From Rhodospirillales bacterium (GTDB lineage Bacteria; Pseudomonadota; Alphaproteobacteria; ATCC43930; CGMCC-115725), in NCBI GenBank assembly GCA_028291405.1, contig JAQGID010000166.1, forward strand, positions 1 to 39,205: a DNA stretch of 39,205 nucleotides, written 5' to 3'. A program made the translations under genes and the position numbers. The notes under the pieces were generated by a model. The model was given only the letters and a program-made list of their open reading frames with translations. It had not been told where the DNA came from and ran no database searches. Shown piece by piece: positions 1 to 39,205 of this stretch (positions within the stretch are counted from its first letter, which is position 1; the number at the start of each line of letters is the position of its first letter).

Positions 1-1591
<1,591 letters not shown>

Positions 1592-1595
<4 letters not shown>

Positions 1596-3514
1596 AGCAC
1601 GTCTCCGCCTTGCTGCTGCTGCTGCTCACGGCGACCGCCGCGCGGGCGGAAGAGTCGGCGGCCACGGCCGCCATGATCGAGACGCCGTCGCTCGCCGCCG
1701 CCGTCGCCGCCGGCCAGTTGCCGCCGGTCGGCGAGCGCATCCCGAGCGAGCCCGCCGTCGCGCCCGGTGAGCCGGGGCGGCCGGGCGGCGACCTGCGGAT
1801 CCTGATGGCCGGCGCCAAGGACACGCGGATGATGGTCGTCTTCGGCTATTCGCGGCTGATCGGCTATACGCCCGACCTCAAGCTGGCGCCGAACCTCGCC
1901 AAGTCGGTCGAGATCGAGAACGGCGACCGGGTCTTCACCTTCCACCTCCGCGCCGGCCACAAATGGTCCGACGGATCGCCTTTCACCTCGGAGGATTTCC
2001 GCTTCTGGTTCGAGGATGTCGCGCAGAACAAGCAGCTCTCGCCGTCCGGGCTGCCGCCCGAGATGATGCCGGACGGCGAGAAGCCGCAGGTCGAGTTTCC
2101 CGATGCGCTGACGGTGCGCTATCGCTGGTCGCGCCCCAACCCGCTGTTCCTGCCGGCGCTGGCGATGCCGAACCCCACCTACATCTACATGCCGGCGGCC
2201 TATCTCAAGCAGTTCCACGAGCGCTATGCCGACAAGGCGAAGCTCGCCGCGCTGGTCAAGGACGGCAAGCAGCGCAACTGGGGGGCGCTGTTCAACAAGC
2301 TCTCGAATGCCTACCGCAACGACAATCCCGACCTGCCCACCCTCGAGCCCTGGGCCCTCAAGACGCGGGCGCCCGCCGATCGCTTCATCTTCGAGCGCAA
2401 CCCCTATTTCCACTGGGTCGACGCGGCCGGGCGCCAGCTGCCCTATATCGACCGCGTCCTGATGACGATCGCCGACAGCAAGATCATCCCGGCCAAGACG
2501 GGCTCGGGCGAGAGCGATCTGCAGGCGCGCTACCTGCGCTTCGACAACTACACCTTCCTCAAGGACGCCGAGGAGCGCAACGGCTACAGCGTGCGGCTGT
2601 GGAAGACCGCGCCGGGGAGCCAGGTGGCGCTCTATCCCAATTTGAATTCGAACGATCCCGCCTGGCGCGCGCTGTCCCGCGACGTGCGCTTCCGCCATGC
2701 GCTGTCCCTGGCGATCGACCGTCACGAGATCAATCAGGCGATCTACTACGGCCTCGCCACGGAAGGCCAGAATACCATCCTGCCGGCCTCGCCGCTCTAC
2801 CGGCCGGAATACCGCGAGGCCTGGGCGAGCTACGATCCCGATGCGGCACGACGCCTGCTCGACGAGATCGGCCTCGTCAAGCGCGACAGCGAGGGCATCC
2901 GCCTGCTGCCCGACGGAAGGCCGCTCCAGATCATCGTCGAGAGCGCCGGCGAATCGACCGAGGAATCCGACGTCCTCGAGCTGGTCCGCGATTCCTGGCG
3001 CGAGATTGGCGTCAAGCTGTTCTCGAAACCTTCGCAGCCGCATGTCTTCCGCGAACGGGTCTTCGCCGGCGAGGCGATGATGGCGATCAGCAAGGGGCTG
3101 GAGAACGGTCTCGTCACCGCCCTCATGCCGCCGCTCGAGATGGTCCCCACGAGCCAGCAGCAGCTACAATGGCCGAAATGGGGCCAGTACTACGAGAACA
3201 AGGGACGCGCCGGCGAGGCGCCCGACATGCCCTTCGCCCAAGATCTTCTGGGCCTGCTGCAGGCATGGTTCAACTCCGGATCGATGGAGGAGCGCAGCAA
3301 GATCTGGCAGGATATCCTGACGATCCATGCCGAGCAGGTGACGAGCTTCGGGATCGCCGCCGGCGTGCCGCAGCCGGTCGTCGTCAGCAACAAGCTGCGC
3401 AACGTGCCTGAGGAGGGCATCTACAATTTCGATCCCGGCGCCTATTTCGGGATCTATCACCCCGACCGCTTCTGGCTCGACGAGCCCGCACAAGCCGCGG
3501 CAGCGGAGCACTGA
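1592..3514 (+). CDS. ABC transporter periplasmic substrate-binding protein, family 5 (YejA-like)
   Basis: This 640-residue protein would capture the substrate in the periplasm and deliver it to the adjacent permeases. It opens with a lysine and a leucine-rich core ([18 protein letters not shown]), a signal peptide with probable cleavage after ARA near residue 20. The mature chain shows the SBP_bac_5 pattern, including [38 protein letters not shown] and [16 protein letters not shown]. At about 640 residues it is longer than DppA (about 535) and nearer to YejA (about 600) and related binding proteins for large or modified peptides. The ATG is chosen because the upstream in-frame opening lies inside the ATPase gene and the signal peptide begins here. 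The substrate cannot be read from sequence; peptides, opine-like sugars and peptide antibiotics are all known for relatives. Confidence 0.92.
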
Positions 3515-3522
3515 CCCCAGCG

Positions 3523-4521
3523 ATGCTTAACTTCGTCGTCCGCCGCCTGCTGATCATGATCCCGACCCTGCTCGTGATCAGCCTCATCATCTTCATCATC
3601 ATAAAGCTGCCGCCCGGCGACTATTTCTCGACCTACATCGCCGAGCTGCAGAGCCAGGGCGAGGCGGTCGATCTCCAGAAGATCGCCTTCCTCAAGGCGC
3701 AATACGGCTTCGACAAACCGGACTGGCAGCAGTACCTCTACTGGGTCGGCGGGCTGCTGCAGGGCGATCTCGGCTATTCCTTCGAGTACAACCTCCCGGT
3801 CAGCGCCGTCGTCGGCGACAAGCTGTACCTGACGGTCATCGTCTCGGTCGCGACCATCATCTTCACCTACCTCGTCGCCTTTCCGATCGGCATCTACTCC
3901 GCGACCCACCAGTACAGCTGGAGCGACCACAGCCTGACCTTCCTCGGCTTTCTCGGACTCGCGACGCCGAATTTCCTGCTGGCGCTCGTGCTGCTCTATT
4001 TCGCCAACGTCTATTTCGGCCTGTCGATCGGCGGGCTGATGGAGCCGCGGTACATGGACGCGCCGTGGAGCGCCGGCAAGATCCTCTCGGTCCTCGAGCA
4101 TCTCTGGATTCCGGTGATCGTCATCGGCCTCGCCGGCACCGCCGGGATGATCCGCCGGCTGCGCGCCAATTTGCTCGACGAGCTGCAGAAGCAATATGTC
4201 ACCACCGCCCGGGCGAAGGGCGTGCCGCCGTTCAAGGCGCTGATGAAATATCCGCTGCGCATGGCGCTCAACCCCTTCATCTCGGACATCGGCCTCCTGC
4301 TGCCGCACGTCATCTCCGGCGCCGCGGTGGTCTCGGTCGTCCTCAGCCTGCCGACCACCGGGCCGATGCTGCTCGACGCGCTGCGCAGCCAGGACATGTA
4401 TCTCGCCGGCTCGTTCCTGATGTTCATGGCGAGCCTGACCGTCATCGGCGTCTTCATCTCGGACCTCGCGCTCGCGGCGCTCGATCCGCGCATCCGGCTG
4501 TCCGGCGGAGTCACGCGATGA
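3523..4521 (+). CDS. ABC transporter inner-membrane permease (DppB/YejB type)
   Basis: This 332-residue permease is one half of the transmembrane channel. The N-terminus LNFVVRRLLIMIPTLLVISLIIF is the typical first helix of the DppB family, followed by a periplasmic stretch and five more hydrophobic segments. The cytoplasmic coupling (EAA-type) loop is at TARAKGVPPFKALMKYPLRMALNP, about residues 226-249. The C-terminal region with the PTTGPMLLDALRSQDMYLAG stretch fits the family. It starts eight bases after the binding-protein stop and its own stop overlaps the second permease start as ATGA, so it belongs to the same operon. The length is usual for the family once the longer first periplasmic loop is allowed for. 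Confidence 0.93.
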   Translation: MLNFVVRRLLIMIPTLLVISLIIFIIIKLPPGDYFSTYIAELQSQGEAVDLQKIAFLKAQYGFDKPDWQQYLYWVGGLLQGDLGYSFEYNLPVSAVVGDKLYLTVIVSVATIIFTYLVAFPIGIYSATHQYSWSDHSLTFLGFLGLATPNFLLALVLLYFANVYFGLSIGGLMEPRYMDAPWSAGKILSVLEHLWIPVIVIGLAGTAGMIRRLRANLLDELQKQYVTTARAKGVPPFKALMKYPLRMALNPFISDIGLLLPHVISGAAVVSVVLSLPTTGPMLLDALRSQDMYLAGSFLMFMASLTVIGVFISDLALAALDPRIRLSGGVTR

Positions 4522-5693
4522 GCGAGGCCAAGATCGCGACGACCGACAAGCTGCCGCACTACGCCTCCGCCGAGCCGTTCGACGCCTATTCCGTCGAAAT
4601 CATGTCGGCGGCGCAGGAGCGCTACTACATGGCGTCGCAATGGCGGATGATGTGGTGGAAGCTGCGGCGCCATCGCATCGCCGTCATCTCGGGCGCGATC
4701 CTGCTCGCGATGTATCTGTCGATCATGGTGAGCGAGCAGCTGGCGCCCTACAATCAGCAGGCGCGCCACGCCGATTTCATCTACGCCCCGCCGCAGGGCA
4801 TCCACCTCTTCGACAAAGGACATTTCGTCGGGCCCTTCGTCTACGGCTACGACTACCGGCTCGATTTGCGCAACCTCCAGCGGGTCTACACGCCGAATCC
4901 GACGAAGATCGAGCGGCTGCGCTTCTTCTGTCATGGCGACCGCTATGCCTGGTGGGGGCTGATCCCCGGCGACATCCACCTCGTCTGCCCGGCGGAAGGC
5001 GGCCAGTTCTTCCTGCTCGGCACCGACCGGCTGGGCCGCGACCTGCTGTCGCGGATCCTCTACGGGTCGCGCATCTCGCTGACCATCGGGCTGATCGGCG
5101 TCGCCATCAGCTTCGTCCTCGGCATCGTGATCGGCGGCATCGCCGGCTATTACGGCGGCTGGATCGACGTGCTGATCCAGCGGCTGATCGAGATCATCAT
5201 GTCGTTCCCGCATCTGCCGCTGTGGATGGCGCTCTCGGCCATCCTGCCGGTGACGTGGAGCCCGCTCCTCGTCTATTTCGGCATCACGCTGATCCTCGGC
5301 ATGATCGAGTGGACGCATCTCGGCCGTGCCGTGCGCTCGAAACTGCTGGCGCTGCGCGAGGAGGATTTTTGCACCGCCGCGATGCTGATGGGCGCGACGC
5401 CGGCGCGGATCATCGGCCGCCACCTGCTGCCGAGCTTCATGAGCCATCTCATCGCGACGGCGACGCTCTCCATCCCGTCGATGATCCTCGGCGAGACGGC
5501 CCTCTCCTTCCTCGGCCTCGGCCTCCGGCCGCCGATCACCAGCTGGGGCGTCCTGCTCAACGAGGCGCAGAACATCAACGTCGTCGCGCTCTATCCATGG
5601 CTGATGCTGCCGGTCGTGCCGGTCATCATCATGGTGCTGGCGTTCAACTTCCTCGGCGACGGGCTGCGCGACGCCGCCGACCCGTATCACTGA
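4518..5693 (+). CDS. ABC transporter inner-membrane permease (DppC/YejE type) with long periplasmic loop
   Basis: This is the second permease half, 391 residues. After a cytoplasmic N-terminus of about 50 residues and a first helix (HRIAVISGAILLAMYLSIMV) comes an unusually long, mostly polar loop at about residues 75-165 containing several aromatics and two cysteines (FFCHGDR, HLVCPAEGG). The conserved GTDRLGRDLLSRILYGSRISL then opens the BPD_transp_1 domain. The coupling loop is near AAMLMGATPARIIGRHLLP, and the C-terminus FNFLGDGLRDAADPYH is standard. DppC proteins are about 300 residues, so the loop adds roughly 80. YejE-like permeases have a similar extension, which may contact the larger binding protein; that role is inference. 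It is the last gene of the operon. Confidence 0.92.
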   Translation: MSEAKIATTDKLPHYASAEPFDAYSVEIMSAAQERYYMASQWRMMWWKLRRHRIAVISGAILLAMYLSIMVSEQLAPYNQQARHADFIYAPPQGIHLFDKGHFVGPFVYGYDYRLDLRNLQRVYTPNPTKIERLRFFCHGDRYAWWGLIPGDIHLVCPAEGGQFFLLGTDRLGRDLLSRILYGSRISLTIGLIGVAISFVLGIVIGGIAGYYGGWIDVLIQRLIEIIMSFPHLPLWMALSAILPVTWSPLLVYFGITLILGMIEWTHLGRAVRSKLLALREEDFCTAAMLMGATPARIIGRHLLPSFMSHLIATATLSIPSMILGETALSFLGLGLRPPITSWGVLLNEAQNINVVALYPWLMLPVVPVIIMVLAFNFLGDGLRDAADPYH

Positions 5694-5862
5694 GGCGGCG
5701 GACGACCGCTGACGAGGCGCGCGGGCCGCTTTGGTCCGCTCCGCGCCCATGTCCGCCCTTCAGCACGGCGCGCGGCGATCGCGAAAGCTGCCGCTCATGA
5801 GCTTGGACCGAGCGACGTCCGCTACGGGAAGTCTTACAACGGTCGCGTTCTTCCACGTGCGC

Positions 5863-6585
5863 TTAGACAGTCGCGACCGGGGATGCGTCGACCCAGAGGT
5901 GCCAGAGCGCAATAACGCCCGGATCGTTCGCGGGCGGCGCCGTATGCGTATAGAAAAAGGACCGGCCGTGCCTAGATCGTGCGGCGTCGCATGTTCCGGA
6001 CGTAATGGCGATCGGGGCGTCTTGGACAGCATAGCTCGTGGCTTGCGCGGACTGCGCGAGATAGGGCTCGAGGCGGGTCGCGATCGTGGATTCGTCGCGG
6101 ACATAGGCGATCATAAAGGCCTCACGCCCACCCCAGCCATATTCCCCGTTGAGGAAGCGCCTGAGGCCCTTGCTACAATAGAGGTTCTCGCCCCGCGTGG
6201 CGTCTATGATTTTGGCCTCGGCGATCAGCGGGAATCGCAGCGCTCGAGCCGAGAGATGGATGGAAAGGTCGGGGCGTTTCTCCAAGTGCGAGCCATCGAA
6301 GCTCAAGCTCTCCTTGCCACGCACGACAGAGGCGACGAGCTGGCGCCAGACCTTGTCCTCCTCGATCATTCGGTTGAGGCGCGCTTCCAACAGTGCGGTG
6401 ACCTCCGCTTCGTCCCCGGTCGCCACCGTTGTCGGGGCGCTCGCGCGGATGTCCGTGAATGCCTGGGCAACGCCGCCAACAATGATGTGCAGGTAGACGT
6501 CGTCGATCGCCGCCAACGGCAGATCGAGACCACGGGTCAGTTCCGCGATTTGGTCCGGACGGGGCAAAAGCGCCGAGGAGCTCAT
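5863..6585 (-). CDS. Unknown 240-residue protein with PD-(D/E)XK nuclease-like motif; last gene of defence-like cassette
   Basis: I do not recognise this as a named family. It shows an acidic helical N-terminal half (residues 1-90), then a beta-rich core with RPD (D106) and, 17 residues on, EAK (E123, K125). That is the D-x(n)-ExK pattern of PD-(D/E)XK nucleases. A downstream helix-strand (GLRRFLNGEYGWGGREAFMIAYV) resembles what follows the catalytic core in that fold. The C-terminal 50 residues are not assignable. The ATG at 6585 is chosen because it overlaps the methyltransferase stop as ATGA, implying translational coupling. Paired with a DNA methyltransferase, a nuclease role is plausible but inferred from one motif. 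It could instead be a catalytically dead fold or an accessory specificity protein. Confidence 0.6.
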   Translation of the reverse strand: MSSSALLPRPDQIAELTRGLDLPLAAIDDVYLHIIVGGVAQAFTDIRASAPTTVATGDEAEVTALLEARLNRMIEEDKVWRQLVASVVRGKESLSFDGSHLEKRPDLSIHLSARALRFPLIAEAKIIDATRGENLYCSKGLRRFLNGEYGWGGREAFMIAYVRDESTIATRLEPYLAQSAQATSYAVQDAPIAITSGTCDAARSRHGRSFFYTHTAPPANDPGVIALWHLWVDASPVATV

Positions 6586-9583
6586 CCGCGGTTGAACCCT
6601 CTCAGGAAATCGAGACGCGACCAGATGATGTGCTGGGCCAGGAGGTGCGCCTGGGTCTCGCTCCAGTAGCGGCTCTGAGCCAAACGACCGATGAGGAGCG
6701 CGCCGCTGCCATCCTCCACCATCATCTCGGTCGCCGCGGTGGCGTCGGCGACGGCGAGCAGCGCCTCCCAATCCGCTCGGACGCGAACGTCGGGCGCATC
6801 TGCACCCGTCTGCAGCAAAAGACCCAACCAGGGCGATGTCGGACGGTTGGCGACCATGCGCACGCTGACCGGCATGTTGAAGCGCTTTGCCCAAGGCTCA
6901 AGTTCATCCTGAAGGAACGAGCAAAAATCCTCGGTGACCCTCGAGTCTGGCGGGGCCTGCGCCGCTATCTTGGTCTCGGCGAACGGTAGGTTGAAGGCAA
7001 GCGTATCCGAGATGATCTGCAGATCGGTCGGATCCAGGCCGTAAAGGTCCGCGACCCAGCGATCGACATCGTCCCAGGCCCCTTCGGACAGCCGGATCCC
7101 CTCGAAGAGCTGCAGAATTTCGTCCCGCTGGTCGGGCGTCAGCTTGCGAAAATCGGGCAAGGGGATGCGGTCGAGCGCGGCCTTTTCGATGACCTCTCGC
7201 TCGAACCCGAATTCGCCGCTTGTGATGAGCGCAAGCCACAGCGTGAACTTGCTGCCGAACACGAGCGCGAGATAGCGGGACAGAATGTCGGCGTGCTCGA
7301 AAGCGCTCGGGCAATAGCCGTAGAAGTTCTCGTTATAGGCGACGGGCCGATCGGCGACTCCGACACGAATTCGGCCGCGGTCTGCGGGCGGCGACTTGTG
7401 GACGATCGCGACCGACGCCTCGAACAGGCGCGGATCACGCGGATCGTGAATGCGCTCATACTGAAACGATTGGAGGCGGTCGGTATCGATCAGGACGTCG
7501 TTCAAAGATTCGACGGTGACGTCGGGCAGGCCGTGCAGATACCGCGCGTCCGCACCCGGTTCGCCATCGCCATACTTCCTGGTCCGGCTGCTCAGCCGAA
7601 GCTGCTGATAGCCCTGCCCTGACCCAGCCATACGGCCGCGCGAGGACACGCCGATCGCGTCACGCCAGAATGTCTCCAGGGTGGGAAATTCCTTGGTCCT
7701 GATTCGCTCGACGAGGCCGAGGTCCGATTTGGCTCCGCGGAACAGGATTTTGAGGATGTCGGGTGTCTCGACCATCTGCTGCGTCGCGATGATCTCGGCC
7801 GAATGCGCATCAATGCGCATGGTGCCTGACGCATTGAGCGAGGTTTCTAAGCGCGGGCTAATCAACCGGAACCCCGCGCCCGTCTCCGGTACGCGATTGG
7901 TCGCGATCAGCAGGCAGAAGGGGGCCGAGATTTCCGGCCAGACCTTGGTTTGGCGTAACTCGACGCCGTTGATCACCGAGGTCACGTCGAGCGCCTGGAA
8001 AAGCATCCGGCGCGCGTCGACCATTCCGTCGCCTTGCTGGAACAACACACGGGCATGGAGCGCGAAGGCGATCTGACCGCCGGGCTTGGCCCATTCCATT
8101 GCGCGCCACACAAACGGAAGATCGAGCCCTTGATTGGGAAGCGGCGGCGCGACCTTCGTGCCGGACCGTTCACTGGCGATGCGCGCCACTGTCGACAGGA
8201 CCAATGACCAGTCCGACAGCTTGGTCCCCGTCGACCATGGCGGGTTGCCGACGACCATGTCGTAGCGGCCGCGATGTTCGTCGCCGACCAATGGCCCCAG
8301 GCTGCCGAGCGCACAGCCGGGCTCCTTGTCCTCAGAGCCGATACGGTGGAGCACCTTGCCGCGAAGATCTTCGAAGCGGAGCTTGTCGACCGGTTGGGGT
8401 TCTGGATCGAGTTCGATCGAGATCAGGTAAAGCGCCAGGGCCGCGAACCGGAGCGCCTCCTCATTCACGTCAAAGCCGGTGATCTGATCGTAGAGGATCT
8501 CGCGCAGGCGTTGCGTATCCGGCCGCTTGCCGTCGGCCCGCCAGCGGGCGGCAACCAATTCGCGGAATGCCGTAAGCAAGAATACGCCTGCGCCGGCCGC
8601 CGGATCGAGAATGCGCGCTGCGGCGCTCGCGCCGTCGCGCTCCAGCGCGCGAAACGATGCGCGCACGAGCAGGTCAGCGATGGGCCGGGGGGTGTAAAAA
8701 CCGCCTTCCTGCCGCTGCTTCACCGGCGCATGGCTGCGCAGATAAAGCTCGTAGGCTTGGCTCAGCACGCCAACAGGGATGTGGGCGAAGTCGAGCCGAT
8801 CCCAGCGCTCGGCCCATCCCAGGAAGAGCTGGCCGCCCGGCGCGCGCATCATGATGTTGCCGAGAACGTGATAGGCGTCTGGCGGCAGGTCTTCAAAGAT
8901 GTTGCCGGACAAGGGCAGCAGATCGCCGTTGAATGTGTCGTCGAGCCAGGTGCATGCCGCGCGCGCATTGTCGGCATTGTCGAACAGGGCGGCGGCAAGT
9001 TCGGGCGTCGCCAGATTGTCTGGCAGGAGGTCGCGATCGCCCAGGAATCGGGCGAAGAGCGCGCGGCCCACCAGCGAGATCGCGTCGCCATGATCGAGTT
9101 CCAGACCGATCAGGCGATCGATTGCGCCGGTCAGGAGATGGAGAACCACGTTAGAGATCCAGCCCTGCTTGGTCCGCGCGGCGCGCGGCCGGCGGTTGGC
9201 CAGATGCGGGAACAGGTCCTTGATCGCCTCGCTCGACCCGTCGGTGGCGATGCGCGCCTGGGCGGGCGTCTTACGATCGAGCGCAATGGCGTAGACGTCG
9301 AGCCGACCGGGAGCGACGATGCCGAGATACGGCGCATCGCCAGGAGGCGCCGCAGCCGGTGGATTTGTCCGGTGCCGTCGATCTGGTTGGCGTCGACCAG
9401 GAAGACGAGCGGCGCGTCCTGCCATTCATAGACGGCGCCGACGACCCCCAGGATCGAGCCGCTGTCGCGGCGTGCGTTGGTCAGCGTGGCATAGGGAAGC
9501 AGCTCGGGGCCGTCGGCATCGAGCGCATGAAGCGCCTGCCGATCGGCGCCGAAGGGTTCGAGCCGGGCCAGCCAGTCAGTCAT
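6582..9583 (-). pseudogene. N6-adenine DNA methyltransferase with recognition-domain-like C-terminus (type IIG/PglX-like), frameshifted near 9340
   Basis: About 1000 residues if one frame change is repaired. The first ~81 codons run from the ATG at 9583 in one frame (TDWLARLEPFGADRQ...). The rest continues in the -1 frame from GDAPYLGIVAPGR near 9341, consistent with loss of one base by mutation or sequencing error. The catalytic core shows a GGFYTPRPIADLLV entry segment, SAM motif I DPAAGAG and motif IV NPPW, the signature of N6-adenine methylases. The C-terminal ~400 residues contain YNENFYGY and DRIPLPDF, typical of the target-recognition region of type IIG or PglX-like enzymes. No fused nuclease is evident in the readable N-terminus. 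An in-frame start at 9425 could give a 947-residue product keeping both motifs. It lies 27 bases after the HTH gene and overlaps the downstream nuclease-like gene. Confidence 0.85.
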
Positions 9584-9610
9584 GGCGGTGTCCGTGGGGC
9601 ATCGGCGTGC

Positions 9611-9898
9611 TCACGACCGCAAATCCAGGCTCGCTTGCCGGTCGCCGCCGAAATGGCCGCGACGGGTCGCGCCGCGCGGCTTTTTCGTCGGCGCGACCTT
9701 CGCGATCGCGCTGCGATAGTCCAGCCCGCGCGCCGCCATTTCGGCAAGGAGCACGGCAACAAGTGCGATGTGCTGCGGCAGTTCGCCCCGACTCGCATAG
9801 TTCGTGATCGAATTGGGGTTCATACCAATAAGTTCAGCAAAGCTGCGCACACTAAGCCCCGTGCGCTCAAGCTCTGCGAGGAATTCAGGGTAAGGCAC
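9611..9898 (-). CDS. Small HTH DNA-binding protein, first gene of the defence-like cassette
   Basis: This 95-residue protein is probably the transcriptional regulator of the cassette. Residues about 8-38 (ELERTGLSVRSFAELIGMNP followed by NSITNYASRGELP) form a helix-turn-helix of the XRE/phage-repressor kind. The C-terminal third is basic (KKPRGATRRGHFGG) and has no assigned domain. Translation would begin at a GTG (9896-9898). A weak ribosome site precedes it and no better in-frame start is visible. Its upstream region holds three nested inverted repeats overlapping a likely promoter, as expected for an autoregulator like the C proteins of restriction-modification systems. That regulatory role is inferred from position. 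Confidence 0.75.
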   Translation of the reverse strand: MPYPEFLAELERTGLSVRSFAELIGMNPNSITNYASRGELPQHIALVAVLLAEMAARGLDYRSAIAKVAPTKKPRGATRRGHFGGDRQASLDLRS

Positions 9899-9913
9899 CG
9901 CACTGCTCGTCCC

Positions 9914-9955
9914 AACACAGTGTTTGATGTGTCATAACACACAAAACGATGTGTG
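9914..9955. promoter_or_regulatory. Cluster of three inverted repeats, probable operator of the HTH regulator
   Basis: Three perfect inverted repeats of the same TGTGT/ACACA character lie in 42 bases. They are AACAC-A-GTGTT (9914-9924), TGTGT-CATA-ACACA (9928-9941) and CACACA-AAACGA-TGTGTG (9938-9955). They begin 16 bases upstream of the HTH start codon and cover the candidate -10 and part of the -35. This arrangement suggests cooperative repressor binding and autoregulation. The binding protein is inferred from position only. Confidence 0.55.
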
Positions 9956-9958
9956 CAA
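9931..9958 (-). promoter_or_regulatory. Candidate promoter of the HTH-methyltransferase-nuclease operon
   Basis: Read on the minus strand, TTGCAC (9953-9958) and TATGAC (9931-9936) are separated by 16 bases. Each matches four of six positions of the sigma-70 consensus. The start codon lies about 33 bases past the -10 element. The promoter is embedded in the inverted-repeat cluster. Confidence 0.45.
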
Positions 9959-10338
9959 CAGAACGTGTTCGATTCCCTCCTGACCGCAGCCCATTCTCTG
10001 CCGCGGTTGGGAAGCCTGCGTTGAACGGCGGCTCTCGCTTATTTTCGTTCCTTAAGCGGTCGTTCTGCTAACGGCCAACCCCCGTCATGAGCAGCGGTCG
10101 GCACGATATGCGTGGAGGGGTCGGGAACGGACCTCCAGGACGGCCCTCCCGGTGTCCGTTTCCCACCACCCATCTCGTGCCGGTTTGCTGAATGGTCTTG
10201 CAAAGTCCGTTCTGGGTCGTCATATTGCCCGATATGGGCAAGATGAGCGAGAACCATCCCGCGCGGCGGTCTCCGTCCAGGCGGGCGAGCTTACAAAACA
10301 GCGGCTTGCGGCCGCATCGGCTGGTCATCGATGGCGCG

Positions 10339-10380
10339 GGGCCCTGTTATTTTCCTGTAGATATCAGGGATAACAGGCCC
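10339..10380. repeat. Imperfect 42-bp inverted repeat
   Basis: The left arm GGGCCCTGTTAT (10339-10350) pairs with ATAACAGGCCC (10370-10380) with one bulged base. Inside, CCTG (10354-10357) pairs with CAGG (10365-10368). No T-run follows on either strand, so it is not a typical terminator. It lies 79 bases downstream of the minus-strand methionine synthase-like gene. It may be a dispersed palindromic unit or a 3'-end processing hairpin. Confidence 0.55.
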
Positions 10381-10458
10381 AGTCCGGACCTGCCCGCGGA
10401 CGCCCCGGCACCGCCCGCTCCATCGATCCGCGAGGGAGCGGCGGGCGCAGGAAGGATC

Positions 10459-11577
10459 TCAGGCGGTGCCCCAGACCTCCGCCGCCGTCTCGACGATCAG
10501 CGCGAGCTTGCGCTTCTCGTCGTCGACGGTGAGCGCGTTGCCCTTGATCGTGCTGGCGAAGCCGCATTGCGGGCTGAGCGCCAGCCGGTCGAGCGGCACG
10601 ATCTTCGCGGCTTCCTCGATCCGCCGCTTGAGCGCGTCCTTGTTCTCGAGCTGCGCCTTCTTGGTGGTGACGAGGCCCAGCACCGCGACCTTGTCGCCGC
10701 TGAGATAGCGCAGCGGCGCGAAGCTGCCGGCGCGCGGGCTGTCGTACTCGAGGAAGAACCCGTCGACCTCGATCTCGCCGAGCATGACCTCGGCGACCGG
10801 GTCGTAGCCGCCCTCGGCGACCCACGAGCTCTCGTGGTTGCCGCGGCAGAGGTGCATGCAGACGGTCATGTCCTTCGGCCGGTCGCGCAGCGCGTCGTTG
10901 AACAGCTTGGCGTAGATCCGCGGCAGCTTGTCGGGGTCCTCGCCGATCTTGCGGACGTTGTCGCGCAGGCTGGGGTCGCAGAGGAACGGCAGGTTGGTCT
11001 CGTCGATCTGCAGATAGCGGCAGCCGGCGGCGTAGAGATCGGCGATCTCCTCGCGATAGACGCGCGCGAGATCGGCGTAGAACGACTCGATCTCGGGATA
11101 GGCCTTGATGTCGATCGCGGCGCGGCCGCCGCGGAAATGAACGATCGTCGGCGACGGGATCGCCTGTTTCGCGGTGAGGCCGGCGCGCTCGGCGACCGGG
11201 CGCAGCGCGGCGAAATCGTCGACCGCGAGGCGCCGCGAGCGGCCGAGCTTGCCGACGACCTCGAAGCGCGGCGGCGCGAACTCGATCTCGCCGGCCTCGT
11301 TGTGGAATTTCGACGGCAGGCCGCCGGCGAGCGCGACGCCGTCGATCTTCTCGAGAAAGTCGAGGAACCAGTGGCGCCGGTGGAACTCGCCGTCGGTGCA
11401 GACCTTGAGCCCGGCCGCCTGCTGCAGGGCGACGGCATCGGCGACGCAGCGCGCCTCGATGTCCCACAGCTGCTGTGCCGAGATGGCGCCGCTCTCGCGC
11501 TCGCGCCGCGCCGCGTGGATCGCATCCGGGCGGAGCAGGCTGCCGACGACATCCGCTTTGAACGGCGGTATTGCCAT
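10459..11577 (-). CDS. MetE C-terminal-domain protein (core methionine synthase / YxjG-like)
   Basis: This 372-residue protein is one catalytic barrel of cobalamin-independent methionine synthase without the N-terminal barrel. All four zinc ligands of the family can be placed: H242 and C244 (CMHLC), E277 (FFLEYDS) and C338 (SPQCGF). The homocysteine-site zinc centre should therefore be intact. Full MetE is about 750 residues. Short forms such as YxjG and core-MetE proteins use methyl donors other than folylpolyglutamate or are uncharacterised. The ATG is preceded by GGGAGAG at a good distance. It follows the MBL hydrolase gene after 30 bases on the same strand, so the two are probably co-transcribed. 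The methyl donor and acceptor are not decided by sequence. Confidence 0.87.
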   Translation of the reverse strand: MAIPPFKADVVGSLLRPDAIHAARRERESGAISAQQLWDIEARCVADAVALQQAAGLKVCTDGEFHRRHWFLDFLEKIDGVALAGGLPSKFHNEAGEIEFAPPRFEVVGKLGRSRRLAVDDFAALRPVAERAGLTAKQAIPSPTIVHFRGGRAAIDIKAYPEIESFYADLARVYREEIADLYAAGCRYLQIDETNLPFLCDPSLRDNVRKIGEDPDKLPRIYAKLFNDALRDRPKDMTVCMHLCRGNHESSWVAEGGYDPVAEVMLGEIEVDGFFLEYDSPRAGSFAPLRYLSGDKVAVLGLVTTKKAQLENKDALKRRIEEAAKIVPLDRLALSPQCGFASTIKGNALTVDDEKRKLALIVETAAEVWGTA

Positions 11578-11607
11578 GATGTTTCTCTCCCGTTGGGTAA
11601 GGGACGC

Positions 11608-12441
<834 letters not shown>

Positions 12442-12529
12442 TATGTCATTCCTATCGCGGCTGCTGGCTCGCGCCTAATCCTCGTCCATTCCCGATGTCC
12501 GGCAGTTACGTCGAGAGGGCGCCGCATCT

Positions 12530-12551
12530 CTTTAGGGTAATCTACCTAAAG
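12530..12551. repeat. Perfect 7-bp inverted repeat between the response regulator and MBL genes
   Basis: CTTTAGG (12530-12536) and CCTAAAG (12545-12551) flank an 8-base loop in the AT-rich part of the 164-base gap. It lies 89 bases upstream of the MBL hydrolase start. It could be a regulator site or a weak transcript end for the response regulator gene. No T-run is present. Confidence 0.4.
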
Positions 12552-12605
12552 AAAATAACAATGCCACTCTGTGCGCTGCGTCACAGACAGGCGTATCGGG
12601 GCCGC

Positions 12606-13295
12606 TCACGGCACCAGCCGATAGCCGCCGGGCTCGGTAATGAGAATCTCGGCGCGCGACGGCTCGCGCTCGATCTTCTGGCGCAGCCGATAGATATGGG
12701 TCTCGAGCGTATGCGTCGTGACGCCGGCATTGTAGCCCCAAACCTCGCCGAGCAGGACGTCGCGCCCGATCACCCGCTCGCCGGCGCGATAGAGGTACTT
12801 GAGGATCGCGGTCTCCTTCTCGGTCAGCCGCACCTTCTTGCGGCCGCTGCCGTCGATCATCAGCTTGGCGCTCGGCCGAAAGCTGTAGGGCCCGATCGTG
12901 AAGACGGCGTCCTCGCTCTGCTCATGCTGGCGCAGCTGGGCGCGCAGCCGGGCGAGCAGGACGGAGAGCTTGAACGGCTTGGTGATGTAGTCGTTGGCGC
13001 CGGAATCGAGGCCGAGAATCGCGTCGGCGTCGCTGTCGGCGCCGGTCAGCATGAGGATCGGCGCCCGGACGCCCGACCGGCGCATCAGCCGGCACAGCTC
13101 GCGCCCATCCATATCCGGCAAGCCGACGTCGAGCAGGATGGCGTCGAAATATTGCTGCCCAACGCACTCCAGCGCGTTTCCGCCGGTATCGGCCTCGGCG
13201 GTCAGGAATTCCTCGTGCAGGCTCAGCTGCTCGGCGAGGGCGTGGCGCAAATCGCCATCGTCGTCGACGATGAGTATCTTGCGACCAACCGCCAT
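12606..13295 (-). CDS. OmpR/PhoB-family response regulator (orphan)
   Basis: This two-domain DNA-binding response regulator has 229 residues. The receiver (1-120) has the acidic pocket D11-D12-D13, phospho-acceptor D56 (LLDVGLPDMDG), T84 and K106 (ITKPFK). The winged helix (about 135-229) has the usual LTEKETAILKYLYRAG, VWGY and THTLETHIYRLRQKIE. The ATG at 13295 has AGGAG nine bases upstream. No histidine kinase gene is adjacent. The open frame continues upstream without a stop to 13823 through a duplicated receiver fragment, so a longer product is possible. The internal start with its own good ribosome site makes the normal 229-residue protein the safest call. Confidence 0.92.
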   Translation of the reverse strand: MAVGRKILIVDDDGDLRHALAEQLSLHEEFLTAEADTGGNALECVGQQYFDAILLDVGLPDMDGRELCRLMRRSGVRAPILMLTGADSDADAILGLDSGANDYITKPFKLSVLLARLRAQLRQHEQSEDAVFTIGPYSFRPSAKLMIDGSGRKKVRLTEKETAILKYLYRAGERVIGRDVLLGEVWGYNAGVTTHTLETHIYRLRQKIEREPSRAEILITEPGGYRLVP

Positions 13296-13315
13296 GCTCT
13301 TCTTCTCCTGCGCCG

Positions 13316-13339
13316 CCGCGGCGTCATACCACGCCGCGG
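13316..13339. repeat. GC-rich hairpin upstream of the response regulator
   Basis: CCGCGGCG (13316-13323) and CGCCGCGG (13332-13339) form a perfect 8-bp stem with an 8-base loop. It lies about 20 bases upstream of the regulator start and just after the hydrolase-fragment stop. The equivalent hairpin in the other duplicated unit has one mismatch. There is no T-run; it may attenuate or separate the hydrolase and regulator transcripts. Confidence 0.4.
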
Positions 13340-13365
13340 AAAGCTTCTCCAGATGCCCGGGATGG

Positions 13366-13533
13366 TCAATTCGCGGCCGGGATCGCGTCGGCGACGGCGC
13401 GGAACAACGGGCTGGTCGGCTCCGCGAAGCGATCCATGATGGAGAAATGGTCATCGCCGGGCTGCAAAACCACGGTGAGCTCCAGGCCTCGCTGCCGCCA
13501 CGCATCGGCGAACTCGTCCTGTTGGCGCCGGAA
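13366..13533 (-). pseudogene. Truncated duplicate of the alpha/beta hydrolase C-terminus
   Basis: This minus-strand remnant keeps the last ~52 residues of the neighbouring hydrolase (DEFADAWRQRGL to DAIPAAN), including the catalytic-histidine segment DDHFSIMD, and the same stop position. It has no start or active-site serine of its own. It differs from the intact copy at five residues (for example K to E and S to L), as expected for a fragment under no selection. It arose with the tandem duplication. Confidence 0.88.
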
Positions 13534-13823
13534 TCGAGGCCGAGGATCGCGTCGGCGTCGCTGTCGGCGCCGGTCAGCATGAGGATCGGCGCCCGCACGC
13601 CCGACCGGCGCATCAGCCGGCAGAGCTCCCGCCCATCCATGTCCGGCAAGCCGACGTCGAGCAGGATGGCGTCGAAATATTGCTGCCCAACGCACTCCAG
13701 CGCGTTTCCGCCGGTATCGGCCTCGGCGGTCAGGAACTCCTCGTGCAGGCTCAGCTGCTCGGCGAGGGCGTGGCGCAAATCGCCATCGTCGTCGACGATG
13801 AGTATCTTGCGACCAACCGCCAT
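13523..13823 (-). pseudogene. Truncated duplicate receiver domain, in frame with the intact response regulator
   Basis: The ATG at 13823, with AGGAG eight bases upstream, starts a second copy of the receiver identical over its first 101 residues (through LDSGAN), including D11-D13, D56 and T84. After the junction the frame runs through antisense-like sequence of the hydrolase remnant and enters the intact regulator at 13295. This gives a potential 405-residue protein with two receiver segments. The copy lacks the KPF lysine (K106) and the last strand and helix, so it should not fold as a normal receiver. Pseudogene is the default call, but all six base differences from the intact copy are silent, which is unexpected for a dead fragment. 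Confidence 0.7.
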
Positions 13824-13892
13824 GCTCTTCTCTCCTGCGCCGCCGCGGCGTCATACCATGCCGCGGAAAGCTTCTCCAGATGCCCGGTATGG

Positions 13893-14756
13893 TCAGCCCG
13901 CCGCCGGGATCGCGTCGGCGACGGCGCGGAACAACGTGCTCGTCGGCTCGGCGAAGCGATCCATGATGGAGAAATGGTCTTCGCCAGGCTGCGAAACCAC
14001 GGTGAGCTTCAGGCCGCGCTGCCGCCACGCATCGGCGAACTCGTCCTGCTGGCGCCGGAACTCCGCCGTCTCGTTGCCGCCGACGGCGAAGACCAGGGGC
14101 GGCGCGGCCCGGGACGATGCCACGAGGAGGCGCCGCGGACTGTTGCGCGCCGCGGCCGCGGCATCGAGGCCGAGAACCGCGTTGAGATAGCAGAGGCGGA
14201 TCGGCTCCAGATCGTAGACGCCGCTGACGGCGCAGCCGCCGCACATCGGAGCCTCGGCGAGCCCGAGGACGGACCAGTCGGTCAGCGCGAGCATGGCCGT
14301 CAGATGGCCGCCCGCCGAATGGCCGGCGACGAAGAGACGGCGGGGGTCGACGCCGAGACCGGCGGCATTCCGTGCCACGAAGGCGACCGCGCGGCGGCTC
14401 TGGGCGACGATCTCGTCGATGCTCGCCGCCGGCGCCAAAGTATAGTCGACCGAGGCATAGGCGATACCGCGCGCCAGGAAGGCCGGCGCCGGATAGAGAA
14501 AATCGCGCTTGTCCTGGGCACGCCAGAAGCCGCCGTGAAAGAAGATCACGAGCGCGGCGCCGGGCTCGGCCGGGAAAAGGTCGAGCGTCTCGTCGGGGCC
14601 GTCGCCATAGGGGATATCGAGACGGCATTCCTGCGCGCTGCGAGCCGCCTCGCTGCGCGCGGCCCAGGAGGCTGCGTACTCCGGGAAGCGCGGCACCGCG
14701 GCACGCAGATCGTGTTGGGCATCGAGCGCCGCCTGGTCCATGCCGCGATAGATCAT
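13893..14756 (-). CDS. Alpha/beta hydrolase, arylformamidase (KynB)-like
   Basis: A 287-residue cytoplasmic serine hydrolase. The oxyanion-hole motif HGGFW is at 74-78, the nucleophile elbow GHSAGG puts the serine at 147, and the likely histidine is H261 (GEDHFS). The acid is probably in the GGNETAEF turn near 229. The N-terminal YRGMDQAALDAQHDLRAAVP region and GGFW motif resemble kynurenine formamidases and related esterases that cut small formamides or esters. No tryptophan-degradation gene is nearby. Its start overlaps the glycosyltransferase stop as ATGA, making it the last gene of the pterin-like operon. A role in deacylating or deformylating that pathway's intermediate is inferred from context. 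Confidence 0.85.
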   Translation of the reverse strand: MIYRGMDQAALDAQHDLRAAVPRFPEYAASWAARSEAARSAQECRLDIPYGDGPDETLDLFPAEPGAALVIFFHGGFWRAQDKRDFLYPAPAFLARGIAYASVDYTLAPAASIDEIVAQSRRAVAFVARNAAGLGVDPRRLFVAGHSAGGHLTAMLALTDWSVLGLAEAPMCGGCAVSGVYDLEPIRLCYLNAVLGLDAAAAARNSPRRLLVASSRAAPPLVFAVGGNETAEFRRQQDEFADAWRQRGLKLTVVSQPGEDHFSIMDRFAEPTSTLFRAVADAIPAAG

Positions 14757-15820
14757 CGCGCCGGCCCCGCGACGAGGCGATCGAAGGCTGCAGCCCAGCG
14801 CGCGACCGAGTCCGGCCAGTCCGGCAGGGCGGCGCCGCAGGCGGCGGCTCCCGCCGCGAGGCGGCCGCGCAGCGCGGGATCGGCAATTACCCGGCGCAGC
14901 GCATCCGCCAGCGCCGCGACATCGCCCGGCGGGACGAGAATACCGGCGCTGTCGGGCACGAGATCAGGCACCGCGCCGGCGCGGCAGGCGACGATCGGCA
15001 GCCCGTGCGCCAGCGCCTCGGCGAAGGCCATGCCGTAGCCTTCGTGGAACGACGGCAGCACGAAGCAATTCGCCGCGTGGTAGGCGGTCGCGACATCGTC
15101 GGGCGGAAACTCGCCGGCCAGGGTGACGCGGTCGGCGAGATTCTCGTGGGCGAGGAAATCGCGCAGCGCCGCGGTCGTCGCGGGATCGCGGTCGGTGCTG
15201 CCGATGCAGTGCCAGCGCCAATCGAGGTCGGCGATGGCGGCCAGAGCGGATGCCAGGACGAGATGACCCTTGCGCGGGGTCAGCGTCGCGACGGTGAGCA
15301 GGCGGACGGGGCCGGTCGGGGCGTCGCGGTCGCCGGGCGAGGTCCCGTGGCCGGTGCCGGGCGGCACGACGGCGACGCGGCTCGGTGCGACGCCGTAGGC
15401 GATCAGCGCCTCCGCCGTCGCCGGGCTCGGGCAGATCGCGCCGCGCAGCAGCGGCAAGAGATCGCGCTCGAGCGCCGCGAGTTGCGCGCTTTCCGCGGCC
15501 GAGAGCCCGGTCTCGAGGGCCAGCGGATGATGCACGAAGGCGACGAGCCGCAACCGCGCCGCCTCGCGCTTCAGGCACGCCGCCGCCGCGGGCAACACCA
15601 TGCCGTCGAGCACCGCCGCGCTCTCGGCGGGCAGCGCGGCGAGCGCGGCCGCGACGGCGTCGGCGGCGAGGCGGTCGGCGGTGGGATGGCTTCCCGCGAG
15701 CTCGTGGACGACGACCGTTCGTCCGGACGCGCGCAGACCCTCGACGATGCGCCGGTCGAACAGATAGCCGCCGGTGATCTGATCGAGCCGTCCCGGGACC
15801 AGAAAATCCAGCCGCGTCAC
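14753..15820 (-). CDS. Glycosyltransferase family 4
   Basis: A 355-residue retaining glycosyltransferase of GT-B fold. The N-terminal domain starts TRLDFLVPGRLDQITGGYLFDRRIVEGLR. The C-terminal nucleotide-sugar domain shows RLLTVATLTPRKGH and the EGYGMAFAEAL (E-x7-E) motif, followed by GLPIVACRAGAVPDLV and GILVPPGD, standard for GT4. It overlaps the PTPS-like gene by four bases upstream and the hydrolase by four bases downstream. Lying inside a cluster of pterin/flavin-type enzymes, it may glycosylate the small-molecule product, as pteridine glycosyltransferases do in cyanobacteria. The acceptor is not determined by sequence. Confidence 0.88.
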   Translation of the reverse strand: MTRLDFLVPGRLDQITGGYLFDRRIVEGLRASGRTVVVHELAGSHPTADRLAADAVAAALAALPAESAAVLDGMVLPAAAACLKREAARLRLVAFVHHPLALETGLSAAESAQLAALERDLLPLLRGAICPSPATAEALIAYGVAPSRVAVVPPGTGHGTSPGDRDAPTGPVRLLTVATLTPRKGHLVLASALAAIADLDWRWHCIGSTDRDPATTAALRDFLAHENLADRVTLAGEFPPDDVATAYHAANCFVLPSFHEGYGMAFAEALAHGLPIVACRAGAVPDLVPDSAGILVPPGDVAALADALRRVIADPALRGRLAAGAAACGAALPDWPDSVARWAAAFDRLVAGPAR

Positions 15821-16221
15821 GCGATCGCGCCCTCGTAGGCCGCCCAGGCGACCGGCGATTCGCGGAGCACGATGCGCATTCCGGCGAGGCTGCCGGCCGT
15901 GCCCTCCCCCAGTGCGCCTCCGGCGATGCGGCCGGCGAGACGCCGGAAAATCTCGCCGGCGAGGAACTCGGTCGTGGTGTTGCGGCCGCGGAAGGCGTCG
16001 ATCTCGTCGAGATTGCGGTAGTCGAGCTCGCCAAGCACCGCCTTCAGCGCCTCGAGCGCCAGGCCGATGTCGCAGACGAGGCCGTTCGCGTCGAGACTGG
16101 CGCGGCGGAACTCGGCCTCGATGGCGTAGGTCGCGCCATGCAGCTGCTGCGCCGGCCCGAAGACCTCGCCGACGAAGCTATGCGCGATCATGAAATGGCT
16201 GCTGACGGCGAGGCTGTACAT
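15817..16221 (-). CDS. PTPS/QueD-fold protein with substituted catalytic residues
   Basis: A 134-residue member of the 6-pyruvoyltetrahydropterin synthase/6-carboxytetrahydropterin synthase fold. From the ATG at 16221 (GGAG six bases upstream, preferred to an ATG at 16242 inside the previous gene), H14 (IAHSF) and H28 (LHGATY) match two zinc ligands. The third, second His of the HGH motif, is A30. The catalytic Cys position is A24 or nearby, and the His of LDH is Y68 (LDYRNLD). The pterin-anchoring Glu is kept (E85 in NTTTEF). The pterin pocket may persist while ordinary PTPS/QueD chemistry is unlikely. It sits between the dehydrogenase and the glycosyltransferase genes with tiny gaps or overlaps. 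No other queuosine gene is present in the window. Confidence 0.85.
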   Translation of the reverse strand: MYSLAVSSHFMIAHSFVGEVFGPAQQLHGATYAIEAEFRRASLDANGLVCDIGLALEALKAVLGELDYRNLDEIDAFRGRNTTTEFLAGEIFRRLAGRIAGGALGEGTAGSLAGMRIVLRESPVAWAAYEGAIA

Positions 16222-16234
16222 GGATGGCTCCGGA

Positions 16235-17206
16235 TCAGTCATAGGCGACGATGTGGCACAGCGTCCCGGCCGGTGCCGCCGCCAGCCGCGCCATGGTCGC
16301 CGGCAGTTCGGCGAAAGGACTCGTGCCGCTCAGCAGACGATCGTAAACGGGATCCGAGAGCAGCGCGAGCGCCAGCGCCATCCGCCTGGCGTGGCTCCAG
16401 CGCCCGCGCTGCCCGGTCGCGACGGCGCCGACCTGCGATGATCGCAGCGTCAGGCGGCGGGAATGGAACGCCTCGCCGAGCGGCGCCGCGATAGCGGCAT
16501 CGCCGTACCAGCTCATCTCGAGAACCGTCGCTTCGAAGCCCGCGAGCCCGAGGGCGGTCGCGAGACCCGCGGCGCTGCCGCTGGCGTGGATCACGAGGTC
16601 GGCATCGCCCGCCGCATGGTCCGGCGTGGCGAAGCGGCAGCCGAGCGCCGCGGCGAGCGCCGAACGCCCGGGATCGACGTCGATCAGCTCGACCACGGCG
16701 CCGGGCAGCCGCGCCGCGAGCGAGGCGACGAGGCAGCCGACGACACCGGCGCCGACGACCGCGATCCGGTCGCCAAGACGCGGCGCCGCGTCCCATAGAC
16801 CGTTGACCGCGGTCTCCATATTGGCGGCCAGCGCTGCCCGCGAATCCGGCAGATCCTCGGGGACGAGGGCGACGGCGGTCGCCGGCACGTCGTAGAGATC
16901 CTGGTGCGGGTGGAGGCAGAAGACGCGGCGGCCGAGAAGATCCGGCGGCCCCGCCCCGATGCTTCCGACCGAGGCGTAGCCATATTTGACGGGACCGGGG
17001 AATTTCCCCTCTTGGAACGGGCAGCGCATGGCGTCGTATTGGCTCACGGGAACCCTGCCGCGGAAAACCAGGCTCTCGGTGCCGCGGCTGATCGCGCTGA
17101 CGCGGGTCCGGATGCGGATTTCGCCGGGCGCCAGCGACCCCAGCGTCGTCGAGCGGATCTCGCCGCGGCCGGGCTCGGCGAGCCAGAAGGCGCGCGCCTC
17201 ACTCAT
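16235..17206 (-). CDS. MDR-superfamily dehydrogenase (BchC-like, zinc-independent appearance)
   Basis: A 323-residue medium-chain dehydrogenase/reductase. The Rossmann motif GDRIAVVGAGVVGCLVASLAA lies in the middle, followed by an acidic end of strand two (ELIDVDPGR) that suggests NAD(H). The N-terminal catalytic domain has VSAISRGTESLVFRGRVP in place of the GICGTD zinc segment. This is the pattern of bacteriochlorophyllide dehydrogenase BchC and relatives, and the four-cysteine structural zinc lobe is missing. It overlaps the RibD-like gene by eight bases and is followed immediately by the PTPS-like gene. It probably oxidises or reduces an intermediate of the same pathway; no photosynthesis gene is nearby to support a chlorophyll role. 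Confidence 0.85.
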   Translation of the reverse strand: MSEARAFWLAEPGRGEIRSTTLGSLAPGEIRIRTRVSAISRGTESLVFRGRVPVSQYDAMRCPFQEGKFPGPVKYGYASVGSIGAGPPDLLGRRVFCLHPHQDLYDVPATAVALVPEDLPDSRAALAANMETAVNGLWDAAPRLGDRIAVVGAGVVGCLVASLAARLPGAVVELIDVDPGRSALAAALGCRFATPDHAAGDADLVIHASGSAAGLATALGLAGFEATVLEMSWYGDAAIAAPLGEAFHSRRLTLRSSQVGAVATGQRGRWSHARRMALALALLSDPVYDRLLSGTSPFAELPATMARLAAAPAGTLCHIVAYD

Positions 17207-18041
17207 GCAGCAGGCACTCGAACATGATGTCCTCGCCGAGGTCGAACCGCCGCATCTTCGGGCGCAGCCCCTGCTGCAGATCGGCGATCTCCGGCAGGGT
17301 GATGCTGGGACGGCCGGAGCCGATGATCAGGGGCGAGACGGTGATCTGCAGCCGGTCGAGGCAATCGGCGACGAGGAACCGCGAGACCGTCACGCCGCCG
17401 CCCTCGACGAAGATGCGAGCGAGACCGCGGCGCGCCAGCTCGGCGAGGATGTCGCGCGGCGCGATCGTCTCGCCGCGCCGCGGCAACGGGACGATCTCGG
17501 CGGCGCCGAGACGCTCCCCCTCGCCCGCCTTGTCGGCCGCGACGAAGACCAGCGACGGGGCCGCCCCATCGCGGAACACGCGGTAGCCGTCGGCGAGCGT
17601 GCGGTTGCTGTCGATGACGACGCGGACGGGATTGCGCCCGGTACAGCACCGGACGGTGAGCTGGGGGTCGTCGTGGAGCAGGGTCGCGGCGCCGATCACG
17701 ACGGCATCGGAGAGCGCCCGCATCCGGTGGTTGTGCGCGATGTCGGCGGCGCCGGTGACCCAGCGTGAGGCGCCATCGCGTGTCGCGATCCGCCCGTCGA
17801 GGCTTTGCCCGAGGTGGCCGACGACGAAGCCGCGGCGGAGCGTTGTGCAATAGGGAATATAAAGCGCGAGGAGGAGGTCTGTTTCAGGCGAGATCGGCGG
17901 CTCGACGCGGAATTCGCTGCCGGAGACCGTCAAGGTCCAATCTGGCGCTTGGCGGACAATCGGCGGCGGGACGTCGGCCGCGCCGCGCTCGACGGCGGCG
18001 ATGTCGAGGATCGTCCGCCACGCGTCATCGGGGTCCAGCAT
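17199..18041 (-). CDS. RibD C-terminal-domain reductase (dihydrofolate-reductase-like fold)
   Basis: A 280-residue NAD(P)H-dependent reductase related to the reductase half of RibD, which reduces the ribosyl group of the diaminopyrimidine in riboflavin synthesis. The core begins about residue 70 with VVGHLGQSLDGRIA, then SRWVTGAADIAHNHRMRALSDAVVIGAATLLHDDPQLTVR and NPVRVVIDS, all close to RibD. GGGVTVSRFL marks the cofactor-binding end. No zinc deaminase domain (HAE, PCxxC) is present, and the first ~65 residues are unassigned. The ATG at 18041 is preferred to an in-frame TTG at 18056. It is the first gene of a tight five-gene minus-strand operon and is divergent from the phosphatidyltransferase-ribA pair. 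The true substrate may be a pterin or a RibA-derived pyrimidine. Confidence 0.88.
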   Translation of the reverse strand: MLDPDDAWRTILDIAAVERGAADVPPPIVRQAPDWTLTVSGSEFRVEPPISPETDLLLALYIPYCTTLRRGFVVGHLGQSLDGRIATRDGASRWVTGAADIAHNHRMRALSDAVVIGAATLLHDDPQLTVRCCTGRNPVRVVIDSNRTLADGYRVFRDGAAPSLVFVAADKAGEGERLGAAEIVPLPRRGETIAPRDILAELARRGLARIFVEGGGVTVSRFLVADCLDRLQITVSPLIIGSGRPSITLPEIADLQQGLRPKMRRFDLGEDIMFECLLHE

Positions 18042-18191
18042 GCGTCGATATGCCAATTCCGTTCGGCCTCACGCCCGTTCCGCGACCGAGCGCTGCTTGA
18101 CGCGATGCGCTGCGGCATACACTGTTTTACTCTTCCCTGTCGATCCGCAACGCAACCCGAACGTGCCCCCGGATCCTCGAGAGCGGCGCCC
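18042..18191. promoter_or_regulatory. Divergent promoter region between the two arms of the pterin-like locus
   Basis: This 150-base gap separates the minus-strand RibD-like operon from the plus-strand phosphatidyltransferase-ribA operon, so it should drive both. On the plus strand, TTGACG (18097-18102) and TACACT (18118-18123) have a 15-base spacer, a little short. It is a weak promoter candidate. No clear riboswitch fold was seen. Confidence 0.35.
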
Positions 18192-18977
18192 ATGCTGACC
18201 GGCTTGCCTAACGCCAGACCTTCCGCCGCATCGCCGCCGGCTCGCGCCGGGGCGACCGGCGTTCTCCTATCGGTCGCGGCGGTGCTCGTCGTCGTCCTGC
18301 GCGGCGCGCCGGTCGATGGACTCTGGGGTCGGCCGGCGGCGATCGCAATGACGCTCTACGCCGCGGTCGGAATCCTCGTCCTGCTCGGCCTGCGGCACCA
18401 TGCGCCCCGCCGTTTCGGGGCGGCGAACATCATTACCTTGGTGCGCGCCGCCGCGGTTGCGTTCCTCGCCGGCGTCGCCGCAATCGAGGAGCCGCCGTCG
18501 CCGGCGCTGCGCCTCGCGGTGACGATCATCGGGTTTGCCGGGCTGGCGCTCGACGGGGTCGACGGCTGGGCCGCCCGGCGTCTGCGCCTCGCCAGCCGCT
18601 TCGGCGCGCGCTTCGACATGGAGGTCGACGCGCTGTCGATGGTCGCCATCACGTTGTTGTTACTCCGCTCCGGCCAAGCCGGCGCCTGGGTCCTCGCGAT
18701 CGGAATGCTCCGCTATCATTTCGTCGCCATGGGCTGGCTGTGGCCGCCGCTCACCCGCCGACTGCCGGACAATCTGCGGCGGAAGTCGATCTGCGTCGCC
18801 GCGATCGTCGCGATGCTGATCGCGCTGTCGCCCTGGGTCGGCGCGCCGGCGGCGGCCGCAATCTGCGCCGGCGCACTGGCTTTCCTTGTCTATTCCTTTA
18901 CGGTGGACTACCTATGGCTTTGGCATCTATGGCGCTCGACCCCGGCGGCAGACCGCGCCATTCCGGAGAGGGTTTAG
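18192..18977 (+). CDS. CDP-alcohol phosphatidyltransferase family membrane protein
   Basis: This 261-residue integral membrane enzyme of the CDP-OH-P transferase family transfers a phosphatidyl-type group from a CDP-alcohol to an acceptor alcohol. The complete motif D-x2-DG-x2-AR-x8-G-x3-D-x3-D is visible with D121, D124, G125, A128, R129, G138, D142 and D146, so it should be active. About six to eight hydrophobic segments surround it, with two extra near the N-terminus. The ATG at 18192 is chosen because it gives the usual length and a first helix starting near residue 20. It is nine bases upstream of ribA and divergent from the RibD-like operon. Family members make phospholipids, but this one's location suggests it may attach a small-molecule head group; that is inference. 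Confidence 0.85.
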   Translation: MLTGLPNARPSAASPPARAGATGVLLSVAAVLVVVLRGAPVDGLWGRPAAIAMTLYAAVGILVLLGLRHHAPRRFGAANIITLVRAAAVAFLAGVAAIEEPPSPALRLAVTIIGFAGLALDGVDGWAARRLRLASRFGARFDMEVDALSMVAITLLLLRSGQAGAWVLAIGMLRYHFVAMGWLWPPLTRRLPDNLRRKSICVAAIVAMLIALSPWVGAPAAAAICAGALAFLVYSFTVDYLWLWHLWRSTPAADRAIPERV

Positions 18978-18986
18978 ATCGGCGTC

Positions 18987-20135
18987 ATGCCGAATCCAAT
19001 GCACGGTAAACGTACCGCATCACCGGTCATCAACGCCTCGCTGGCGCTGATCGAGGTCGATCGCGCCATCACCGACCTGCGGCGCGGCGGGCTCGTCATC
19101 GTGCGCGACGCCAAGAGCATCGTGCTGATCCAGGCGGCGGAGGCGATCACCGCCGATTGCCTGGCGCGCTTCGTCAAGCTTGCCGGCACGACGCCGACCC
19201 TCGCCGTCACACGACGCCGGGCGGCCGCGCTCAAGCTCACCGAGCCGACGCAGGAGCCGCGCGGCACTGTGCTGCTGGCGCTGCCCGAGGGCGTCGAGGC
19301 GCGCTATCTCCGCTATCTCGCCGACCCGGCCGAGCTCGCCGTCGTCTCCGGCGCCGCCATCACGGCGCGGCCGACATGGCCCGGCGACACCGCCGACGCG
19401 GCGGTCGAGCTCGCCAAGCTGGCCCGGCTCCTCCCGGCGGTGCTGATCGCCTCCCTGACGGCCGATGCCGCTGCCGCGCTGGCGGCGCGCGAAAGCATCC
19501 TGACCCTCACCGCCGCCGAGATCGTCGACTACCAGGGCGCCGCAGCCCGCTCGCTGCGGCGCGTCGCCGACGCCCGCGTACCGCTTGAAGGCGCCGAGGA
19601 CACGCAGATCATCGCCTTCCGGCCGAGCGACGGCGGCATCGAGCATCTCGCGATCCTGATCGGCAATCCGGATCCGGCCGGGCCGGTGCTGACGCGGCTG
19701 CATTCCGAGTGCTTCACCGGCGACCTCCTCGGCAGCCTGCGCTGCGATTGCGGCGACCAGCTGCGCGGCGCGATCGGCGAGATCGCCCGCACCGGCGGCG
19801 GCGTGCTGCTCTATCTCGCCCAGGAGGGCCGCGGCATCGGCCTCGTCAACAAGCTGCGTGCCTACCAGCTGCAGGATTCCGGCTTCGACACGATCGACGC
19901 CAACGAGCAGCTCGGCTTCGACGCCGACGAGCGGATCTACCTGCCGGCTGCCGAGATGCTGCGGCAGCTGCATTTCCTGCGCGTCAGCCTGCTCACCAAC
20001 AACCCCGAGAAGGTCGCCTCGCTGACCCGCCTCGGCATCACCATCGTCGAGCGCGTGCCGCACGTCTTTCCGGCGAACGGCCACAACGAGCGCTATCTCC
20101 GCACCAAGGCGACGCGCAGCGGCCACCTGCTTTAG
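18987..20135 (+). CDS. ribA: GTP cyclohydrolase II with degenerate N-terminal RibB-like domain
   Basis: The enzyme opens GTP to 2,5-diamino-6-ribosylamino-4(3H)-pyrimidinone 5'-phosphate, formate and pyrophosphate, the first step of riboflavin synthesis. The C-terminal domain (about 200-382) has the zinc cysteines C242, C253 and C255 (SECFTG, RCDCGDQL), the EGRGIGL catalytic segment and the LLTNNPEKV region. Residues 20-190 align in pattern with RibB (DHBP synthase) but lack the RxNEGD active-site loop, being RDAKSIVLIQ at that point, so RibB activity is not expected. Such RibBA-like proteins with a dead first domain are known in alphaproteobacteria. It follows the phosphatidyltransferase gene after nine bases. 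It could supply the neighbouring pathway rather than, or as well as, riboflavin. Confidence 0.92.
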   Translation: MPNPMHGKRTASPVINASLALIEVDRAITDLRRGGLVIVRDAKSIVLIQAAEAITADCLARFVKLAGTTPTLAVTRRRAAALKLTEPTQEPRGTVLLALPEGVEARYLRYLADPAELAVVSGAAITARPTWPGDTADAAVELAKLARLLPAVLIASLTADAAAALAARESILTLTAAEIVDYQGAAARSLRRVADARVPLEGAEDTQIIAFRPSDGGIEHLAILIGNPDPAGPVLTRLHSECFTGDLLGSLRCDCGDQLRGAIGEIARTGGGVLLYLAQEGRGIGLVNKLRAYQLQDSGFDTIDANEQLGFDADERIYLPAAEMLRQLHFLRVSLLTNNPEKVASLTRLGITIVERVPHVFPANGHNERYLRTKATRSGHLL

Positions 20136-20238
20136 CCGCCGCGGCGCTCCTTGCCGGGACGCGCGGCGCGGCCGGCAGATCTTGCCGAAGCGGCCCGTCG
20201 ACGAGGCGCGAAATGGCGGATCTCTGCGGCTGAGCGGT

Positions 20239-20254
20239 TGGCACCGTCCTTGCT
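20239..20254 (+). promoter_or_regulatory. Sigma-54 (RpoN) -24/-12 promoter
   Basis: TGGCACCGTCCTTGCT matches the sigma-54 consensus TGGCAC-N5-TTGCW at every position. GG (20240-20241) and GC (20252-20253) are exactly ten bases apart. It points at the gene starting at 20285 and would give a leader of about 20 bases, which includes an AGGAG site at 20268-20272. An enhancer-binding protein site was not identified; the 100-base upstream gap is short but sufficient. Confidence 0.75.
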
Positions 20255-20284
20255 TCTTATCGAGGCGAGGAGAGCAGGCCGCCC

Positions 20285-21148
20285 ATGACCGACGTCGCGC
20301 AAGTTTCCCCACCGTTACCAGCGACACCGCCGCAAGCCACGGCGTCGACGGACCCGGCGCATCTGTGGAAAGACAAGTCGTTCGGCTTTCACGACCTCCT
20401 CGACATCATCAACCCGCTGCAGCACATTCCGATCATCGCGACGGTCTACCGCTATCTGACGGGCGACACGATCGGCAACGTCGCCCGCGTCGCCGGCGAC
20501 GCGCTCTACGGCGGGCCGATCGGCATGGCGGCAGGCGTCGTCTCGGCCGGCGTGCAAATCGAGACCGGCAAGGATATCGGCGACCACGTCGTCGCGCTGC
20601 TGACCGGCGACGATGTCCCGGCCGGCCCGGCGCCGATCGTGACCGCTGCCGCGAGCCCGACGGACCGGCCGGTCACGACCGCCGCGGTGACGACGACACC
20701 GGCCGCCGCCGCGCCCTTCGCGCGTTTGGCCGCAAAGACTCCGGCAGCAACGATCGACGACGCGCGGCAGGCGTTCATCGCGCGCGTCGAGGCAAAGCGC
20801 CAGCAGAGCACCGGCGACGGCCGCACGCTCAGCAATCGCGTCGTGCCGCTCGAAGGACCGGCGGGCTCGATGATGCAGCGGCGCGTCATCGGCAGTCCTT
20901 TCACCGCCGCGCCCGCTGGCGCGCCGGCGCGCAGCATCGTCCAGCCGGCCGATGCCGCGACCTCGCCGGCGATCCGCGCCAGCCTGGCGACGCCCGACGG
21001 CCCGGCCGCCGCAACGCCGTCAATGCCCGGCAATCCGCCGATCAACATCTCGCAGCAGATGCTCGACGCGCTCGACAAATACGCCCGCATGGAGCAGCAG
21101 AAGCGCGCGGACGAGAAGCGCGGCGCTCAGCTCGATACGGTACATTAG
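20285..21148 (+). CDS. Unknown protein with conserved-looking N-terminal domain and Pro/Ala/Thr-rich tail
   Basis: I do not recognise a named family. The 287 residues divide into three parts. Residues 1-30 are a Pro/Thr-rich start. Residues 30-115 form a compact segment rich in conserved-looking motifs (FHDLLDIINPLQHIPIIATVYR, LTGDTIGNVARVAGDALYGGPIG, ETGKDIGDHV) with small-residue helices that could be amphipathic or membrane-associated. The rest is a low-complexity Ala/Pro/Thr linker ending in an acidic-basic helix (QQMLDALDKYARMEQQKRADEKR). There is no signal peptide. A sigma-54 promoter lies 31 bases upstream of the start, so expression probably responds to an RpoN-dependent programme such as nitrogen or flagellar control. 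It is convergent with yggS, sharing the TTAG at their stops. Confidence 0.75.
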   Translation: MTDVAQVSPPLPATPPQATASTDPAHLWKDKSFGFHDLLDIINPLQHIPIIATVYRYLTGDTIGNVARVAGDALYGGPIGMAAGVVSAGVQIETGKDIGDHVVALLTGDDVPAGPAPIVTAAASPTDRPVTTAAVTTTPAAAAPFARLAAKTPAATIDDARQAFIARVEAKRQQSTGDGRTLSNRVVPLEGPAGSMMQRRVIGSPFTAAPAGAPARSIVQPADAATSPAIRASLATPDGPAAATPSMPGNPPINISQQMLDALDKYARMEQQKRADEKRGAQLDTVH

Positions 21149-21834
21149 AGCCGATCGTCACCTGCCGGCCGCGCGCCGAAAATCGCCGTGCCGACGCGGA
21201 CATGCGTCGCGCCGAAGGTGATCGCCGTCTCGAAATCGGCACTCATTCCGATGCTGAGCTGCGCGACGCCATGACGGCGGGCGAGTTCGCGCAAGAAAGC
21301 GAAATGGATCGCCGGCGGCTCGTCGAGCGGCGGGATGCACATCAGCCCGGCAACCGTGAGGCCGAGCCGGTCGCGGCAATCGGCGATGAACGCGCCGGCA
21401 TCGCCCGGCGCGATCCCGGCCTTCTGCGGCTCCTCGCCGGTATTGACCTGGATGAAGCAGGACGGGTGTCGGCCGGTCTTCGCCATCTCCCCGGCGAGGG
21501 CCTCGGCGAGACGCGGCCGGTCGACGGTCTCGATGACGTCGAACAACGAGACGGCCTCGCGAACCTTGTTGGTCTGCAACGGGCCGATGAGATGCAGCAC
21601 GAGATCGGGGTGGTCGTCGCGCAGCGCCGGAAATTTCTGTGCCGCCTCCTGCACCCGGTTCTCGCCGAAGACGCGCTGGCCGGCCTGCAACGCTGCGCGG
21701 ACGGCATCCTCGGAATGCGTCTTGCTGACGGCGACCAGCGTCACCTCCGCTGGGGCGCGACCGCAGGCGCCCGCCGCGGCGGCAATGCGGCCGCGGATCG
21801 TGGCGAGGCTGCTGGCGATGCTGTCTGTGGACAT
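21145..21834 (-). CDS. yggS: YggS/PLPBP family pyridoxal-phosphate homeostasis protein
   Basis: A 229-residue single-domain PLP-binding protein with an alanine-racemase-like barrel. It binds PLP without known catalysis and helps control vitamin B6 and amino-acid/keto-acid balance. The PLP lysine is K38 in VTLVAVSKTH. Other family motifs are FGENRVQEAAQK, LHLIGPLQTNKVREA and, near the C-terminus, LSIGMSADFETAITFGATHVRVGTAIFG, which holds the phosphate-binding Ser, Arg and Gly residues. The length is typical. It is convergent with the upstream unknown gene, and its start lies 47 bases from the divergent GT9 gene. Confidence 0.95.
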   Translation of the reverse strand: MSTDSIASSLATIRGRIAAAAGACGRAPAEVTLVAVSKTHSEDAVRAALQAGQRVFGENRVQEAAQKFPALRDDHPDLVLHLIGPLQTNKVREAVSLFDVIETVDRPRLAEALAGEMAKTGRHPSCFIQVNTGEEPQKAGIAPGDAGAFIADCRDRLGLTVAGLMCIPPLDEPPAIHFAFLRELARRHGVAQLSIGMSADFETAITFGATHVRVGTAIFGARPAGDDRL

Positions 21835-21881
21835 GGTAGATGGTACGCTCGAATGGTTAACGGAGGCGAAGCCTAGGCAAC

Positions 21882-22856
21882 ATGGAGATCCTTGTCTATT
21901 CGGGCCAGGAGGTGCTCGGCGACGGGGTCATGAAGCTGCCCTTCGTATACGCGTTGCGCCGGTCCTGGCCGGATGCCCGGATCACCTGGCTCGCCGGCAA
22001 GGGGCCGACCGTCTATTCCGGCACCCTGGCGCCGCTCGTCGAGGGATGCATCGACGAGATCATCGAGGATGCCGGCATCGGCTCGCAGACGAGCGAGCTG
22101 TGGCGGCGGCGCCCGCTGCCGGGGCGGCGGTTCGATCTCGTCATCGATACGCAGCGCCGCGTCCTCACCTCGTTCATCCTGCGGCGCATCCGGACGCGCT
22201 GCTTCATCTCGGGCGCCGCCGACTTCCTGCTATCGAGCCGCCGGCCGCCGCGGCCCATCAAAAAGCCGGAGTCGATGGTCGGCCAGATGATGGCGCTGCT
22301 GTCGCTCGCCGGCGGCACGCCGACATTGGGCGGCAGCGACATCGCCCTGCCGCCGGAGTGGACGGCGGCGGCCGCGGCGCTGCTGCCGGACGGCCCGGTC
22401 TACATCGGGATCGCGCCGGGTGCCAGCATGGCGACGAAAATCTGGCCGCTCGACCGCTTCATCGCCATCGCCAGGCGGCAGCTCGATCGCGGCCATATCC
22501 CCGTCTTCTTCGTCGGACCCATGGAAGCCGGTTTTCTGGCCGAGCTGCGCGATGCCGTGCCGCAGGCGCGTTTCCCGCTACAGGATGCCGCGGCGGAGCC
22601 TTCCCCGCTGCTTACCGTGGCGCTGGCGCAGCGCCTCGCCGCGGCTGTCGCCAACGACAGCGGCGCCGGTCATCTGCTCGCCGCCGGCGGCTGCGCGATG
22701 GTGTCGCTGTTCGGCCCGACGCGTCCGCAGAAATTCGCCCCGGCGGCGCGGCGTCTGGCGATCGTCGACGCGCGTGATTTCGGCGAGGCCGAGATGACGA
22801 GCATCGCGGTGGACACCGTCGCGGCCTCGCTCGAGGAGATTCTGTCGGCGCCCTGA
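21882..22856 (+). CDS. Glycosyltransferase family 9 (heptosyltransferase-like)
   Basis: A 324-residue GT-B enzyme of the ADP-heptose:LPS heptosyltransferase family, acting at the inner membrane's cytoplasmic face on lipopolysaccharide core or a similar glycan. The N-terminus EILVYSGQEVLGDGVMKLPFVYALRRSWPDARITWL is the standard first strand-helix. The C-terminal domain has GIAPGASMATKIWPLDRFIAIA and the donor-site NDSGAGHLLAAGGCAMVSLFGPTRPQKFAP, where NDSG-GH is diagnostic. It is a single gene facing a minus-strand methyltransferase. The sugar donor and acceptor are not known. Confidence 0.9.
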   Translation: MEILVYSGQEVLGDGVMKLPFVYALRRSWPDARITWLAGKGPTVYSGTLAPLVEGCIDEIIEDAGIGSQTSELWRRRPLPGRRFDLVIDTQRRVLTSFILRRIRTRCFISGAADFLLSSRRPPRPIKKPESMVGQMMALLSLAGGTPTLGGSDIALPPEWTAAAAALLPDGPVYIGIAPGASMATKIWPLDRFIAIARRQLDRGHIPVFFVGPMEAGFLAELRDAVPQARFPLQDAAAEPSPLLTVALAQRLAAAVANDSGAGHLLAAGGCAMVSLFGPTRPQKFAPAARRLAIVDARDFGEAEMTSIAVDTVAASLEEILSAP

Positions 22857-22878
22857 CGCGAGCGTGGCCGGCCACGCG

Positions 22879-23655
22879 CTATTTCGGCTTTCTGGCGATG
22901 ATCTTGATGCCTGGCTTGAACGCGAGATAGCGATAGACGATGGTCAATCCGACCTCCTCGAGCAGGGCGATCAGGCTCGGCGGATTGAAATACGTGCAAT
23001 GCGCCGGCGGTCCGAAAGCGTCCCATTTCGTCAGGTCGCGGGGCGTTCGCCAATGCGAGATGTCGGGCGTCGTGAGATAGAGCACACCCCCGGGCGCCAT
23101 CAATTCCGCGATCGATTTGACGAACGACTTCACGTTGCCGACGTGCTCGATGACTTCGGACGAGTAGATCAGATCGAATTTGCCGGGATTATTGTCGACG
23201 TAACGTTCGACGACGCCGAGGAAGAACGAGTTCTCCGGATAGTGCTGCCTTGCGTAAGCGATCGAGACCGGGTCGATGTCGAGACCGTGCGCATCGAATC
23301 CGGCCTCCGTCGCCGCCTCCACGACGAAGCCGCCATTGCAGCCGACGTCGAGGAACCGGCCGGAACTTGTATAGCGCTGCAGCCTCCGGACCCGGGCACG
23401 TGAGCGGCGCAGCTTCTTGTCGACCTTGGCGAAGTAGCCGGTCGTCGCGTTCTCGTAAGAATCCGCATAGAGATCCTCGGCCGCGCCGGTGTCGAGAAAC
23501 GGGAACATGTAAATCGTCCGACACGACGTGCATTTGTACAAATCACAGTCGTTCCGGTTCATGAAGAATTCGTTTTCACCGGTGCCGCAGGCCGGGCAGG
23601 CGTTGCGGATCTCGGACGCCGCGGCCGCGCTTTGCTGAAGCCCCGCTACTTCCAT
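22879..23655 (-). CDS. Class I SAM-dependent methyltransferase with N-terminal zinc ribbon
   Basis: A 258-residue methyltransferase. A CxxC...CxxC zinc knuckle (C20, C23, C42, C45) opens the protein. It is followed by a linker and a Rossmann-type domain with SAM motif I FLDVGCNGGFVVEAA and motif II/III features (HGLDIDPVSIA, LIYSSEVIEHVGN). The zinc-ribbon plus Methyltransf_11/23 layout is common among sugar or surface-polysaccharide methyltransferases. GGAG lies seven bases before the ATG. Its neighbours, a GT9 glycosyltransferase and a sulfotransferase, also suggest surface glycan decoration. The substrate is not known. Confidence 0.86.
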   Translation of the reverse strand: MEVAGLQQSAAAASEIRNACPACGTGENEFFMNRNDCDLYKCTSCRTIYMFPFLDTGAAEDLYADSYENATTGYFAKVDKKLRRSRARVRRLQRYTSSGRFLDVGCNGGFVVEAATEAGFDAHGLDIDPVSIAYARQHYPENSFFLGVVERYVDNNPGKFDLIYSSEVIEHVGNVKSFVKSIAELMAPGGVLYLTTPDISHWRTPRDLTKWDAFGPPAHCTYFNPPSLIALLEEVGLTIVYRYLAFKPGIKIIARKPK

Positions 23656-23790
23656 TTTTTTCTCCGGCCTCGCAGCCTTGTCCTGATTGCCCGGATAGCT
23701 GGAAAATCGCCCGGAAGGTTACGGCATGACGAGCTCGTTGGCCACGCCCAAGTTGAGAACCTGCGCGCCCCGGCACAATCACGAGGAGCG

Positions 23791-24627
23791 TCAGTACCCG
23801 GCCGGCAGGTAGGAGAACCGTGTCATTTGCTCGCGATGCACCGCGACGACAGCGGCGATTTGCGCCGGCGTCAGGCGTTGCCGCCATTGGCCGGCGGTGC
23901 CTTGGCGGAAAAACGCATCGGCAACCGGCGGCTTCTCACGGAAGCCGTGTCGCCGCTCCTGTTCGCGCAGCACCGCGAAGGAGCTGAGGCGGATCGCCTT
24001 GGCGATGCGCTGGCGCGGCGCGGCGATGCCGAGGAAGGCGACGAGCGCCGCGAAACTGCGCGCCGGATTCGCCAGCATGTCCTCGTAGCGCATGATATGG
24101 AGCCGGGGATTGTGCGTCGCGGTCCAGCTCGCGACATGCTCGGACCAGCTGCCGTAGACCTCGTAGACATTGACGGCATTGCTGACCGAGCGCGCGGCCG
24201 GCGTCGCCATGAACGCGATGATGTCGTCGATGCTCGCAGCGTTGTGGTGGCTGAACGAGATCGCGACGTCGAGCGGGTTGCGGACGATATAGACGGCGCC
24301 GGCGGTGACCTCGAGCGCGACCAGCGGCTGGCCCTCCTCCTCGAGCAAAGCGTTATGCGTCTTGGCAAAGACCGTGTCCGGCGAGGCCGCGGCGATCGCG
24401 CGGTGGACCAGCGGACGCAGCGTCCGGACCCGCTCGTCGAGGTAGGCATCGCCGAGCGACGGATCGAGACCGCGATACCAGGCGATCTGGCTGTCCCCCG
24501 CCGTCAGGTCGGAGAGGCGGTTGATGTCGTAAGCCTGCGCCGGATCGCGCATCAGGTTGTGGAGGAAGGCGCGGACCCAGGTATTGCCCGATTTCGGGTA
24601 GGAGGCGAGCCAGATGATGCCGGCCAT
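23791..24627 (-). CDS. Sulfotransferase (PAPS-dependent)
   Basis: This 278-residue sulfotransferase transfers sulfate from PAPS to an alcohol or amine acceptor. The 5'-phosphosulfate loop YPKSGNTW (residues 10-17) is perfect. The 3'-phosphate-binding segment is IVRNPLDVAISFSHHNA around 105-121, with KTHNALLEEEGQ before it as the usual catalytic-helix entry. The C-terminal region FFRQGTAGQWRQRLTP matches the R-K-G-like motif, with RQG. It is cytosolic, with no signal peptide. Bacterial members modify lipooligosaccharides, Nod factors or sulfolipids. Lying 135 bases upstream of the methyltransferase on the same strand, it may share its role in surface-molecule decoration. Confidence 0.9.
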   Translation of the reverse strand: MAGIIWLASYPKSGNTWVRAFLHNLMRDPAQAYDINRLSDLTAGDSQIAWYRGLDPSLGDAYLDERVRTLRPLVHRAIAAASPDTVFAKTHNALLEEEGQPLVALEVTAGAVYIVRNPLDVAISFSHHNAASIDDIIAFMATPAARSVSNAVNVYEVYGSWSEHVASWTATHNPRLHIMRYEDMLANPARSFAALVAFLGIAAPRQRIAKAIRLSSFAVLREQERRHGFREKPPVADAFFRQGTAGQWRQRLTPAQIAAVVAVHREQMTRFSYLPAGY

Positions 24628-25019
24628 CAGATCCTGCGGCCTGATACAAGATGTTGTGGCGAAACGCGATCAATACAGGTCGATTGCAGGCGGTGACAAC
24701 GAGATCTGGTGAAATGAAACCGGTTGCTGGTTGCCTGCACCGACCCACCGATAAACGCTATATCTTGCGACGGGTGCGGTCAAATACAGGCGATTTGCAG
24801 GCGCGCCTGCTACAAGTAGCGCCAGCGCGCAGAGCGCCGACCGAAAAAGCATCCACACGTCAAAGAACAAAGCTGGAACGAACCTATCAGATCGGGATCG
24901 GCTGCGCAACCGCCGCGCCAGAAGAGCGGTGGCGAACGGGCTACCGCAGGTTTGGTTCCGGTGGCGGGAGCGTTTTTGCTACGCTGCAGACGTTGCAAGA
25001 CCTGGAGGCGATCGGGGCA
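24628..25019. other. 392-bp non-coding stretch with a pair of direct repeats
   Basis: No credible gene was found. The open frame that crosses it lacks family-like sequence until 25020. Two imperfect ~21-base direct repeats are present, AATACAGGTCGATTGCAGGC at 24672 and AATACAGGCGATTTGCAGGC at 24783, spaced 111 bases apart. They could be regulator sites or remnants of a dispersed repeat. Composition is less GC-rich than the flanking genes. Confidence 0.5.
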
Positions 25020-25196
25020 ATGCGATCGGCCGGCTTCTACCTTCAAAAGGCCGCAGAATGCCGCCGTCGCGCGAGAGACGCGAACGATTACTATACGCGT
25101 CAGTTGATGCTCGCGTTCGCTGATGAGTTTGAGCGACGTGCCGCTAAGGTCGCCGCATCTGCGAACTGGCAGCAATCAGGATGGTCGCGAGGATGA
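25020..25196 (+). CDS. Small protein (58 aa), alphaproteobacterial ECRR-type helical
   Basis: This small soluble protein is predicted to be almost all helix. The segment YLQKAAECRRRARDANDYYT followed by RQLMLAFADEFERRAAKVA resembles the short proteins with an 'AxECRxxAxxA...LxxxAxEWxxxA' pattern that recur in alphaproteobacterial genomes; their function is unknown. GGAGG lies 11 bases upstream of the ATG. Its last 21 bases overlap the convergent small gene at 25176. The call rests on the helical pattern and ribosome site only. Confidence 0.5.
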   Translation: MRSAGFYLQKAAECRRRARDANDYYTRQLMLAFADEFERRAAKVAASANWQQSGWSRG

Positions 25197-25370
25197 ACTC
25201 AGGCGTGATCCTCTATCTCGAACCTCTCCGCCCTCGATAGCGCGCAATCTTGCCTCGCTCTCGCTGATCAGCCTTTTCAGGGCCTCGAGGGCAAGCCGGC
25301 CGGTGACGCGACCGAGTAGGAAGCGATACCGTTGTAGTTCGGTGCGAAGTCTTTCGGTCTCGGCCTCCAT
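25176..25370 (-). CDS. Small coiled-coil protein (64 aa)
   Basis: From the ATG at 25370 the protein reads as two charged helices (EAETERLRTELQRYRFLLGR and ALKRLISESEARLRAIE), a short coiled coil with a basic, serine-rich end. An in-frame start 16 codons upstream (25418) is possible. It may be one of the small coiled-coil proteins of unknown role common in rhizobia-like genomes. It is convergent with, and overlaps, the preceding small gene. There is no signal peptide or catalytic motif. Confidence 0.45.
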   Translation of the reverse strand: MEAETERLRTELQRYRFLLGRVTGRLALEALKRLISESEARLRAIEGGEVRDRGSRLSSSSRPS

Positions 25371-25558
25371 GGGTGAGAAACTAGGCATTGCCTGGGGCGC
25401 CGCTTTGACGACGATCAAATTTTCCGTTGATTGGACGATTTCGAATTAGGTGATGCCCACTATTCGCCAACCAAACCCACTTGCGTTATGTTTTTCCCAT
25501 CGTCGGCAACGGCTCTGCCTAGGCGCTGACGGCTGAGAGACGACGCCCTGTGCGTACC

Positions 25559-25873
25559 TCAGCTCCAGTGGCCCGGCACGAGGACCCAGCGATGGTCCCG
25601 CGGCTCCCAATGCTCGGGAATCCAGACGGCGCGGCGGTGGGGCGGGCGGGCGTAGTGGCCGCCGACCCAGACGTAGCCGTGCCGCGTCCAGCGCCAATGG
25701 CCGGGGAGCCAGACCACCGCGCCGGGCGGGCCGGGCGGCGGCGGCACCGCCTCGGGAGGTGGAGGCGGAGGCGGCATGGTCGGAAACTCCTGCGCTGCCG
25801 CACCCACGCCGGCGGCGAGCAGCGGCACCAGGACAAGTGCGACGCAGGCGATCGATCTGAACGGCAGTGCCAA
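25559..25873 (-). CDS. Exported Pro-rich protein with WxxGHW repeats
   Basis: This 104-residue secreted protein has a signal peptide (RSIACVALVLVPLLAAGVGAAAQ, cleavage near residue 27), a polyproline stretch (PPPPPPPEAVPPPPG) and four repeats of an aromatic WxPGHW/WVGGHY type up to the C-terminal VPGHWS. The repeat matches the YXWGXW/WxxGHW periplasmic proteins found widely in proteobacteria, whose function is unknown. The start is TTG (25871-25873) with GGAG seven bases upstream; no in-frame ATG lies nearby. It stands alone between small genes and a monooxygenase gene. Confidence 0.8.
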   Translation of the reverse strand: MALPFRSIACVALVLVPLLAAGVGAAAQEFPTMPPPPPPPEAVPPPPGPPGAVVWLPGHWRWTRHGYVWVGGHYARPPHRRAVWIPEHWEPRDHRWVLVPGHWS

Positions 25874-25957
25874 GGTTCGTCTCCGGCAAGTCGATGGCGC
25901 GATGCTCCCTTATAGGCATCGCCCATGACCGCCGTTCCCGCCGCCCCTGGCCGTCGC

Positions 25958-27352
25958 CTACACGGTCTCCGCGATCTCCGCCTCGACCCGCCGCACGAGT
26001 TCCGGGTCCCGATAGTCGCTGCGCGGCCTCAGCATGTGCCAGACCTCGACGACCAGCCGTTGCACCACCGGGTCGCGCGCCGCGAGCCGCGACAAACCGG
26101 CGGCGAAGCGGAGCGACTGTTCCAGATCCGCCGGCCGATCGCCGCGCGTGTTGGGGAAGGCGAAATCGGGAATCGACGCCATCGTCCAGGCCGTCTCGAT
26201 CAGCGGCTTTGCCTCGGCCAGGAAAGCCTGGCCCAACCCGACGAATGGATCCGGCTGCGATGCGCGCTCTCCGAGAAGGCAATGCAGCAGCCTTGCCTCC
26301 TTCGCCGCCACGGTCATGCCCTGGCCATAGATCGGATTGAAGCGGCAGATCGCATCGCCGATCGGAACGAGACCCTCCGGCAGACCGACGACGCGATCGA
26401 AATGCCGCCAGACGCTCTCGGGAAAGCCGTAGCGTGCCAGCCGGCCGATCGGAGTGGTCTTCCTGATCGCGTTGTAGATCGTCGGCGTCGCGAGTCCGCG
26501 GGCGAAGGCCAGCACCGCGTCCCACTCGCCGGGCGGGCGATCGGTGCCCCGGCTTGCCATCAACACGATCCAGCGATTGCCCTCGATCGGCAGAACGAGG
26601 CCGCGACGGGCGGCGCGCGGCATGTCGGGATGGGTCAGCACCACCTTCCAGCCGGACGGGGCATCTTCGGGAATGTCGACGATGGCCGTGGTATAGCCGA
26701 GGTCGATGCTGATCACGCTCTGTGGCGGCAGCGGCCGCCCGATCGACTGCAGCAAGGCCATCGTGAGATCGCCGCGTCCCGAGGCGTCGACGACGAGATC
26801 GGCAGGAAAGGTCTCGGTGCGCTCGTGCGCGCCGGTGACGCAGCGTACTGCGGTGACGCGCCGCCCGCCGGGCTTTGCGAGGATGCCGAGGGCGCGGGTA
26901 TCCTGCCGGAGGACGACGTTGGCACGTTGCAGGACGCGCTGCCGCATTGTGGCCTCGATCAGCGGGCGGCTCATGGTATACGCGACCATGCCGAAATCGC
27001 GCTGCGGCATCGGATCGCGGTTCGGCAGCTCTTCGCGGAGGTCCTGATTGATCAAGCACCGCACACCCCCGGCACGGGTGAAATCCTCGCCGAGGCCGGG
27101 AAACGTCTCCTCGAGCGCGAGCTGGCCGCCGACCAGCATCCCGTGCGGATGCCACGCCTGCGGCGTCCCAGCGCGCGGCGCCGCCGCATCGGGCAGGCAG
27201 TCGCGTTCCAGCAGGGTCACGCGCTCGAACCAATCGGCGAGGGCCGCGGCCGCGGCCAGGCCGGCGATGCCGGCGCCGACGACGACCGCCTGCGCACCGA
27301 TGACCGTGGAACGCGTCGCGGAACGGCGGTGCTCGCTGATATCTCGCTTCAT
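25958..27352 (-). CDS. FAD-dependent monooxygenase/oxidoreductase
   Basis: A 464-residue flavoprotein of the PHBH/UbiH fold. The dinucleotide site QAVVVGAGIAGLAAAAALA is about residues 21-39, and the second FAD segment GDAICRFNPIYGQGMTVAAKEA contains the GD motif. After the first sheet, RAGTPQAWHPHGMLVGGQLALEETFPGL matches the R-x-G-V-P-Q-x2-H-x-H-x-L pattern of a bacterial group that includes polyether epoxidases and uncharacterised oxygenases. The ATG at 27352 is selected because a perfect AGGAGG stands five bases upstream; a longer in-frame opening (to 27643) has no homology-like sequence. No polyketide genes are nearby, so the substrate is unknown. Confidence 0.87.
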   Translation of the reverse strand: MKRDISEHRRSATRSTVIGAQAVVVGAGIAGLAAAAALADWFERVTLLERDCLPDAAAPRAGTPQAWHPHGMLVGGQLALEETFPGLGEDFTRAGGVRCLINQDLREELPNRDPMPQRDFGMVAYTMSRPLIEATMRQRVLQRANVVLRQDTRALGILAKPGGRRVTAVRCVTGAHERTETFPADLVVDASGRGDLTMALLQSIGRPLPPQSVISIDLGYTTAIVDIPEDAPSGWKVVLTHPDMPRAARRGLVLPIEGNRWIVLMASRGTDRPPGEWDAVLAFARGLATPTIYNAIRKTTPIGRLARYGFPESVWRHFDRVVGLPEGLVPIGDAICRFNPIYGQGMTVAAKEARLLHCLLGERASQPDPFVGLGQAFLAEAKPLIETAWTMASIPDFAFPNTRGDRPADLEQSLRFAAGLSRLAARDPVVQRLVVEVWHMLRPRSDYRDPELVRRVEAEIAETV

Positions 27353-27554
27353 CTGAACCTCCTCGCTTGTCGCTGGACGAGGCTCGGCCGGCGGCATTAC
27401 TTCCCGATGTCCTTGGCCGGGGAAAACGCTACAGCCGTAATGCGTGTGGCGCCTTCGCCACGGCGCGCCAGCGATCGGCGATGACGCTTGACCCGCAGCG
27501 CGCGGCCAATAGATTGACCGGTGTCTGCCGGGATCGGCGGCGTCAGGGGGATCC

Positions 27555-28772
27555 GTGCGAAAGCTGCTGCTGGGAACGACCGCGATCTGCGCCATCGGCG
27601 CTGCAGTGCCGGCGCTCGCCCAGACCTCGGGCGATCCGATCAAGCTGCGGCTCGGCGGCTATCTCCGCTCAGCCTATGGCGACATCGCCAGCGAGAGCGG
27701 CGCCAATGGCAAGAACCGCCATCGCGACGAGGTCAAGCAGGACAACATCATCCGCTTCGACGGGGCGACCAAGCTCGACAATGGGCTGACGGTCGCCGCC
27801 AGCGTCCAGATGCGGGCGCTGAACACCAATACCAATCAGGGCAACAGCCCGAACAACGCGACCGGAACGGCCGGCGGCACCGACCAGATCAAGCGCGCCT
27901 ATGCGCTGATCCGCGGCAATTTCGGCGAAATCCGCATCGGCGACGACGACAGCGCGCGGCGCCAGCTTGCCGTCGCGGCGCCGGAGGCCGGGAATCTTTT
28001 CGGCAGCAACTCGCCGGTTATCAGCTTCTCGAACAACCCGGTCGGCACCAACTCGACGATGCTGCCGCTCGAGGCCAACAGGCGGACCACCAAGCTGCTG
28101 TACTTCACGCCGGTCGTCAGCGGCTTCTCCTTCGCCGTCTCCTATTCGCCGACCGGCACCAAGGGCAATCTCAACATCGACGCCACCGCCCCGGGCAACA
28201 CGGCGCAGACGACCGGCGTGCCCGGGACGACGGTCCAGACGAAGGACGATCTCTCGCTCGCCGGAAGTTACGAGGGCAAGGCCGGGCCTTTCGATCTCCT
28301 GGCCTATCTCGCGGGCGAGCACAACACGCGCGAGACGGCGATCGGATCGACGATCGGCCGGAACAACCCGACGGCCCTGGGCGGCGGGCTGGTGCTCGGC
28401 TGGGGACCCTTCAAGCTCGGCGGCGCCTACGACTACGTGCTCGATCCGACGTCGCCGATGGTGGTCGGCGCCGGGCGGCGGCGCAACCAGGTCTTCGACG
28501 TCGGCGTGATGGTGACCGAAGGGCCCTACGCGCTCAGCCTCGCATGGTCGCGCGGCATCTACACCAACTTAGTCGACGGCGTCGCGCCGGTGCTGCACGA
28601 GGTCGTGCTGTCGGGCAACTACATGCTGGGCCCTGGCATCGCGCTAGGTGCCGCGATCGAGTACAGCCATTACAACTCGCACAGCGCGCTGAGCTCGCCG
28701 CCGTCGCCGCAGAACTTCACGGCAAACTACAGCGGCCTGTCGCTGATGGCCGGGACCGATCTCACCTTCTGA
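27555..28772 (+). CDS. Outer-membrane porin (Gram-negative trimeric porin family)
   Basis: This 405-residue beta-barrel protein allows diffusion of small solutes. The signal peptide is RKLLLGTTAICAIGAAVPALA, with cleavage near residue 22. The mature chain shows repeated amphipathic strands (IKLRLGGYLRSAYGD, GLTVAASVQMRALN, KRAYALIRGNFGEIRIGDDD, where the last is the porin RAYLxL-GxxGxxxxG motif). It ends in LTF, the C-terminal phenylalanine used by the BAM machinery. The start is GTG (27555-27557) with GGGGG just upstream. It is monocistronic, and the 166-base gap after it holds no visible gene. Confidence 0.88.
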   Translation: MRKLLLGTTAICAIGAAVPALAQTSGDPIKLRLGGYLRSAYGDIASESGANGKNRHRDEVKQDNIIRFDGATKLDNGLTVAASVQMRALNTNTNQGNSPNNATGTAGGTDQIKRAYALIRGNFGEIRIGDDDSARRQLAVAAPEAGNLFGSNSPVISFSNNPVGTNSTMLPLEANRRTTKLLYFTPVVSGFSFAVSYSPTGTKGNLNIDATAPGNTAQTTGVPGTTVQTKDDLSLAGSYEGKAGPFDLLAYLAGEHNTRETAIGSTIGRNNPTALGGGLVLGWGPFKLGGAYDYVLDPTSPMVVGAGRRRNQVFDVGVMVTEGPYALSLAWSRGIYTNLVDGVAPVLHEVVLSGNYMLGPGIALGAAIEYSHYNSHSALSSPPSPQNFTANYSGLSLMAGTDLTF

Positions 28773-28938
28773 GGATCGCACCCTGCGGATCGCGCCGCGA
28801 ATCGACCCGGCGCCGCCTTGTTTCTGCCCGAAACTCCTGGCTAATCGACGGCACGATTGAGGTTGTCGGGCATCGCCGCTTTGCTCTATCACTGGCGCCC
28901 ACATGTCGGGCCGTGCCGCCCGGTTCGGGAGTTGATCG

Positions 28939-29451
28939 ATGTCGAGAACGTTGGCCGGGTTTTGTATCGTCGTGCTGCTCGCTCTTGGCGCCTGCTCGAG
29001 CGACAACAAGCAGGAGGCCTATCGTAACCCGAAGGTAGATCCGGCGCCCGATACCGGCAACGGCTCGATGTTCGGCAGCCTGTTCGGCAGCAGCGCCAAA
29101 TCGAGCGAGACGACGCAGCCCGGCATCGCGGTCAATTCTTTCCTCTGGCGCGCCTCGCTCGACACCTTGTCGTTCATGCCGCTCGCCTCGGCCGATCCCT
29201 TCGGCGGCGTCATCATCACCGATTGGTACTCGCCGCCCGAGACGCCGAACGAGCGGTTCAAGGTCAATATCTTCATCCTCGACCGCGTGCTGCGCAGCGA
29301 CGCCTTGCGCGCCGCGGTCTTCCATCAGCGCCGCCAGGGCAATAGCGACTGGGCGGACGTCGCGACCGACAGCAACACGCAGACCGACCTCGAGAACGCG
29401 ATCCTGACCCGCGCGCGCCAGCTCCGCATCAGCAGCGCCGGAGTGAAATAG
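28939..29451 (+). CDS. DUF3576 family lipoprotein
   Basis: A 170-residue lipoprotein. The signal ends at a lipobox LGAC with Cys19, after which sorting to the outer or inner membrane depends on later factors. A Ser/Gly-rich linker follows. The domain from FLWRASLDTLSFMPLASADPFGGVIITDWYSPPETPNERFKVNIFIL to TRARQLRI corresponds to DUF3576, an alphaproteobacterial domain of unknown function. It is followed after 50 bases by leuS, a frequent neighbour of this family. GGAG lies nine bases before the ATG. Confidence 0.9.
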   Translation: MSRTLAGFCIVVLLALGACSSDNKQEAYRNPKVDPAPDTGNGSMFGSLFGSSAKSSETTQPGIAVNSFLWRASLDTLSFMPLASADPFGGVIITDWYSPPETPNERFKVNIFILDRVLRSDALRAAVFHQRRQGNSDWADVATDSNTQTDLENAILTRARQLRISSAGVK

Positions 29452-29501
29452 CCATGCCGCGGTTCGGGATGCGCCGCACCACCCCGGCATAGGAAGGCGC
29501 G

Positions 29502-32084
29502 ATGGCGCGCTTCAACTTCCGTGAGACCGAGGCGAAGTGGCAGCGGATCTGGCACGAGCGCCGCTGCTTCAACGTCGCCGTCGATCGCGCGCGGCCGAAA
29601 TACTACGTGCTCGAGATGTTTCCCTATCCGTCGGGGAAGCTGCATGTCGGCCACGTCCGCAACTACACGATGGGCGACGTCGTGGCGCGCTACAAGCGGG
29701 CGCAGGGCTTCAACGTCATGCACCCGATGGGCTGGGACGCCTTCGGCCTGCCGGCGGAGAACGCCGCGATCGCCGGCAAGACCCACCCGGCGATCTGGAC
29801 CTACGAGAACATCGCGACGATGCGCGGCCAGCTGCAGCGCATGGGCCTCGCCTACGACTGGGAACGTGAGATCGCGACCTGCCATCCGGACTATTACCGG
29901 CACGAGCAGAAGATGTTCCTCGATTTCCTCGCGGCCGGGCTCGCGTATCGCAAGGAATCCTGGGTCAACTGGGATCCGGTCGACAACACCGTTCTCGCCA
30001 ACGAGCAAGTCGTGGACGGGCGCGGCTGGCGCACCGGCGCCGCGGTCGAGAAGCGCCTGCTGTCGCAGTGGTTCCTGCGCATCACCGACTTCGCCGACGA
30101 GCTCCGCGAGGCGCTCGACGGGCTGGAGCGCTGGCCCGAGCGCGTCCGCCTCATGCAGGAGAAATGGATCGGCCGCTCGGAAGGCGCCCGGGTCTTCTTC
30201 CCGCTGTCCGGTCCCGGCGCCGCGCCCGACGAGAGGCTCGAGGTCTTCACGACGCGGCCCGACACGCTGTTCGGCGCCTCCTTCGTCGCCGTCGCGCCGA
30301 ACCATCCGATCGCCCAGCGCCTCGCCGCCGACGACCCGGCGCTCGCCGAGTTCATCGCCGAGTGCAATCGCATGGGGACCAGCGAGGCGGTCATCGAGGC
30401 GGCCGAGAAGAAGGGATTCGAGACGCGGCTGACCGCGCGGCATCCCTTCGACCCGACGATCGAGCTGCCCGTCTACGTCGCCAATTTCATCCTGATGGAC
30501 TATGGCACCGGCGCCATCTTCGGCTGTCCGGCGCACGACCAGAGGGATCTCGATTTCGCCCGCAAATACCGGCTGAGCGTGACGCCCGTCGTGCTGCCCA
30601 AGGGCGAGGATCCGGCGCGCTTCACGGTCGGCGACACCGCCTTCACCGAGGACGGCACGCTGTTCAACTCGCGCTTTCTCGACGGACTGCCGGTCGCGCA
30701 GGCGAAGAGCGCTGCGGGCGAGCGGCTCGAATCCCTCGGCATCGGCCAGCGCAGCATCGTCTACCGGCTGCGCGACTGGGGCGTCTCGCGGCAGCGCTAC
30801 TGGGGCTGCCCGATCCCGGTGATTCATTGCCCTGCCTGCGGCATCGTGCCGGTGCCGGCTGCCGATCTGCCGGTCCGCCTGCCGGAGGACGTCAGCTTCG
30901 ACAAGCCGGGCAACCCCCTCGCCCATCATCCCACCTGGCGCCACGTCGCCTGCCCGCGCTGCGGCGGCAAGGCCGAGCGCGAGACCGATACGCTCGACAC
31001 GTTCTTCGAATCCTCCTGGTATTTCCTGCGCTACTGCTCGCCGCGCGCGGAGACCGCCTTCGACCGGGACGAGGTCGAATACTGGATGCCGGTCGACCAG
31101 TATATCGGCGGCATCGAGCATGCCGTGCTACACTTGCTCTATTCGCGGTTCTTCACGCGGGCGCTCGGCAAGACCGGCTATCTCGCGGTCAAGGAGCCCT
31201 TCGCCGGGCTCTTCACCCAGGGCATGGTCGTCCACCAGACCTATCAGGACGCCGACGGCAACTGGCTCTTCCCGGACGAGATCGCGATCGATGCCGACGG
31301 CACGCAGGTCGACGCGACGGGCCGACCCGTCGTCGTCGGCCGCCTCGAGAAGATGAGCAAGTCGAAGAAGAACGTCGTCGGGCTCGAGCATATCGTCGAG
31401 AATTACGGCGCCGACACGGCGCGGCTCTACCTGATGTCGGACAGCCCGCCGGAGCGCGACCTGGAATGGACCGACGCCGGGATCGACGGCGTCTGGCGCT
31501 ACGTCAACCGCGTCTGGCGGCTGTTCGAGGACGATCGATACCCGGTGGCCGCGCCCGGCGCCGCGGCGCCCGTCGGCGAGCCCGAGGGCGCCAGCCTCGT
31601 GGTGCGGCGGGAGATGCATCGCGCGATCCTCGACACGACCGGCCATCTCGACGGTTTCCGCTTCAACCGGGCTGTCGCGCGCATCCGCGAGTTCTCGAAC
31701 GCGCTCGAGGATTTCACCGCGACCGACGACTGGGCCCGCTTGGTGCGGCGCGAAGCCTACGAGACTCTGGCCGTCCTGCTCGGCCCGATGATGCCGCATT
31801 TCGCCGAGGAGCTGTGGCAGCGGCTCGGCCACGGCGACAACACGATGCTGGTCGATCAGCCCTGGCCGACCGCCGACGCGGCGCTGACCATCGAGGAGAC
31901 GGTCACCGTCGCGGTGCAGGTCAACGGCAGGCTGCGGGCGACGATCGAGCTGAAACGCGATGCCGCGCAGGCCGAGGCCGAGGCAGCTGCGCTCGCCGTG
32001 CCCGCGGTGCAGCAGCTGCTTGCCGGGAAAGCGCCGCGCAAAATCATCGTCGTCGCCAATCGGATCGTCAATGTCGTCGGCTAG
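29502..32084 (+). CDS. leuS: Leucyl-tRNA synthetase
   Basis: This class I enzyme charges tRNA-Leu with leucine in the cytoplasm. It has 860 residues, a normal bacterial length. The HIGH motif is HVGH at 48-51 within [18 protein letters not shown], and the KMSKS loop is at 617-621. A CP1 editing domain lies between about 225 and 420, with [15 protein letters not shown] as part of its active site. A zinc domain has two CxxC pairs (HCPACG and CPRCGG). The alpha-helical anticodon domain and the C-terminal [11 protein letters not shown] domain complete it. Its last 14 bases overlap lptE. Confidence 0.98.
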
Positions 32085-32583
32085 GCGCAACCGCGCGATC
32101 CCCGTCGCCCTGGCGCTGCTCCTGTCGGGCTGCGGCTTCCACCCGCTCTACGGCGGCGCGCATGAGGTCCAGGCCGATGCCGCCCTCGCCGCCATCCATG
32201 TCGAGCCCATCGCCGACCGGATCGGCCAGCTGGTCGCCAACGAGTTGCGCGATACCTTCAATCCGACCGGCGTGACGGTGGAGCCGCGTTATAACTTGAG
32301 GGTTAGAGTCAACGCGTCGCACTCCGACCTCGCGATCCGCCGCGACGGAACCGCGTCGCGCGAGCTTTACGTCGCTAGCGCCGGCTTCCAGCTTGTACCC
32401 GTGACGGCGGGCGCGCCGAGTCTCAGCGGCTCGGCGCGCTCGAACAGCTCCTATGACATCGGCGAGAACGAATACTCGGTCGTCGTCGCCAACGACGACG
32501 CGCAGACGCGGGCCGCGCAGGACATCGCGCAGCAGATCACCCTGCAGGTCGGCCTCTTCGTTCACCAGCAAGCAGCGAAGTGA
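32071..32583 (+). CDS. lptE: LPS assembly lipoprotein LptE
   Basis: A 170-residue outer-membrane lipoprotein that forms a plug with LptD for lipopolysaccharide insertion. The signal is short, with lipobox LSGC and Cys21 followed by GFHPLYGG, the hallmark of Lpt[23 protein letters not shown] and the following LRVRV strand fit the LptE fold. It sits in the conserved leuS-lptE-holA order. The ATG at 32071 overlaps leuS by 14 bases and is preceded only by a weak GGAT site, so translation is probably coupled. Confidence 0.93.
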
Positions 32584-32627
32584 GTTTCGCGCCTGCTGCG
32601 GCGGCGGACGACTAGCCGGAGATCGGC

Positions 32628-33662
32628 ATGAAGCTTGTGGCCAATCGCGTCGAGGAGTATCTGCGGGCGCCGCCGTCCGGCCAGGTCTGCGCGGCGCTGT
32701 TCTACGGTCCCGACGCCGGGCTGGTCCGCGAGCGTGCCGACAGGCTCACGGCGGCGATCTGCCCCGACCTCAAGGACCCCTTTCGGATCAGTGACTTGGC
32801 CGGCAGCTCGCTGGCGGGCGACCCGGCCCGGCTCGGCGACGAGGTGGCGGCGATGAGCCTGACCGGCGGCCGGCGTGTCGTCCGGCTGCGCGACGTCGGC
32901 GACGCCGTCACTGCGGTCCTGACGCCGCTGCTGCGCGACGCGCGCGGCGATACGGTGGTCGCGATCGAGGCCGGCGACCTGCCGGCGCGATCGAGCCTTC
33001 GCAAGCTCTGCGAGAGCGCCGCCAACGCCGTCTCGATCGCCTGCTATTCCGACGGGCCGCGCGACGTCGCGGCGCTGGTGCGCGACACCTTCGCGGCGCA
33101 TCGCATCGCCGCCGCCGGCGACGCCGTGGCCTATCTCGTGGCGCATCTCGGCGGCGACCGGCTGGTGACGCGCTCCGAACTCGAGAAGCTGACGCTCTAT
33201 GCCGGCGATGGCGGGCGGATCGAGCTGGCCGATGCCATCGCCTGCGTCGGCGATACCACCACCCTGTCCGTCGAGGAGCTGATCTACGCCGTCGCGGAGG
33301 GCGATTTCGCCAGGCTCGAGGCGATCATGCAGCGCTGCCTGCAGGAGGGCCAGTCACCGATCGGGCTGCTGCGCGCCGCGCTGCGGCATTTCCAGCGGCT
33401 GCATCTCGCCGCCGGCCGGGTCGCCGCCGGCGCCTCGCCGGAGGAAGCGATGCGCGCGACGCGGCCGCCGATCTTCTTCAAGCTGCAGGACCGTTTCCGC
33501 GCCCAGATCGGCAACTGGCCGGTGCGCCGCCTCGCCGCCGTCCTCGACGCCCTCACCCGCGCCGAGCTCGACGGCAAGCGGACGGTGCTGCCGCAGGAGA
33601 CGGTGGTGCGTGACGCGCTGCTGACGATCGCCAGGGCGGCACGGCGGCAGAACGCGGCGTAG
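32628..33662 (+). CDS. holA: DNA polymerase III delta subunit
   Basis: A 344-residue clamp-loader subunit that opens the beta sliding clamp. Residues 1-30 (KLVANRVEEYLRAPPSGQVC) and FYGPDAGLVRERADRL resemble the first delta domain. The conserved-looking segments MSLTGGRRVVRLRDVGDAVT, LEKLTLYAGDGGRIELADAIACVGDTTTLSVEELIYAVAEGD and RPPIFFKLQDRFRAQIGNW match the family along its length. It follows lptE by 44 bases, the usual alphaproteobacterial arrangement, and ends before a palindromic repeat and the convergent parAB genes. Confidence 0.95.
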   Translation: MKLVANRVEEYLRAPPSGQVCAALFYGPDAGLVRERADRLTAAICPDLKDPFRISDLAGSSLAGDPARLGDEVAAMSLTGGRRVVRLRDVGDAVTAVLTPLLRDARGDTVVAIEAGDLPARSSLRKLCESAANAVSIACYSDGPRDVAALVRDTFAAHRIAAAGDAVAYLVAHLGGDRLVTRSELEKLTLYAGDGGRIELADAIACVGDTTTLSVEELIYAVAEGDFARLEAIMQRCLQEGQSPIGLLRAALRHFQRLHLAAGRVAAGASPEEAMRATRPPIFFKLQDRFRAQIGNWPVRRLAAVLDALTRAELDGKRTVLPQETVVRDALLTIARAARRQNAA

Positions 33663-33706
33663 GATTTTACTCGCTTTTCGCTATTGTTACCAAATACTTA
33701 CCGTTA

Positions 33707-33777
33707 TCCCGCGAAGCGGGGATCCATCCGGCCGGCGCCTCATAAGGTGGACAAATGGATCCCCGTTTTCGCGGGGA
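33707..33777. repeat. Dispersed palindromic repeat (REP-like) between holA and parB
   Basis: A 71-base inverted repeat in the gap between the convergent holA and parB genes. GGGGATCCAT (33718-33727) pairs with ATGGATCCCC (33755-33764), and the pairing extends outward through the CCCGCGAAGC and GTTTTCGCGGGG sides with small mismatches. This GGGGATCCA...TGGATCCCC core is a recurring intergenic element of many alphaproteobacterial genomes. It could serve as a two-way transcript end here; copy number cannot be judged from one window. Confidence 0.8.
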
Positions 33778-33841
33778 AGACGATACTTTATATACTTGCG
33801 CTATTCTCGCAAATCAAAGATTTGTCTCGTAAAGTGCCGTC

Positions 33842-34723
33842 CTAATTCTTGCCGGCCGGCGTCTGCTGCAGCCGCCGCAGCACATCATCGAGCTGGTCCA
33901 GCGTGCGGTAATGGATGGTGAGCGAGCCGCCGCGGCCGCCGAAGCTCACGTCGACCTTGAGGCCGAGCTGCTCCGTCAGATCCCGCTCGAGCGCCGCGGT
34001 GTCGGCGTCCTTGGCCGGGGCGGTGGCCGGCTTGCGGGGCGCCTTGCCCGATTTGGCGAGGGACTCCGCCTGACGGACGTTGAGGCCGCGCTTGACGATC
34101 TCGCGGGCGAGACCGGTCGGGTCGGCGGCGTTGAGCAGGGCGCGGGCGTGGCCCGCGGTCAGCTCGCCGCTCTCGACGAGGCGCTTGACCGGCTCGGGCA
34201 GGCTGAGGAGCCGCATCATGTTGGCGACGTGGCTGCGGCTCTTGCCGACGGCCTGGGCGAGCGCCTCCTGGGTGTGGCTGAACTCCTCCATCAGGCGGCG
34301 GAAGCCGTCGGCTTCTTCGAGCGGCGTCAGGTCCTGGCGCTGGATATTCTCGACCAGCGCGATCTCGAGCGCGCTGCGGTCGTCGAGTTCCTTGACGACG
34401 ACCGGCACCTCGTGGAGCCGCGCCATCTGCGCCGCGCGCCAGCGCCGCTCGCCGGCGATGATCTCATAGGCGTTGGCATCGTCGGGATGGCGGCGCACCA
34501 GCAGCGGCTGCAGCACGCCCTTGTCGCGGATCGATTCCGAGAGCGTGTGCAGCGCCTCGTCGTCGAAGATGCGGCGCGGCTGGAAGCGGCCGGGGCGCAG
34601 CTGCTCGATCGGCACGCCGCGCGTCTGACGCTGCCGGTCGAAGCCGGATTTCTCCTCGCTCTCGTCGCCGAACAGCGCCGACAGCCCGCGCCCGAGGCCG
34701 CGCTTGCGTCCCTCCTCCGCCAT
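33842..34723 (-). CDS. parB: Chromosome partitioning protein ParB
   Basis: This 293-residue CTP-dependent DNA clamp loads at parS and partners ParA. The N-terminus RKRGLGRGLSALFGD is the ParA-interacting peptide. The CTP-binding domain has FQPR (48-51), GERRWRA (91-97) and ENIQRQDL (125-132). The helix-turn-helix covers about 150-172 (HTQEALAQAVGKSRSHVANMMRL), and a dimerisation domain ends the protein. The ATG at 34723 is preferred because GGGAGG stands five bases upstream; a GTG at 34771 overlapping the parA stop is an alternative. Two parS sites for it lie in this window. Confidence 0.97.
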   Translation of the reverse strand: MAEEGRKRGLGRGLSALFGDESEEKSGFDRQRQTRGVPIEQLRPGRFQPRRIFDDEALHTLSESIRDKGVLQPLLVRRHPDDANAYEIIAGERRWRAAQMARLHEVPVVVKELDDRSALEIALVENIQRQDLTPLEEADGFRRLMEEFSHTQEALAQAVGKSRSHVANMMRLLSLPEPVKRLVESGELTAGHARALLNAADPTGLAREIVKRGLNVRQAESLAKSGKAPRKPATAPAKDADTAALERDLTEQLGLKVDVSFGGRGGSLTIHYRTLDQLDDVLRRLQQTPAGKN

Positions 34724-34767
34724 TGCCGCCTCCCCCTCAACGTGCAATTTCGCCACGCGCCCCTTGC

Positions 34768-35593
<826 letters not shown>

Positions 35594-35619
<26 letters not shown>

Positions 35620-36229
35620 GGATCACCTGTTCCAATCGCAGGATGGACCCCGAGGGGTCGGAGAGGCTGGGGTGCAGCGTCGCGCGCATCTTCCACGCTT
35701 TAGCCGCTTGCGTCAATTCGTCTTGGGCTGTCTGACCCTTTAGGAATAGCAAGATGCTGTGGAGATTGATGAAATTCGACGCTAGATCTAGTAGTCTTTC
35801 GACCGGCGCGAGGGCACGCGCGGTGATCACATCGGCGGCGAATACCGGCAGCTTCTCGGCGCGTTGGGGATGCAGCATCACGGTGGTCCCGGTCACCCGC
35901 GCCGCCTCGCGCATGAAAGCGACCTTGCGCTGGTCGGATTCGACGAGATGCACCTCGGGGACGCCCATGATGGCGAGGATCAGACCGGGAAGGCCGGCGC
36001 CGCTGCCGAAATCGATGAGGCGCCGCGCCGTCGGCGGGATCATCGGAAAGAGCTGCGCCGAATCGAGGATGTGACGGCGCCAGACGTCGCCGATCGTATT
36101 GGGACCGACGAGGTTGATCCGGCGGTTCCAGGACTTCAGCAGCGCGACATAGGTTTCGAGCCGCGCGATTGTTTCACGTGAAACACCGGTCTGCGCCTGC
36201 AGCTGGCCCGGCGTCAGCGGCGGCAGCAT
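35594..36229 (-). CDS. rsmG: 16S rRNA (guanine-N7) methyltransferase RsmG
   Basis: A 211-residue SAM-dependent enzyme that methylates G527 of 16S rRNA. Motif I is LIDFGSGAGLPGLILAI. The N-terminal VSRETIARLETYVALLKSWNRRINLVGPNT is standard, and codons 15-20 (GVSRET) contain a perfect parS site. RAEKLPVFAADVITARALAPVERLL matches the mid-domain. It begins on the base next to the mnmG stop and overlaps parA at its end. Loss of this gene gives low-level streptomycin resistance in other bacteria; nothing suggests loss here. Confidence 0.96.
36170..36185. promoter_or_regulatory. parS site inside rsmG
   Basis: TGTTTCACGTGAAACA is a perfect 16-base palindrome identical to the consensus ParB-binding site. 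It lies in codons 15-20 of rsmG. ParB loads here to build the partition complex. A second copy is at 38257-38272, 2.1 kb away. Confidence 0.95.
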
Positions 36230-38104
<1,875 letters not shown>

Positions 38105-38161
38105 GGCGCGCACTCTATGGGCGGCGCCGTTCCCTGTCAAAAGAAGCGGCAGCTCCTTCAT

Positions 38162-38243
38162 CGTCATTGCGAGGAACGAGGTGACGAAGCAATCCAGCCC
38201 GGTGCCGGCGTTCTTGATTTGCTTCGCTGCGCTCGCAATGACG
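38162..38243. repeat. Dispersed palindromic repeat between mnmG and mnmE
   Basis: The left arm, starting CGTCATTGCGAGGAACGAG and continuing GACGAAGCAATCC, pairs with GATTTGCTTCGCTGCGCTCGCAATGACG (38216-38243) around a 20-base centre, with a few mismatches. This CGTCATTGCGAG...CTCGCAATGACG unit is a common intergenic repeat in many bacterial genomes. It lies just upstream of mnmG, close to parS. Confidence 0.8.
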
Positions 38244-38256
38244 ACGGAGAGAACGG

Positions 38257-38272
38257 TGTTTCACGTGAAACA
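38257..38272. promoter_or_regulatory. parS site between mnmE and mnmG
   Basis: A second perfect TGTTTCACGTGAAACA palindrome, located five bases after the mnmE stop and 152 bases upstream of the mnmG start. With the rsmG copy it forms a two-site parS group near parAB, as in other alphaproteobacteria with origin-proximal centromeres. Confidence 0.95.
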
Positions 38273-38277
38273 TCGCT

Positions 38278-39205
38278 TCACTTGCCGATGCAGAACTCGC
38301 GGAAGATCACGTCGAGGATGTCTTCGACGTCGACTCGTCCGGTGATCCGGCCGAGGGCGCGGACCGCCAGGCGGACGTCCTCGGCGGCCAGCTCGGGAAG
38401 CTCGGCGTCGAGGGCGCGGCTCAGGCTGGCGACGCACTCCTCCAGGGCGCTGCGATGGCGTGCCCGGGTCAGCACCGGGGCTTCCCCGATGGCGAAGCGC
38501 TCCTTCACCAGCGCCGTCAGCCTTGCCAGCAGCGCCTCGATCCCCTCGCCTGTCAGCACCGAGACGGCGAGGGCGTTTGTCACCGGCCTGCTGCCGAGAT
38601 CGATCTTATTGGCGACGATCGCGGCGCCATCGACCAAATCGGCGAGTTCGGCCAGCTCGTCGGGTCGCGTCGCGTCATAGACGACGATCCGGAGATCCGC
38701 CGCCGCCGCACGTGCCAGCGCCCGTCGCACACCCTCCGCCTCGATCGCGTCGCGCGCCTCGCGTAGCCCGGCGGTGTCGGCCAGGATCACCGGATAGCCG
38801 CCGAGATCGAGGCGGACTTCGATGACGTCCCGGGTCGTCCCCGCGACGGACGAGGTGATTGCCACGTCGCGCCGCGCCAAGGCATTGAGAAGGCTTGATT
38901 TCCCGGCGTTCGGTGGGCCGAGTATCGCGATCGAGACGCCGTCGCGCAAGATCTCGCCGGCGCGATTGTCGGCGAGATGCACCGCCATCGCCGCGCGCAA
39001 GGACACGATCTCGGCACGGGCGTCGGCGTCGAGCCCGCCGGGCAGCCCCTCCTCGGGGAAATCGATCGCCGCCTCGATATGCGCGATGGCGCGCAGCAGG
39101 CGCTGCGCCCAGCCGCCGTAGAGATGGCCGAGCGCGCCGTCGAGCTGGCGCAAGGCTTGGCGGCGCTGCGCCGCGGTCTCGGCGGCGACAAGATCGGCGA
39201 TCGCC
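38278..39205 (-). CDS. mnmE: tRNA modification GTPase MnmE, 5'-truncated by window edge
   Basis: The C-terminal ~309 residues of MnmE, the GTPase partner of MnmG in wobble-uridine modification. Reading in from the edge (ADLVAAETAAQRRQALRQLDG) is the helical domain. The G domain has G1 GPPNAGKSS, G2 TTRD, G3 DTAGLR and G4 NKID. The C-terminus FREFCIGK carries the conserved cysteine and the expected last residues. The start, with the N-terminal tetrahydrofolate-binding domain, lies beyond 39205. An apparent start at 39153 is only an internal methionine. Confidence 0.96.
   Translation of the reverse strand, partial: AIADLVAAETAAQRRQALRQLDGALGHLYGGWAQRLLRAIAHIEAAIDFPEEGLPGGLDADARAEIVSLRAAMAVHLADNRAGEILRDGVSIAILGPPNAGKSSLLNALARRDVAITSSVAGTTRDVIEVRLDLGGYPVILADTAGLREARDAIEAEGVRRALARAAAADLRIVVYDATRPDELAELADLVDGAAIVANKIDLGSRPVTNALAVSVLTGEGIEALLARLTALVKERFAIGEAPVLTRARHRSALEECVASLSRALDAELPELAAEDVRLAVRALGRITGRVDVEDILDVIFREFCIGK

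Follow-up and report, generated by a model that had tools for sequence, protein, structure and literature searches.

The question raised by this locus is whether three closely spaced genes on the minus strand, for a helix-turn-helix (HTH) protein, an N6-adenine methylase and a small putative nuclease, form a compact restriction-modification (R-M) system. The window, i.e., the whole stretch of DNA that was analysed, comprises 39,205 nucleotides of contig JAQGID010000166.1 (GCA_028291405.1) from a Rhodospirillales bacterium. Its features that concern us are as follows.

5863..6585, minus strand: putative nuclease gene, 240 aa, PD-(D/E)XK-like (E59, P105-D106, E123-x-K125); from ORF, AF2 model, Foldseek/VIA and conservation
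6582..9425, minus strand: main open frame of the methylase, 947 aa, with connector, gamma-class N6-adenine methylase (DPAAGAG, NPPW), and target-recognition and C-terminal domains; from Pfam and identity to L009
9329..9583, minus strand: N-terminal part of the methylase, ~84 residues, in another frame than the rest; from HMM positions 1-85
9332..9351, minus strand: frame-break site, 10 bp of five relatives being absent between 9342 and 9341; from DNA alignment
9611..9898, minus strand: XRE-like HTH regulator, 95 aa, GTG start, an exchangeable accessory gene; from ORF, weak Pfam matches and homologues
9916..9930, minus strand: operator-like inverted repeat, proximal copy; from the ACA-N(6-9)-TGTG pattern
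9938..9952, minus strand: distal copy of the operator-like inverted repeat, 22 bp away from the proximal one; from the same pattern

The layout proposed by a sequence-only reading was recovered in part: the 95-aa HTH gene, the methylase and the 240-residue ORF are all present on the minus strand, the methylase and the small gene overlap by ATGA at 6585-6582, D106 and E123-A-K125 lie exactly at the residues claimed, and the methylase contains DPAAGAG and NPPW. Neither an Rfam match nor a tRNA gene was found in the window. However, the methylase is not one open frame of ~1000 residues as had been proposed, its N-terminal part lying in a different frame: HMM positions 1-85 match at 9583-9329 and positions 84-1000 at 9344-6594. 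A DNA alignment with five relatives, whose methylases are 68-82% identical to that of the window, located the break: all five carry 10 bp that the window lacks between 9342 and 9341, where an identical 10-mer lies alongside. The genome contains one full copy of this stretch, the sole additional match being partial and 27 bp long. Either a true frame break or a fault of assembly could account for this, and because the methylase frame is broken, the window copy is probably impaired. We give a chance close to, though below, even to its being a decaying remnant, in which the break has removed the N-terminal domain of the methylase and hence restriction, whatever the intact family does. The absence of the 10 bp relative to all five compared relatives and a frame-broken methylase in the relative G015 (locus L032) point in this direction, but the 947-aa frame retains every methylase motif, the nuclease is intact, the break may stem from assembly, and decay of this copy agrees with the split type IIG-like reading of the family developed below.

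Pairing of the methylase and nuclease genes

We took the best 80 of 105 relatives from a genome scan into the analysis and assembled 87 nuclease sequences, representing 86 distinct loci, as L007 and L032 are the same locus. In all 86 loci, fetched by the nuclease alone, a methylase match lies directly upstream on the same strand, although in L033 it covers only the last 94 positions. Excluding the six loci cut by contig ends (L010, L031, L034, L045, L046 and L056) and the eight with a broken methylase (the window, L005, L030, L032, L033, L049, L050 and L055) leaves 72 loci with a measurable gap, of which 49 show the 4-bp overlap of the two genes. The nuclease itself matches in two pieces in L005, L030, L045 and L049. 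In the reverse direction, a nuclease homologue adjoins the methylase (E<=1e-60) in seven of seven distinct genomes, a search that scored at most two candidates per genome and may thus have missed methylases lacking a nuclease. Among plasmid records, methylase and nuclease searches return the same five. The pairing exceeds chance. The earlier proposal that three families co-occur thus held for the methylase and nuclease (86/86 loci) and failed for the HTH gene, a homologue of which heads only 22 of the 76 loci that could be scored.

The pair was found in contigs labelled Proteobacteria (several classes), Acidobacteria, Verrucomicrobia, Planctomycetes, Gemmatimonadetes, Chloroflexi and Binatia, these labels being taken from record titles, many of them of metagenome-assembled genomes (MAGs). 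Its distribution is patchy, because nuclease searches hit only two of 43 genomes in the order, one of them the window's own, and the same two of 385 in the class. No match to the nuclease was found in phage records; in viral contigs, 18 stretches were matched by pattern, one of which encodes a relative.

The gene neighbourhood offers no further constant partner. No neighbour family beside the regulators recurs in more than seven loci, and neither brxC/pglY and pglZ-type nor drmA/drmB/drmC-type families, nor a separate HsdS, recur near the pair; among ten neighbours in the window, no BREX or DISARM gene was found. These scans bear out the claim that the pair lacks partner genes of the BREX, DISARM or type I kind, and they support its description as a compact R-M-like unit placed between ordinary operons. 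One BrxC-type match occurs among 76 more distant genes. Neighbour 21-1595 in the window, which matches mad3/mad8 profiles, was rejected as a sign of MADS membership, since Pfam identifies it as an oligopeptide ABC transporter ATPase. Defence genes (AbiE, DarTG, cyclase, Gabija and Ssp) lie near several loci. We do not infer defence-island enrichment, PADLOC matches being similarly frequent among 76 near and 76 far neighbours, where the far set lies inside the same loci and is no neutral background. Both sets come from 35 loci, where 197 genes count as near and 152 as far; 140 of each were drawn at random, neighbour genes were kept from L003-L053, and some regulators, long genes and others were dropped by hand.

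The two proteins and their relation to known systems

The AF2 model of the 240-aa protein is confident (pLDDT 95.4). In it, E59 opens a helix, D106 precedes a strand, and E123 and K125 lie in the next strand, which is followed by a helix and a strand. DrdV, a type IIG enzyme, takes Foldseek ranks 1-4 (best E 5.2e-3, probability 0.97), no match being as good as E 0.001, and the VIA rows include McrBC (Z 6.2), NucC (5.7), SwaI (5.5), DrdV (5.2), NgoMIV and EcoRI, at Z values of 5-6 with unrelated folds mixed in (rank 2 is human Rep15). P105, E123, K125, H206, R208, H229 and W231 are kept in all 87 nuclease sequences, D106 in 86 and E59 in 84; of the two scan patterns used, one covered P105/D106, and neither covered E59, E123 or K125. 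The fold, the acidic residues and the (D/E)XK on adjacent strands of the PD-(D/E)XK core are thus present, with low structural scores, and the protein is very probably a PD-(D/E)XK nuclease. The suggestion of a separate small protein of this type has therefore survived structural comparison, with pLDDT 95 and DrdV as the best solved match. The window nuclease has no match in Pfam, NCBIfam, PADLOC or PHROGs, and further members scanned again lack a Pfam, NCBIfam or PADLOC model. A PDB sequence search gave no match with the nuclease alone and only chance-level matches, mostly to HSP90, with a 67-row profile. Pfam detected no modified-base reader domain in four nucleases of the family and two of a remote clade, apart from one sub-threshold TfoX_C match.

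The window methylase matches N6_Mtase (1.2e-18, above cut-off) and Eco57I (5.4e-8) in Pfam, and is 81% identical to that of L009 over 919 residues. The L009 model matches CamA (Z 30.1), PglX/BrxX, DrdV, MmeI and BpuSI. N450-P-P-W453 is kept in 72 of 72 methylase rows, and the SAM-binding motif, the NPPY/F/W motif and the N6_Mtase fold of gamma-class N6-adenine methylases are all present. Judging from the models, the chain resembles type IIG and PglX enzymes in build. No (D/E)xK is conserved in its N-terminal domain: seven of 72 rows carry one on the strand expected from a DrdV-like order, and although some [DE]xK falls inside the first 145 residues in 48 of 72 rows, often as DRK near residue 107, as in the window, these are scattered and unconserved across the family. 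From the order of its elements and the alignment with DrdV from model residue 22, this domain may be a pseudo-nuclease. By hhalign it shows no similarity to the nuclease profile, leaving a simple duplication of one domain unsupported by sequence.

Type IIG/IIL enzymes (DrdV, MmeI, BpuSI) likewise unite a gamma-class methylase, a connector and a C-terminal target-recognition domain in one chain, and DrdV, the best solved match of the nuclease, also aligns with the methylase model over residues 22 to 851. However, in these enzymes an active nuclease and the methylase share one chain, whereas here the nuclease motif lies on a separate 240-aa protein, encoded by its own gene in 86 of 86 loci, and the N-terminal domain of the chain lacks a conserved (D/E)xK. 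Type I systems (HsdR/HsdM/HsdS) share the separate nuclease subunit and the HsdM-class methylase, but our nuclease is a 240-aa protein with neither a helicase motor nor a Pfam match, and recognition lies inside the methylase chain; neither an HsdR with a helicase motor nor a separate HsdS recurs beside the pair. The methylase fold is also that of BREX PglX/BrxX, E. coli BrxX aligning with the L009 model at Z 27.1 over 607 residues; unlike in BREX, the constant partner is the nuclease, with no recurring brxC/pglZ or the like. NCBIfam BREX PglX models score 17-30 bits on the methylase against cut-offs of 400-900, and the MAD2 model 42.7 bits against 720; in these scans, the pair did not qualify as BREX, DISARM or MADS.

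Two further systems come close. In PMC4389544, HVO_A0006/HVO_A0237 of Haloferax volcanii, 231 genes apart, were proposed as a possible split type IIG system with the nuclease on its own chain, as a fragment homologous to a type IIG N-terminus; here, in contrast, the nuclease is dedicated, adjacent and widely conserved, and the chain retains its own N-terminal domain. The type IIH system AhdI combines a gamma-class methylase with a separate REase, but M.AhdI requires a separate S subunit (PMC4081073), whereas here recognition and methylation lie in one chain, no further gene recurs and no separate S subunit is found. We found no description of the pair in the literature searched, outside which lie most subscription journals, bioRxiv preprints and REBASE. 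The methylase and the small nuclease look like a restriction enzyme of an established anti-virus class in a bipartite form that has so far not been described.

A proposed nuclease acting in trans

We consider it fairly probable that the pair is a split type IIG-like R-M system, in which the methylase chain gives specificity and the nuclease acts in trans. With its own target-recognition domain, the methylase chain would recognise a DNA sequence, in which it would methylate adenine. The small protein would be a nuclease subunit that docks on this chain, perhaps via the N-terminal/connector region, and cleaves incoming unmethylated DNA close to the recognition site of the methylase, an activity that might depend on AdoMet and serve against phages. 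ATP should be unneeded, because the pair contains no helicase. A swappable upstream regulator, XRE in the window and LexA or MerR-like elsewhere, would set expression. We infer these steps from the computed pairing, nuclease fold and active-site conservation, methylase class, lack of a conserved (D/E)xK in the N-terminal domain of the chain, exchange of regulators, and the comparison of divergence between the nuclease and the recognition region, given below.

We compared nuclease distances with those of 13 methylase segments by partial Mantel tests in two clades (37 and 15 loci, with 20 of the 72 outside both), amounting to 26 uncorrected tests. The recognition segments 601-660 and 661-720 gave r of -0.06 and -0.22 (37 loci) and of -0.15 and -0.05 (15 loci), and segments 71-145 and 146-215, in the same order, 0.23 and 0.42, and 0.50 and 0.32. 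Positive values extend beyond the N-terminal region, to 291-390 (0.41, 0.36), 391-500 (0.37, 0.13) and 861-935 (0.39, 0.10), and segment 501-600, outside the recognition region, is flat as well (-0.01, -0.05). Among 12 chosen pairs with windowed identity profiles, the recognition windows of L079/L075 fall to 40% where the nuclease windows stay at 80-96%, and in L070/L058 the nuclease and the recognition region both diverge; a whole-region identity comparison of the nuclease with the methylase regions gave correlations of 0.80-0.89 throughout. Nuclease divergence does not seem to follow the target-recognition region, with mixed evidence across pairs.

These comparisons bear on an orthodox type II arrangement, in which the nuclease has an independent recognition sequence, host protection is the sole task of the methylase, and an XRE controller times expression. 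XRE controllers do so in PvuII- or AhdI-type operons, the AhdI system having a controller-type HTH, and a length of 240 aa is common among type II nucleases. The separate R and M genes, the nuclease size, the XRE-like gene with tandem operator-like repeats upstream in 22/76 loci, the presence of SwaI, NgoMIV and EcoRI among the VIA rows, and the joint divergence in L070/L058 all fit such an arrangement. We nevertheless regard it as unlikely, since over two clades the nuclease and the recognition region do not diverge in step, the nuclease of L079/L075 is kept where recognition windows are not, and the methylase, with its 1000 residues, is built like a type IIG chain. Moreover, the nuclease ORF looks intact in five of the eight broken-methylase loci (the window, L032, L033, L050 and L055; L032, L033 and L055 being labelled as MAGs, where frame errors are common), which an autonomous enzyme should not tolerate. 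Very improbable is a PglX/BREX-like or type IV-like system guided by methylation, with self DNA marked by the methylase and foreign or wrongly marked DNA answered by the nuclease in another way, perhaps as an abortive effector: the BrxX alignment, PglX models among the weaker PADLOC matches and a LexA gene in 14/76 loci, suggestive of a DNA-damage link, speak for it, but no further BREX gene recurs beside the pair or occurs among the ten window neighbours, and the six scanned nucleases carry no Pfam modified-base reader.

If the split type IIG-like mechanism holds, a restriction enzyme target could be reset through one domain of one subunit, and the pair would be a natural relative of the transition from type I to type IIG that the authors of PMC6158711 attempted to engineer through a fusion of HsdM with the nuclease domain of HsdR. 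The pair spans many phyla, yet its nuclease has no model in Pfam, NCBIfam or PADLOC. A nuclease profile would let annotation pipelines recognise such loci.

Exchangeable regulators

More tentatively, the pair could be a natural split form that needs no ATP and stands between type I and type IIG: the methylase-specificity chain would have kept a dead nuclease-like N-terminal domain on which a dedicated nuclease subunit docks, with one branch headed by a self-cleaving LexA. Were this true, such docking would allow target changes without nuclease changes, and restriction and modification in the LexA-headed branch would be inducible by DNA damage. This branch allows a direct test of whether restriction is tied to the SOS response.

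Among the 76 loci in which the methylase start is complete and the upstream sequence extends for 700 bp or more, the regulator is XRE-like in 22, LexA in 14, MerR-like in 11 and none of these in 29, according to three profiles built from members of the same locus set; "MerR-like" is a weak label, since of three scanned members one matches MerR_1, under the cut-off, and the other two match nothing. The counts thus lend no support to the HTH gene as a fixed third component; it is an exchangeable accessory and no core part. The window HTH matches HTH_35/HTH_31 of Pfam weakly, under the cut-offs, and its homologues in L003 and L004 are annotated as XRE family. Within 160 bp upstream of the XRE gene, ACA-N(6-9)-TGTG occurs in all 22 XRE loci and in at least two non-overlapping copies in 18 of them, compared with means of 0.79 and 0.02 and maxima of 5 and 1 in shuffled controls, for a pattern picked after inspection of the sequences. 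A palindrome at 9928-9941, overlapping the repeats, is the sole match to its own pattern in the window.

Conservation of the methylase-nuclease pair

Using the nuclease alone as the query, with the methylase playing no part in retrieval, we found relatives among plasmids (5 of 72,556 records), in the order (2 of 43 genomes, the window's own included), in one viral contig and in the GTDB genome collection (105 stretches, the best 80 being used). The window, the order, GTDB and viral relatives and four of the five plasmid records give 86 distinct loci, with plasmid record H2, which shares its length and position with H1, left out. A member of the same methylase family immediately precedes the nuclease, in the same orientation, in all 86 loci, six of which are cut by contig ends; in L033 the methylase is reduced to its last 94 positions. 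In all 72 loci where both genes could be measured, their spacing is between -43 and +13, and 49 of these show a 4-bp overlap.

The reverse search returned the same arrangement. At E<=1e-60 the methylase profile matched 6 of 385 genomes of the class and one more among 398 genomes of the phylum, and a nuclease homologue adjoins the methylase in all seven; five of them belong to a second, remote clade, where the nuclease profile scores E 6e-14 to 5e-11 (database size set to 1000). At the same cutoff, the plasmid methylase search recovered exactly the five nuclease records. The remote clade comprises loci L091-L094 and L096 and plasmid hits H11 and H12; on two Agrobacterium plasmids, too, its nuclease adjoins an N-6 DNA methylase. 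The Rhizobiaceae plasmid copies L003 and L004 are located among defence-type genes (an AbiE-type pair, a restriction endonuclease, SIR2 and DarT-like genes), and Ssp and Gabija profiles match genes in the wider neighbourhoods of loci.

The pair differs from type IIG systems in that its nuclease is a separate gene, from type I in that it has neither a motor nor a separate S, and from BREX, DISARM and MADS in that none of their further genes recurs beside it. In PADLOC the nuclease lacks a model, and the methylase receives generic type IIG scores only (75 to 87 bits). Searches of the accessible papers gave no description of the pair; the closest published idea among them is a possible split type IIG pair in Haloferax volcanii, which differs in that its gene fragments are far apart (PMC4389544).

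Structure of the two proteins

The sequence-only reading had placed three minus-strand genes here, with the methylase and the nuclease coupled through ATGA, and the open reading frames of the window bear this out:

9898-9611, minus strand, HTH gene, 95 codons
end at 6582, minus strand, methylase region with N6_Mtase and Eco57I domains
6585-5863, minus strand, nuclease gene, 240 codons, ATGA overlap with the methylase stop

The methylase, given there as about 1000 residues, is not a single reading frame, the family match being split over two frames: family positions 1-85 correspond to 9583-9329 and positions 84-1000 to 9344-6594. DNA alignment shows that 10 bp present in all five relatives are missing from the window between 9342 and 9341, next to a copy of the same 10-mer. 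The source genome contains only one full copy of the region, so this break may be a real slip or an assembly error.

For the methylase we modelled L009, an intact relative with 81% identity to the main frame in the window (pLDDT 87.1), whose best solved-structure matches include CamA, BpuSI, MmeI, BrxX/PglX and DrdV. With borders read off alignments, the model suggests a connector at about 145-290, the methylase at about 291-600, target recognition at about 600-850 and then a C-terminal domain. The element order of the first 140 residues is compatible with a degenerate PD-(D/E)XK domain, and the DrdV alignment begins at model residue 22. A [DE]xK motif lies on the expected strand in 7 of 72 rows (one being ExK) and anywhere in the first 145 residues in 48 of 72, often as DRK near residue 107, with no conservation across the family. 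A profile comparison of this N-terminal domain with the separate nuclease gave no similarity. On these observations it is likely a dead nuclease domain.

The small protein was modelled by AlphaFold2 from 67 sequences (pLDDT 95.4). E59 opens helix 59-76, D106 precedes strand 107-111, and strand 120-127, which carries E123 and K125, is followed by helix 133-145 and strand 155-162; in the model, this is the PD-(D/E)XK order, and translation confirms D106 and E123-A-K125 as first read. The top Foldseek match is the type IIG enzyme DrdV (E 5.2e-3, probability 0.97, TM 0.28), with no match at E<=0.001. VIA-align returned McrBC (6.2; 128 aligned, 4.0 A), NucC (5.7), SwaI (5.5) and DrdV (5.2; 118 aligned, 3.4 A), with no row at Z 8 or more and with unrelated proteins, e.g. 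Rep15, also among the rows. P105, E123, K125, Y136, G140, R143, F144, G147, Y149, W151, H206, R208, H229 and W231 are invariant in 87 of 87 nuclease sequences, D106 is kept in 86 and E59 in 84, counts that are biased in the PD and RFxxGxYxW columns because the scan patterns spanned them, E59, E123, K125, H206, R208, H229 and W231 being outside these patterns. Fold order and residues together, with modest structural scores, point to a PD-(D/E)XK nuclease.

Source of specificity

A nuclease that recognised DNA on its own would be expected to vary with the methylase recognition domain. Partial correlations within two clades, of 37 and 15 loci, showed no positive relation between nuclease distance and methylase residues 601-720 (r -0.06, -0.22; -0.15, -0.05), and a positive one for residues 71-215 (0.23, 0.42; 0.50, 0.32). 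The latter does not settle a docking place, since segments 291-390 (0.41, 0.36), 391-500 (0.37, 0.13) and 861-935 (0.39, 0.10) are positive too and 501-600 is flat. Between L079 and L075, recognition windows drop to 40% with nuclease windows at 80-96%; between L070 and L058, recognition region and nuclease diverge together. On balance, these sequence comparisons agree with the type IIG principle that both activities use one specificity module (PMC4081073). Five loci (the window, L032/L007, L050, L055 and L033; three labelled MAG) have an intact-looking nuclease reading frame beside a broken methylase, which also fits a nuclease dependent on its methylase.

Regulators and insertion site

In the 76 loci with enough upstream sequence, the regulator is XRE, as in the window, in 22, LexA in 14, MerR-like (a weak label) in 11 and none of these in 29; all other gene families next to the pair are confined to 7 loci or fewer. 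The LexA-type repressor with an S24 peptidase heads the operon at L075:6307-6951, L057:6106-6723 and 12 further loci, and in several its gene end overlaps the methylase start by 4 bp or 1 bp. Pfam LexA_DNA_bind and Peptidase_S24 were found in all three scanned, and an Ala-Gly pair, Ser and Lys, which we take to be the self-cleavage residues, are invariant in 13 of 13 aligned.

Within 160 bp upstream, all 22 XRE loci carry an ACA-N(6-9)-TGTG repeat (shuffled mean 0.79, maximum 5), a pattern picked post hoc in mutually related loci. At least two non-overlapping repeats are present in 18 of the 22 (shuffled mean 0.02, maximum 1), with a spacing of 22 bp included in 17 of these 18; for the window the value is 24 or 22, according to the choice between two overlapping matches:

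9938-9952, ACA-N(6-9)-TGTG repeat upstream of the XRE gene
9916-9930, ACA-N(6-9)-TGTG repeat upstream of the XRE gene

In the related genomes G042, G020 and G014, the upstream oppC (Pfam OppC_N) and the downstream metallo-beta-lactamase-like gene are 80-1025 bp apart, and 20 kb from each gave no hit for methylase, nuclease or MetE-like gene, all three of which are located between these two genes in the window. Cassette GC is 64.3% vs 66.3% and 68.5% in the flanks. The MetE-like gene (Meth_synt_2, 10459-11577), shares the insert, and a search of the genome with it at E<=1e-60 gives 9 matches, one of them the gene itself. Two of the three empty sites (L099:9080-10018 and L101:9325-10350) carry other material of about 1 kb, with an ORF at the latter resembling a LysR regulator, so insertion at this junction may have occurred repeatedly. 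Among ten window neighbour genes, PADLOC matched only the ABC transporter ATPase at 21-1595, through ATPase profiles. ParB, ParA and MnmG/GidA genes, a cluster typical of the chromosome-origin neighbourhood, lie together at 33842-38167, close to the window's right end.
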